Notes under the pieces: generated by a model
Told to the model about the DNA's origin: nothing
Database searches by the model: none
What the model saw: the letters and a program-made list of their open reading frames with translations, nothing else
Translations under genes and position numbers: made by a program
Part shown: positions 1 to 46,170 of the stretch, piece after piece
How the letters are laid out: the number at the start of each line of letters is the position of its first letter
Numbering within the stretch: the first letter of the stretch is position 1
NCBI GenBank assembly: GCA_002698425.1
Contig: NZXU01000093.1
Span: forward strand, 1 to 46,170
DNA: 46,170 bases
Origin: Ahrensia sp.
GTDB taxonomy: Bacteria > Pseudomonadota > Alphaproteobacteria > Rhizobiales > Rhizobiaceae
Reading direction: 5' to 3'

Positions 1-1200
1 CTGAACACGATCCGGTCAGAGATCGAAAAGGGCGAGTTCACTTTCTCGCGCAAGCTCGAAGACATCCACATGAATATCGAGGCGCGGCTGTCGGAACTGA
101 TCGGCCCGGCGGCCGGACGGCTTCACACGGCGCGTTCGCGCAACGACCAGGTGGCGCTCGATTTCCGCATGTGGGTACGCGGCGAGGCCGAAAAGGCGAT
201 GGCGCTTCTCAAGACGCTGATCGAGACGCTGCTGACCCGCGCCGAGGAACACCGCTCGACGGTGATGCCGGGCTTCACGCATCTGCAGACGGCGCAGCCG
301 GTGACGTTCGGCCACCACATGATGGCCTATGTCGAAATGTTTTCGCGCGACCGGTCGCGGATGGCGGATTGCCTCGCCCGCTCGAACGAATGCCCGCTCG
401 GCGCGGCGGCGTTGGCCGGCACCGGCTTTCCGATCGACCGGCACCAGACGGCCAAGGCGCTCGGTTTCGCCGGGCCGACGCGCAATTCCATCGATTCCGT
501 CTCCGACCGCGATTTCGCGCTGGAATTCATGGCCGCCGCCTCGATCTGCGCCACGCATCTGTCGCGCTTCGCCGAGGAGATCGTCATCTGGTCGACGCCG
601 CAATTCGGCTTCGTCACCCTGTCGGACGCATTCTCGACCGGCTCGTCGATCATGCCGCAGAAGAAGAACCCGGACGCGGCCGAACTGGTGCGCGCCAAGA
701 CCGGCCGGATCAATGGCGATCTCGTCGCGCTGCTGACCGTGATGAAGGGCCTGCCGCTCGCCTATTCGAAGGACATGCAGGAAGACAAGGAAGCCGTTTT
801 CGACGCCGCCGAGGCGCTCGAACTGGCGCTCGCCGCGATGGCCGGCATGGTCGCCGACCTGACCGTCAACGAAAAGGCGATGCGCGAGGCGGCGGCGTCC
901 GGCTATTCGACGGCGACCGATCTCGCCGACTGGCTGGTGCGTGAACTGGGGATTCCGTTCCGCGAGGCGCATCACGTCACCGGCCGGGCCGTGGCGCTGG
1001 CCGAACAGAAGGGCGTTCGGCTCGACCGGCTGTCGCTGGAGGATCTGCGGTCGATCCATGACGGCATTACCGAGGCGATCTTCGACGTGCTGACGGTGAA
1101 GAAATCGGCGGCCAGCCGCAAGAGTTTCGGCGGTACCGCGCCGCAGGAAGTCGGCCGGCAGATCCGCCATCACCGCAAGCAGCTTGCGAAGGAAAGCTGA
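1..1200 (+). CDS. argH: Argininosuccinate lyase, 5' end cut by the window edge
   Basis: This enzyme splits argininosuccinate into arginine and fumarate, the last step of arginine synthesis, in the cytoplasm. The frame is open from base 1, so the start lies upstream; about 399 residues are visible and roughly 65-70 N-terminal residues are missing against the usual length near 465. Family marks seen are [20 protein letters not shown] and the fumarase/lyase signature [12 protein letters not shown] (near 640-675), which carries the flexible catalytic-serine loop. The ATG at 70 is the internal Met of HMNIE and not a start. A small lipoprotein gene and lysA follow on the same strand, an order common in proteobacteria. 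Confidence 0.97.
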
Positions 1201-1303
1201 GGCCGCCCGCGCGGGGGTGTTCATTTGCGCGGGAGCGCGCTAGGGAAATTCGAGACTTCGGATCCGGCCTGCATGGCCGGCTGCATCGGAAAAGGTTGAG
1301 ACC

Positions 1304-1477
1304 ATGGGTTCCGGCATCACGCGCATTCTTCTTCTCGTGTCGCTCGCCGCGGCGCTTGCCGCATGCGGCCGCGCCGGCGATCCGGAACTGCCGCCGGCAG
1401 CCGCCGCGGCTCAGAAGGACAAGCCCGCCGACGCTCCGCCGGAAGACCGGCCCTTCATCCTCGATCCGCTGATCTGA
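1304..1477 (+). CDS. Small LptM-type lipoprotein (57 aa)
   Basis: The 57-residue protein has a short basic start, a hydrophobic stretch (ILLLVSLAAALAA) and the lipobox LAAC, so it should be a lipoprotein. Directly after the cysteine it reads CGRAGDPELPP, which resembles the C-G-x-x-G-x-P-x-x-P-P start of mature LptM (YifL), the lipoprotein that helps the LptD/LptE lipopolysaccharide translocon mature in E. coli. The rest is Ala/Pro-rich and probably unstructured. It sits 25 bases before lysA, and the lptM-lysA order is known in other proteobacteria. The lipoprotein call is firm; the LptM role is inferred from motif and position. Confidence 0.8.
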   Translation: MGSGITRILLLVSLAAALAACGRAGDPELPPAAAAAQKDKPADAPPEDRPFILDPLI

Positions 1478-1502
1478 TCCGTTCCATTCAAGGCGTAGTG
1501 CG

Positions 1503-2768
1503 GTGAACCATTTCGAGTATCGCGACGGCGTGCTTTACGCCGAGGACGTGTCGATCCCCGAGATCGCGGCGGAAGTCGGCACACCGTTCTATTGCTATTC
1601 CACCGCGACGCTGACGCGCCACTACGAGGTCTTCGCCGGCGCCTTCGCCGATGTGGACGCGCTGGTCTGCTACGCGATGAAGGCCAATTCCAACCAGGCC
1701 GTGTTGAAGACGCTGGCCGAACTCGGCTCCGGCGCGGACGTGGTGTCGGAAGGCGAGTTGCGGCGTGCGCTGGCCGCCGGCATCCCGGCGGAGAAGATCC
1801 TGTTTTCCGGCGTCGGCAAGACCGCGCGGGAAATGGATTTCGCGCTTGCCTCCGGCATCCATTGCTTCAACGTCGAATCGGAACCCGAACTGGAGCTGCT
1901 TTCGGCCCGTGCGGTCGCGGCGGGCCGGGAGGCCCCGGTCTCGTTGCGCATCAATCCGGATGTCGATGCGAAGACGCATCACAAGATCTCGACCGGCAAG
2001 AAGGAAGACAAGTTCGGCATCTCCTGGATGCGGGCGCGGGACGTCTATCGCCGCGCCGCCGAACTGCCGGGCCTCCGGGTCGCCGGCATCGACATGCATA
2101 TCGGCAGCCAGATCACCGAATTGCAGCCCTTCGACGACGCCTTCCGGCTGCTCACGGAACTGGTCGGGCAGTTGCGCGCCGACGGCCACACGATCGACCA
2201 TGTCGATCTCGGCGGCGGTCTCGGCATCCCCTACAGACAAGACAATGCGCCGCCTCCGCTGCCGGCCGCCTATGCGGAGATCGTCAAGAAACACATCCGC
2301 CCGCTCGACGTGCAGGCGGTGTTCGAGCCCGGCAGGATGATCGCCGGCAATGCCGGCATCCTCGTCGCCGAGGTCATCTATGTGAAGTCGGCGGACGAGA
2401 AGAATTTCGTCATCGTGGACGCCGCGATGAACGATCTGATCCGCCCGACGCTTTACGAGGCATGGCACGAAATGTTCCCGGTGCGCGAACCGTCGCTCGA
2501 CGCGCCGCGCATGCGCGCGGACATTGTCGGCCCGGTTTGCGAGTCGGGCGATTTCCTCGCGAAGGATCGCGACATGGCGGCGCTGGCGGCGGGCGACCTG
2601 ATCGCCTTCGGCTCGGCCGGAGCCTATGGCGCGGTGCAGGCGGGCACCTACAATTCGCGCCTGCTGGTTCCGGAAGTGATCGTCAATGGCGACCGCTATC
2701 ACGTCGCGCGGCCACGCCCGACCTATGAGGACCTGATCGGCCTCGACAGCGTGCCCGACTGGTTCTGA
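1503..2768 (+). CDS. lysA: Diaminopimelate decarboxylase
   Basis: This PLP enzyme converts meso-diaminopimelate to L-lysine. The 421-residue protein is full length for the family. The PLP lysine lies in CYAMKANSN (about residues 56-64), the HIGSQ motif near residue 200, GGGLGIPY near residue 240, and EPGRMIAGNAG in the second half; the C-terminal CESGDFLAKDR motif includes the cysteine that completes the partner active site in the dimer. Translation is assigned to the GTG at 1503, giving the expected N-terminus MNHFEYRDGVLYAEDV. A short hairpin with a T-run follows at 2800-2817. Confidence 0.96.
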   Translation: MNHFEYRDGVLYAEDVSIPEIAAEVGTPFYCYSTATLTRHYEVFAGAFADVDALVCYAMKANSNQAVLKTLAELGSGADVVSEGELRRALAAGIPAEKILFSGVGKTAREMDFALASGIHCFNVESEPELELLSARAVAAGREAPVSLRINPDVDAKTHHKISTGKKEDKFGISWMRARDVYRRAAELPGLRVAGIDMHIGSQITELQPFDDAFRLLTELVGQLRADGHTIDHVDLGGGLGIPYRQDNAPPPLPAAYAEIVKKHIRPLDVQAVFEPGRMIAGNAGILVAEVIYVKSADEKNFVIVDAAMNDLIRPTLYEAWHEMFPVREPSLDAPRMRADIVGPVCESGDFLAKDRDMAALAAGDLIAFGSAGAYGAVQAGTYNSRLLVPEVIVNGDRYHVARPRPTYEDLIGLDSVPDWF

Positions 2769-2799
2769 CTCCCATTGTTTCCGCTCTGACGAAGCTGTG

Positions 2800-2817
2800 A
2801 ACGGATTTCTCCGTTTT
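2800..2817 (+). terminator. Candidate intrinsic terminator after lysA
   Basis: A six-base stem AACGGA / TCCGTT with loop TTTC runs straight into a TTTT tract (2814-2817) 31 bases after the lysA stop. The stem is short for a GC-rich genome, so this may be a weak or partial terminator before the next gene. Confidence 0.45.
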
Positions 2818-2873
2818 CCGCCTCGCCTTTGCCATGAAGAGTGCTAGTCTTTCCGTCAGGAGACACGAGGCGC

Positions 2874-5411
2874 ATGGCAATCGATCCAGAGCATTACGCC
2901 CCGCCGACCCTGTCGAGCAGGCTGAGGTCCGTCAGGTTCTTCACACGAACCGCAATCATCGCCGAACGGCTTTTGCCGCGGTTGCTTTCGCTCGCCGGTG
3001 TGGCGGCCGGCTTCGCCATCCTGTCCTGGTTCGGCCTGTTTCGCTCGATCCCCGATACGGCGCGCATTGTCGTCGCCGCCGCTTTCGGCGTCGCGGCGCT
3101 GGCGAGCCTGTGGCCGTTGCGGTCGCTGCGCCTGCCGACAGCCTTCGATGTCGACCGGCGGCTGGAGCGTGACAACAGCCTCACCCATGCGCCGATCACC
3201 ACGCAGGACGACCATCTGTCCTCCGGCACCTCGGACGAATTCGCAACCGCCCTGTGGCGCGAGCATCAGCGGCGCATGGCGGCGGGCGTTGACGGCGTGC
3301 GCGGGGCGCAGACGAAAACCGATATCCCGGCCCGCGATCCCTATGCGATGCGCGCTGCGGCGGCGCTTCTGCTGGTCACCGCCTTTGCGTGGTCCTACGG
3401 CACGGCGGGCGGTTCGATCGGCGATGCATTCCGCAATCACGATGTCGCCGAGATCATTCCGCCGCGCATCGACGCCTGGGTCACACCGCCGGCCTATACG
3501 GGCATGGCGCCGCTGTTCCTGACCTCGGAACAGAATGCCGGCAAGTCGGATTTCACCGTGCCGGCCGGCAGTGTCGCGGTGGTGCGCATCGCCGGCGGCA
3601 GCGGCAACGAAACCGTCACATGGCCCGAACCGCAGACGCCGCTCGGCACCAAGGCCGAGGAGGGCAAGCCGGAGACGGCCACCTCGCGGCGCTTCGAGGT
3701 GGCGATGGAGAATTCCGGTGCGCTGGCCATTTCCGGCGGCACCGCGGACGAGTTGCGCAACTGGTCTTTTACCGTGTCGCCCGACGCGGCGCCGACCATC
3801 GCCTTTGCCGGCGACCCGGTCCGTGCGGCCAATGGCACGATGACGCTCGAATATTTCGCTGAGGACGATTACCGCGTCACCAAGGCGCGCGGCATCATCG
3901 CGCTGGCCGACGACAGCGCCGAGGGCGCGCATCCGCTTTACGAGCCGCCGGAGTTGCCGCTGGCCTTGCCGCGCCGTTCGTCGAAGGACGGCGCCGCCAA
4001 GACGATGCGCGACCTTTCCGAGCATCCCTGGGCGGGCGCGAAGGTGACCATGACGCTGGAGGCCGAGGACGATCGCGGCCAGACCGGGCGCAGCGCGACC
4101 AAGGAGCTGGTGCTGCCCGGCAGGCCGTTCTCCAACCCGCTTGCCCGCGCCGTGATCGAACAGCGGCGCAATTTGGCGCTCGACGCCAATGCCGTGCCGG
4201 AGATTGTCGACGTCATCGACACGCTGACGATGTGGCCCGAGGAGACGATCAAGAACGCCAGCCATTTTCTCGGCCTGATCGCGGCGCGGTCGCGCATGCT
4301 GGAAGGCCAGGGCAATGACGACGCGCTGCGCGGCGTGGTGGACTATCTGTGGGAATTCGCCCGGACGATCGAGGACGGCAACCTTTCGGACGCCGAGCGC
4401 CGCCTGCAGGCCGCGCAACAGGCGCTGAAGGAAGCGCTGGAGAACGGCGCGTCCGACGAGGAGATCGAGCAGCTGATGGCGGAACTGCGTCAGGCGATGC
4501 AGGAATATCTGCAGGAACTGGCCCGCCAGATGGAAAACAACCCCGACATGGCCCAGCAGATGCCGGAAAACATGCAGGAAATGGACATGCAGAGCCTGCA
4601 GGAGATGCTCGACAAGATCGAGGAACTCGCAAAATCCGGCGCGCGCGAGCAGGCGCAGCAATTGCTCAGCCAGTTGCAGGACATGATGAACAACCTGCAG
4701 ATGGGCCGCAACCAGATGCAGCAGGGTCAGCAGAGCCAGGCCCAGCAGCAGATGAACGAACTCGGCGAAATCCTGCGCCAGCAGCAGGAACTGATGAACG
4801 AGACCTACCGGCAGAGCCGGCGCGGCCAGCAGGGAGAGCAGGGCGAAGGACAGCAGGGCCAACAGGGCCAGCAGCAGCAGGGTCAGAACGGCCAAAACGG
4901 CCAGCAGGGTCAGGGCCAGGGCGGGCTCGAAGGGCTTGCGCCCGGCCAGCAGGCGCTGCGCGACCGGCTGGAGCAGTTCATGGACGGGCTGCGCGGCATG
5001 GGCATCAATCCGGGCGAGGCCTTCGGCGAGGCCGGCCGCGAAATGGGCGAGGCCGGGCAGGCGCTCGGAGAAGGCCAGGGCGAGCAGGCCTTCAACGATC
5101 AGGGTCAGGCCATGGAAGCGCTAAGGCAAGGCGCCGACAACATGATGCAGCAGATGCAGCAGGCCATGCAGGGGCAGGGACAAGGTCAGGGCGACCCGAC
5201 CGGCTCCAACCGCAACGGTCTCGACCGGGATCCGCTCGGCCGGCCGCAGCGTTCCGCCGGACCGGATTTCGGCGATACGGTCAAGGTGCCCGACGAGATC
5301 GATATCCGCCGCGCCCGCGAAATCCTCGACGCGATCCGCAAGCGCCTCGGCAATGCGCTGTCGCCGCAGCTCGAGAAGGACTATCTCGAAAGGCTGCTGG
5401 AGCTGAACTAG
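2874..5411 (+). CDS. TIGR02302 family (DUF4175) membrane protein
   Basis: The 845-residue protein matches the alphaproteobacterial TIGR02302/DUF4175 family, whose function is unknown. Hydrophobic segments near residues 25-48, 57-75 and 160-182 suggest N-terminal membrane anchoring. A long periplasmic-looking middle follows, then a helical Gln/Met/Glu-rich region (about 500-605) and a very Gln/Gly-rich low-complexity stretch (about 610-690, base range 4700-4930) before a conserved helical C-terminus ending RLLELN. I chose the ATG at 2874, with AGGAG-like bases at 2859-2863, over the in-frame GTG at 2841, which lacks a clear ribosome site. The TAG stop lies inside one end of an inverted-repeat element. 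Confidence 0.88.
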   Translation: MAIDPEHYAPPTLSSRLRSVRFFTRTAIIAERLLPRLLSLAGVAAGFAILSWFGLFRSIPDTARIVVAAAFGVAALASLWPLRSLRLPTAFDVDRRLERDNSLTHAPITTQDDHLSSGTSDEFATALWREHQRRMAAGVDGVRGAQTKTDIPARDPYAMRAAAALLLVTAFAWSYGTAGGSIGDAFRNHDVAEIIPPRIDAWVTPPAYTGMAPLFLTSEQNAGKSDFTVPAGSVAVVRIAGGSGNETVTWPEPQTPLGTKAEEGKPETATSRRFEVAMENSGALAISGGTADELRNWSFTVSPDAAPTIAFAGDPVRAANGTMTLEYFAEDDYRVTKARGIIALADDSAEGAHPLYEPPELPLALPRRSSKDGAAKTMRDLSEHPWAGAKVTMTLEAEDDRGQTGRSATKELVLPGRPFSNPLARAVIEQRRNLALDANAVPEIVDVIDTLTMWPEETIKNASHFLGLIAARSRMLEGQGNDDALRGVVDYLWEFARTIEDGNLSDAERRLQAAQQALKEALENGASDEEIEQLMAELRQAMQEYLQELARQMENNPDMAQQMPENMQEMDMQSLQEMLDKIEELAKSGAREQAQQLLSQLQDMMNNLQMGRNQMQQGQQSQAQQQMNELGEILRQQQELMNETYRQSRRGQQGEQGEGQQGQQGQQQQGQNGQNGQQGQGQGGLEGLAPGQQALRDRLEQFMDGLRGMGINPGEAFGEAGREMGEAGQALGEGQGEQAFNDQGQAMEALRQGADNMMQQMQQAMQGQGQGQGDPTGSNRNGLDRDPLGRPQRSAGPDFGDTVKVPDEIDIRRAREILDAIRKRLGNALSPQLEKDYLERLLELN

Positions 5412-5512
5412 TGCAATTCAGGTTTAGATTGAAACATCTGCATCAAAATGCGCGTTCGAGCCAAAGGCGAGAGGCAGCGCATTATGATTCCATCGCAACC
5501 TGAAATGCACTA
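5409..5512. repeat. Inverted-repeat element between convergent genes
   Basis: The whole gap between two convergent genes is bounded by imperfect inverted repeats. The left arm begins TAGTGCAATTCAGGTT (5409-5424) and the right arm, read on the minus strand, begins TAGTGCATTTCAGGTT (5512-5497). Over 24 bases from 5411 and from 5510 inward, 19 match. The TAG at each tip is the stop codon of the adjoining gene on that strand. This looks like a small non-coding mosaic or palindromic repeat of the kind scattered in rhizobial genomes; it may also act as a two-way terminator. Copy number cannot be judged from this window. Confidence 0.6.
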
Positions 5513-5875
5513 AGCCGCCAGCGCCTTGGCGACCGCGGTGCGGATTTCGGCCAGCGTGAAGGGCTTCTGCACCACGTCGACGATGATCGCCGACAAATCG
5601 CGGGCGCGTTCGCGCTGCTCGGCATAGCCGGTCATCAGCAGGATCTTCAGGTCCGGGAAGTCCTTCGCCAGTTGCTTGGCCATTTCGATGCCGTCCATGG
5701 TCGGCATGCGGATGTCGGACAGGACGAGATCGTAGCCGCCGGCCTTCGCCGTGGCCTTTTCGAGCCCGATATCGCCGTCATCGGCCTGATCGACCGTGTG
5801 GCCGTCTATCTGCAAGGCGCGCGCGGTGAAGGCGCGGACGGAATCGTCGTCCTCGACGAGCAGGATATGCGCCAT
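5510..5875 (-). CDS. Single-domain response regulator, CpdR-like
   Basis: The 121-residue protein is one receiver domain with no output domain. The acidic pair is in LLVEDDDS (residues 5-12), the phosphoacceptor Asp in LVLSDIRMP, the Thr in LLMTGYAE and the Lys in VVQKPF. It resembles the CpdR/DivK type of stand-alone receivers that act through protein contacts in alphaproteobacterial cell-cycle control; which one cannot be settled here. It starts at ATG 5875, whose A is the last base of the hpt stop codon, so it is probably translated by coupling from hpt. Longer upstream starts would run into hpt and give an Arg-rich shadow peptide. Confidence 0.88.
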   Translation of the reverse strand: MAHILLVEDDDSVRAFTARALQIDGHTVDQADDGDIGLEKATAKAGGYDLVLSDIRMPTMDGIEMAKQLAKDFPDLKILLMTGYAEQRERARDLSAIIVDVVQKPFTLAEIRTAVAKALAA

Positions 5876-6423
5876 CAGGCGTCTCCGGTGACGATGCCGA
5901 CATAGGGCAATTCGCGGAAGGCGTGGCCGACATCCATGCCGTAGCCGACGACGAAGTGGTCGGGGCATTCGAAGCCGACGAAATCGGCCTGCAGCGGCGT
6001 TGCGGCCTGGCGGCGCATCGACTTGTCGAGCAGCACGCAGATTCCGACGCTCTTTGCGCCGCGCTCGAGGATCAGCTCGCGGGCGAAGGTCAGCGTCTTG
6101 CCGGATTCGAGAATGTCGTCGACCAGCAGCACGTCCCTGCCGGCGACATCGGAATCGATGTCGCGCAGGATCTTCACCTCGCCGGCCTCGGTGCCGGCGC
6201 CGTAGGTCGACAGCATGATGAACTCGACATCGGGTTCGAGGCCCGCATCATGCATGGCGCGCACGAGGTCGGCGGAGAAGATGAAGGACCCCTTCAGGAC
6301 CGAGATGACCAGCAGGCTGCTGTAGTCCCGTTCGGCGATGTCCTTCGCCAGTTCCAGATTGCGGGCCGCAATGGTGGATGCCGAATAGAGAACCTCTATC
6401 CGCTTGCCCCGAACGATCGGCAT
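5875..6423 (-). CDS. hpt: Hypoxanthine phosphoribosyltransferase
   Basis: This purine-salvage enzyme joins hypoxanthine (and guanine in many homologues) to PRPP, giving IMP or GMP. The 182-residue length fits the family. The PRPP-binding loop is VLLVDDILESGKT, preceded by the flexible-loop region STYGAGTEAGEVKILRD; the C-terminal part has FECPDHFVVGYGMD, which contacts base and metal in homologues. It lies between a membrane protein gene (4-base gap upstream) and the response regulator (1-base overlap downstream), so the three genes probably form one transcript. Confidence 0.95.
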   Translation of the reverse strand: MPIVRGKRIEVLYSASTIAARNLELAKDIAERDYSSLLVISVLKGSFIFSADLVRAMHDAGLEPDVEFIMLSTYGAGTEAGEVKILRDIDSDVAGRDVLLVDDILESGKTLTFARELILERGAKSVGICVLLDKSMRRQAATPLQADFVGFECPDHFVVGYGMDVGHAFRELPYVGIVTGDA

Positions 6424-6427
6424 GATG

Positions 6428-7000
6428 TCAAACCCCGTTGATGTCGAATTTCAGGCTTGGCGCCTGAGCATATCCGGGTTTTTTCGGCATTCTTACGGTA
6501 AACGCAAGGCTTTTGCCGGGTTGGAGCGTTTCGCCGCGGGGAACGCGGTAGACGAGATTGCCCGTCCCGTCGGCGGACCGGAAGGTCAGCAGCACATCGG
6601 GAACGCGGTGCGTATCGGCCGTGGCGTTGCGCACGGTGGCGCTCACCGTCGTCACATCGGGGCGGATCGTCCGGCCGCCGGCAGGATCCTGGAGGACTTC
6701 CAGCGCCAGTGTGGCGGGTTCGGTTGGCGCGCCCTGCAAAAGCACATGGCCGCCGGAGACGAGAAAGGCGGCGATGGAGGAAAACAGCACCGACAGGATA
6801 TAGGCGATCTGCGCGCGCCGGCTCGGCAAGCTCTTTCCCGGCGTCTGCGACTTCAGGATGTCGATCTGGTCGTCGGAGACCTGTCTGGCGGATGACTGCC
6901 TAGCGGCAACGGCTTTATTTTCCGGCGGCTTGCGGACCGGATGCCGGCCGTCGCCCGGCCGGATGGTCTCGAATTCCGCGTCGATAATGTTGTGCGCCAC
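6428..7000 (-). CDS. Membrane-anchored protein with DUF3426-like C-terminus
   Basis: The 190-residue protein has a polar N-terminal 65 residues, one membrane segment (about 68-90, AYILSVLFSSIAAFLVSGGH) and a C-terminal domain that looks like the beta-rich DUF3426 fold (NATADTHRVPDVLLTFRSAD, then PRGETLQPGKSLAFTVRMP). In many rhizobia the gene divergent from ftsE codes for an MJ0042-type zinc-ribbon protein with this domain; no Cys pairs are present here, so the zinc ribbon is absent or lost. It is first in the hpt operon. Function unknown. Confidence 0.75.
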   Translation of the reverse strand: MAHNIIDAEFETIRPGDGRHPVRKPPENKAVAARQSSARQVSDDQIDILKSQTPGKSLPSRRAQIAYILSVLFSSIAAFLVSGGHVLLQGAPTEPATLALEVLQDPAGGRTIRPDVTTVSATVRNATADTHRVPDVLLTFRSADGTGNLVYRVPRGETLQPGKSLAFTVRMPKKPGYAQAPSLKFDINGV

Positions 7001-7173
7001 GCCCGCACTCCTCGGTCACCGGACCGCAGAACGCGGAACCGCCATGATTGTGTTCTACGCGGCCTTGGTTAATCGAAGGTTTTGGCGGGGCGTTCCGATA
7101 TGCTGTCGGTTCCATTTGCGCCTGTGCTGTTTTAAGCCTTCGCCATGCAGTTCTTGCGATTCGGACGGCGGGC

Positions 7174-7833
7174 TTGATCAAATTCGAGAATGTCGGACTG
7201 CGCTACGGGATGGGGCCGGAAGTCCTGCGTGACGTGTCCTTCTCCATCCCGAAACAGTCGTTCCAGTTCCTGACCGGGCCGTCCGGCGCGGGCAAGACGA
7301 CATTGCTGCGCCTTTTGTTCATGTCTTTGCGGCCGACGCGCGGGCTGATCACCATCTTCGACAAGGACATGGCGACGATCCGCCCCGAGGAGTTGCCGCT
7401 TCTGCGCCGCCGCGTCGGCGTCGTCTTCCAGGATTTCCGCCTGCTCGACCACATGACGATCTACGAGAATGTCGGCTTGCCGCTCAGGGTGCGCGGCAAG
7501 GAGGAAAGCTCCTATCAGCACGACGTGCTGGAACTGCTCAAATGGGTCGGGCTCGGCGAGCGCATCCACGCGCTCCCGCCCGTCCTGTCCGGCGGCGAGA
7601 AGCAGCGCGTGGCGATCGCCCGGGCGCTGATCGACCAGCCGGAGATCCTGCTCGCCGACGAGCCGACCGGCAATGTCGACACGCCGATGGCGCGGCGGCT
7701 GTTGCGGCTGTTCCTCGAACTGAACCGGCTCGGCACGGCGGTGGTGATCGCCACCCACGATCTCGGCCTGATGGACCAGGTCGAGGCGCGCCGCATGATC
7801 CTCTCCAACGGGCAGCTCGAAATCTATGAATGA
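7174..7833 (+). CDS. ftsE: Cell division ATP-binding protein FtsE
   Basis: FtsE is the ATPase of the FtsEX complex, which uses ATP at the septum to activate peptidoglycan hydrolases. The start is taken as TTG at 7174, giving 219 residues beginning MIKFENVGLRYGMGPEVL, the family's usual N-terminus; the longer frame from 7048 adds an unrelated 42-residue leader. Walker A is GPSGAGKTT (35-43), the ABC signature LSGGEKQR, and Walker B with catalytic Glu ILLADEPTGNVD. The gene overlaps ftsX by 8 bases, which suggests coupled translation. Confidence 0.93.
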   Translation: MIKFENVGLRYGMGPEVLRDVSFSIPKQSFQFLTGPSGAGKTTLLRLLFMSLRPTRGLITIFDKDMATIRPEELPLLRRRVGVVFQDFRLLDHMTIYENVGLPLRVRGKEESSYQHDVLELLKWVGLGERIHALPPVLSGGEKQRVAIARALIDQPEILLADEPTGNVDTPMARRLLRLFLELNRLGTAVVIATHDLGLMDQVEARRMILSNGQLEIYE

Positions 7834-8857
7834 GCGGCCGACCATCAAGATAAGGCCCGGAACGGGCCGTCTGCCCCGGCTGAAGCTGACGGGCGGAAAA
7901 TCCGCCGGCGGCGCGCGGGTGCCCGGATTGCGCGTGCTCGCGCCGATCGTGCCGCCCGCCAATGTCACCGGTCAGGCGCTGATCCTGGTGATCGCGATCA
8001 TGTCCTTTCTCGCCTGTCTTGCCGTCGGCGCGGTGTCGCTGGTCAACAAGAGCGCCGAGACATGGCAAAGCCAGATCGCGCGCGAGGCGACGATCCAGAT
8101 CCGTCCGGCCGACGATTTCGACATGGAGGCCGCGCTCGGAAAGGCGGAGGCCATCGCCGAACAGTTTCCCGGCGTCCGCGGCGCGCGCATCATTGGCCGC
8201 GAGGAGACGGTGGCGCTGCTCGAACCGTGGCTCGGGTCAGGGCTTGGTCTCGACGAATTGCCGGTGCCGCGCCTCGTGGTCGTGACCATCGACGAGACCA
8301 ATCCGCCCGATTTTCCGAAACTGGCCGCGACGATCTTCGAACAGGTGCCGCATGCCTCGCTGGACGATCACCGCGCCTGGGTCGACCGTCTCGTCGGCAT
8401 GGCGCGCACGACGACGGCGATCGGCGTCACGATTCTGGCGCTCGTCCTGTGCGCCCTGGTGCTGACGGTGATCTTCGCGACGCGCGGGGCGATGGCCGGC
8501 AATCAGCACATCATCGAGGTGCTGCATTTCGTCGGCGCGCGCGGCGCGTTCATCGCCCAGCAATTCCAGACCCGCTTCCTGCTGTCGGGCATCTGGGGCG
8601 GGCTGGTCGGTGGCGGCGGGGCGGCGCTCGTCTTCATGCTGGTCAGCTGGTGGTCGGCGCGCAACATCATCACGCCGGAAGGCGAGCAGGCCTCCGCCTT
8701 CTTCGGCGATTTCGCCATCGGGGCGGGGGCTTATGCGGGCGTTGTCGGGGTGATCATCCTCGTCGGTTTCCTGACCGCACTGACGACGCGAATCACGGTG
8801 CTGCAAACCCTGCGCGACATCGATGGCCGCAGCGCCGATCCGGGCCGGCTGGATTGA
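7826..8857 (+). CDS. ftsX: Cell division permease FtsX
   Basis: This is the membrane half of FtsEX. The 343-residue protein has a Pro/Gly/Arg-rich cytoplasmic N-terminus of about 50 residues, a first membrane helix near 50-75, a periplasmic domain (about 76-190), and three further helices near 195-217, 253-276 and 303-325, the standard FtsX layout. The periplasmic loop is where FtsX binds hydrolase activators in other bacteria. It is the longer-tailed rhizobial form, with an N-terminal extension before the first helix. Confidence 0.92.
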   Translation: MNERPTIKIRPGTGRLPRLKLTGGKSAGGARVPGLRVLAPIVPPANVTGQALILVIAIMSFLACLAVGAVSLVNKSAETWQSQIAREATIQIRPADDFDMEAALGKAEAIAEQFPGVRGARIIGREETVALLEPWLGSGLGLDELPVPRLVVVTIDETNPPDFPKLAATIFEQVPHASLDDHRAWVDRLVGMARTTTAIGVTILALVLCALVLTVIFATRGAMAGNQHIIEVLHFVGARGAFIAQQFQTRFLLSGIWGGLVGGGGAALVFMLVSWWSARNIITPEGEQASAFFGDFAIGAGAYAGVVGVIILVGFLTALTTRITVLQTLRDIDGRSADPGRLD

Positions 8858-8961
8858 ACAATCTGAAAACCGCCGATTCAAATCGATTTTGGCGGCATCG
8901 CGCGGCGCGAGGCGTGCTTTTTGCCTATGCCGCGCCCCAATTCGGCGGTATCGCATTTTGA

Positions 8962-9690
8962 ATGAGTGACGCGACTGACACCGAGGGGCGTGGTGGATCG
9001 GCAGACTTCATGGGGTCGACGGTAGTGCGGAAGCAGGAAGCTTCTCGCCGGAGAAGCCGGCTTGTCCGTGTCGCGGCGATCGCCTCGGCCCTGTTTCTCG
9101 CGCTCTATTGCGCGGGTTTCGCCATCTTTCTTTCCGAGGTTTCTTTTTATCGCAAGGACGCGCCGGACGCCCGCGCCGACGGCATCGTCGTCCTGACCGG
9201 CGGCGTCGCGCGTGTCGACGAGGCGGTGAAACTGCTCAATGCCGAAAAGGGCGAACGTCTGCTGATCAGCGGCGTTCATCCTTCCGCCTCGCGCGCGGTT
9301 CTCGCAAAGACGTTTGCTGCCGACTCGGACCGCTTCAACTGTTGCGTCGACATCGATCACGAGGCGCTCGACACGATCGGCAACGCCATCGAGACCGCCG
9401 ACTGGGTCGCCGAGCATGGCTATCGTTCGCTGCTCGTCGTCACCAATGACTACCACATGCCGCGCAGCCTTTTGGAACTGCACAGCGCCCTGGCGGATGT
9501 GAAGTTGATCCCGCATGCCGTGGTCGCCAGCCAGCATGAAAACGATACGGCGGCCGAGCAGGCGAGCCGTTACCGGGTGCTGCTCGGTGAATATGCGAAA
9601 TATTCCGCCGCCCGGCTTCGCACGCTGGTCGCGCCGCATCTCGGCGCCGGCGAAGATGTGCACAGGGCGGCGATGACCGCATCCGAATAG
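8962..9690 (+). CDS. YdcF/SanA-like (DUF218) membrane protein
   Basis: The 242-residue protein has one membrane helix (about 33-57) and then a DUF218 domain opening ADGIVVLTGGVARVDEAVKLL and containing LLISGVHPSASR and the conserved VVTNDYHMPRSLLEL. DUF218 proteins are linked to envelope integrity and vancomycin sensitivity in E. coli (SanA, ElyC); the reaction is not settled. Location after ftsEX and before plsC is usual for rhizobia and suggests an envelope role. ATG 8962 is used; ATG 9010 (MGSTVV) is possible. Confidence 0.85.
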   Translation: MSDATDTEGRGGSADFMGSTVVRKQEASRRRSRLVRVAAIASALFLALYCAGFAIFLSEVSFYRKDAPDARADGIVVLTGGVARVDEAVKLLNAEKGERLLISGVHPSASRAVLAKTFAADSDRFNCCVDIDHEALDTIGNAIETADWVAEHGYRSLLVVTNDYHMPRSLLELHSALADVKLIPHAVVASQHENDTAAEQASRYRVLLGEYAKYSAARLRTLVAPHLGAGEDVHRAAMTASE

Positions 9691-9769
9691 CGCCGCGTCC
9701 GGTTAAACCTTTGCGTTGGGCGGCGCTGGCGTGTATCGCGTGACCGGATTTGTCCGAACGCATCCGGGT

Positions 9770-10582
9770 ATGAGCTTGCTGGTTCTTCGATCCTTTCTCT
9801 TCAATTTCCTGTTCTACGCGGTCACGCTTGTCGAGATGATCGTGTTCTCGCCCTTCTTCTTTCTCGCGCCGCGCAAGAAAGCCTGGTTCGTGCCGAAGTT
9901 CTGGGCGCGCACGCATCTGTGGCTGATGAAGCTGGTCGTGGGAACCGACCATGTGGTGATCGGCAAGGAGAAGCTGCCCGAGGGAAGCTACATCCTCGCG
10001 CCGAAGCACCAGTCGGCCTGGGACACCTTCGCCTGCCTGCCCTGGTGGCCGGATCCGGTGCTGATCCTCAAGCGCGAATTGATGTGGGTGCCGCTGTTCG
10101 GCTGGTATGTCGCCAAGATGGACATGATCCCGATCGACCGCGGCCATCGGGTCAAGGCGATCGAGTCGGTCAATCGCGGCGCCTTGCGCGCCATCGGCCA
10201 AGGCCGCCAGATCATGATCTATCCGGAAGGCACGCGCCGCCCGCCCGGCGCCGAACCGAAATACAAGATGGGCGTCGCCAATCTCTATGAGCGGCTGAAC
10301 GTCCCGGTCGTGCCGATCGCGCACAATGCCGGGCTTTTCTGGCCGCGGCGTTCCTTCATGCGCTATCCGGGCATGATCAAGGTCGAGGTGCTCGATCCGA
10401 TCATGCCGGGGCTCGACCGCGAGACGTTCCACAAGACGCTGGTCGAGCGCATCGAGACTGCCTGCGACCGGCAACTGCTCGAACTGGCGGACGATCCGAA
10501 CGCGCCGCCTTTCCCGGAGACGGCGAAGAAGCGCGTCGCCGAACTGAAGGCGGCGGCGGTCAGCCGAACTGGTGCGGCGTGA
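9770..10582 (+). CDS. plsC: 1-acyl-sn-glycerol-3-phosphate acyltransferase
   Basis: PlsC moves an acyl chain onto lysophosphatidic acid to make phosphatidic acid at the inner membrane. The 270-residue protein has an N-terminal hydrophobic stretch (about 5-45) and the acyltransferase motifs in order: HQSAWD (HX4D, near residue 80), the IPIDR block, and YPEGTRRP (near 150). ATG 9770 (MSLLVLRSFLFN) is preferred over the TTG at 9716, which adds 18 residues without the membrane pattern. The last 23 bases overlap the convergent ChaC-like gene. Confidence 0.92.
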   Translation: MSLLVLRSFLFNFLFYAVTLVEMIVFSPFFFLAPRKKAWFVPKFWARTHLWLMKLVVGTDHVVIGKEKLPEGSYILAPKHQSAWDTFACLPWWPDPVLILKRELMWVPLFGWYVAKMDMIPIDRGHRVKAIESVNRGALRAIGQGRQIMIYPEGTRRPPGAEPKYKMGVANLYERLNVPVVPIAHNAGLFWPRRSFMRYPGMIKVEVLDPIMPGLDRETFHKTLVERIETACDRQLLELADDPNAPPFPETAKKRVAELKAAAVSRTGAA

Positions 10583-11108
10583 TCTCCATGCGCTGCCGGA
10601 TGCCGGCGACGACATGTTCCAGCCAGTGATCGCGGATGCCGAGCGTGCGGAGATGCTCGGCGGTGTTGATCACGTAATCCTCGTTCGGCCCCATGCCGCC
10701 GACGGCGCCGCAGACGCGCGTCACCGCCTCCTCGACCTCCAGCCTCCCGGCATATTGGCCATGCGCCCGGTCGGCGACATAGGCGATGCCGGGGACGATC
10801 CGGCCATCGTCGAGCGCCAGCGTGCCGGTCCGTTCCAGATAGACATTGGTGACGAGCTCGCGTTCGCGCAGATAGGCCATGACCGTCTCGTGCCTGTCTC
10901 CCTCCACCCGGAAGGCGACGCCAACGCAGGAGCCGCCCCGGTCGAGCCCCATGACGAGGCCCGGGCGCTCGGGCGTTCCGCGATGTTCGTAGGAGGCGAT
11001 GCACAGGCTTCGATGATAGCCGAACAGGCGCGCCCGGCGCCGTTCGACATGGTCGAAGCCCGGCTTCCACATCAGCGATGCGTAGCCGAATACCCAGAAA
11101 TCTTCCAT
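10560..11108 (-). CDS. ChaC-type gamma-glutamylcyclotransferase
   Basis: ChaC-type enzymes cut the gamma-glutamyl group of glutathione, releasing 5-oxoproline and Cys-Gly. The 182-residue protein shows the substrate loop VFGYASLMWKPGF (residues 5-17), the RLFGYHRSLCI segment, and RGTPERPGLVMGLD, which carries the conserved Glu region of the fold. I use ATG 11108 (MEDFWVFGY); GTG 11114 would add two residues. It overlaps plsC tail to tail and lies only 43 bases from the divergent DUF2125 gene. Glutathione turnover fits a genome that also carries gloB. Confidence 0.88.
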   Translation of the reverse strand: MEDFWVFGYASLMWKPGFDHVERRRARLFGYHRSLCIASYEHRGTPERPGLVMGLDRGGSCVGVAFRVEGDRHETVMAYLRERELVTNVYLERTGTLALDDGRIVPGIAYVADRAHGQYAGRLEVEEAVTRVCGAVGGMGPNEDYVINTAEHLRTLGIRDHWLEHVVAGIRQRMEITPHQFG

Positions 11109-11151
11109 AAGCACTTATTCATTCCACAATCGCGGGCGATGGGCGTCTAGC

Positions 11152-12153
11152 ATGGCTAAGAACAAAGAAAAACCGCGCTACAACGCCGGCCGCCGCATTC
11201 GCTGGCTGGGCGTCGCGATCATCGTCGCCGTCATCGCCTATTCCGGCGGATGGTACTGGCTCGCGGGCCAGGTGGAAACGCAGGCTGCGGGCTTCGTCGA
11301 GGAACAGCGCGGGCTCGGCCTCGCCATCGATTGCGCCGACCGCGACGTGCGCGGCTATCCGTTCCGGCTCGAAATCTTCTGCACTTCGCTCGACATGGAG
11401 CGCCCCGCCGAGGGGCTGACCGTCGAAGCCGGCGCGTTCCGCAGCGCCGCGCAGGTCTATGAGCCGAACCGCATCTATGCCGAACTCGACGCCCCGGTTT
11501 CGGTTGCCAGCCCGGTCGTCGGTCAGGTGAAGGCGAACTGGTCGCTGGGCCGTGTCACGGCCACGCTGGCCGAACCCTTGCCGGAGCGCGTTTCCGTCGC
11601 GCTCGACAATCTCGATCTGGCCTTCGCCGGACTGCAAAACGCGCTGACCGCGACGCATGGCGAGGCGCATATGCGCACGCAGGGCGAGGAGCTCGATCTT
11701 GCGCTGCGCTACGAAGGCCTGACCATCGATCCTCGTCTCGTCGCGGGCCGCGTTTTGCCGACCCTGTCGGGCGATGCCGACCTGCGGCTGAAGGACGGCG
11801 TCGTGCTGGCCACGCAGGGCGTCTCGACGTTGCGCGGCGTGGCGGGCGAAATCCAGCGCCTCGCCCTGCTGCTGACGCCCGAGCGCGGTTTCCTCGTCAG
11901 CGGACCGTTCGAGATCGGGGCGGACGGGCTGATCGATGCGACGCTGAAAATCATCATCGTCGATCCGGCCGGTTTCGCGGCCGCGATGAAGCCGGTCTTT
12001 CCGGAATATGCGAGCCAGATCGACATGGTCGCGTCCGGGCAGAGACAGGCGGGGCCGGACGGCACGCCGGAGCTGCAATTGCCGGTCAGTATCCGTGACG
12101 GTCGCGCCGCGCTCGGCTTCATCCCGCTCGGCAGGATCCCGCCGCTCGATTAG
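11152..12153 (+). CDS. DUF2125 family membrane-anchored protein
   Basis: The 333-residue protein has a basic N-terminus, one membrane helix (about 18-38, LGVAIIVAVIAYSGGWYWLA) and a long periplasmic beta-rich part with alphaproteobacterial DUF2125 features: two early cysteines (IDCADRDVRGYPFRLEIFC), then repeated strand-like segments. No enzyme motifs are visible. The function of the family is not known; its shape recalls envelope AsmA-like or lipid-handling proteins, but that is only a guess. It is probably transcribed alone. Confidence 0.82.
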   Translation: MAKNKEKPRYNAGRRIRWLGVAIIVAVIAYSGGWYWLAGQVETQAAGFVEEQRGLGLAIDCADRDVRGYPFRLEIFCTSLDMERPAEGLTVEAGAFRSAAQVYEPNRIYAELDAPVSVASPVVGQVKANWSLGRVTATLAEPLPERVSVALDNLDLAFAGLQNALTATHGEAHMRTQGEELDLALRYEGLTIDPRLVAGRVLPTLSGDADLRLKDGVVLATQGVSTLRGVAGEIQRLALLLTPERGFLVSGPFEIGADGLIDATLKIIIVDPAGFAAAMKPVFPEYASQIDMVASGQRQAGPDGTPELQLPVSIRDGRAALGFIPLGRIPPLD

Positions 12154-12168
12154 GGGGCCTCGACGACC

Positions 12169-12684
12169 CTATTCGGTGTAGCGCCCGCTGATGAAATCGG
12201 GCTTGCGCACCGGCACGCCATTGTGGCGCAGCACGGCAAACGCCATCGAGACGTGAAAATAGAAATTCGGCAGGGCGAAGCTCAGCATGTAGTCGCGGGC
12301 GGTGAAGGTCACCTCGTGGTCGGGCCGGGTCAGCACGACCTTCACGTCCTCGCGGCCATCCATGGCGTCCTTCGGAACCGCGTCGAGATAGCCGAGCGTG
12401 CGGACGATACGCGCTTCCAGATCGTCGAAGGTCTTTTCCGTCGCCGGAATGTCGAGAGGCTCGATCGCCGCGACGCGCACCGCCGTCAGCCTTGCGGCGT
12501 CGCAGGCATGCTGCACCTGGCCGATCAGCGGCGCCATGTCCGGATAGAGGCTGGCATTCAGGATCTCGTCATGCTCCAGCCCGGTCTCGTCCGCCCAGGT
12601 CCGCGCCTTTTCGAGAAAGGCGGACATGTTTTGCAACGCGCGCGAGAAGACCGGAATGCTGACATCGTAGAGCGAGAGGGGCAT
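12169..12684 (-). CDS. DUF1993 family protein
   Basis: The 171-residue protein matches the DUF1993 family, a DinB-like four-helix fold of unknown function. Typical segments are SLYDVSIPVFSRALQNMSAFLEKA at the start and the C-terminal FALPNFYFHVSMAFAVLRHNGVP. No signal peptide or membrane helix is seen, so it should be cytoplasmic. An AAAGG ribosome site stands six bases before ATG 12684. It follows tyrC on the same strand with a 28-base gap and may ride on the hisC-tyrC transcript. Confidence 0.85.
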   Translation of the reverse strand: MPLSLYDVSIPVFSRALQNMSAFLEKARTWADETGLEHDEILNASLYPDMAPLIGQVQHACDAARLTAVRVAAIEPLDIPATEKTFDDLEARIVRTLGYLDAVPKDAMDGREDVKVVLTRPDHEVTFTARDYMLSFALPNFYFHVSMAFAVLRHNGVPVRKPDFISGRYTE

Positions 12685-12712
12685 GAACGGCCTTTCGGGT
12701 TACGGGAGCGGG

Positions 12713-13666
12713 CTAATCGCCGTCCTCTGCCTTGATCCTGGCGATTTCGGGGTGGCGGCCGAAGTCCGGCGCATCGACCTCCTGGCCGGCCTCGATGATC
12801 GAGCGGCGCACGGCGCGCGTCCGGGTGAACATGTCGAACAGCTTGTCGCCGTCGCCCCAGCGGATCGCCCTTTGCAGCGAGGCGAGGTCTTCGGAGAACC
12901 GGCCCAGCATCTCCAGGATCGCGTCCCGGTTCGACAGGCAGACGTCGCGCCACATGGTCGGGTCGGATGCGGCGAGACGGGTGAAGTCGCGGAAACCGGA
13001 AGCGGAATACTTGATCACTTCCGATTTCGACACCGCCTCGAGATCGTCCGCCGTGCCGACGATGTTGTAGGCGATGATATGCGGCAGATGCGAGACGATG
13101 GCGAGCACCCGGTCGTGGTGGTCCGGATCCATCGTGTCGACCTTCGAGCCGCAGGCGGTCCAGAATTCAGTGAGTTTCGCGATCGCGGCGGGATCGGCGC
13201 CCGGCGGCGGGGTCAGGATCGTCCAGCGGCCCTCGAAGAGCGACGCGAAGCCGGCATCGGGGCCGGAATGCTCCGTTCCCGCAATCGGGTGGCCGGGAAT
13301 GAAATGGACGCCCTCGGGCACATAAGGGGCGACATCGCTGACCACGGTGCCCTTGGTGGAGCCGACATCCGTCAGGATCGCGCCCTTCTGCAGATGGGGC
13401 CCGATTTCCGCCGCGACCGGGCCGCAGGCGCCGACGGGGATCGACAGGACGACGAGATCCGCGCCCTTCACCGCTTCGGTGGCGTCCGCCTCGTAGCGGT
13501 CGCCGAGACCCAGTTCCTCGGCGCGTCTGAGCGTTTCGGCGCGGCGCGTCTGGACGACGATCTCGCCGGCGAGACCCTTGCCGCGGATGGCATGCGCCAG
13601 AGACGAGCCGATCAGGCCAATGCCGATCAGCGCGACGCGCGCGAAGAGGGGTTCCTTGTCGGCCAT
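12713..13666 (-). CDS. Prephenate/arogenate dehydrogenase
   Basis: This enzyme oxidatively decarboxylates prephenate and/or arogenate in tyrosine synthesis. The 317-residue protein starts with the NAD(P)-binding motif VALIGIGLIGSSLAHAI (about residues 11-27), has VVLSIPVGA, DVGSTKG, and the substrate motif GHPIAGTEHSGPDAG, followed by the helical dimer domain (SHLPHIIAYNIV, SGFRDFTRLAASDPTMWRDV). It starts three bases after the hisC stop, without an obvious ribosome site, so translation is probably coupled. The hisC-tyrC pairing is standard in rhizobia; whether it prefers prephenate or arogenate cannot be read. Confidence 0.92.
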   Translation of the reverse strand: MADKEPLFARVALIGIGLIGSSLAHAIRGKGLAGEIVVQTRRAETLRRAEELGLGDRYEADATEAVKGADLVVLSIPVGACGPVAAEIGPHLQKGAILTDVGSTKGTVVSDVAPYVPEGVHFIPGHPIAGTEHSGPDAGFASLFEGRWTILTPPPGADPAAIAKLTEFWTACGSKVDTMDPDHHDRVLAIVSHLPHIIAYNIVGTADDLEAVSKSEVIKYSASGFRDFTRLAASDPTMWRDVCLSNRDAILEMLGRFSEDLASLQRAIRWGDGDKLFDMFTRTRAVRRSIIEAGQEVDAPDFGRHPEIARIKAEDGD

Positions 13667-13669
13667 GGC

Positions 13670-14785
13670 TCAGGCGCGGCCCATGAACTCGGTGAGCGTG
13701 GCGATGACGCCTTCATTCGCCTCGGCGGACCCGATCGTCATGCGCAACGCGTTCGGCAAGCCATAGGCTCCGACGGCGCGCAGCACGTAGCCGCGTTCGG
13801 TCAGATAGGCGTCGGCGGCCTCGGCCGAATGCGCCGGATCGTCCTCCGGGAACTGGATCAGGACGAAGTTCCCGACGCTCGGCGTCACTTCCAGCCCGAT
13901 CCCGTTCAGCGCGTCGCTGACGACCGGCAGCCATTGCTCGTTGAAGAGTGCGGCTTCGTCGACATGACGGCGGTCGCGGATCGCCGCGGAGCCGGCCGCG
14001 ATCGCCGCCGAATTCAGGTTGAACGGGCCGCGCACGCGGTTGAGCGCGTCGACGATGTGGGCCGGGCCGTACATCCAGCCGATGCGCAGCGCTGCAAGGC
14101 CGTGGATCTTCGAGAAGGTCCGCGTCATCACGACATTCTCGTTGTCGGAGACCAGTTCGACGCCAGCCGAATAGTCATTGCGGCGGACATATTCCGCATA
14201 GGCCGCGTCGATCACCAGCAGGACGTGTTTCGGCAGGCCGGCATGCAGGCGCTTGACCTCCGATTCCGGGACATAGGTGCCGGTCGGGTTGTTCGGATTG
14301 GCGAGGAAGACCATTTTCGTGCGCTCGGTGACGCGCTCAAGGATGGCGTCGACATCGGCGCAGAGATCCGTCTCGGGCGCGACGACCGGGGTCGCGCCAT
14401 TGGCGAGGATCTGGATCTTGTAGACGAGGAACCCGTGCTCGGTGAAAATCGCCTCGTCACCGGGCTTCAGATAGGTGTGGGCGAGGAGGCCGAGCAGTTC
14501 GTCCGAGCCGTTGCCGCAGAGCAGATTGTCCGGATTGAGGCCATGCGCCTCGGCGATCGCCTTGCGCAATTCGCTGGACGATCCGTCGGGATAGAGTTCC
14601 AGCGTTTCGGCCTCGGCCTTGTAGGCCTCGATGGCGGCGGGGCTCGCGCCCAGCGGCGTCTCGTTCGACGACAGCTTGTGCAGCTTGACGCCCGGCTTCG
14701 CCTTGCTCTTGCCCGGCACATAGGCCGCGATGTCCATCACGCCGGGATTGGGGACGGGACGCATCGGGTTTTCGGGCGCGGACAT
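13670..14785 (-). CDS. hisC: Histidinol-phosphate aminotransferase
   Basis: This PLP aminotransferase acts in histidine synthesis and, given its tie to the tyrosine dehydrogenase gene, probably also on aromatic substrates. From ATG 14785 ([16 protein letters not shown]) it has 371 residues. Seen are [40 protein letters not shown], the [11 protein letters not shown]sp/Tyr motif, the PLP lysine in [17 protein letters not shown] (about 228), and the C-terminal Arg motif [11 protein letters not shown]. The open frame extends far upstream without a start context, and that part is a shadow of the neighbouring gene. Confidence 0.94.
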
Positions 14786-14871
14786 CGCTTCGGACTTTCC
14801 TGTAAAAAAGAGGTGCGGTTGCAGACCGCAGGGCAATAGCGCCCGCCCGTGCAAATGTCGAGAAGGTCGGT

Positions 14872-15609
14872 TCAGTCGATTGCGCGCGCGGCGCCTTGCG
14901 GGGCGAGCACCGGAACGAAGACGCGGCGCGACTGGCGGGCGGCGACCGGCAGGCCCTGGAACATGCGCTTGTGCGCCTCGATGATCAGCACGCCGGAAAA
15001 GACCGGCCAGAAGCGCAATCCCGTCCGTTCGACCTGGTAGGCGATGCGCAACAGCGAGCGAACCCTGACCGGCGGGAATGCCAGCGCCTCGGTCATCGCG
15101 CCGGGGGTGAAGTTCGCCTCGCGCAGCAATTTCGAGATCTGCCCGCGCGAAAAGGGCCGCCCGGTGCCGAAAGGCGTGTGCTCGAAGCGCGCCCACATGC
15201 CGCGCCGGTTGGGCACGACGAGGACCAGCTTTCCGTTCGGCGCCAGCACGCGCCAGGCCTCCATCAGCGTCTCGCGCGGATTTTCGGCATGTTCCAGCGC
15301 ATGCACCATCAGGATGCGGTCGACGGCGGAATCGGGCAGCGGCAGTTCCTCGTCGAAGACGAGCGCCGAGCGCGACGGTCCGTTGCGCGGCCATTTGATC
15401 GCGCCCTGCGCGGCGAGCATGAAGGAAAGCGTGCGCTCGGTGTCTCTTTCGAAACGGTCGAGCCAGGGGCGCGCATAGCCGAGCCCGAGCAGCCGCTCGT
15501 TCGGCATGGGCTGCCAGATGCGCGTCAGTCCCATGCCGATGGAGCGCGTCGCCATCTCGCCGAGCAGGCTGTGATAGAAGCCGCGGATCTCCACGATATC
15601 CATATGCAC
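14872..15609 (-). CDS. SAM-dependent methyltransferase (class I, methyltransferase 11 type)
   Basis: The protein has a SAM-binding start [16 protein letters not shown], a modified motif I without the usual acidic-Gly-Cys core, then [21 protein letters not shown] and [23 protein letters not shown], the usual order of a class I methyltransferase. The substrate is unknown. The gene sits back to back with gloB, an arrangement common in Rhizobiales. I take GTG 15609 (giving [14 protein letters not shown]), with GGAG upstream, although ATG 15603 two codons later is equally usable. Everything further upstream in this open frame lies under gloB and is spurious. Confidence 0.88.
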
Positions 15610-15705
15610 TGGCGTCACGCTCCAGCCGGTTGCGTCCACCTCCGACAGGTGCAACAAATCCCGTCGCGGGGCAATGGCCGCGATCATGAAAGGGAGAGTG
15701 CGAAG

Positions 15706-16470
15706 GTGTTGCAGATCGAACAGTTCACATGCCTGTCGGACAATTTCGGCGTGCTCATCCACGATCCGGAAAGCGGGCGGACGGCGAGCATCGACGCGCC
15801 CGAAGCGGCTGCGATCATCGATCGTCTCGAGGCCAAGGGCTGGACGCTGACGGACATCATGACCACCCATCACCATCATGACCATGTCGGCGGCAATCTG
15901 GAGCTCAAGGAGCGTTTCGGCTGCCATATCACCGGGCCGAAGGGCGAGGCCGACAAGATCCCCGGTATCGACACGGCGGTTGGCGAGGGGGAGGTGTTTT
16001 CCTTCGGCGCCTTCGATTTCGAGGTCATGGAGACGCCCGGCCATACCGCCGGACATATCGTCTATTATTCGCCGAAAGCCGGGCTTCTCTTTGCCGGCGA
16101 CACTCTGTTCTCGATGGGCTGCGGGCGCTTGTTCGAGCGCGGCGCGGCGGAGATGTGGTCGGGACTTTCCAAGCTGAAAGCCCTGCCGGCGGAAACGATG
16201 CTCTATTGCGGCCACGAATATACGCTGGCGAACGCCCGTTTCGCGCTGTCCGTCGATCCCGGCAACCAGGCGCTGCAGGCGCGGGCCGCCACGGTCGAGC
16301 GACTGCGCTCGGAGGGCAAGCCGACCCTGCCGGTGCCGCTGGCGACGGAGTTCAAGACCAACCCCTTCCTGCGGCCCGACGATCCGGCGATCCGCGCCCA
16401 TCTCGGCATGGCGGATGCGAGCGACGAGGATGTCTTTGCCGAGATCCGCAAGCGCAAGGACAATTTCTGA
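15706..16470 (+). CDS. gloB: Hydroxyacylglutathione hydrolase (glyoxalase II)
   Basis: Glyoxalase II hydrolyses S-lactoylglutathione to lactate and glutathione, finishing methylglyoxal detoxification. The 254-residue protein shows the metal motif [11 protein letters not shown] (about 53-63), the second His in TPGHTAGHI, the bridging Asp in [13 protein letters not shown], and the glutathione-site CGHEYT and late KTNPFLR motifs. The start is set at GTG 15706, giving [18 protein letters not shown], the expected N-terminus; GGGAGAG bases lie at 15692-15698. The next gene follows after 7 bases. Confidence 0.95.
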
Positions 16471-16477
16471 GGCCGTC

Positions 16478-16930
16478 ATGCAGAATCTCGCCGCCGAGCG
16501 GATCAAGAAGGAACTCGGTCTGAAGCCGCATCCGGAAGGCGGCTGGTATGCCGAGTCGTTCCGCGACACGGACGGTGTGGAAGGGCGCAGCCACTCGACG
16601 GCGATCTATTTCCTGCTCGAAGCGGGGGATGTCTCGCATTGGCACCGCGTCACCGACGCCGCCGAGGTCTGGCACTTCTATGCCGGCGCGCCGCTTGTGA
16701 TCACGCTGTCGAAGAACGGCCATGACGCGCAGGCCTTCAGGCTCGGGGCCAATCTCTCGATGGGCGAGCGCCCGCAGATCGTCGTGCCGGCCAATTGCTG
16801 GCAGACGGCGACCTCGCTCGGCGCATGGACGCTGGTCGGCTGCACCGTCGCGCCGGGATTCGATTTCGCGAAATTCGAGCTCGCCCCGCCGGACTGGCGG
16901 CCGACGCCGCGCGCTCCGAGAGGCGGTTAG
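16478..16930 (+). CDS. DUF985 family cupin
   Basis: The 150-residue protein is a single cupin barrel of the DUF985 type. Marks are LKPHPEGGWYAESFRD at the start, the histidine pair in DVSHWHRVTDAAEVWHFYAG, and PANCWQTATSLGAWTLVGCTVAPGF at the end. Such proteins bind a metal or small sugar-like ligand; the reaction is unknown. It follows gloB by 7 bases and is probably co-transcribed. Its last four bases overlap the end of the convergent MarR-GNAT gene. Confidence 0.87.
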   Translation: MQNLAAERIKKELGLKPHPEGGWYAESFRDTDGVEGRSHSTAIYFLLEAGDVSHWHRVTDAAEVWHFYAGAPLVITLSKNGHDAQAFRLGANLSMGERPQIVVPANCWQTATSLGAWTLVGCTVAPGFDFAKFELAPPDWRPTPRAPRGG

Positions 16931-17877
16931 AGTGCTTTTTCCCAATACTGGCCGACAAGATCCTTGCCGTAGGACCGGTGGGGCTCCTCGCTGATCAGCG
17001 TGAAGCCGCTCTGTTCATAGATACGGCGCGCCGCGGTGAGGATATCGTTGGTCCACAGGACCATCTTCTTATAGCCGCGCGCTCTGGCGAAACGGATTGC
17101 CTCGTCGACGAGACGGCGTCCGAGACCGTGTCCGCGCGCGCACGGCTCAACATAGAGCATGCGCAGTTTCGCGGTCTCCGCGTCTTCGCGCACGACGAAG
17201 ACGGAGCCGGCGATCTCGCCATCCATTTCGGCGATCCAGCATCGCTCGCATGACGGATCGTAGGTCTCGACATATTTGCCGACAATTGCGCCGAGCAGGC
17301 CCTCGAAGGTCCAGTCCCAGCCATATTCCTTGCCGTATAGAAAACCCTGGCGGTGCACCACCCAGCCGAGATCGCCGGGTTCGGGATCGCGCAGCACGAT
17401 GGCCGGGTCGGAGGGCGCCGGGCCCAGAAGGCCCTTGATGCGCGCCATGGCGCCGACAAGCGCCATCTGTTCGGCTTCGTTCAGCGGGGCGAGCAGTTCC
17501 GCGACCTCGCCAGCGGACGCGGCGTTCAGCTTTTCCGCCAGCGCTTCGCCGTTGCTTGTCAGCGCCAGCAGCAGTTTCTTTGCATTTGTCGGCGCGGGGG
17601 TGCGGGCGACCAGCCAGTCCTTTTCCAAGGCCGCGATCAGCCGGCTGAGATAGCCGGCATCCATGCCGAGCCTCAGGCCGAGATCGGCGGCGGTGATCTT
17701 CTCACCGCCGCGCAGCGACGCCAGTTCGTAGACAATTCGCGCCTGCGGCAGGGAGTAACCGGATTCGAGCAGATGTTCGTCCAGCGCGCCGACGAGGCGT
17801 GTGTGGAAGCGGTTGAAGCGGCGCACCGCGTCGATGCGCGCGGGCGAAACCGGAAAGCGGGTTTGCGGCTGATCCAT
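16927..17877 (-). CDS. MarR-type regulator fused to a GNAT acetyltransferase
   Basis: The 316-residue protein joins a MarR winged helix (about 1-150: SLPQARIVYELASLRG, LGMDAGYLSRLIAALEKDWLV) to a GNAT domain (about 160-316) with the acetyl-CoA loop VEPCARGHGLGRRLVDEAI and the late WTNDILTAARRIYEQSGF. Such fusions are well known in rhizobia; one polypeptide may sense or modify a small molecule and control transcription. The ligand, target and acetyl acceptor are not evident. It overlaps the cupin gene end to end. A run of A/T bases at 17878-17915, with TTGAC-like repeats reading CAACATATTGTTG-like, is a plausible self-regulated operator. Confidence 0.88.
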   Translation of the reverse strand: MDQPQTRFPVSPARIDAVRRFNRFHTRLVGALDEHLLESGYSLPQARIVYELASLRGGEKITAADLGLRLGMDAGYLSRLIAALEKDWLVARTPAPTNAKKLLLALTSNGEALAEKLNAASAGEVAELLAPLNEAEQMALVGAMARIKGLLGPAPSDPAIVLRDPEPGDLGWVVHRQGFLYGKEYGWDWTFEGLLGAIVGKYVETYDPSCERCWIAEMDGEIAGSVFVVREDAETAKLRMLYVEPCARGHGLGRRLVDEAIRFARARGYKKMVLWTNDILTAARRIYEQSGFTLISEEPHRSYGKDLVGQYWEKAL

Positions 17878-17883
17878 GATGAC

Positions 17884-17904
17884 AAAATCAACAATATGTT
17901 GACT
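17884..17904. promoter_or_regulatory. Candidate MarR operator beside the MarR-GNAT gene
   Basis: Just upstream of the MarR-GNAT start lies an AT-rich stretch containing TCAACAATATGTTGA (17888-17902), whose arms TCAACA and TGTTGA are exact inverted repeats around ATA(T). MarR-family proteins often bind such short AT-rich palindromes and repress their own gene. The palindrome lies within 30 bases of the start codon, so binding could block transcription or early elongation. Assignment to this regulator is by position only. Confidence 0.5.
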
Positions 17905-17907
17905 TTG

Positions 17908-18591
17908 TCAATACATTACGAAAACGCCGAGTACGCCGAACAGGATCAGCACCTGGGCGGCGAAATAGGTGATCCAGACGGCAGGACCGGCGAATTGCCG
18001 AAACGGGCTCTCCGGCTTCATCAGGAAGCGCTCCGCCGCAAGGATCGAATCGGAGACCATGAAGCTCGCCGCGCCCGCGACGATGAGGCCCGCGCCGTTC
18101 CACAAGGCGGCCAGCCCCATAATCAGGATCACGGTGACATAGGCCGTTACCGGCCAGCGCAGTTCGTCGGTGACGGGAAACAGCCTGCGGCCCATGCCGA
18201 GCGCGATCGCCACCATCGCGACGCCGACGATCGCCAGCACCAGCTGGGGCAGGGCGTTCTCGGGTTGGGGAAGCGCGAGGAAGAGAACGACATAGGCTAT
18301 GTGGCCGGCCAGGAACGCCGCCAGGCCGGCAAGGAAGAAGCGCTTGTCCATCTGTTCGATGGCGAGGAAGAAATCGCCCGCCGCGCAGAGCATCAGGGCC
18401 AGCGTCAGCAGCCACGGTCCGCCGGCCGAAGCCGACAGGCCGGCGAGCATCGTCACCGACAAGGTCTTCGCCACGACCTTCAACGGCGTGGTGCGGCGCT
18501 GTCCGTAGAACATGTAGCCGGCCGCCAGCAGCATGGCGAGCAGCAGCGTTCCGTTCTCGGTGTTGGTCACTCCGCCCTCAAATGGCAGCAT
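17908..18591 (-). CDS. Lysoplasmalogenase-like (YhhN family) membrane protein
   Basis: The 227-residue protein is almost entirely membrane helices (about eight) and matches the YhhN/TMEM86 family, whose eukaryotic members hydrolyse the vinyl-ether bond of lysoplasmalogens. Family marks are KTLSVTMLAGL, LMLCAAGDFFLA, FLAGHIAYVVLF and FMVSDSILAAERF, which include the conserved Asp residues. The bacterial role is unclear. I use ATG 18591 (MLPFEGG); it overlaps the end of the EamA gene by 14 bases. A GTG at 18570 is an alternative start. Confidence 0.85.
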   Translation of the reverse strand: MLPFEGGVTNTENGTLLLAMLLAAGYMFYGQRRTTPLKVVAKTLSVTMLAGLSASAGGPWLLTLALMLCAAGDFFLAIEQMDKRFFLAGLAAFLAGHIAYVVLFLALPQPENALPQLVLAIVGVAMVAIALGMGRRLFPVTDELRWPVTAYVTVILIMGLAALWNGAGLIVAGAASFMVSDSILAAERFLMKPESPFRQFAGPAVWITYFAAQVLILFGVLGVFVMY

Positions 18592-19504
18592 TCTTTCTCC
18601 TCCGCGCAAGCAGCAGATCCTTCGCCGCGATCGCCGCGCCGCCCGTGATCAGCAGGCAGGCGAGCGCGATCGCCCAGCTCGCCTCGGACAGGCCGACGGC
18701 GATCAGGATGATGGTCGAGAACAGCGGCGCGGCATAGCTCGACGCGCCGAGAACCTGGATGTCGCCATGTTTGACGCCGTAATCCCAGACATAGAAGGCC
18801 GCGCCGACCGGCAGCGCCCCGAGGCCGGCGACGGCGAGCCACTGTGTCATGCCCTGAGGCCAGACGGTCGTCTCCAGCGCCAGATGGGCGAGCGCGGACA
18901 GGATGGCCGTCGCGAGGCAATACCAGGCGACGATGTCGGTCGGCACGGCGGAAAAGCGCCGCGACAGGAGCGAATAGGACGACCAGGTGAAGGCCGCGGC
19001 GATGGCGATGGCGTAGCCGTAGAGATATTCCGTCTTCAGCGAGAAGCCCTCGCCGCCGGTGACGATCAGCGCCGTGCCCGCAAAGCCGCAGGCGACGCCG
19101 ACGAGATGGTGCCAGCCGAGCTTCTCACCGGGCATCAAAGCCGAGCCGGTGACGATCAGCATCGGCCACAGATAGCAGATCAGGCTCGCCTCGACCGCGG
19201 GCGCGTGGCGCAAGGCGGTGAAGTATAGGAAGTGGTAGCCGAACAGGCCGCCAATGCCGAGTGCATAGGCCTGCCACGGGATGGCAGCGCGCCCGGCCCG
19301 GCGGGTCTTTCGCCGCGTATTGGCGGCAAAGCCGATCGCCGCGCCGATGGCGAAGCACATGGCCGACAGCTGGAACGGCGGAACGGTGCCAGAGGCGGCG
19401 GTGAACAAGGCGAGCAACGCCCACATCAGGACCGCGCTGAAGCCGATCAGCGTGGCGATGAAGCGCTTGCGGTCCGGGGCCTGGTCAGCGGCGATCTCAC
19501 TCAT
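18578..19504 (-). CDS. EamA/DMT-family transporter
   Basis: The 308-residue protein has ten predicted membrane helices in two EamA repeats, the second opening near YLYGYAIAIAAAFTWSSYSLLSRRF. The pattern, including LWPMLIVTGSALMPGEKLGW, resembles YddG-type aromatic amino acid exporters of the drug/metabolite transporter superfamily, but substrate cannot be read with confidence. From ATG 19504 (MSEIAADQAPDRKRF) the protein is of normal length. It overlaps the lysoplasmalogenase-like gene downstream, so the two are likely co-expressed. Confidence 0.88.
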   Translation of the reverse strand: MSEIAADQAPDRKRFIATLIGFSAVLMWALLALFTAASGTVPPFQLSAMCFAIGAAIGFAANTRRKTRRAGRAAIPWQAYALGIGGLFGYHFLYFTALRHAPAVEASLICYLWPMLIVTGSALMPGEKLGWHHLVGVACGFAGTALIVTGGEGFSLKTEYLYGYAIAIAAAFTWSSYSLLSRRFSAVPTDIVAWYCLATAILSALAHLALETTVWPQGMTQWLAVAGLGALPVGAAFYVWDYGVKHGDIQVLGASSYAAPLFSTIILIAVGLSEASWAIALACLLITGGAAIAAKDLLLARRRKNAAI

Positions 19505-19566
19505 GGACCTCCCGTCGCCGGGCGTGAGCGCAAAGTCAAGGCCTCCGCGCGCGCCGGGCCGGACGG

Positions 19567-20349
19567 CTATTCCGCGGAGATCTCGAAACGGGTCGCATAG
19601 ACGCGCACCGGGCCGATCTGGGTGTAGGCGGTCGCCCGCAGCGGGGCATAGACGCCGGTGCCCTCGATCGTGGCAAAGGCGACGTCCATGCGGCCTTTTT
19701 CGCGCAGCCAGGCGATCTCCTTGCGGCCCTTGTGATAGCCGGACACCGGCTCGAATGTCGCCCGGCACATCACGGCGTCGCCCCTCTGTCCGCCGACGGA
19801 CCAGGGGACGATGCGCTGGAAGGCGAGCTTGACGTCGAGACGCATGGCGCCGTCGAATATCCGCACGGTCCGGTCGCAGACCTCGCCGGGAGCCTTTGCC
19901 GGGATCAGCAGGGCGCTGATCGGGTCGGTGGCGCCTTTCAGCTGCGCCGCCGTCACCTCGATCCAGTCCTTGCGCTTCTTGACCTTCGGCTTGTTGACCG
20001 TGGAGGCGACGCCGCCTTTGGCGAAGCCGATCTCGGTCAGTTGCTTGTCGTCGCCGGAGGTGTAGTTCAGCGTGAATGTGCGCGCGTCGATCCGGTCCGC
20101 GGCGATCCGCCCGGTGACCGTCACGCTGCCGCTGGTCGGCTGGAACATCGCCAGCAGTCCCTTGGCCGACATCGTGCCCGTCATCGTGTAGCGATCCGGC
20201 CCGATCTCCGTTTTGAAGCGCGACGTGCCGACGGGCAGGCCGAGCACGGTGATCGCATAGTCGGACCGGTAGACCGTCGTGTCGGCGTGGGAAATTGCTG
20301 AATGAAGGGCGGCGCAAAGAAAGAAAGCCGCTGCAAGCGTCCGGCGCAT
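19567..20349 (-). CDS. DUF3108 family exported protein
   Basis: The 260-residue protein has a signal peptide (MRRTLAAAFFLCAALHSAISHA) and a beta-rich DUF3108 domain (YRSDYAITVLGLPVGTSRFKTEIGPD, later FDGAMRLDVKLAFQRI and RATFEPVSGYHKGRKEI). DUF3108 proteins are periplasmic or outer-membrane associated in alphaproteobacteria and have no settled function. The gene is divergent from rpmB, an arrangement typical of rhizobia. The upstream region shared with rpmB is 246 bases long. Confidence 0.85.
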   Translation of the reverse strand: MRRTLAAAFFLCAALHSAISHADTTVYRSDYAITVLGLPVGTSRFKTEIGPDRYTMTGTMSAKGLLAMFQPTSGSVTVTGRIAADRIDARTFTLNYTSGDDKQLTEIGFAKGGVASTVNKPKVKKRKDWIEVTAAQLKGATDPISALLIPAKAPGEVCDRTVRIFDGAMRLDVKLAFQRIVPWSVGGQRGDAVMCRATFEPVSGYHKGRKEIAWLREKGRMDVAFATIEGTGVYAPLRATAYTQIGPVRVYATRFEISAE

Positions 20350-20452
20350 GGCGTATGACCTTAATTATTGTCCCTTCGCTGCGGGCTTTGCGGCGCAATC
20401 GCGGCATTTCCATGATCTTGCGCATTGGCGCGCGCAAAATCGTCCATAACGG

Positions 20453-20481
20453 TTGACGAAAATCGCGGTTGTCACTATAGG
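20453..20481 (+). promoter_or_regulatory. Housekeeping-type promoter for rpmB
   Basis: TTGACG (20453-20458) and TATAGG (20476-20481) stand exactly 17 bases apart, a near-consensus sigma-70 type pair, about 115 bases before the rpmB start. The adjacent sequence is A-rich after the -35 box. It is the best promoter I can see in the window and fits the strong expression expected for a ribosomal protein gene. Confidence 0.75.
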
Positions 20482-20595
20482 ACCGTGACTTTTCCGCAGA
20501 TGACGTATGTCTCCGGCGACGCCGCAAAGTCCGGCGCGACAGGAAACGGCGTTGGTGCTGTGGTTCGTAGCAACCGAATTCGAAGGTGGAAACCC

Positions 20596-20889
20596 ATGTC
20601 TCGCGCATGCGAATTGACCGGCAAGGCAGTCCAGTCCGGCAACAATGTGAGCCACGCCAACAACAAGACCCGGCGCCGGTTCCTCCCCAATCTTTGCCAC
20701 GTCACGCTGATGTCCGAAGCGCTCGGCCAGAGCTACCGCTTCAAGGTTTCGGCTTCGGCGCTGCGCACGGTCGAGCATCGCGGCGGCCTCGACGCCTTCC
20801 TCGCCAAGGCGAAGGAAGCCGAGCTTTCGCAGCGCGCCCGCCTGCTGAAGCGCCAGATCGCCAAGAAATCCGCCGGCCAGGCCGCCTGA
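20596..20889 (+). CDS. rpmB: 50S ribosomal protein L28
   Basis: This 97-residue large-subunit protein starts [20 protein letters not shown], the classic bL28 opening, and continues [24 protein letters not shown] and [14 protein letters not shown]. The alphaproteobacterial form is longer than the E. coli protein (78 residues). GAAGG lies shortly before ATG 20596. A strong promoter precedes it and an intrinsic terminator follows 28 bases after the stop. Confidence 0.97.
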
Positions 20890-20917
20890 TTCCAGGCGCC
20901 TGACAGCGTAAAATCCG

Positions 20918-20940
20918 CAGGCCGGTTCGCCGGCCTGTTT
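20918..20940 (+). terminator. Intrinsic terminator after rpmB
   Basis: CAGGCCGG (20918-20925), loop TTCG, CCGGCCTG (20930-20937), then TTT and a T-rich tail make an eight-base perfect stem with a stable tetraloop. It is a clear rho-independent terminator, although the T-run is short. It ends only 18 bases before the riboswitch-like element of yhhQ. Confidence 0.8.
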
Positions 20941-20955
20941 CATTTCGCACTCCAA

Positions 20956-20986
20956 CTGGTGGCATCACCCAGGATAAAAAAATGCG
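20956..20986 (+). promoter_or_regulatory. Candidate preQ1-I riboswitch overlapping the yhhQ start
   Basis: The sequence runs CTGG (20956-20959), loop TGGCATCAC, CCAG (20969-20972), GAT, A-tract, ATGC. It matches the preQ1-I plan: a P1 stem CTGG/CCAG, a loop ending in CAC just before the 3' P1 strand (the last C being the ligand-pairing base in known examples), an A-rich tail, and a pseudoknot P2 formed by GCAT (20962-20965) with ATGC (20982-20985). P2 would bury the yhhQ start codon, and the Shine-Dalgarno AGGA (20971-20974) partly lies in P1. Ligand binding would thus turn translation off. The gene product transports queuosine precursors, the right target. P1 is one pair shorter than in studied examples. 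Confidence 0.72.
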
Positions 20987-21623
20987 TAAGGCACAAACTT
21001 ATCTTCCGTTCATTCTCGCGATGTGCGCGGTCGTCGCCGCATCGAACTATCTCGTCCAGTTTCCGGTCCAGGCGACGCTTGGCGGCGTCAATCTCGCCGA
21101 TCTCCTGACCTGGGGCGCGTTCACCTATCCCGTCGCTTTCCTCGTCACCGACCTGACCAACCGGCGCTTCGGCCCGGCTGCGGCGCGCGTCGTCGTGATC
21201 GCCGGTTTCGTGCTGGCCGTCGCCCTGTCGATCTGGCTGGCGACGCCGCGCATCGCCATCGCGTCGGGCTCGGCCTTCCTGGTCGCGCAGCTTCTCGATG
21301 TCGCCGTGTTCCAGCGCTTGCGCCAGTCGGCCTGGTGGAAGGCGCCGCTGATCTCGTCGCTGATCGGCTCTGTGATCGACACGGTGCTGTTCTTCGGCGT
21401 CGCGTTTTCCGCCGGCTTCGCCTTCCTCGATACCGGTTTCGGCCTCGAGGACGGTTCGCTCGCCTTCCCGGTTCCGTTTCTGGGCATCGGCGGCGAGGTG
21501 CCGCTGTGGCTGTCGCTCGGCGCCGGCGATTTCTGCGTGAAGATCCTCGTCGCGCTGGTGCTGCTCGCGCCTTACAAGGTGATGCGCGGCCTCATCATGG
21601 ACCGGTCGGCCGTTCCCGCCTGA
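20982..21623 (+). CDS. yhhQ: Queuosine precursor transporter (YhhQ family)
   Basis: The 213-residue integral membrane protein belongs to the VUT/YhhQ family that imports preQ0/preQ1-type precursors of the tRNA base queuosine. About six helices are visible. Family marks include ADLLTWGAFTYPVAFLVTDLTNRRFG, the ASGSAFLVAQLLDVAVF block, and ISSLIGSVIDTVLFF. The start codon lies in the proposed preQ1-I riboswitch, and an intrinsic terminator stands between rpmB and this gene. Little room is left for a separate promoter, so some read-through from rpmB may supply its transcript. Confidence 0.92.
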   Translation: MRKAQTYLPFILAMCAVVAASNYLVQFPVQATLGGVNLADLLTWGAFTYPVAFLVTDLTNRRFGPAAARVVVIAGFVLAVALSIWLATPRIAIASGSAFLVAQLLDVAVFQRLRQSAWWKAPLISSLIGSVIDTVLFFGVAFSAGFAFLDTGFGLEDGSLAFPVPFLGIGGEVPLWLSLGAGDFCVKILVALVLLAPYKVMRGLIMDRSAVPA

Positions 21624-21626
21624 TCG

Positions 21627-22634
21627 TCAGGACGGCGCGCCGTCCTTTCCCACCAGCCGGAATTCCAGCAGCAGGTTGCGCTGCAGGATGGAATGGTTGT
21701 CGTCGGAAACCAGCGTCAGGCGCGGCGTGCCGTCGGGATCGATGGTGACGGAAAGGCCTTCCATGTTGTCGATCTGGTAGAGCAGGTCGGCCTCCAGCAG
21801 GATCTCGCCGTCCACCGTCGCGCCCTTTTCGATGTCTGATCCACGGATTCGGCGCAGCCGCATGGCGACGCCGTCCGACATGTTGAAGCGCCGTTCGAGC
21901 AGGATCATGTCGCCGTCGGGGAGGAAATCGCCGTCGGTGATGTCGAATTCGCCGATGCGCCTCACCGAGAATTCGAAGCTCGATCCGTCCCGGTGGCGGA
22001 CAAAACCCATGATGTTGCGGTTCCTGTCGAGGCTCTTCTCGCTGATCCCGACGAGTGCGCCAGCATAGGGCAGCCCGTCCGGCGCGACGGCGATCGTCTC
22101 GAAGCCGCGATTGCTGCGCAGTTCGCGCAAATCCACCGGCGGCTCGTATTGGCGCTGCAGCACGGGAAATCCGTCCTTGCCGAGTTTCAGCTCGGCGATC
22201 CGGTGGACGCGTTCGAAACTGACATAGGCGTCATCGCCGGACACCGTCATGCCCTCGGCGTCGGTCAGCCACTTGCCCTCGCCAAATTCGGTCATTTCGC
22301 GCATGGAGACTTGGGCAAGCCCGGTCGCCCGTCCGGTCGGGTCGCGCTCGATGCGGCCCTTGTACCAGAAGCCGGTATCGGCGACGCCGAGAATGCGGGA
22401 CTGGTCGCCGAAGACATGGATCGCCGACAGCGCGCCGAAATGGCGCGACGAACCATTCATCTCCAGTCCGCCGGCGAATTCGAGCTCGCCGAAACGCTGC
22501 TGGCTGGAGCCGATGCGGAAATTGGCGATCGGACGCGCGGTCACGTCCATGGTGATCGCGTCCGGTGCGGCCTGGGCGGCTGACGCGGAGAACAGGACGG
22601 CAAGCCCGAGGGCGCGCAGCGGGCGAAGCTGCAT
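21627..22634 (-). CDS. Exported phytase-like (esterase-like activity) protein
   Basis: The 335-residue protein has a signal peptide ([22 protein letters not shown]) followed by a beta-propeller-like domain of the phytase-like family PF13449. Marks are FGALSAIHVFGDQSRILGVADTG, TDAEGMTVSGDDAYVSFERVHRI, NRGFETIAVAPDG and NMEGLSVTIDPDGTPRLTLVSDDNHS. The real activity is untested; the family name is misleading. Its ATG shares one base with the cobT stop codon, as is common in rhizobia, so it is probably the last gene of the cobS-cobT transcript. Confidence 0.88.
   Translation of the reverse strand: MQLRPLRALGLAVLFSASAAQAAPDAITMDVTARPIANFRIGSSQQRFGELEFAGGLEMNGSSRHFGALSAIHVFGDQSRILGVADTGFWYKGRIERDPTGRATGLAQVSMREMTEFGEGKWLTDAEGMTVSGDDAYVSFERVHRIAELKLGKDGFPVLQRQYEPPVDLRELRSNRGFETIAVAPDGLPYAGALVGISEKSLDRNRNIMGFVRHRDGSSFEFSVRRIGEFDITDGDFLPDGDMILLERRFNMSDGVAMRLRRIRGSDIEKGATVDGEILLEADLLYQIDNMEGLSVTIDPDGTPRLTLVSDDNHSILQRNLLLEFRLVGKDGAPS
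21629..21646 (+). terminator. Candidate terminator after yhhQ, inside the convergent gene's end
   Basis: AGGACGG (21629-21635), CGCG, CCGTCCT (21640-21646) is a seven-base perfect stem followed by TTCC, six bases after the yhhQ stop. It lies in the final codons of the convergent phytase-like gene. The stem is very GC-rich but the T-run is only a few bases, so it may work as a weak terminator in the plus direction. Confidence 0.45.
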
Positions 22635-24532
22635 CAGCCCGCCTTGCGCTGGCGGCTGTCGCGCGCCTTTTGTTCCTCGAAAAGGGCGGCGAGCTGCTCG
22701 GTCATCGCGCCGGCCAGTTCCTCGGCATCGACGATGGTGACCGCGCGGCGGTAGTAGCGCGTGACGTCGTGGCCGATGCCGATGGCGAGAAGTTCGACGG
22801 AGGATTTGGTCTCGATCTCCTCGATGACGGCGCGCAGATGCCGTTCGAGATAGTTGCCCGGATTGACCGACAGCGTCGAATCATCGACCGGCGCGCCGTC
22901 GGAGATCATCATCAGGATGCGGCGCTGTTCGGGCCGCGCGGCCAGCCGCCGCCATGCCCAGGTCAGCGCCTCGCCGTCGATGTTTTCCTTCAGCAGGCCT
23001 TCGCGCATCATCAGGCCGAGATTGCGCCTTGCGCGCCGCCACGGCGCGTCGGCGCTCTTGTAGATGATGTGGCGCAAATCGTTCAGGCGGCCGGGCTCGG
23101 CCGGCTTGCCGTTCTTCAGCCAAGCCTCGCGCGCCTGACCGCCCTTCCAGGCCCGCGTCGTGAAGCCGAGGATCTCGACCTTGACGCCGCAACGCTCCAG
23201 CGTGCGCGCGAGGATGTCGGCGCAGGTCGCCGCGACCGTGATCGGCCGGCCGCGCATCGAGCCGGAATTGTCGAGCAGCAGCGTGACCACCGTGTCGCGG
23301 AAGGTCGTGTCGCGCTCGCGCTTGAAGGAGAGCGGCGCAAACGTGCCGGCCATCTCGTCGATGATGATGCGGGGCAGGCGGGCCGGGTCGAGATAGCCTT
23401 CCTCGAGATCGAAATCCCAGGAGCGGTTCTGCTGCGCCATCAGGCGGCGCTGCAACCGGTTGGCGAGGCGTCCGACGACGCCCTGGAGATTGGCGAGCTG
23501 CTTGTCGAGGAAGGCGCGCAGCCGTTCCAGCTCGGCCTCGTCGCAGAGCTCTTCCGCGGTGATCGTCTCGTCGAATTCCGTCGAATAGACCTTGTAGTCG
23601 ATGCCCGACAGGATGTCGTTATAGGGCTGGTCGGGACGGATCGCCTCGCCGGGCTCCTCGGCGTCGGCGTCGAGGTCTTCCTCCATGTCGTCGGCGGTCG
23701 CCTGCGAGGCGTCCATCTCGCCGGCCTCGGGCTGTTCGCTCTCGGCCTGGCTTTCCTCGGATTCGGACTGCTCCTCGCCGCTGTCTTCCTGGCTGCCGCC
23801 CTCGGTATCCTCGTCGGCTTCCGGCTCGTCGTCGTTCTCGTCGTCGGATTCGTCCGGCTCCTCGCCGGCCATCTCGTCGGCGAGTTCCATTGATACCAGC
23901 ATGTCGCGCACGGCGCGGGCAAAGGCGTTCTGGTCGTCGATCGCCGCTTCGAGATTGGCGAAATCGCCGCCGGCCTTGTCGTCGATCCAGTCGCGCCACA
24001 GATCGGCGACCGCGGCGGCGCCGGGCGGAGTCGGCCGGCCGGTCAGCTTTTCGCGGACCAGCAGCGCGACGGCTTCCGACAGCGGCGCCTGCTCGCGCTC
24101 CGTCACGGCGGAGAGATTGGCGCGCGTGAACTTGTCGTCGATCATCGCCTCGATATTGTCGCCGACGCCCGGCATGCGGCGCGCGCCGATCGCCTCGACG
24201 CGGGCCTGCTCGACGGCGTCGAAGACGGCGCGGGCATCCGCCCCGTCAGGCGCGGTCTGGGCGTGGATGCGCGGATTGTGGCATGCGGTTCGGAGCGCCA
24301 TGGAATCGCCGACGCCGCGCGTCACCATCACGTCGTTTTGCGTGATGCGCTTCGGCAAATCGGGCAGGCGCGCATGCTTGCCGGCGAAGGCCGGCTTGTC
24401 GGCCGCGAAGACGACTTCCAGTTCCGGTTCGCCCGCCATGGCGCGCATGCAGGCCGTCACCGCGCGCTTGAAGGGCTCGGTGTCGACCGGCTTGGCCGGC
24501 TTCTTGCGGTAATTGTCGCCGGGACCTGCCAT
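22634..24532 (-). CDS. cobT: Cobaltochelatase subunit CobT
   Basis: CobT is the adaptor of the CobN-CobS-CobT chelatase that puts cobalt into hydrogenobyrinic acid a,c-diamide in aerobic B12 synthesis. The 632-residue protein has an N-terminal helical domain, a very acidic Glu/Asp/Ser-rich linker (about 215-305), and a C-terminal von Willebrand-type domain with the metal-binding motif [14 protein letters not shown] and late [21 protein letters not shown]. The length and order agree with known CobT. CobS lies 18 bases upstream on the same strand; CobN is not in this window. Confidence 0.96.
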
Positions 24533-24550
24533 GGCTGCCTGCGCCGCCGC

Positions 24551-25537
24551 CTAGCTCAGAACGACGTTCGCGGCGCTTTCGGCCAGTTCCTCGCCGAAGC
24601 AGCGCTGGTAGAATTCCGCCACGAGAGAGCGTTCCAGGTCGTCGCACTTGTTGAGGAAGGTCAGCCGGAAGGCAAAGCCCACATCCTTGAAGATGTCGGC
24701 GTTTTCCGCCCAGGTGATGACGGTTCGCGGGCTCATCACGGTCGACAGATCGCCGTTCTTGAAAGCTTCGCGTGTCATGTCGGCGAGACGGACCATGTTG
24801 TTGACGGTCTCGCGGCCCTTGGCGTCCTGGTAGTGCTTGGCCTTGGCCAGGATGATCTCGACTTCCTTGTCATGCGGCAGATAGTTCAGCGTGGTGACGA
24901 TGGACCAGCGGTCCATCTGCGCCTGGTTGATCTGCTGCGTGCCGTGATAGAGGCCGGTCGTGTCGCCGAGGCCGACCGTGTTGGCGGTGGCGAAAAGGCG
25001 GAAGGCCGGGTGCGGGCGGATGACGCGCGACTGGTCGAGCAGCGTCAGGCGGCCGGAGGATTCCAGCACGCGCTGGATCACGAACATCACGTCCGGACGG
25101 CCGGCGTCGTATTCGTCGAAGACGAGCGCGACATTGTGCTGATAGGCCCAGGGCAGGATGCCGTCCCGGAATTCCGTGACCTGCTTGCCCTCATGGACGA
25201 CGATGGCGTCCTTGCCGACGAGGTCGATACGGCTGACATGGCTGTCGAGGTTGATGCGCACGCAGGGCCAGTTCAGCCGTGCGGCGACCTGCTCGATATG
25301 GGTCGACTTGCCGGTGCCGTGATAGCCCGAGACCATGACGCGTCGATTGTGGGCGAAGCCGGCCAGGATGGCGAGCGTGGTCGCCCGGTCGAAAATGTAA
25401 TCCGGGTCGATCTCCGGCACATAGGCGTCGGCGTCCGAATAGGCCGGCACCTCCATGTCGACATCGATGCCGAACACCTTGCGCACGTCGACCTGCGTGT
25501 CGGGCATGTTGGCGATGTCGAGTTCCATCTTGTTCAT
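24551..25537 (-). CDS. cobS: Cobaltochelatase AAA+ subunit CobS
   Basis: CobS is the AAA+ motor that works with CobT to power cobalt insertion by CobN. The 328-residue protein has Walker [10 protein letters not shown], Walker [17 protein letters not shown], sensor residues around [18 protein letters not shown], and [14 protein letters not shown] N-terminal residues ([20 protein letters not shown]). An AAGGAAAG ribosome site precedes ATG 25537. It is transcribed with cobT; no cobalamin riboswitch is visible in the short space before it. Confidence 0.96.
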
Positions 25538-25605
25538 GTCTTTCCTTACCGCGGCGTCTCAAGCCGCATGCGGTGTTTGCTGGCGCTGTAGTCTGACTTC
25601 GGCAG

Positions 25606-26226
25606 TTAGCACAGCCCGGCGGTCTTCAACAATTGGTAGGCCTGCACGACTTCGCGGAAGCGTTCCTCGGAGGCGCGGTCGCCGCCATTTGCATCCGGAT
25701 GGTGCTTTTTGACCAGAGCCTTGTACTGCGTCTTGATGTCCTCGGCAGTGGCGGAGGCCTTCAGGCCGAGCGTCGACATCGCCTTCGCCTCGAGCGGCTT
25801 CAGCTTGCGGATCTGCGGGATCGCCGCATCGGCGCGCCAGTTCGGGTCGCGCATGCGCATCGAGCGCGCGGAGCCGGATTTCATCTCCGAGAACATCGGC
25901 GCGGTGGCGTTCGCGTCCATGCGCTGCGTGCCCATTTTCCAGGTCGGGCGGTTGCCGGTCAGCGCGTCCTTCTGGAACTTGGCGATCTCGTCGTCACCGA
26001 GGCCGGAGAAGTAATTGTAGTTCTTGTTGTATTCGCGCACGTGGTCGATGCAGAAATGCAGATACTGGCCCTCGCGGTCGCGGCCGGCCGGGGCCTTGTG
26101 CGTGCCGGGCTTTTCGCAGCCGGCCCACTGGCAGTTCTGCGCCGTCGTTTCCTCGACGCGCTTCTTTTTCTTCTTTCCGTCCGGATTGATTCGGATGGAA
26201 TCGAAATATTTCGAAGTAGGCTTCAT
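25606..26226 (-). CDS. J-domain (DnaJ-like) protein with a Cys/His N-terminal motif
   Basis: The 206-residue protein carries its J-domain at the C-terminus (about 148-206) with the HPD tripeptide at 176-178 (KKHHPDANGG), so it should stimulate an Hsp70 partner. The N-terminal half has CQWAGC followed by HFCIDH, which could bind zinc, and a basic KKKKKR patch near residue 17. It stands upstream of cobS, a position conserved in rhizobia; a role in helping the AAA+ chelatase is possible but unproven. It is divergent from bolA. Confidence 0.88.
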   Translation of the reverse strand: MKPTSKYFDSIRINPDGKKKKKRVEETTAQNCQWAGCEKPGTHKAPAGRDREGQYLHFCIDHVREYNKNYNYFSGLGDDEIAKFQKDALTGNRPTWKMGTQRMDANATAPMFSEMKSGSARSMRMRDPNWRADAAIPQIRKLKPLEAKAMSTLGLKASATAEDIKTQYKALVKKHHPDANGGDRASEERFREVVQAYQLLKTAGLC

Positions 26227-26365
26227 ATGACCATGGTTATGGGGCGGCGGTCCGCCTCAAACAAGCATTGACAGTGGAAGATTCAACGCGGCAATTGCCG
26301 GTACAGCGCCCAAAGGGACGCACTGGTTTACCCGTCAAAGCGCAGAGTGGCAAGGTAGGAAGCAA

Positions 26366-26653
26366 ATGGGTCCGATTGAAGAACGCATCGTCAAAAAAAT
26401 CGAGGAGAGCCTCGCGCCGGAACGGATGGCGGTGATCAACGAGAGCCATCTTCACGCCGGCCATGCCGGCGGTTCGCCGGACGGGTCGGGCGAAACGCAT
26501 TTTCGCGTCCGCGTCATCTCGCCGGCCTTCGAGGGCCTGAGCCGGATCGAGCGCCACCGCACGCTCAATGCGCTGCTCACCCAGGAAATCGCCGACGGCG
26601 TCCACGCGCTGGCGCTGGAACCGGCGGCGCCCGGCGAAAACGTGCGCTGGTAA
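26366..26653 (+). CDS. BolA family protein
   Basis: The 95-residue protein is a BolA domain, beginning MGPIEERIVKKIEESLAPERMAV and containing the H-x-H-like ESHLHAGHAG and the conserved FxGLSRIERHRTLNALL segment. BolA proteins pair with monothiol glutaredoxins, bind [2Fe-2S] clusters, and affect envelope and stress genes. AAGGTAGGA stands before ATG 26366. It is divergent from the J-domain gene, a common rhizobial arrangement. Confidence 0.93.
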   Translation: MGPIEERIVKKIEESLAPERMAVINESHLHAGHAGGSPDGSGETHFRVRVISPAFEGLSRIERHRTLNALLTQEIADGVHALALEPAAPGENVRW

Positions 26654-26657
26654 TTCC

Positions 26658-27515
26658 CTACCCGTTACAGGCGTAGAAACCGCGATAGCCGACAGTCGGC
26701 CCCCCATCCAGCGCAAAGACCAGTTCGGCGTCCGACCGCCAATCGGCATCGTCGACGAGGGAACGGACGGTCATGGTCACGCCCGGCGCCTGGTACGTGC
26801 TTGCGCCATTTTCGGCTTCACTGCCTGCAAGCGGCACGATCACGCCATTCAGCTTCATGACGGCGTCGCCGCCACCCGCCGCGATCCGGAGGATCGGATC
26901 GGTTTCCGGACTGCGATTGAAGGAACCCCCCCCGCCGGCGGGCAGCACCTCACCGGCTTCCTCCCCGCTCACCGGCGACGGGTCCAGTTCGGCGCGCAGC
27001 GTGTTGGCGAGCGCATCGTCGATCGTCCCGACGGTCGCGGGCGGGTCCTCGTAGATGGCTTGCACATTATTGCCGCCCGCGATGTCGGCGATCAGGTAGC
27101 GCATCTCGGCGATCTCCTTGCGCTGTGCGCCGATGATCTCGTCCGCCAGCTTGCGCACTCTCCGGTCGACGATCCCGGCGCGTTCCGAGGTCATGACCGC
27201 GATGGAATGGTGCGGGATCATCGCTCGCATGTAGCTCGTGCCGGACACGGTCGCCTGGCTCCTGACGAGCCAGAGAGACCCCGCGAAGACCACGATCGCG
27301 GCAACGAAAATCGCGATGTTGAGGGCAGTGTTCCGATACATGCCGAGCATGAAGGCGAGCATGACGAGCGCCATGGTCGCGCCCATCAGGATCGCCATGT
27401 AGAGCCGCGTCTCGGAAAAGAAGAGGTGCTCGAACGCATAGGTGTTCAGATACATCAGGACGAACATCACCACGGTCGAGGTGAGGATCATCAGTCCAAA
27501 GCGGACATAGGACAT
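26658..27515 (-). CDS. DUF305 membrane protein with an extra C-terminal domain
   Basis: From ATG 27515 (MSYVRFGLMILTS), with GGAGG placed well upstream, the protein has 285 residues. It has three N-terminal membrane helices, then the DUF305 motif MRAMIPHHSIAVMTSERAG near residue 98 with RKLADEIIGAQRKEIAEM, and about 120 C-terminal residues, Gly/Ser-rich then beta-like, ending DGGPTVGYRGFYACNG. Some DUF305 proteins bind copper. The C-terminal part is not recognised. ATG 27527 is also possible but sits too close to its ribosome site. It heads no obvious pathway; a cytochrome c gene precedes it. Confidence 0.78.
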   Translation of the reverse strand: MSYVRFGLMILTSTVVMFVLMYLNTYAFEHLFFSETRLYMAILMGATMALVMLAFMLGMYRNTALNIAIFVAAIVVFAGSLWLVRSQATVSGTSYMRAMIPHHSIAVMTSERAGIVDRRVRKLADEIIGAQRKEIAEMRYLIADIAGGNNVQAIYEDPPATVGTIDDALANTLRAELDPSPVSGEEAGEVLPAGGGGSFNRSPETDPILRIAAGGGDAVMKLNGVIVPLAGSEAENGASTYQAPGVTMTVRSLVDDADWRSDAELVFALDGGPTVGYRGFYACNG

Positions 27516-27617
27516 TTTCGCCTCCATTCTCCGGCCGCTCTTCGAGCGGGATCATATGGGTGACAATGTCACCGGCGCTTCGCGGTTCCCTTCCGGTCGG
27601 CGGAGAGCCGGTTTCCG

Positions 27618-28040
27618 TCAGTGAATTCCGTTGGCCCGTTGGAGTGAGCGCACATAGGCGACGATCTTGTCGACCTCTCCGTCGCTGACGCCCTCGACAG
27701 GCGGCATGTCGCCGAAATGCCAGTGATGGGCCCGTACGCCGCGCTGCGCGGCGATGTGGAAAGCCGCGTCGCCATGGTGGTTCGGCTCGTAGATGACATG
27801 AACCAGAGGCGGCGCGACGCCGTCCTGTCCGGCGGCGTTCTTGCCGTGGCAGGACGCGCAGTTCGCGTTGAAGAGCGCCTCTCCCGCCAATGCCTCCCCG
27901 GACAGGGCCGGCACGGTGACCTCGACGAGCGGAACGCCGGCGGCGGCCGTCTCCTGCGGCGCGGGCTGCAACGCGAACCGCCAGATCAGGATTGCCGCGA
28001 CAGCGATCACGGTTGCGGCGACGATGATCCTGTTTGCCAT
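27618..28040 (-). CDS. Membrane-anchored class I c-type cytochrome
   Basis: The 140-residue protein has a single N-terminal hydrophobic segment (about 4-24) that should hold it to the inner membrane with the rest in the periplasm. Heme binds at CASCH (61-65); the distal ligand is probably Met112 in HWHFGDMPP. A HHG-DAAFH and RAHHWHF histidine cluster (about 88-108) is unusual and could bind metal. GGGAGGC stands seven bases before ATG 28040. It lies between a DUF305 gene and a 39-residue membrane peptide on the same strand. Confidence 0.9.
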   Translation of the reverse strand: MANRIIVAATVIAVAAILIWRFALQPAPQETAAAGVPLVEVTVPALSGEALAGEALFNANCASCHGKNAAGQDGVAPPLVHVIYEPNHHGDAAFHIAAQRGVRAHHWHFGDMPPVEGVSDGEVDKIVAYVRSLQRANGIH

Positions 28041-28064
28041 GGTCAGTGCCTCCCGGACGCCGCG

Positions 28065-28184
28065 CTAGCGTGCGCGGCCGAGCAGGAAGCCGACCGCCAC
28101 ACCCGCCAGAAAGATCAACAGGACGATCGCGAGCATCCCGAAACCCATGCCGAAAAAGCCTCCCTCGCCGAAACCGTACATCAT
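28065..28184 (-). CDS. 39-residue Gly/Phe-rich membrane peptide
   Basis: The frame starts at ATG 28184 with GGAGGAGG placed about 8-15 bases upstream, one of the best ribosome sites in the window, and encodes 39 residues. It opens MMYGFGEGGFFGMGFGM, then a single hydrophobic helix (LAIVLLIFLAGVAVGFLLG), and ends RAR. The Met/Gly/Phe-rich start followed by one membrane span looks like the small membrane peptides found beside copper and metal genes. It stops 25 bases before the cytochrome c gene and is very likely in its operon. No function can be named. Confidence 0.72.
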   Translation of the reverse strand: MMYGFGEGGFFGMGFGMLAIVLLIFLAGVAVGFLLGRAR

Positions 28185-28267
28185 CGCGAAGCCTCCTCCC
28201 TGCGTGAAGTTACATAACGCCACGTCATAAAGGTTCCGGCCGCTGGAAGCTCAAGCCGGAAAACGGC

Positions 28268-28861
28268 TCACCGCTTGTCCGCCAGCATGGCGCGATAGGA
28301 GCGTGTCTGCAGCGCGTCTGCTGACAGGCCGAACTCGGCGGCCAATGCCTCGATCCTCGCCGCCCAGCCGGAAAGGCTTGCCTCGTCATCCGTCATCACC
28401 GCCAGTTCGACGAAGTCTCCGAGGCTTGGCACATGGTCCAGCGTCACGTGGAAATCGCCGAGGAACCAGATGTCGCGATGCTTTTCGACGCGGTCGATCT
28501 CGACACAGCCGAGCGCCGCCAGCATGGCGAGCGTCTTGTCGAAATCCTCCATGTCGGTTGCGATACATTCGTCCGGATCCGGCCCCTTGACGAACCACAG
28601 CACCCGGTTCGACGGCTGCATCGAGCGCACGACCTGCTGCTTGCCGGCGGTCGCGAGCCGTCGGTCCGGCCAGTCGAGAAAGATATCCGTCTCGCGGTTT
28701 TCGAGCGTGAAGGGCACGGCGCCGCGCGAATCCAGGCGCGCCCTGATCGCCGCCGGATCGGACGCCGCATATTTGCGCTCGACCTCGAAGCGTCCTTTAA
28801 AGTGATCGCCCGGATCGGCGAGCATGCCCTTGGCGGCGAGGCCGGCGGCGGGTTTGTTCAT
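28268..28861 (-). CDS. CYTH-domain (class IV adenylate cyclase-like) protein
   Basis: The 197-residue protein carries the CYTH signature EVERK (residues 26-30 in FEVERKY), further charged strands (ENRETDIFLDWPDR, RVEKHRDIWFLGDFHVTLDHVPSLGDFVELA) and a helical C-terminus. CYTH enzymes act on triphosphates: class IV adenylate cyclases or inorganic triphosphatases. The length and the LDHVPSLGDFVELE-like motif match the CyaB group, but activity cannot be decided. Cytoplasmic, no signal. It sits between the small peptide and the MFS exporter genes. Confidence 0.85.
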   Translation of the reverse strand: MNKPAAGLAAKGMLADPGDHFKGRFEVERKYAASDPAAIRARLDSRGAVPFTLENRETDIFLDWPDRRLATAGKQQVVRSMQPSNRVLWFVKGPDPDECIATDMEDFDKTLAMLAALGCVEIDRVEKHRDIWFLGDFHVTLDHVPSLGDFVELAVMTDDEASLSGWAARIEALAAEFGLSADALQTRSYRAMLADKR

Positions 28862-28893
28862 GAGGTCTTTCTCTCCATTCTTTCGGCGTCGCG

Positions 28894-30225
28894 TTAGCCG
28901 TGTGTCGGCCAGACGCGATGTTCGTCGTCGATCACCAGGACATGGCGGTGGCGTCGGCCGTGGACGCCCTGCAGGTGCGGGTGGTCGGGCGGCAGGTCGG
29001 GGTGTTCATGGGCGATCTCGGACGGATCTCCCGCCGGCCAGACGAACAGCGCGAGGATCGAGGCGGCCAGCGCCAGAACGCCGAGGGTCGCCATCGCCGC
29101 GCCCATGCCGAAGGCCTCGCCCGTCCAGCCGGCGAGCGGATAGGTGACCAGCCAGCAGGCATGCGACAGGGCGAACTGGGCGGCGAAGACTGCGGGCCTG
29201 TCCTCGCTATGCGCGGAGCGCCTGAGCAAGCGGCCCGATGGCGTGAGAATGGCCGAATAGAGCGTGCCGCTGACGGCCCAGACCGCCAGGAAACCGCTCC
29301 ACGGCAGAAGGCCGTCGCCGATCATCCAGAGAGCATGGGCCATTGTCAGCGCGCCGAGCATGGCGGCGGCCGCGACCATGACCATCCGGTCCGGCAGCCG
29401 GTCGAGCAGGCGGGGCAGCGACAGCGCGGCCAGCATCGAACCGCCGCCGAAAGCGGCCAGCGCCTGCGCGACCTCGGTATCGCCCGCCGCGTAGCCGGAG
29501 CGGACGACGACCACCGTGTTGACGATGACGAAAGCGCCCGCCGCCGCCGCGGCCATGTTGAGCGCCAGCAGGCCGCGCAGCCTCGGCGTCGCGAGATAGA
29601 TGCGCGCGCCGCGCGTCAGCCGCTCGAGGAAAGGCCGGGCGCGCGCCGTCTGCGGACGCCGGGAGACGGCGGTAGCCGTCACCAGCGCCGCGGAGCCGAG
29701 GAAGCAGATCACGGTGCCGCCGAAGAGCCAGTGATAACTCATCACCGCCAGCAGGATGCCGGCAAGGCCGGGGCTGACGAGGTTTTCCAGATCGTAGGCC
29801 AGACGGGAAAGCGACAGCGCCTTCGTGTAGTCCTTCTCGTCGGGAAGGATGTCCGGGATCACGGCCTGGAAGGCCGGGGTGAACGTCGCCGAAGCCGCCT
29901 GCAGGACGAAGATCAGCACATAGATCTGCCAGACCGCGTCGATGAAGGGAAGAAACAGGGCGACGGATGCGCGAACCAGATCCGCGCCGATCAGCACCGC
30001 CTTGCGCGGCAGCTTCTCGGCGAAGGCGTTGGCGACCGGCGCCAGCCCGACATAGGCGATCATCTTGATCGCCAGCGCCATGCCGAGGACGGCGCCGGCG
30101 CGGTCTCCCGCGAGGTCGAAGGCAAGCAGGCTCAGCGCGACGGTCAGCAGGCCGGTGCCCACAAGCGCGATCACCTGGGCGGCAAAAAGGTTGCGGTAGG
30201 TCGGGTGCTTCAGGACGCCGAGCAT
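28894..30225 (-). CDS. MFS transporter with a histidine-rich C-terminal tail
   Basis: From ATG 30225 (MLGVLKHPTYRNLFAAQV) the protein has 443 residues with about 12 membrane helices and MFS spacing (ANAFAEKLPRKAVLIGADLVRA between helices 2 and 3). The last 38 residues, from HEHPDLPPDHPH to WPTHG, hold nine histidines with several acids and should face the cytoplasm. Such tails mark metal exporters like NreB (nickel), so a divalent metal substrate is likely, but this is inferred. The open frame reaches upstream to 30669 only as a shadow of the corC-like gene. Confidence 0.88.
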   Translation of the reverse strand: MLGVLKHPTYRNLFAAQVIALVGTGLLTVALSLLAFDLAGDRAGAVLGMALAIKMIAYVGLAPVANAFAEKLPRKAVLIGADLVRASVALFLPFIDAVWQIYVLIFVLQAASATFTPAFQAVIPDILPDEKDYTKALSLSRLAYDLENLVSPGLAGILLAVMSYHWLFGGTVICFLGSAALVTATAVSRRPQTARARPFLERLTRGARIYLATPRLRGLLALNMAAAAAGAFVIVNTVVVVRSGYAAGDTEVAQALAAFGGGSMLAALSLPRLLDRLPDRMVMVAAAAMLGALTMAHALWMIGDGLLPWSGFLAVWAVSGTLYSAILTPSGRLLRRSAHSEDRPAVFAAQFALSHACWLVTYPLAGWTGEAFGMGAAMATLGVLALAASILALFVWPAGDPSEIAHEHPDLPPDHPHLQGVHGRRHRHVLVIDDEHRVWPTHG

Positions 30226-30248
30226 GATCTCATCCGCCCGATCGCATG

Positions 30249-31505
30249 TCAGACCGGCCGGATGCGCAGCTTGGTGATGCGGTTCTTCTCGCGCTTCATC
30301 ACGACGAAACGCTTGCCGTGGAAGGTGAAGGCCTGTTTCTCGGCGGGGATCGTCTGGGCCTCGTGGATGACGAGGCCGGCGATGGTCGTCGCCTCCTCGT
30401 CGGGCAGGGCCCAGTCGAGCGCGCGGTTGATATCGCGGATCGGAACCGAGCCGTCGACGACCACGGAGCCGTCGGCCTCCTGGCGCAGGCCGGCGACATC
30501 GACATCGTGCTCGTCGGCGATGTCGCCGACGATTTCCTCGATGATGTCCTCCAGCGTCACGAGACCCTCCACCTCGCCATATTCGTCGACGACGAGGGCG
30601 ACATGCGCCTTGCGGCGCAGGAAGGCGTCGAGCTGGTCGCGCAGCGTCGTCGTGTCGGGCACGAACCACGGCTTGTTGGCGACCTTCATGATGTCGATCT
30701 TCGACGGGTCGTTGTCGACGGCATGCAGCGCCCGCAACAGGTCCTTGGCGTGGACGATGCCGACGATGTTGTCGGTCTCGCCGCGCCAGACGGGCATGCG
30801 CGTATAGGGGCTTTCGAGGATTTCGGCGACGATGTCCGCCGGTTCCTGGTCGCCATTGACCATACGCATGTTCGTGCGGTGAACCATGATGTCGGAGACT
30901 TCCAGCTCGGCGAGGTCGAGCAGGCCGCCGAGGCGGTCGCGCTCCTCCTTGACCACCGAGCCTTCCTTGTGGAGCACCTCGACGGCGCCGCGGATTTCCT
31001 CATGCGCGCTCAGCATCGAGGCCGTATCGCTCAGATCGACGCCGAACATCTTCAGGATGCGCCGCACGAGCGCGTTGACGAGGCTCGAAAGCGGCCCGAC
31101 GACGAGGACGAAGCGGCGGATGATCGGGGCGACGGTAAGCGCGAAGCGGTCGGGATTGGAAATCGCCCAGGATTTCGGCAGCACCTCTGCGAAGACCACC
31201 AGCGTGACGGTCATGGCGATGGTCGCATAGGCGACGCCGGTCTGGCCGAACAGGGTCAGGAAGACGCTGGTCGCCAGCGCCGAGCCGAGGATGTTGACGA
31301 GGTTGTTGCCGATCAGCAGCGCGCCGATCAGCCGGTCCTGGCGGGTCAGCAATGCGTTGACGGATTTGGCGTTCAGGTCGCCGGAGCCTTCCATCGCATG
31401 CATGCGCGCCCGCGACGTCGCGGTCAGCGCCGTCTCCGAGCCGGAGAAGAAGGCCGACATGACGACAAGCAGCAGCACCGCGCCGGCAATGATCCAGATT
31501 TCCAT
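30249..31505 (-). CDS. CorC/HlyC family (DUF21-CBS) membrane protein
   Basis: The 418-residue protein has an N-terminal DUF21 membrane domain (about 1-190, SAFFSGSETALTATSRARM, LLIGNNLVNILGSALATS), paired CBS domains (about 205-335, MVHRTNMRMVNGDQEP and VDEYGEVEGLVTLEDIIEEIVG) and a C-terminal CorC/HlyC domain. The family (CNNM/CorB-type) takes part in magnesium or cobalt movement; the older name hemolysin is misleading. It starts two bases after the aroB stop, so it is co-transcribed with aroK-aroB, as in other rhizobia. Confidence 0.93.
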   Translation of the reverse strand: MEIWIIAGAVLLLVVMSAFFSGSETALTATSRARMHAMEGSGDLNAKSVNALLTRQDRLIGALLIGNNLVNILGSALATSVFLTLFGQTGVAYATIAMTVTLVVFAEVLPKSWAISNPDRFALTVAPIIRRFVLVVGPLSSLVNALVRRILKMFGVDLSDTASMLSAHEEIRGAVEVLHKEGSVVKEERDRLGGLLDLAELEVSDIMVHRTNMRMVNGDQEPADIVAEILESPYTRMPVWRGETDNIVGIVHAKDLLRALHAVDNDPSKIDIMKVANKPWFVPDTTTLRDQLDAFLRRKAHVALVVDEYGEVEGLVTLEDIIEEIVGDIADEHDVDVAGLRQEADGSVVVDGSVPIRDINRALDWALPDEEATTIAGLVIHEAQTIPAEKQAFTFHGKRFVVMKREKNRITKLRIRPV

Positions 31506-31507
31506 GA

Positions 31508-32632
31508 CTATGCTCCGATCTTCTCGGCGAGGAAGGACCGCACCTCCGAATCCGGCACGTCTTTCGCGATGAAGGACTGGCCGATGCCGTGTGTCAGGAT
31601 GAAGTTGAGCGCGCCGCGCGTCACCTTCTTGTCCTGGCGGATGAAGCCGAGCATCGTCTCGGCGTCGTGGAGATGGATTTTCATGGCATCGAGATTTGTC
31701 GGCAGGCCCGCCGTTTCAAGATGTGCGGCGACGCGTTGCGCATCGTCGGGGCTCGCGAGGTTCATGCGCGACGAGAACTGGTGGGCCAGCACGAGGCCGA
31801 TCGCCACGCCCTCGCCATGGACGAGGATTTCCGGATCGTATTTCGCCGCCGCCTCCAGCGCGTGGCCGAATGTGTGGCCGAGATTGAGCAGCGCCCGGTC
31901 GCCGGTCTCGCGCTCGTCGCGGGCGACGACATCGGCCTTGGCGCGGCAGGATTCGGCGATCGCGTGGATGCGCTCCGGCCCGCCTGCCTCGATCTTTGGC
32001 CAGTTGGCCTCCAGCCAGGAAAAGAAATCCGGCCTGTCGATCAGGCCGTATTTCACGACCTCGGCGTAGCCGGCGCGGAATTCGCGCTTCGGCAGCGTGT
32101 CGAGCGCGCCGGTGTCGGCCAGCACGAGGCGCGGCTGGTAGAAGGCGCCCACCAGGTTCTTGCCGTGTGGCGCGTTGATGCCGGTCTTGCCGCCGACCGA
32201 GGAATCCACCTGGGCGAGAAGGCTCGTCGGCATCTGCACGAATTGCATCCCCCGGCGCACGATCGCCGCCGCGAAGCCGGCCAGGTCGCCGATCACCCCG
32301 CCGCCCAGCGCAATCACCGCGTCGCCGCGTTCCAGCCGCGCGTCGAGGATCTTGTAGACGACATCCTGCAGCATCTCGAAGCGCTTGGTCGGTTCGCCTG
32401 CCGGCAGCACGATTTCCGCGGCGTCGATGCCGGCCTTTTTCAGGCTTGCCGTCACGGTCGCGAGATGGTGTTTCGCGACGTTTTCGTCGGTGACGATCGC
32501 CGCGCGGATGCCGGGCAGGACCGCCGAAACATGGTCGCCGGCGCTTTCAAGCAGGCCCGGACCGATCAGGATGTCGTAGGAACGCTCACCGAGCGCGACA
32601 TGCACGGTTTCGGCGGCTGCGGTCATGGTCAT
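31508..32632 (-). CDS. aroB: 3-dehydroquinate synthase
   Basis: AroB closes DAHP into 3-dehydroquinate, the second step of the shikimate path, using NAD and a divalent metal. The 374-residue protein has [23 protein letters not shown] (NAD site), [30 protein letters not shown] (active-site loop) and the metal ligands in [18 protein letters not shown] 32632 overlaps the aroK stop by four bases (ATGA type), a sign of coupled translation; a second Met two codons later could also serve. Confidence 0.96.
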
Positions 32633-33267
32633 TTTCCGGTGTTTCCCGTCGTTTCGGCGTAAGCGCCGGAGGCTTCTTGTTCGGATGCCGGTTTGCCGGG
32701 CGGCGATTGCAGGAAGCCGGCAATGGCGGACGCGACATTGGCGGCCATTTCTTCCTTGGAGATATCCTGCGAGCGGACCTCGATATCCGCCAGGCGATAG
32801 ACCGGATAACGTTCGCTGATCAGTTTCCGCATGACGCCGCGCGGATCGGGGGCGCGCAGCAGCGGGCGGTTCTGGCGGCGCGAGACCCGCTCCATCAGCA
32901 GGTCGATATCAGCCGACAGCCATACCGAGACGCCGTCCCGGCGGATCGCCTCGCGGGTCGTCTCGTTGATGAAGGCTCCGCCGCCGGTCGCCAGCACCTG
33001 CGGGCCGCTCTTGAGGAGGCGCGCGATGACGCGCTGTTCGAGGGCGCGGAACTCCGGCTCGCCATAATGCTCGAACAGTTCCGGGATCGTCATCTTCGAG
33101 ACGGTCTCGATCTCTGCGTCCGCGTCGATGAAGGGCATATCGAGCAGCGCGGCGAGCTTGCGCCCCACCGCCGATTTCCCGGCGCCCATCAGCCCGACAA
33201 GCACCACGGAGCGCTGGCCGAGGCGGTCATGCACCGTGTCGCAAATGGCTTTGATTTCGGCGTCCAT
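32629..33267 (-). CDS. aroK: Shikimate kinase
   Basis: This kinase phosphorylates shikimate with ATP. The 212-residue protein has Walker [14 protein letters not shown] (about 25-37), the DADAEIE shikimate/Mg site, [17 protein letters not shown] and the lid RQNRPLL. The tail after about residue 188 ([20 protein letters not shown]) is polar and probably disordered. It is first in the aroK-aroB-corC transcript; a TTGACA box lies upstream. Confidence 0.95.
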
Positions 33268-33291
33268 GGCTCGTTTCCGTCCCTTTTCCGC

Positions 33292-33320
33292 TTAGCGCAT
33301 GAACCCGCTTGCCCTGTCAA
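33292..33320 (-). promoter_or_regulatory. Candidate promoter for aroK-aroB-corC
   Basis: On the minus strand TTGACA (33320-33315) stands 17 bases before CGCTAA (33297-33292), about 25 bases from the aroK start. The -35 box is exact but the -10 is poor against TATAAT, though alphaproteobacterial -10 boxes are looser. Position and spacing make it the best candidate for this operon. Confidence 0.4.
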
Positions 33321-33416
33321 GAATTGTCGGGCGGGCCGAGTTCGCGTTTGATTTTGCCGGCGGCGCGACGCATACCGGTTCACGAGACGAAAGGCGGTCG
33401 TTAAGATGGTCCCCCC

Positions 33417-33566
33417 ATGCCTAGCCTGATTCGCTTCCTGTTTACCCTCGCCGTGATCGGCGGCCTCATCTATGGCGGCATGTGGGCGCTGGTGATGTAT
33501 GTCGAGCCGAAACCGCGCGAGATGAGCGTGCGTATTCCCAGCGACCGGATCAATCCAGACTACTGA
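33417..33566 (+). CDS. 49-residue single-span membrane protein
   Basis: The frame from ATG 33417 encodes MPSLIRFLFTLAVIGGLIYG, one hydrophobic helix to about residue 30, then a short polar tail with YVEPKPREMSVRIP and a DRINPDY end. A small protein of this shape divergent from aroK is common in rhizobia and is sometimes labelled histidine kinase without support. No enzyme motif is present. The divergent neighbour is aroK; the next plus-strand gene, xerD, lies 353 bases away beyond a repeat element. Confidence 0.75.
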   Translation: MPSLIRFLFTLAVIGGLIYGGMWALVMYVEPKPREMSVRIPSDRINPDY

Positions 33567-33919
33567 CCGGCGTGTTTCTAACCGCCGGTAAACCTTCGCC
33601 ATGCACAGTGGGAACGCGGCGGCGATTTCCTGTGCCGTGTTTGGAATGGAACGGTTCGGTAAACCGGGGAAGGAACAGCGGTCGTGATTGTGACTGACAA
33701 GTCGAACTCGAGCCACGACACCGTCATTCCGGGGCCGAGAAGCGGAACCCGGAAATCAGAGCCGTGCATCCTGCGGGTGTTCCCGATCCGGGAGACGGCG
33801 CAGCCTTCGGGCGCAATTGACCGGCCAGTTCTCGACACTCTCGGCTCTGGATTCCGGGTTGCGCTGCGCGCCCCCGGAATGACGGCATCCCATGGGCGCT
33901 CTTGCCGGGAGCCCAGGGC
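33567..33919. other. Gene-poor gap between the 49-residue protein and xerD
   Basis: No convincing gene lies in these 353 bases. The second half is filled by an inverted-repeat element (33722-33884). The first half (33567-33720) contains a small hairpin CGGTT-CGGTA-AACCG near 33651-33665 and no clear promoter boxes; it may hold the xerD promoter or the end of the upstream transcript. Confidence 0.6.
33722..33884. repeat. 163-base inverted-repeat intergenic element
   Basis: Two 42-base arms, 33722-33763 and 33843-33884, are inverted repeats with 36 of 42 positions matching. Both begin CGTCATTCCGGGG from the outside and end CAGAGCC inside. The 79-base centre is GC-rich without a frame. Elements opening CGTCATTCCGG are widespread in intergenic space of Rhizobiales, so this is probably one copy of a scattered non-coding family; no second copy lies in this window. 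Confidence 0.72.
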
Positions 33920-34837
33920 ATGATCGACGCATTCCTTGAAATGATGAGCGCCGAGCGCGGCGCCTCCGAAAACACGCTCGCTTCCTATCGGCTCGATCTG
34001 GAAGACGCGGAGGCCTTCGTCCGCAAGGCCAGCGCGCGCAAGCTGTCCGACGCGATTTCGACGGATATCAGCGCCTGGCTGCAGAGCCTCGACGCCGCCG
34101 GCTTCGCCGCCTCCTCGCAGGCGCGCAAATTGTCCGCGCTCCGGCAGTATTTCCAGTTTCTCTATGCCGAGAACATTCGCGGCGACGACCCGACCGGCGT
34201 GATCTCATCGCCGAAAAAGGCGCGGCCGCTGCCGAAGGTGCTGAGCGAGGAGGAGGTCGGGCAATTGCTCGAACGCGCGGAGGCCGAGGCGCGAGACGGC
34301 GAAGCGCCGGCACGGGTCCGCATGGTCGCCATCCGCACCCGCGCGCTGCTCGAACTGCTTTACGCCACCGGCCTGCGCGTGAGCGAACTGGTGTCGCTGC
34401 CGGTCAGCGTCGCCTGGCGCGACGATCCGTTCTTCATGGTCAGGGGCAAGGGGGCGAAGGAGCGCATGGTCCCGGTCACCGACACGGCGCGCAAGGCGCT
34501 CGGCGAATACCTTGCCGCCCGCAACGCCGATCCGCGCGCCGACGACTGCGCCTGGCTGTTTCCGGCGGACAACTATTCGACCCATATCGCCCGGCAGGTC
34601 TTCGCCCGCGATTTGAAGGCGCTCGGGGCGCGCTGCGGTCTCTCCGCGGCGAAATTGTCGCCGCATGTGCTGCGCCACGCCTTCGCCAGCCACCTGCTGC
34701 AGAACGGCGCCGATCTGCGCGTCGTGCAGCAGCTTCTCGGCCATGCCGACATCTCGACCACGCAGATCTACACCCATGTGCTGGAAGAGCGCCTGCACCG
34801 GCTGGTGACCGAACATCACCCGCTGGCGGGCGCCTGA
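33920..34837 (+). CDS. xerD: Site-specific tyrosine recombinase XerD
   Basis: XerD works with XerC to resolve chromosome dimers at dif during division. From ATG 33920 the protein has 305 residues: an N-terminal SAM-like DNA-binding domain (about 1-85) and a catalytic domain with the residues in [13 protein letters not shown] (Arg), [19 protein letters not shown] (His-x-x-Arg), [13 protein letters not shown] (His and Tyr). Core-gene neighbours (aroK block, accA) point to the housekeeping recombinase and not a mobile-element integrase. TTG 33902 would add six residues. Confidence 0.93.
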
Positions 34838-34918
34838 GCGGGCGAGCGCTCAAGCTTGACATCCGCCGCGTTTGCCTCCACGTCACGGCCAACAGGGAGA
34901 CCCATCGGACCTCTTTAA

Positions 34919-35884
34919 ATGTCATTGTACAGCTATCTCGAGTTCGAAAAGCCGATCGCCGATCTGGACGGCCAGATCATGGAGCTGAAAAAGCTGCAGC
35001 AGGGCGAGAGCGGCGGCGTTGACGTGGCCGAGGAGATCTCCCGGCTCGAAAAGCGCTCGTCCGAAGCGCTGGTCGAGATCTACAAGAAACTCGCGCCCTG
35101 GCAGAAGGCCCAGGTGGCGCGCCATCCCGACCGGCCGCATTGCCAGGCCTATGTCGATGCGCTGTTCACCGAATTCACGCCGCTGGCCGGCGACCGCAAC
35201 TTCGCCGAGGACCAGGCGATCATCGCCGGTTTCGCGCGCTTCGGCGGCAATGCCGTCGCGGTGATCGGCCAGGAGAAGGGCTCCGACACGCAGTCGCGGC
35301 TGAAGCATAATTTCGGCATGGCGCGGCCCGAAGGGTACCGCAAGGCGGTGCGCATCATGGAACTGGCGAACCGTTTCGGCCTGCCGGTGATTACGCTGGT
35401 CGACACGGCCGGCGCCTATCCGGGCATCGGCGCGGAAGAACGCGGCCAGGCGGAAGCCATCGCGCGGTCGACCGAAATGTGCCTCAATCTCGAAGTGCCG
35501 ATCGTCTCCGTCGTCATCGGCGAGGGCGGCTCGGGGGGCGCCATCGCGATCGCCACCGCCAACAAGGTCTACATGCTCGAGCACGCGATCTATTCGGTGA
35601 TCTCGCCGGAAGGCTGCGCCTCGATCCTGTGGCGCGACGCGGCCCGTGCGAAGGACGCCGCCACGGCGATGAAGGTCACCGCTCAGGACCTGCTGGCGCT
35701 GAAGGTGATCGACGGCATCATCGACGAGCCGGTCGGCGGCGCGCATCGCGACAGCGGCAAGGTCATGGACACGACGCGCAAGACGATCGATTCCGCGCTC
35801 TCCGACCTCAACAAGCTCGACGGCCCGGCGCTGAAAAAGGCGCGGCGCGAGAAATTCCTCGCCATCGGCCGCGATCTCGGCTGA
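34919..35884 (+). CDS. accA: Acetyl-CoA carboxylase carboxyltransferase subunit alpha
   Basis: AccA with AccD moves the carboxyl group from biotin to acetyl-CoA, making malonyl-CoA for fatty acid synthesis. The 321-residue protein opens MSLYSYLEFEKPIADLDGQI and has GDRNFAEDQAIIAGFARFGG, TLVDTAGAYPGIGAEERGQAEAIA, and IGEGGSGGAIAIATANKVYMLEHAIYSVISPEGCASILWRD split across the crotonase-type core. It follows xerD by 81 bases, the usual rhizobial order. Confidence 0.97.
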   Translation: MSLYSYLEFEKPIADLDGQIMELKKLQQGESGGVDVAEEISRLEKRSSEALVEIYKKLAPWQKAQVARHPDRPHCQAYVDALFTEFTPLAGDRNFAEDQAIIAGFARFGGNAVAVIGQEKGSDTQSRLKHNFGMARPEGYRKAVRIMELANRFGLPVITLVDTAGAYPGIGAEERGQAEAIARSTEMCLNLEVPIVSVVIGEGGSGGAIAIATANKVYMLEHAIYSVISPEGCASILWRDAARAKDAATAMKVTAQDLLALKVIDGIIDEPVGGAHRDSGKVMDTTRKTIDSALSDLNKLDGPALKKARREKFLAIGRDLG

Positions 35885-35986
35885 TTGCCTGACCGCAGGG
35901 AAGCTGTCATACGGACGCCGCATTTTCGGCCAATTCGTGGCGCTGACAATTGCGTGACCGGGGCCGCTGAAACCTTGCGGTAAGCA

Positions 35987-36940
35987 ATGGTCAACTATAA
36001 GCGGGGATCGATGATTTTTCCGAGGCAGTCAGGGATGATGTTCCGACGGACCGTGCTCGCGGCGACACTGGCCTGCGCGACCGCGCTCGCCGGGTGCGAG
36101 ACCAGCGATGTGCTCGACCTGAAGGCCAATGCGCCGATCCCCGAAGACGTGAAGAGCTTCATGGCCGCCAACGGCATGACGAAATCGTCGCCGATCATGG
36201 TCCGCCTGTTCAAGGACGAGGCCGTCCTCGAAGTGTGGAAGCAGCGGGACACCGGCCGCTACGCCCTGGTGAAGAGCTACGAGATCTGCGCCTATTCCGG
36301 CAAGCTCGGCCCGAAGATCAAGGAAGGCGACCGGCAGGCGCCGGAAGGCTTCTACTCGATCTCCTTCAACCTGTTGAACCCGAAGTCCCAATACCATCTC
36401 GCCTTCAATACCGGCTATCCGAACCGCTACGACCGCGCCAATGGCCGCACCGGTTCGAACCTGATGATCCACGGCGCCTGTTCGTCCGCCGGCTGCTACT
36501 CGATGACCGACGAGAACATCGCCGAGATCTACGCCTTCGCCCGCGAGGCGCTGCGCGGCGGCAAGCAGGACGCCTTCCAGGTGCAGGCCTTCCCGTTTCG
36601 GATGACGCCTGAAAACATGGCGAAGCATCGCGACGACCCGAATTTCGAATTCTGGAAGATGCTGAAGGAAGGCTACGACCATTTCGAACTGACCAAGGTG
36701 CCGCCGAAGGTCGATGTCTGCGGCCGGCGCTATGTCTTCAACTCGGTGCCGGAAGAGGGCGAGTTCAACGCCACCGCCTCCTGCCCGCCGATGAGCATGC
36801 CAACCAATCTGCAGATGGCCTATCAGACCATGCAGACGCAGCAGGCACTGGCCTTCGACAAGGCTGTCGCGAAGCTGCAGGGCGGCCAGTCCAGCCCTTC
36901 TGCGCCGTTATCCAGCCTGTTCGGCTCCTCCAACAACTGA
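35987..36940 (+). CDS. L,D-transpeptidase (YafK-type) lipoprotein
   Basis: The protein has a signal peptide ending in the lipobox LAGC (residues about 33-36 from this start) and a YkuD catalytic domain with the signature HGACSSAGCYSMTD, whose second Cys is the nucleophile. YafK-type enzymes act on peptidoglycan cross-links or its link to outer-membrane lipoprotein. The start is uncertain: ATG 35987 gives 317 residues, ATG 36011 has GGGG nearby, and ATG 36035 (MMFRRTVLAA) would give the most usual signal-peptide length. The C-terminal QTQQALAFDKAVAKL is helical. Confidence 0.88.
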   Translation: MVNYKRGSMIFPRQSGMMFRRTVLAATLACATALAGCETSDVLDLKANAPIPEDVKSFMAANGMTKSSPIMVRLFKDEAVLEVWKQRDTGRYALVKSYEICAYSGKLGPKIKEGDRQAPEGFYSISFNLLNPKSQYHLAFNTGYPNRYDRANGRTGSNLMIHGACSSAGCYSMTDENIAEIYAFAREALRGGKQDAFQVQAFPFRMTPENMAKHRDDPNFEFWKMLKEGYDHFELTKVPPKVDVCGRRYVFNSVPEEGEFNATASCPPMSMPTNLQMAYQTMQTQQALAFDKAVAKLQGGQSSPSAPLSSLFGSSNN

Positions 36941-36944
36941 TCCG

Positions 36945-37169
36945 ATGGCCGAGACCTATGATCTGCGGGGCCTGAAATGTCCCATGCCGGTCCTCAAAAC
37001 GCGCAAGCGCATGATCGGTCTCAAGGCGGGCGAGCGCCTGTGGGTCCACACCAGCGACCCGCTCGCCGTTATCGACATCCCGCATTTCTGCCAGGAAAGC
37101 GGCCACGCGCTCATCGAGAGCGAAACGGCCGAAGGCGGCCATCGCTTCCTGATCGAACGGGGCGGCTGA
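36945..37169 (+). CDS. TusA-like sulfur carrier protein
   Basis: The 74-residue protein has the SirA/TusA signature DLRGLKCPMPVLKTRK with the active Cys in CPMP. These proteins carry persulfide sulfur for tRNA thiolation, molybdenum cofactor or general sulfur trafficking; which path applies is not clear. It begins four bases after the L,D-transpeptidase stop and may share its message. Its end faces the CobW-type gene with a three-base gap. Confidence 0.9.
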   Translation: MAETYDLRGLKCPMPVLKTRKRMIGLKAGERLWVHTSDPLAVIDIPHFCQESGHALIESETAEGGHRFLIERGG

Positions 37170-37172
37170 TCT

Positions 37173-38222
37173 TCACATTCCCGGAATGGCCAGCGGATTA
37201 TCGGTGAGCGCCTGCGCGTCCGGCCGGTCCGGGGCGATTCCGCCGGTAAAGGCGGCGAACAGGCCCTCGATATGGGCGCGGTTGCCGTTCCGTGCGATGA
37301 CGACGAGCCGCGTCTCGGGCGTCCGTCCGCCCCAGCCGTCGAGGCGCACCGGCGGGTGGAACACCGATTGCACGCCGTGGACGACCAGCGGCCTGTCCGG
37401 CTGCTCGACCGTCGCGACCACGCCCTTCATCCGCAGCAATTCGCGCGGCATGGAGGAACGCAGGAGGTCGATGAACATCTCCACCGTCGCCGCCGGGATC
37501 GGCCTGTCATGGGTCAGCGTGAAGGCCTCGATCGATGCGTCGTGGCGATTGACGTCATGATGATGGTGGCCATGGCCGTGATCTTCCGCCGGGACGTCGG
37601 CGGCCGTCAGCGCGGCGTCGTCCAGCGCCAGCACGAAATCCTTTGCCTGCGCGTCGACGGGCGCGACCAGCGGGTTGAGCGCGGACATGGCTGCCCGCAA
37701 TGCGTCGGTCGGCGGCGCGATGTCGGTCTTGGTCAGCACGATGCGATCGGCCAGCGCCACCTGCTTTCGCGCCTCCTCGTGGCCTTCCAGGCTGGCGAGC
37801 CCGGTCGCGGCGCAAACAACGGTCACGACGCTGGCGACATGGAAGCGCTCGTTGAGGCCCGGCGTCGCGATGATCGCCTGCAGCACCGGCGCGGGGTCGG
37901 CGAGGCCGGTCGTCTCGATGACGACGCGGTCGAGCGCCGCGCCGGCGTCGATGCGCTCGGCGATCTGGATGAGCGTGTCGACGAGGTCGCTGCGCACCGT
38001 GCAGCACAGGCACCCGTCGGACAGTTCGATCATCGGCTCGGAGCCCTCGGCCGCCTCGACCAGCAGGTGGTCGATGCCGACATCGCCGAACTCGTTGATG
38101 ATGACCGCCGTGTTGGCGAAGCCGCCGGACCGGATCAGCCGGTTGAGCAGCGTCGTCTTGCCGGCGCCGAGAAAGCCGGTCAGCACATGCACAGGAATCG
38201 ACTGGACGGGAAGCGATCGCAT
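37173..38222 (-). CDS. CobW/COG0523-type GTPase metallochaperone
   Basis: The 349-residue protein has the GTPase P-loop GFLGAGKTTLLNRL (about 16-29), the metal motif GCLCC (CxCC) near residue 73, ETTGLADP, the NKxD-like LTKTD, and a histidine-rich loop EDHGHGHHHHDVNRHD (about 205-220) that should bind metal. COG0523 members deliver zinc, cobalt or iron to client enzymes. It starts eight bases after the dacA-type stop, so it is co-transcribed with a peptidoglycan D,D-carboxypeptidase gene. The client is unknown; cobalt for CobNST and zinc are both possible. Confidence 0.92.
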   Translation of the reverse strand: MRSLPVQSIPVHVLTGFLGAGKTTLLNRLIRSGGFANTAVIINEFGDVGIDHLLVEAAEGSEPMIELSDGCLCCTVRSDLVDTLIQIAERIDAGAALDRVVIETTGLADPAPVLQAIIATPGLNERFHVASVVTVVCAATGLASLEGHEEARKQVALADRIVLTKTDIAPPTDALRAAMSALNPLVAPVDAQAKDFVLALDDAALTAADVPAEDHGHGHHHHDVNRHDASIEAFTLTHDRPIPAATVEMFIDLLRSSMPRELLRMKGVVATVEQPDRPLVVHGVQSVFHPPVRLDGWGGRTPETRLVVIARNGNRAHIEGLFAAFTGGIAPDRPDAQALTDNPLAIPGM

Positions 38223-38230
38223 GGCCTGCC

Positions 38231-39421
38231 TCACGCGCCGCTGTCTTCCGGCCGGAATTCGGGGATAGGGATCGCCCGGTCGCCGGTGAGGTCGAGCCCC
38301 GCGGCCTGGCGCGCCTCGGCAACCTCGTCGGACAGCCGCACCGGGCGGAGGTCCGGCACGGGGATCTCGTCGACATACTGGCCCGCCAGCAGGATCGCTG
38401 ACATGGAGGCGCCCTGCGCGCCGCCGGTGTAGATCGTCATCGTCGCCGGCTCGCGCGTCAGCGGATGCAGGTTGGGCGAGGCGAACTGGTCGAGCGAGCG
38501 GTCCGCCCAACGCGCATCGTTTGCCTCCTGCGAGCAGACGGTGGCGCGGACATTGGTGATGTCCTTCGACCGGTCCTCCGGCGGCGACATCGAGGCGAGC
38601 ACCGGCTCGAAGCTCTCATTGCCGACCTCGGCGAAGGCGGCCTCCAGCAGGTCGGCGGCCTTCTCGGCGCGGCGCTTGGAGCTCATCTCGCCGAGCACGA
38701 CAGCGATCAGCGTCGTGCCGTTGCGGGTCGCCGAGCCGATGATGTTGAAGCCGGAATCGCAGATATAGCCGGTCTTCATGCCGTCGGCGCCGTCGAAGCG
38801 TCCGAGCAGCAGGTTGTAGCCGGTGAAGGTGTGCTCGCCGTCCTTGAGCGCCTCGGTGGAGAAATAATGGTCGTATTGCGGGTATTGCCGGCGGATCGTG
38901 CGCGCCAGAACGGCGAGATCGTAGGCGGTCGAATATTGCGCGGGATCGTGCAGGCCGTGCGGATTGACGAAATGCGAATCCTCCATGCCGAGGCTCCTGG
39001 CCGTGGCGTTCATGCGCTTGGCGAATTCCTCGACAGAGCCGGAAATGGATTCGGCGATCGCCACGGCGATGTCGTTGGCCGACTTGACCAGCATCATCTT
39101 CAGGGCGTTGTCGAGCGTGATGATGGTGCCGATCGGATAGGCCATGTGGCTCGGCGGCTTGCGCGCCGCTTCGAGCGAGATGCGCACCGGCGATTTCGGC
39201 GTCAGCCGGCCGGCCTCGATCTCCTGGAAGGCGATCAGCGCGGTCATCAGCTTGGTCAGCGAGGCGGGATGCCAGCGCTCATATTGCCGCTCGGCCTGCA
39301 GCACGCGGCCCGTCTGCACATCAACGACCATGGACGGATTGGCTGAAGCCGCGCCCGCGACGAGTGCGAAGAGGAGCGCGAATGCGAAGCGAAGCATGGG
39401 CGATCGTTGTCCGGCGAACAT
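38231..39421 (-). CDS. D-alanyl-D-alanine carboxypeptidase (penicillin-binding protein)
   Basis: This periplasmic serine peptidase trims the last D-alanine from peptidoglycan stem peptides. From ATG 39421 (MFAGQRSPMLRFAF) it has 396 residues with a signal peptide ending GAASA, and the PBP motifs SLTK (catalytic Ser), SAN and KTG in the proper order (HPASLTKLM, VKSANDIAV, DGMKTGYI). A C-terminal part follows about residue 300. AAGGG stands about seven bases upstream. The frame reaches 39547 but that segment is Pro/Arg-rich without a signal pattern. Confidence 0.93.
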   Translation of the reverse strand: MFAGQRSPMLRFAFALLFALVAGAASANPSMVVDVQTGRVLQAERQYERWHPASLTKLMTALIAFQEIEAGRLTPKSPVRISLEAARKPPSHMAYPIGTIITLDNALKMMLVKSANDIAVAIAESISGSVEEFAKRMNATARSLGMEDSHFVNPHGLHDPAQYSTAYDLAVLARTIRRQYPQYDHYFSTEALKDGEHTFTGYNLLLGRFDGADGMKTGYICDSGFNIIGSATRNGTTLIAVVLGEMSSKRRAEKAADLLEAAFAEVGNESFEPVLASMSPPEDRSKDITNVRATVCSQEANDARWADRSLDQFASPNLHPLTREPATMTIYTGGAQGASMSAILLAGQYVDEIPVPDLRPVRLSDEVAEARQAAGLDLTGDRAIPIPEFRPEDSGA

Positions 39422-39640
39422 AGACATTCCCTTGGCGATGAGGCGGCCCCGCGCCTGTGTAGGCGAAGGCGGGACCGGCGTGCAAGCCATCGCGGGCCCG
39501 CCCGCAAGAACTTGCCTTGCTCTGTGGGAGAAATGTGCCACTGACATGGCGGATCAAGTGGAAGTTGTTCCCGGACGGGGCTTGTTCTCTTTGCCGGCCG
39601 CCGCCATGTTCGTTTCAACGCCCCAACGAAGGACTAGTTC

Positions 39641-40807
39641 ATGCCGATTCTCAACCGCGCCCACGAAATGGCGGAGGAAGTGACAGGCTGGCGCCGCCAT
39701 CTTCACAGCCATCCCGAATTGCTGTTCGACGTGCACGAGACGGCCGCCTTCGTGGAAGAGAAGCTGAAGAGTTTCGGGTGCGACGAGGTTGTCACCGGGC
39801 TCGGCCGCACCGGCGTCGTCGCCGTTATCAAGGGGTCCAGGGGGCCGGGCGAGACGCTCGGTTTTCGCGCCGACATGGATGCGCTGCCGATCAAGGAGAT
39901 GACCGGCAAGGACTATGCCTCGGAAAATCCCGGCAAGATGCATGCCTGCGGCCATGACGGCCATACCTCGATGCTGCTCGGCGCGGCGCAATATCTCGCC
40001 GAGACGCGCAATTTCGCCGGCACGGTGGTGGTCATCTTCCAGCCGGCGGAAGAAGGCGGCGGCGGCGGCCGCGAGATGGTCGAGGACGGGCTGATGGACC
40101 GCTTCGGCATCGACCGCGTCTACGGCATGCACAACATGCCGGGCGTGCCCGTCGGGCAGTTCACGATCCGCAGCGGTGCGCTGTGGGCCTCGACCGACGA
40201 ATTCAGGATCACCATCACCGGCCGCGGCGGCCATGCCGCATGGCCGAACCAGACGATCGATCCGATCGTCATCGGCGCGCAGATCGTCCAGGCCCTGCAG
40301 ACGATCGCCTCGCGCAACGCCGACCCGGTCTCGGCGATCGTCGTCTCGGTGACGCAGTTCCACGCCGGCACGGCGCATAACATCATTCCCGAGGAGGCCG
40401 AGATCGGCGGCACGGTCCGGGCGCTCTCGCCGGAGAACCGCGAACTCGGCGAGGTCCGCCTGCGCGCGATCGCCGAGAACATCGCCGCCGCCCATGGCGC
40501 GACGGCCGAGATCGAGTGGCGCAAGGGCTATCCGGTGATGATCAACCACAGCGGCGAGGCGGATATCTGCGCGCAGGTCGCCGGCGGCGTGGCGGGCGAC
40601 AATGCGGTCGAAACCGAGGCCGCGCCGATGATGGGCGGCGAGGATTTCGCCTATATGACGGAAGAGCGGCCCGGCGCGATGATCCTGATCGGCAATGGCG
40701 ACACGGCGGGTCTCCACCACCCGGCCTATGACTTCAACGACGAGATCATCCCGCTCGGCATCTCGTACTGGGCGGCGCTCGCCGAGGGCAACGGCAAGGC
40801 CGCCTGA
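39641..40807 (+). CDS. M20 family metallopeptidase / amidohydrolase
   Basis: The 388-residue protein is an M20 (HipO/aminoacylase-like) zinc or manganese enzyme that splits N-acyl amino acids or similar amides. Seen are WRRHLHSHPELLFDVHET, the metal motif HACGHDGHTSMLLG, the catalytic Glu pair in FQPAEEGGGGGREMVEDG, the dimerisation-domain GRGGHAAWPN and late HHPAYDFNDEIIPLG. Its natural substrate (hippurate, N-acetyl amino acids or another amide) cannot be read. GAAGGA stands shortly before ATG 39641. Confidence 0.92.
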   Translation: MPILNRAHEMAEEVTGWRRHLHSHPELLFDVHETAAFVEEKLKSFGCDEVVTGLGRTGVVAVIKGSRGPGETLGFRADMDALPIKEMTGKDYASENPGKMHACGHDGHTSMLLGAAQYLAETRNFAGTVVVIFQPAEEGGGGGREMVEDGLMDRFGIDRVYGMHNMPGVPVGQFTIRSGALWASTDEFRITITGRGGHAAWPNQTIDPIVIGAQIVQALQTIASRNADPVSAIVVSVTQFHAGTAHNIIPEEAEIGGTVRALSPENRELGEVRLRAIAENIAAAHGATAEIEWRKGYPVMINHSGEADICAQVAGGVAGDNAVETEAAPMMGGEDFAYMTEERPGAMILIGNGDTAGLHHPAYDFNDEIIPLGISYWAALAEGNGKAA

Positions 40808-40862
40808 GGGCCGCCTTTACGAGTTTTCAAAGCGATCGTGCTCTGGTATCAGCGACGCGTGC

Positions 40863-40939
40863 GGTCCCGTAGCTCAGCAGGATAGAGCATCAGATTCCTA
40901 ATCTGAGGGTCACAGGTTCGAATCCTGTCGGGATCGCCA
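40863..40939 (+). tRNA. tRNA-Arg (anticodon CCT)
   Basis: The 77-base gene folds into a full cloverleaf. The acceptor stem GGTCCCG pairs with CGGGATC with one G-T pair, the D-arm is GCTC/GAGC, the anticodon stem TCAGA/TCTGA carries loop TTCCTAA with anticodon CCT, and the T-arm ACAGG/CCTGT carries TTCGAAT. CCA is encoded (40937-40939). It reads AGG arginine codons, rare in this GC-rich genome. Genes beyond it look accessory, but no copy of its 3' end was found downstream. Confidence 0.95.
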
Positions 40940-40977
40940 GATTTCCGCCTACCGGTTTTCTCGGGACGCGCGGGCGC

Positions 40978-41199
40978 TCATCCCGCGTAGCCGAACGCCG
41001 CGTAGGTGTCGGTTGACCGGTCGCGCCCGGTGGCGGCTTTTCGCAGCCTGGCGAGGTAGAGAAGATAAAGAAACTTCTTGCCGGCGATCAGCGCCTCGTT
41101 CTCGCTTTCGAAGGGGCCGAGACGGCGGCGGCGATATCGGAAGAACCAGAGGCCGTTACGATATTCGACGTCTAGCTCCTTGTCGTGGACGGTACGCAT
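40978..41199 (-). CDS. 73-residue protein of unknown function
   Basis: I take ATG 41199 because GGAG stands six bases upstream; the GTG at 41223 lacks a ribosome site. The product opens MRTVHDKELDVEYRNGLWFF, has a basic RYRRRRLGPFESENEALIAGKKFL segment and a short hydrophobic LYLLYLARL helix. The pattern W-F-F-R-Y then GPF followed by an acidic helix recalls short families such as DUF6316, but I cannot assign it. It is transcribed away from the glycan cluster toward the tRNA. Confidence 0.65.
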   Translation of the reverse strand: MRTVHDKELDVEYRNGLWFFRYRRRRLGPFESENEALIAGKKFLYLLYLARLRKAATGRDRSTDTYAAFGYAG

Positions 41200-41304
41200 G
41201 AACAGCTCCGCGATACTTTTCACGTATCGGGAAAATGCGCGTATGGCGGGATTGGTTCCCGTTAAAATTGAATTTCGTTCCGGTTTTTGCCCTTCAGGCA
41301 GACT

Positions 41305-41448
41305 TCACGACCGTTCGAAGGTCGTGCCGCTGAAGCTCTCGACGGCGAAATCGGCGCCGGCCTGGTTCATCTTGACGGTGTAGCCGACGGCGATGATCGA
41401 CAGGAACATCAGCGCCAGCATCAGACGTGGAAGTTGGTTCACAGCCAT
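41305..41448 (-). CDS. 47-residue single-span membrane protein
   Basis: ATG 41448 has AGGAGAGG four bases upstream, so this start is much better than the longer frame to 41559. The product is MAVNQLPRLMLALMFLSIIA with one membrane helix (about 8-24), then a 23-residue polar tail ending GTTFERS. No relative is recognised. The short tail outside the membrane is probably periplasmic. It sits alone between the 73-residue gene and the glycosyltransferase. Confidence 0.65.
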   Translation of the reverse strand: MAVNQLPRLMLALMFLSIIAVGYTVKMNQAGADFAVESFSGTTFERS

Positions 41449-41601
41449 TTTGCCTCTCCTGGATGCGGCGTCTTTTCGCGCCGTTATCTCGGAATGATGG
41501 GAGACTACCCCTTCCAAAAGGTTGCCGGCGTGTATTTCGTCACACGCGATCCGTGTCAAAAATGAGGCGTGGCTAATATTGGCTTAAGCCGCCGCCGCGA
41601 T

Positions 41602-41618
41602 TCCCCGTTTTCCGGGGA
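41602..41618 (-). terminator. Hairpin at the end of the minus-strand glycosyltransferase
   Basis: TCCCCG / CGGGGA with loop TTTTC lies immediately after the glycosyltransferase stop on the minus strand. The stem is strong but no T-run follows, so it may slow or protect the message end without being a true terminator. Confidence 0.4.
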
Positions 41619-42440
41619 TCACGTCCGGGTTTGCCGGCGTCGGTCCTGGCGATCCGAACTGCCGGTCAGCACTTTCAGGCCCTCTTTCAGCCATTCGCTG
41701 ATCCTCGGCCGCAGCGTCTTCTTGCCGATGATGCGCGCGCGGTGGAGGGAAAAAACCGGCAGGACGGGGACGACGCCGCGTTCGGCGCGAAGCGATCGGG
41801 CGATCGTGTCGAGATGCGGGTGGCGTCCGTGCAGGATCTTCATGTCGCGCGCCAGCGGCTGCGGAAATTCGAGCTTGTAATTATAGCTGTTGGTCAGGGG
41901 CAGGCAGCGTATCCCGCTTTCATACATGGCCTGGCGCAAGGGCGGCTGGTCCTGACCATTGTCGTCGCCATGGAGTTCGAGCCAGCGGTCGATCAGCGCC
42001 AGGACCGGCTCCGAAAGCCGATAGGCGATGACCCCGGCATTCCAGACCGGTGCGCATTCGGGAATGCCGCGATACCGCTCCTTCAGCCTTTGCAGGACGG
42101 ATAACGCCATCGCCATGTCGTAGCCGTCGAGCGCCTCGAACAGCTCGGGCACTGGCGCCGCCATGTAGGTGTCGGTGTCCAGATAGAGCGTCTTTTCGAA
42201 CGGGCTGCGTTTCAGGGCCGCCATTTTCTGCGCCTTGAAGCCGAGCCCGTCTTCCGGCGGCGACACCATGTCGAAGAGGTTTTCGGGCGGCGTCCGGTCG
42301 GTGACCAGGGCGAGCGGCATATCGGGCATGCAGGCGCGCACGCTGCGGGCGGATGTCACCGCCTCGTCGAGATATTGCGCACCGATGGCGTAATAGAGGA
42401 TGCCGGCATCGGACCTCCCGCCCTCCCTGTCATTTGGCAT
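41619..42440 (-). CDS. Nucleotide-sugar glycosyltransferase
   Basis: The 273-residue protein opens YYAIGAQYLDEAVTSARSVRA and has LALVTDR, FKAQKMAALKRSPFEKTLYLDTDTYM with the DxD sugar-nucleotide/metal motif, and FNAGVIAY-like VWNAGVIAYRLSEPVL. The fold looks like a GT-A (glycogenin/GT8-like) enzyme. No signal or membrane span is seen. The acceptor is unknown. It diverges from a plus-strand set with two more glycosyltransferases, so the set may build one glycan. Confidence 0.82.
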   Translation of the reverse strand: MPNDREGGRSDAGILYYAIGAQYLDEAVTSARSVRACMPDMPLALVTDRTPPENLFDMVSPPEDGLGFKAQKMAALKRSPFEKTLYLDTDTYMAAPVPELFEALDGYDMAMALSVLQRLKERYRGIPECAPVWNAGVIAYRLSEPVLALIDRWLELHGDDNGQDQPPLRQAMYESGIRCLPLTNSYNYKLEFPQPLARDMKILHGRHPHLDTIARSLRAERGVVPVLPVFSLHRARIIGKKTLRPRISEWLKEGLKVLTGSSDRQDRRRQTRT

Positions 42441-42615
42441 GCTCGCAGTCCCTCTTCGTCAGGCCGGATTCGACCACCCTTGGCGGACGGTTGTCCCTGC
42501 CCGCGTTTTCCGTTCGAAAAAACACGCCCGCCCTGTCGGCGCGGCAATTGCATTTCGGGTCGTTTCCAATATTCTGAGTATAGTTCTCAAGTTTTACCAT
42601 AGGTAAGGTGCGGTC

Positions 42616-43344
42616 TTGGAGGTTTTCTCTCCCCGGCAAACCAATATGGGCCTGTTCGTGCAAATGCACGATAAGGGTTTCTCCGTCGCGGAAATTCGCC
42701 GTTTGCAGCAATGCTATTCCACGGCCTGCGGGATGTTCAACGGCCGTTACCGCAAGACCGGCCGTCCCTTCATGTGCCATTCGGTCGGCGTCGCGTCCTC
42801 GGTCGCCGAGTTCAGCCGCGATCCGGACATGGTGCTCGCCGGCCTGTTTCACGCCGCTTACGACAGCGGCCAGTTTCCCGACGGCCGCAACGGAAAGACG
42901 ACCAGGCGGCATCGCGACTGGCTTGCCGGAAAGATCGGATCGAAGGCCGAGGCGATCGCGGCGCGTTATCTCGCTTTCGATTTCGAAACCGGGGTGCCGG
43001 AACGGCTGCTGGCCGAAGGGTTCGATGACGGTGACCGGGATTTGCTGCTGATCGCGCTCGCGCACGAGGTCGACGATCTCGCCGATGGCGGTCTCGCGCT
43101 GGCGCCCAAATATGGCGATTCGATCGTTTCGCGTGTGACATCCTGCACAGAGCTCGCGCGGCAAATCGGTCAGCACGATCTGGCCGAATGCCTGGTTGCG
43201 CATGGAAGACGCCACGAGGAGCTTGCCTGGATGCGTGAATTGCAGCCGGACAAGCTTCGCGGCTTCCGGATCGTCCCCCGGCTGCGCGCATATCTTCGTC
43301 TGCGCCGCGCGGCCGCGCGCGGCAAGGATGCCAGGTTTTTCTAG
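42616..43344 (+). CDS. HD-like protein (possible DUF6817) in a glycan cluster
   Basis: The 242-residue protein contains CHSVGVASSVAEF and, 11 residues on, MVLAGLFHAAYDSGQF, which together recall a degenerate HD metal-dependent hydrolase of the DUF6817 kind. A later ALAHEVDDLADG (about 150-161) supplies more His/Asp. The last 30 residues are very Arg-rich. Start TTG 42616 has AAGGTG upstream, while ATG 42646 (MGLFVQMHDKG) is a fair alternative. A glycosyltransferase gene follows after 13 bases, so it should act in the same pathway. Activity unknown. Confidence 0.68.
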   Translation: MEVFSPRQTNMGLFVQMHDKGFSVAEIRRLQQCYSTACGMFNGRYRKTGRPFMCHSVGVASSVAEFSRDPDMVLAGLFHAAYDSGQFPDGRNGKTTRRHRDWLAGKIGSKAEAIAARYLAFDFETGVPERLLAEGFDDGDRDLLLIALAHEVDDLADGGLALAPKYGDSIVSRVTSCTELARQIGQHDLAECLVAHGRRHEELAWMRELQPDKLRGFRIVPRLRAYLRLRRAAARGKDARFF

Positions 43345-43357
43345 ATCGGGAGCGGTT

Positions 43358-44341
43358 TTGACCGGGCTTTCACTCATCGTCGAAATGGACAATGCCGCGT
43401 TCATGGAATGGGACGAGGTCAGCGTTTGTTTCGACGCGCTGCGCCGGGAACTGGAGGAATGGAAATCGAGCCGTCCCGATGCCGGCGCGGAAGTGATCTT
43501 CGTCCAGCCGGGCGACGCCGCGGATGCACAGGCATTGCGCGAGAAAGTCGAGTCCCAGGTCCCGGCGTTGGCGCAGCTTGCCGCGATGCAATTCCGCTGG
43601 GTTCCCGATGGCCGCTATTACGATCTCAAGAATGAGGGCGTCCGGTCCGCGAAGGGCGATGTCGTCGTCTTCTACGATTCCGACACGACGCCGGAGCGCG
43701 GATGGCTGAAGGCCATGGCCGAGCCCTTCGACGATCCCGGCCTTATCGGCGTCTACGGCATGACGACGCTGGCCTATGACGATTTTCTGTCCCGCGTCTA
43801 TGCGTTGTACTGGTTCTTTCCGCTGCGCAGGAACGATGACCGCAAGGCGGCGAAACGATCGTTGAACGCCAACAATTGCGCGTTCCGCCGCGACTGGATC
43901 GCCGCCAATCCGTTTCCGTATCATCCCGGGTTCAAGGTGTCGTGCAGCATGCTCTGGCGCCGCATTCTCAGCGAGAACATCCCCATGGTCCGCGTCGATG
44001 TCTGGGTGCTTCACAGGCCGCCGCGCGGGCTGGATTTCTTTGTCTGGCGCGCATTGGTCGCCGGACGCGACCAGGATCGCCGCTATGCCGAATTCCGGTC
44101 GCCGAACCGCGGCAAGCGGCTTGGGCATGCCTTTTCGCGGCTTATCTCGCAAATGTGGGAAACGGCCCGCCGAACAATCCTGCATCACGCCGATGTGGGG
44201 ATCCCGGCCTGGCAGGCGCCGGCGGCCTTCCTCCTGTGGTCGGGCTTCGTCCTGCTGACCTTCGCCGGCCATGTCGGCCATGTCCTTCGCGGCGGCGATG
44301 ATCGGGTCGAGACGGTCCCCGATGCGATCAAGGTCAGCTGA
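43358..44341 (+). CDS. Glycosyltransferase (GT2-like)
   Basis: I set the start at TTG 43358 with GGGAG upstream, giving 327 residues opening MTGLSLIVEMDNAAFMEWDE. The core has DLKNEGVRSAKGDVVVFYDSDTTPERGWLKAM with DSDT as the DxD motif, SLNANNCAFRRDWI in the acceptor region, and late Trp/aromatic-rich parts. A hydrophobic segment near the C-terminus (AAFLLWSGFVLLTFAGHVGHVL) suggests membrane contact. It shares one base (TGATG) with the next glycosyltransferase, so the two are made together. Sugar and acceptor unknown. Confidence 0.85.
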   Translation: MTGLSLIVEMDNAAFMEWDEVSVCFDALRRELEEWKSSRPDAGAEVIFVQPGDAADAQALREKVESQVPALAQLAAMQFRWVPDGRYYDLKNEGVRSAKGDVVVFYDSDTTPERGWLKAMAEPFDDPGLIGVYGMTTLAYDDFLSRVYALYWFFPLRRNDDRKAAKRSLNANNCAFRRDWIAANPFPYHPGFKVSCSMLWRRILSENIPMVRVDVWVLHRPPRGLDFFVWRALVAGRDQDRRYAEFRSPNRGKRLGHAFSRLISQMWETARRTILHHADVGIPAWQAPAAFLLWSGFVLLTFAGHVGHVLRGGDDRVETVPDAIKVS

Positions 44342-45312
44342 TGACCGACGAGCCGCTGATTTCGGTCATCACGCCGACCTACAATCGCGCCCATGTCCTG
44401 GGGCGCGCCATTGGAAGTCTCCGCAGCCAGACGCTGGACAATTACGAACATATCATCGTCGACGACGGGTCGTCCGACGATACGAGAGATATCGTCGCCG
44501 CCTTCGCGGACGATCGCATCCGGTATCTGGCGCTGCCCGAGAGGCGCGGCGCCAATACGGCGCGCAATGCGGGGCTCGACATGGCGCGCGCGCCGCTCGT
44601 GACCTTCCTGGATTCCGACGACGAATACCGGCCCCACCGTCTCGAGACGACGGTGGGGCTGTTTTCCCGTCACCCCGAGATCGGTCTGGTGTCGACCTCC
44701 TTCATCACCGAAAAGGGCGGCGTTGCGCTGAAAAGCATCAATGGCGATGCCCTCCTTGCGCCCGACACCTTCGAGCGCGCGCTGATTTCCCACGCCATCT
44801 TCATCGCCGGATCGGCGATCACGGCGCGGCGTTCAACGATTCGCGCCGCCGGCGGTTTCGATCCGACGCTGTGGCGCATGCAAGACCGCGAATTGCTCCT
44901 GAGGATGGCGCGCGGCGAAGGGGTGCTGCTGTCCTCGGATGTCGACTGGATCAAGCATGAGAGCCCGGATTCGATCTCCCGGCCGATCGAGGGATACGTC
45001 CAGGCGTTTTCCGAACTCGCGGCCCGGCATCCGAACCTGCGGGAGAATTATCCGCGGATCGTCGCCTATATCGTGGCGCGCCACATTCTTCACGCCCTGC
45101 TGCGCCGCCGCCCCGGTCTCGCCCTGGCGGAGTATCGCGCCAATCGCCGAAGCCCGGCGCTGCGCTTCACGCCCGCGGACCTCGTCGCCGGCTATATAGA
45201 GGGAAAGAAGCTCCGCCGGCAGGTCCGCGAGGACGTGCGGCGGGCGCCGGTCCCGGCGCCGCGCCCTTCGCCAGCTGCGGGCGACGTCTCCGGCGTCATC
45301 CAGGCATGCTGA
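44341..45312 (+). CDS. Family 2 glycosyltransferase
   Basis: The 323-residue protein is a classic GT-A family 2 enzyme: ISVITPTYNRAHVLGRAIGSL, IIVDDGSSDDTRDIVAA, GANTARNAGLDMARAPLVTFLDSDDEY with the DSDD catalytic-metal site, and GGFDPTLWRMQDREL in the acceptor half. No membrane span is evident. It is the third gene of the plus-strand glycan set, overlapping the previous one by one base. Its end overlaps the convergent DUF2461 gene by 17 bases. Confidence 0.92.
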   Translation: MTDEPLISVITPTYNRAHVLGRAIGSLRSQTLDNYEHIIVDDGSSDDTRDIVAAFADDRIRYLALPERRGANTARNAGLDMARAPLVTFLDSDDEYRPHRLETTVGLFSRHPEIGLVSTSFITEKGGVALKSINGDALLAPDTFERALISHAIFIAGSAITARRSTIRAAGGFDPTLWRMQDRELLLRMARGEGVLLSSDVDWIKHESPDSISRPIEGYVQAFSELAARHPNLRENYPRIVAYIVARHILHALLRRRPGLALAEYRANRRSPALRFTPADLVAGYIEGKKLRRQVREDVRRAPVPAPRPSPAAGDVSGVIQAC

Positions 45313-45961
45313 GAAAACGCCAGAACGGCAGCAGCTTTTCGAAATGGCCCAGGCAGTCCTGCATGAGGCCGGGACCGGTCGCCGAGTGCGGGCCGTCGAA
45401 ATCGCGCCATACCGCAAGCCCCTTGTGCAGCGACAGCGCCGCATAGGGGTGGTCGGCGGGGAACCCGGCCGGCACCCGCTTCAGCGCCGGCTCGCTCAGC
45501 CGGTAGCCGTCGGCGACGAGGCCGTCGATCATCTTTCCCAGTTCCTTGCCGCGCGCGCCCGCGATCGTCTTGCGATAGCGCTCCAGCATCGGCTTGGGGA
45601 ATTCGAACGTGCCGCATCCCACGGTGCAATACTCCGTCGAAACGCCGAACATGAAGGACGGCGCGCCCTGGCCGCCGCCGACAGGCGTCCAGGAGATGTG
45701 GATATGGGCGTTATAGGGCGACTTGTCCTTCGAGAAGCGGATATCGCGGTTGATGCGGAAGATCTTCGGCTTCTGCGCCGCGCCGGTCAGCCGCTCCAGT
45801 TCGCCGGCCATGATGTCGGAGAAGGCCTTGGCCGGGGCCTTCACAGCGGCCTCGTAGGTCTTGCGGTTGGCGTCGAACCAGTCGCGGCTGTTGTTGGCCT
45901 TCAGGCCGGCGAGGAAGGCGAGGGTTTCGTCGCTGAAGCCGGAAACATCCATTGCGGGCAT
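45296..45961 (-). CDS. DUF2461 (TIGR02453) family protein
   Basis: From ATG 45961 (MPAMDVSGFSDETLAFLAGL) the protein has 221 residues and GGAGG seven bases upstream. Family marks are LAGLKANNSRDWFDANRKTYE, FRINRDIRFSKDKSPYNAHIHISW and the late LHKGLAVWRDF. The family is common in bacteria and its function is unknown; the basic RxNRDxRFSKDKSPY block resembles a phosphate-binding site. Longer upstream frames lack a ribosome site and would run into a repeat element. Confidence 0.88.
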   Translation of the reverse strand: MPAMDVSGFSDETLAFLAGLKANNSRDWFDANRKTYEAAVKAPAKAFSDIMAGELERLTGAAQKPKIFRINRDIRFSKDKSPYNAHIHISWTPVGGGQGAPSFMFGVSTEYCTVGCGTFEFPKPMLERYRKTIAGARGKELGKMIDGLVADGYRLSEPALKRVPAGFPADHPYAALSLHKGLAVWRDFDGPHSATGPGLMQDCLGHFEKLLPFWRFLSMPG

Positions 45962-45992
45962 GGCGTGTCCTCCAGAGCCGTTCATCTTAAAA

Positions 45993-46114
45993 TGGAATCG
46001 TTTGAACGCCGGGATTTCGCGGTCTGGAAAGGAGCGTGAGGCGACGCGGTGCAGGCACCGCGAGCGTCGCGCGACAATGTCCAGGGCGTGAAAGACCAAG
46101 TTCAAGCGATTGCA
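45993..46114. repeat. Inverted-repeat intergenic element with internal hairpin
   Basis: TGGAATCGTTTGAAC (45993-46007) and GTTCAAGCGATTGCA (46100-46114) are inverted repeats with 13 of 15 positions matching. Between them lies a strong hairpin CGCGGTGC-AG-GCACCGCG (46045-46062), flanked by GCGACGC and GCGTCGC (46041-46047, 46064-46070) that can extend it. The layout suggests a small non-coding mobile or mosaic element; it differs from the two other repeat elements in this window. No gene is seen from 45962 to the end of the window. Confidence 0.55.
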
Positions 46115-46170
46115 GTTTAGAACGGAGTTCCAAAGCTTTACCCGCCTCAAGGCTTGGATGGATTTTCCGC

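What the first reader, a model, noticed from the sequence alone, without database searches (positions are those of the whole stretch)
20956..20986. Compact preQ1-I riboswitch whose pseudoknot buries the yhhQ start codon
Before the queuosine-precursor transporter gene the RNA can form P1 (CTGG/CCAG), a loop ending CAC, an A-tract, and a four-pair pseudoknot GCAT/ATGC that uses the ATG itself. Laid against the well-known Thermoanaerobacter tengcongensis aptamer, the loop reads U-N-G-C-A-N-Y-A-C with one base missing, and the tail spacing to the pseudoknot agrees base for base. Known preQ1-I switches of this design hide the ribosome site; here the start codon would be hidden. Target and mechanism agree. 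The short P1 and use of the start codon make it a minimal example.
Basis: partly seen in the sequence, partly recalled or inferred. Interest (0 to 1): 0.78.

Follow-up and report, generated by a model that had tools for sequence, protein, structure and literature searches.

The report
Riboswitch pseudoknot that pairs a start codon
A 30-base RNA switch, shared by many relatives of Agrobacterium and Brucella, appears to shut off a queuosine-precursor transporter gene by folding that gene's own start codon into the pocket that senses the precursor.

Summary
At 20956-20985, CTGG-TG-GCAT-CAC-CCAG-GATAAAAAA-ATGC sits on the yhhQ start codon. Of 81 yhhQ leaders gathered by protein similarity, 46 carry it, all in frame and all with CAU in the loop; 199 of 247 genomes of one family match a pattern that leaves P1 free. 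Covariation reaches into the coding sequence. In 151 nonredundant instances, loops UGGCAU have C at +4 (76/76, 12 codons), UGCCAU have G (8/8; five out-of-frame loci too) and UUCCAU have A/C/U, never G (0/67). The nearest known RNA is the type III preQ1-I riboswitch of E. coli yhhQ: its loop UUCCCUCAC differs by one base from the sister loop UUCCAUCAC, and its C10-G29 pair on the Shine-Dalgarno corresponds to A10-U29 on AUG here. RF00522 gives no hit, but it also misses the E. coli type III leader, so that negative says nothing. The window's loop (U-G-G) and its AUG depart from the type III consensus, so I call it a start-codon-pairing variant of class I, not a type III member. Ligand binding is untested; preQ1 is the best guess.

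The parts
20956..20959 (+). P1 5' strand CTGG
   Evidence: pairs with 20969-20972; one compensated change (CCGG/CCGG) in L345
20960..20961 (+). L1: U6 G7 (E. coli type III numbering); U7 in the sister subfamily
   Evidence: role of U6 from PMC10622847
20962..20965 (+). P2 5' strand GCAT (anti-start-codon); 20962 = position 8, covaries with 20985
20966..20968 (+). L2 CAC; 20968 is the place of the preQ1-specificity cytosine of type III
   Evidence: comparison with the E. coli leader L100 and PMC10622847; inferred
20969..20972 (+). P1 3' strand CCAG
   Evidence: CCAG in the matches listed (a capped list) except two one-mismatch second hits, although the pattern left it free
20971..20974 (+). Shine-Dalgarno-like AGGA, first half inside P1
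   Evidence: AGG in 150 of 151 nonredundant in-frame instances
20973..20981 (+). A-rich L3 GATAAAAAA
   Evidence: identical in 120 of 151 nonredundant instances
20982..20985 (+). P2 3' strand ATGC = start codon plus first base of codon 2
20982..21623 (+). yhhQ, queuosine precursor transporter, 213 aa
   Evidence: TIGR00697 E 6e-27, over cut-off; NF008406 115.6 bits, below its cut-off of 252
20917..20938 (+). context: terminator-like hairpin after the L28 gene (ORF 20425-20889), 17 nt before P1
   Evidence: shuffles give 1.2 such sites in the stretch, so weak by itself

Best explanation
The leader is a class I preQ1-like translational riboswitch. With ligand, loop 20960-20968 and tail 20973-20981 fold with P1 into an H-type pseudoknot in which GCAU (20962-20965) pairs with AUGC (20982-20985). 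The start codon, and half of the Shine-Dalgarno AGGA in P1, are then unavailable, so the 30S subunit cannot place initiator tRNA and the transporter is not made. Without ligand P2 opens and yhhQ is translated: feedback on uptake of queuosine precursors. Shown here: conservation, position on the start codon, a P2 pair that covaries into the coding sequence, the link to yhhQ. Inferred: the ligand (preQ1), the direction of the switch, the pocket geometry.
For: 46 of 81 yhhQ leaders gathered by protein similarity carry it, 46/46 with CAU in the loop though that was not required. 199 of 247 family genomes match a P1-free pattern; the reversed-pattern control hits in 3 genomes. A covariance model over 249 genomes of the order gives 9 hits of 48-53 bits, all beside yhhQ; of the 21 weaker hits fetched as loci (under 24 bits) none lies by yhhQ. 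Position 8 versus +4: GG 76/76 C, GC 8/8 G, UC 0/67 G; in the 46 leaders alone GG 14/14 C, GC 1/1 G, UC 0/31 G. G is the commonest +4 base of long mechanical ORFs in the first 80 loci, 99 of 296. Five further GC loci keep C-G where AUG is out of frame with yhhQ. On the yhhQ tree +4 changes 24 times within 66 UC rows; within the G7 rows base 8 and +4 change 3 times each. Among 23 E. coli-type leaders the base at 31 is never G (0/23, position 8 being C by the pattern used), as in alpha UC. Published E. coli type III: UU-pyrimidine loop, AC before P1', poly-A tail, Shine-Dalgarno in P2, sits before yhhQ, binds preQ1 (PMC10622847, sections read). Tgt matches in 12 of 12 genomes tried, 11 over cut-off.
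Against: No binding or expression data. RF00522 does not hit. The window's loop has G7 G8 instead of U7 C8, so the Eco triples U7-A27-preQ1 and C8-A28-U11 cannot form as published. A13 is C or U in 12 of 151 nonredundant instances. In five loci the motif AUG is not the yhhQ start. The three inner P2 pairs never vary in the alpha set, and CAU and AUG were required by the patterns. Independent flips on well-supported branches are few: 2 for GG/GC, 3 for G7/U7, too few for a sign test. QueF is over cut-off in only 6 of 12 genomes (weak matches in 4 more), so internal preQ1 synthesis may not be universal. At least 10 family genomes have yhhQ without a recognisable motif.
Confidence: 0.8

Rival explanations
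1. Same pseudoknot, other ligand: it senses preQ0, queuine or another 7-deazaguanine rather than preQ1.
For: YhhQ salvages preQ0 and preQ1 (PMC10622847, section read); in Bartonella henselae the salvage proteins take queuine too (abstract of PMC11570991 in the listing). QueF over cut-off in only 6 of 12 genomes. The G7 G8 loop differs from the pockets described in the papers read.
Against: U6, the cytosine before P1' and the A-tract that read preQ1 in the Eco structure (PMC10622847) are at the same places; Eco prefers preQ1 over preQ0 strongly.
Confidence: 0.1
2. A ligand-free RNA structure at the ribosome site (thermometer-like or constitutive dampener) or a binding site for a regulatory protein.
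For: Pairing at P2 position 8/+4 is conserved for itself; no ligand shown here.
Against: Conserved unpaired bases (L2, A-tract) and near identity with a proven ligand-binding RNA at the same gene are not needed for a mere hairpin.
Confidence: 0.06
3. DNA operator with inverted repeats read by a transcription factor.
For: CTGG/CCAG and GCAT/ATGC are also inverted repeats in DNA.
Against: The two repeats interleave with different centres; the site touches an ATG in all instances collected; a coding base covaries with one loop base.
Confidence: 0.03
4. Chance resemblance plus ordinary conservation of a ribosome-binding site.
For: SD and AUG are conserved anyway; MFE z-scores are not significant.
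Against: 30 bases nearly fixed beside variable flanks; position 8/+4 covariation.
Confidence: 0.01

Closest known systems
preQ1-I type III riboswitch (E. coli yhhQ, PDB 8fza as cited in PMC11625349)
   Same: Same gene; P1, 9-nt loop with U6, C9, U11, A13, C14, A-rich L3, three P2 pairs in the same register; sister loop UUCCAUCAC differs from UUCCCUCAC by one base
   Different: P2 takes the start codon AUG instead of the Shine-Dalgarno AAGG; the window subfamily has G7 G8 and a fourth P2 pair with the first base of codon 2; P1 is CTGG; L3 is nearly fixed at 9 nt
preQ1-I type II riboswitch (T. tengcongensis, B. subtilis)
   Same: AC before P1', A-rich L3, H-type pseudoknot (PMC11625349); 9-nt L3 in T. 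tengcongensis (its sequence recalled, from no call)
   Different: Longer loop; P2 buries two SD bases or steers a terminator, not AUG
SAM-II riboswitch before metA of Sinorhizobium meliloti (PMC9373788, passages read)
   Same: Pseudoknot at a ribosome-binding site in a related bacterium
   Different: SAM ligand; P2 acts on the SD region, AUG1 lies downstream and is not used in its natural context
SD-pairing preQ1-I-like leaders of other yhhQ genes (L288, L289, L294, L295, L297, L298, L300, L301, L319)
   Same: yhhQ leader, H-type pseudoknot, AC before P1', A-tract
   Different: P1 mostly CAAG/CTTG, P2 CCG or TCCG with CGG(A), upstream of the start codon. Unnamed Pseudomonadota: G028 and G337 (L288, L297) belong to the class of G001, the class of the other seven is not told

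Membership tests
preQ1 class I (RF00522 and subtypes) | H-type pseudoknot of P1 and P2 | tested here: met
   P2 pair 8-31 flips G-C/C-G; P1 position 3 flips U-A to C-G once. The three inner P2 pairs do not vary
preQ1 class I (RF00522 and subtypes) | AC or UC directly before the 3' strand of P1, A-rich L3 | tested here: met
   Window CAC and GATAAAAAA; AC or UC in 143 of 151 nonredundant instances, CC in 8
preQ1 class I (RF00522 and subtypes) | RF00522 covariance-model score | tested here: inconclusive
   No hit up to E 10, but the E. coli type III leader gives none either
preQ1 class I (RF00522 and subtypes) | binds preQ1 | not testable with these tools
   needs probing or calorimetry
preQ1-I type III | UU after the P1 5' strand, pyrimidine-rich loop | tested here: not met
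   Window loop UGGCAUCAC; the UU is met by the sister UUCCAUCAC subfamily
preQ1-I type III | AAGG Shine-Dalgarno in P2 | tested here: not met
   P2 holds AUG (46 of 46 motif leaders)
preQ1-I type III | lies before yhhQ | tested here: met
   185 of 190 collected instances (same genomes partly counted twice) in frame with yhhQ, the other 5 just upstream of it; regulation itself not tested
preQ1-I type II (T. tengcongensis) | longer loop, SD bases in P2 | tested here: not met
   9-nt loop; P2 pairs AUG

The most novel reading that the evidence does not exclude
A fourth design of the class I preQ1 riboswitch, spread through one alphaproteobacterial family, in which the start codon is a structural part of the aptamer and the pocket dictates the first base of codon 2. 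It exists in two pocket forms: U7-C8 with three P2 pairs, where a fourth pair is avoided, and G7 with an obligate fourth pair. In a side branch that lost the SD in P1', AUGGA may serve as the SD for an AUG 7 or 13 bases on, a bridge between SD-burying and AUG-burying forms.
Probability: 0.72. Interest if true: 0.74.

Novelty: new variant of a known kind. Interest (0 to 1): 0.66.

Why it matters
The papers read here have preQ1-I switches burying the Shine-Dalgarno sequence or steering a terminator, and place type III almost only in gammaproteobacteria. This variant would put the initiation codon itself into the ligand-sensing fold, show how an SD-burying switch and an AUG-burying one can differ by a single compensated base pair, and show an RNA structure fixing a coding base across 12 different codons. 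RF00522 finds neither this branch nor the E. coli type III leader, so such switches may be widely unannotated. It is directly testable with a 30-nt RNA.

Tried and rejected
MFE folding is uninformative for a pseudoknot. RF00522 as a test was dropped after the control failed. A class-wide P1-free pattern found 11 of 385 genomes, only G001 without mismatch; the 10 one-mismatch hits match the 9 genomes with reversed-pattern control hits, so they look like chance. The idea that the fourth pair is a codon effect was rejected (12 codons; out-of-frame loci). The shuffles of the count of structure pairs were not relied on: most columns never vary there, and its pair-counting measures do not exceed the shuffles. 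The sign tests on independent pairs cannot reach significance with 2-3 pairs. Of the 48 family genomes without a strict match, 35 have yhhQ. Of 30 leaders read by eye, 18 show a looser motif, L345 a P1-swapped form, L344 looks decayed (both checked) and 10 have no recognisable motif. The 5 genomes with a yhhQ match but no locus were not examined. Sampling: of the places listed, 30 came as loci and I fetched 80 more: 51 GG, 10 GC, 18 UC and one second hit, so the sizes of the loop classes are not frequencies.

Literature: listings show no title or abstract start reporting a preQ1 switch that pairs the start codon. Subscription journals are mostly missing from the library, and the paper that defined type III (reference 9 of PMC10622847) was not read.

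Full report
What is there. Window 20956-20985 reads CTGG TG GCAT CAC CCAG GATAAAAAA ATGC. The ATG opens a 213-residue ORF that passes the queuosine precursor transporter model TIGR00697 (94.7 bits, cut-off 50.95); the narrower NF008406 stays below its cut-off. Upstream lies the L28 gene and a terminator-like hairpin ending 17 nt before P1. Rfam at gathering level gives one hit in the whole window, a tRNA, and RF00522 gives nothing at the site even at E 10.

Is it more than chance? Eighty yhhQ homologues were fetched by protein similarity to the window's. Their leaders and the window's carry CTGG-loop-CCAG-A-tract-ATG in 46 of 81 cases. All 46 start yhhQ in frame, and all 46 have CAU in the loop, which that regex did not ask for. 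A pattern that leaves P1, positions 7 and 8 and the +4 base free, but asks for CAT, the A-tract and ATG, matched 6 of 6 chosen genomes once each, 11 of 385 in the class (only G001 without mismatch; 9 genomes with control hits) and 199 of 247 in the family of G001, with control hits in 3 genomes. A covariance model over 249 genomes of the order gave 9 hits of 48-53 bits and nothing else above 24 bits at E up to 0.1. The 9 have yhhQ next to them; the 21 weaker loci fetched do not. So the motif is real, usually one per genome, and tied to yhhQ. As far as sampled it is confined to this family and a few neighbours such as the Bauldia record L073.

The decisive covariation. Of 190 instances collected (some genomes twice), 185 start yhhQ in frame; 151 are nonredundant by flank, motif and first codons. 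Loop UGGCAU goes with C at +4 in 76 of 76, over 12 second codons; UGCCAU with G in 8 of 8, over 5 codons; UUCCAU with A 37, C 18, T 12 and G 0 of 67. Positions 8 and +4 were free in all patterns. In the 46 leaders alone: GG 14/14 C, GC 1/1 G, UC A 13, T 10, C 8, G 0. Long mechanical ORFs in the first 80 loci have G at +4 in 99 of 296. Thus, when position 7 is G, position 8 pairs with the first base of codon 2; when it is U, that pair is not seen. Five loci outside those counts (L136, L331, L343, L349, L350) have UGCCAU...AUGG with the AUG out of frame: the first yhhQ-frame ATG lies 13 bases on (7 in L331, with another at 13), P1' runs CCAGC so the SD is gone, and AUGGA(G) could act as SD (inference). 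They keep the C-G pair outside the yhhQ frame. P1 pairing was required; its sequence is CTGG/CCAG in 150 of 151, and L345 has CCGG/CCGG, a compensated change, in frame with a yhhQ that has an N-terminal extension. Phylogeny: the loop classes need 10 changes on the yhhQ tree of 150 rows. In the G7 rows base 8 and +4 change 3 times each; in the 66 UC rows +4 changes 24 times. On well-supported branches only 2 (GG/GC) and 3 (G7/U7) independent contrasts remain, all concordant, too few for a sign test.

Closest known. PMC10622847 (sections 2, 4, 8, 9 and 13 read) describes the E. coli type III preQ1-I switch on yhhQ: U6, U7, C8, C9, C10, U11, A13, an L2 specificity cytosine, A27 of the SD touching preQ1, and pairs U11-A28, C10-G29, C9-G30. 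The E. coli leader found here (L100) has the linker GGUUAAUC named in the paper. Leaders of 82 loci, the 35 motif-less ones and those of E. coli and Salmonella, added on purpose, were scanned. The loop UUCCCUNA(A)C occurs in 26 of these 119 regions; 23 (21 unnamed, plus E. coli and Salmonella) also have the paired flanks and AAA-AGG. I call them E. coli-type; the class of the unnamed ones is not told. Set beside the alpha motif, pair 10-29 is C-G there and A-U here; these letters were part of the two search patterns, so the 23 of 23 and 155 of 155 restate the patterns. The contrast itself rests on the sequence-free scan, which found the UUCCCU/AGG form, and (46 of 46 CAU). P1 pairs 2 and 3 differ in compensated ways between the groups; in 4 of the 23 the outermost P1 pair does not form. 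The alignment of the two groups is my own, by position from P1.

Rfam control. Gathering-level searches of E. coli, Salmonella, three more E. coli-type leaders, nine SD-pairing leaders of other Pseudomonadota, four other motif loci (L021, L038, L064, L287), two loci without the motif (L024, L003) and two phage loci gave no hit, and the E. coli leader gave none at E 10. A negative RF00522 score therefore cannot count against the finding.

Mechanism. By analogy with the Eco structure, preQ1 sits on P1, reads C20968, U20960 and the last A of the tract (20981), and clamps P2. Here P2 is the start codon plus C20985, and P1' holds half of AGGA. Translation initiation should fail when precursor is plentiful. 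In the UUC form C8 can make the published C8-A28-U11 triple, which would explain why a competing G31 is not seen in 67 alpha and 23 E. coli-type leaders. In the window's form that triple is lost and a fourth Watson-Crick pair takes over, so the pocket ceiling must differ. These are inferences. The pathway is present: Tgt matches in 12 of 12 genomes tried, 11 over cut-off. QueF matches in 10 of 12, only 6 over cut-off, so several may depend on salvage.

Membership. As a class I preQ1-like pseudoknot the sequence-level features tested are met, the Rfam score is uninformative, and binding is not testable here. As type III, two defining features are not met by the window (UU loop, AAGG in P2). I therefore call it a new variant of class I rather than a type III member. 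It works like one in what could be tested.

Print status. PMC10622847 says type III is found almost exclusively in gammaproteobacteria. Sections 4 and 11 and passages of PMC11625349, passages of PMC8632094, PMC1273637, PMC3766115 and PMC11570991 and eight search listings mention no start-codon-pairing preQ1 switch. The founding type III paper was not available, so some of these sequences may sit in its alignment.

Noticed in passing
L004, L013, L024, L025, L027, L032, L033, L034, L054, L058, L060, L067, L069 (yhhQ leaders of Devosia, Maritalea and unnamed-genus MAGs; also L003, Pelagibacterium): A different conserved hairpin CCGGUCUNNUGCCGG with a variable outer stem at a nearly fixed offset: summed stem length 75 in 14 loci against 47.7 (sd 4.7) in shuffles, 0 of 500 as high. 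Against it: RNAalifold on the MAFFT alignment of 13 draws only the inner hairpin, with no compensated pair. Rfam matches for L054 are below threshold. Possibly another yhhQ leader RNA.
   Followed up: partly
L288, L289, L294, L295, L297, L298, L300, L301, L319: yhhQ leaders of other Pseudomonadota carry a preQ1-I-like pseudoknot, mostly CAAG-UCUCCG..AC-CUUG with an A-tract and CGGA, pairing the Shine-Dalgarno; not found by Rfam at gathering level.
   Followed up: partly
L136, L331, L343, L349, L350: Motif AUG out of frame with yhhQ, SD missing from P1', AUGGA(G) possibly the SD of an AUG 7 or 13 bases downstream.
   Followed up: partly
L339, L340, L342 (genomes of 1.5-1.6 Mb): Small genomes of the same family have yhhQ without the motif; L344 (1.5 Mb) has a decayed copy.
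   Followed up: no
window 20425-20889: The L28 gene (rpmB) precedes yhhQ; L28-like C-terminal coding also seems to precede yhhQ in Roseibium-type leaders without the motif (read by eye).
   Followed up: no
L098, L099: A Pantoea and a Providencia phage carry yhhQ followed by a 7-carboxy-7-deazaguanine synthase (QueE) gene; their leaders show no such motif by eye.
   Followed up: no
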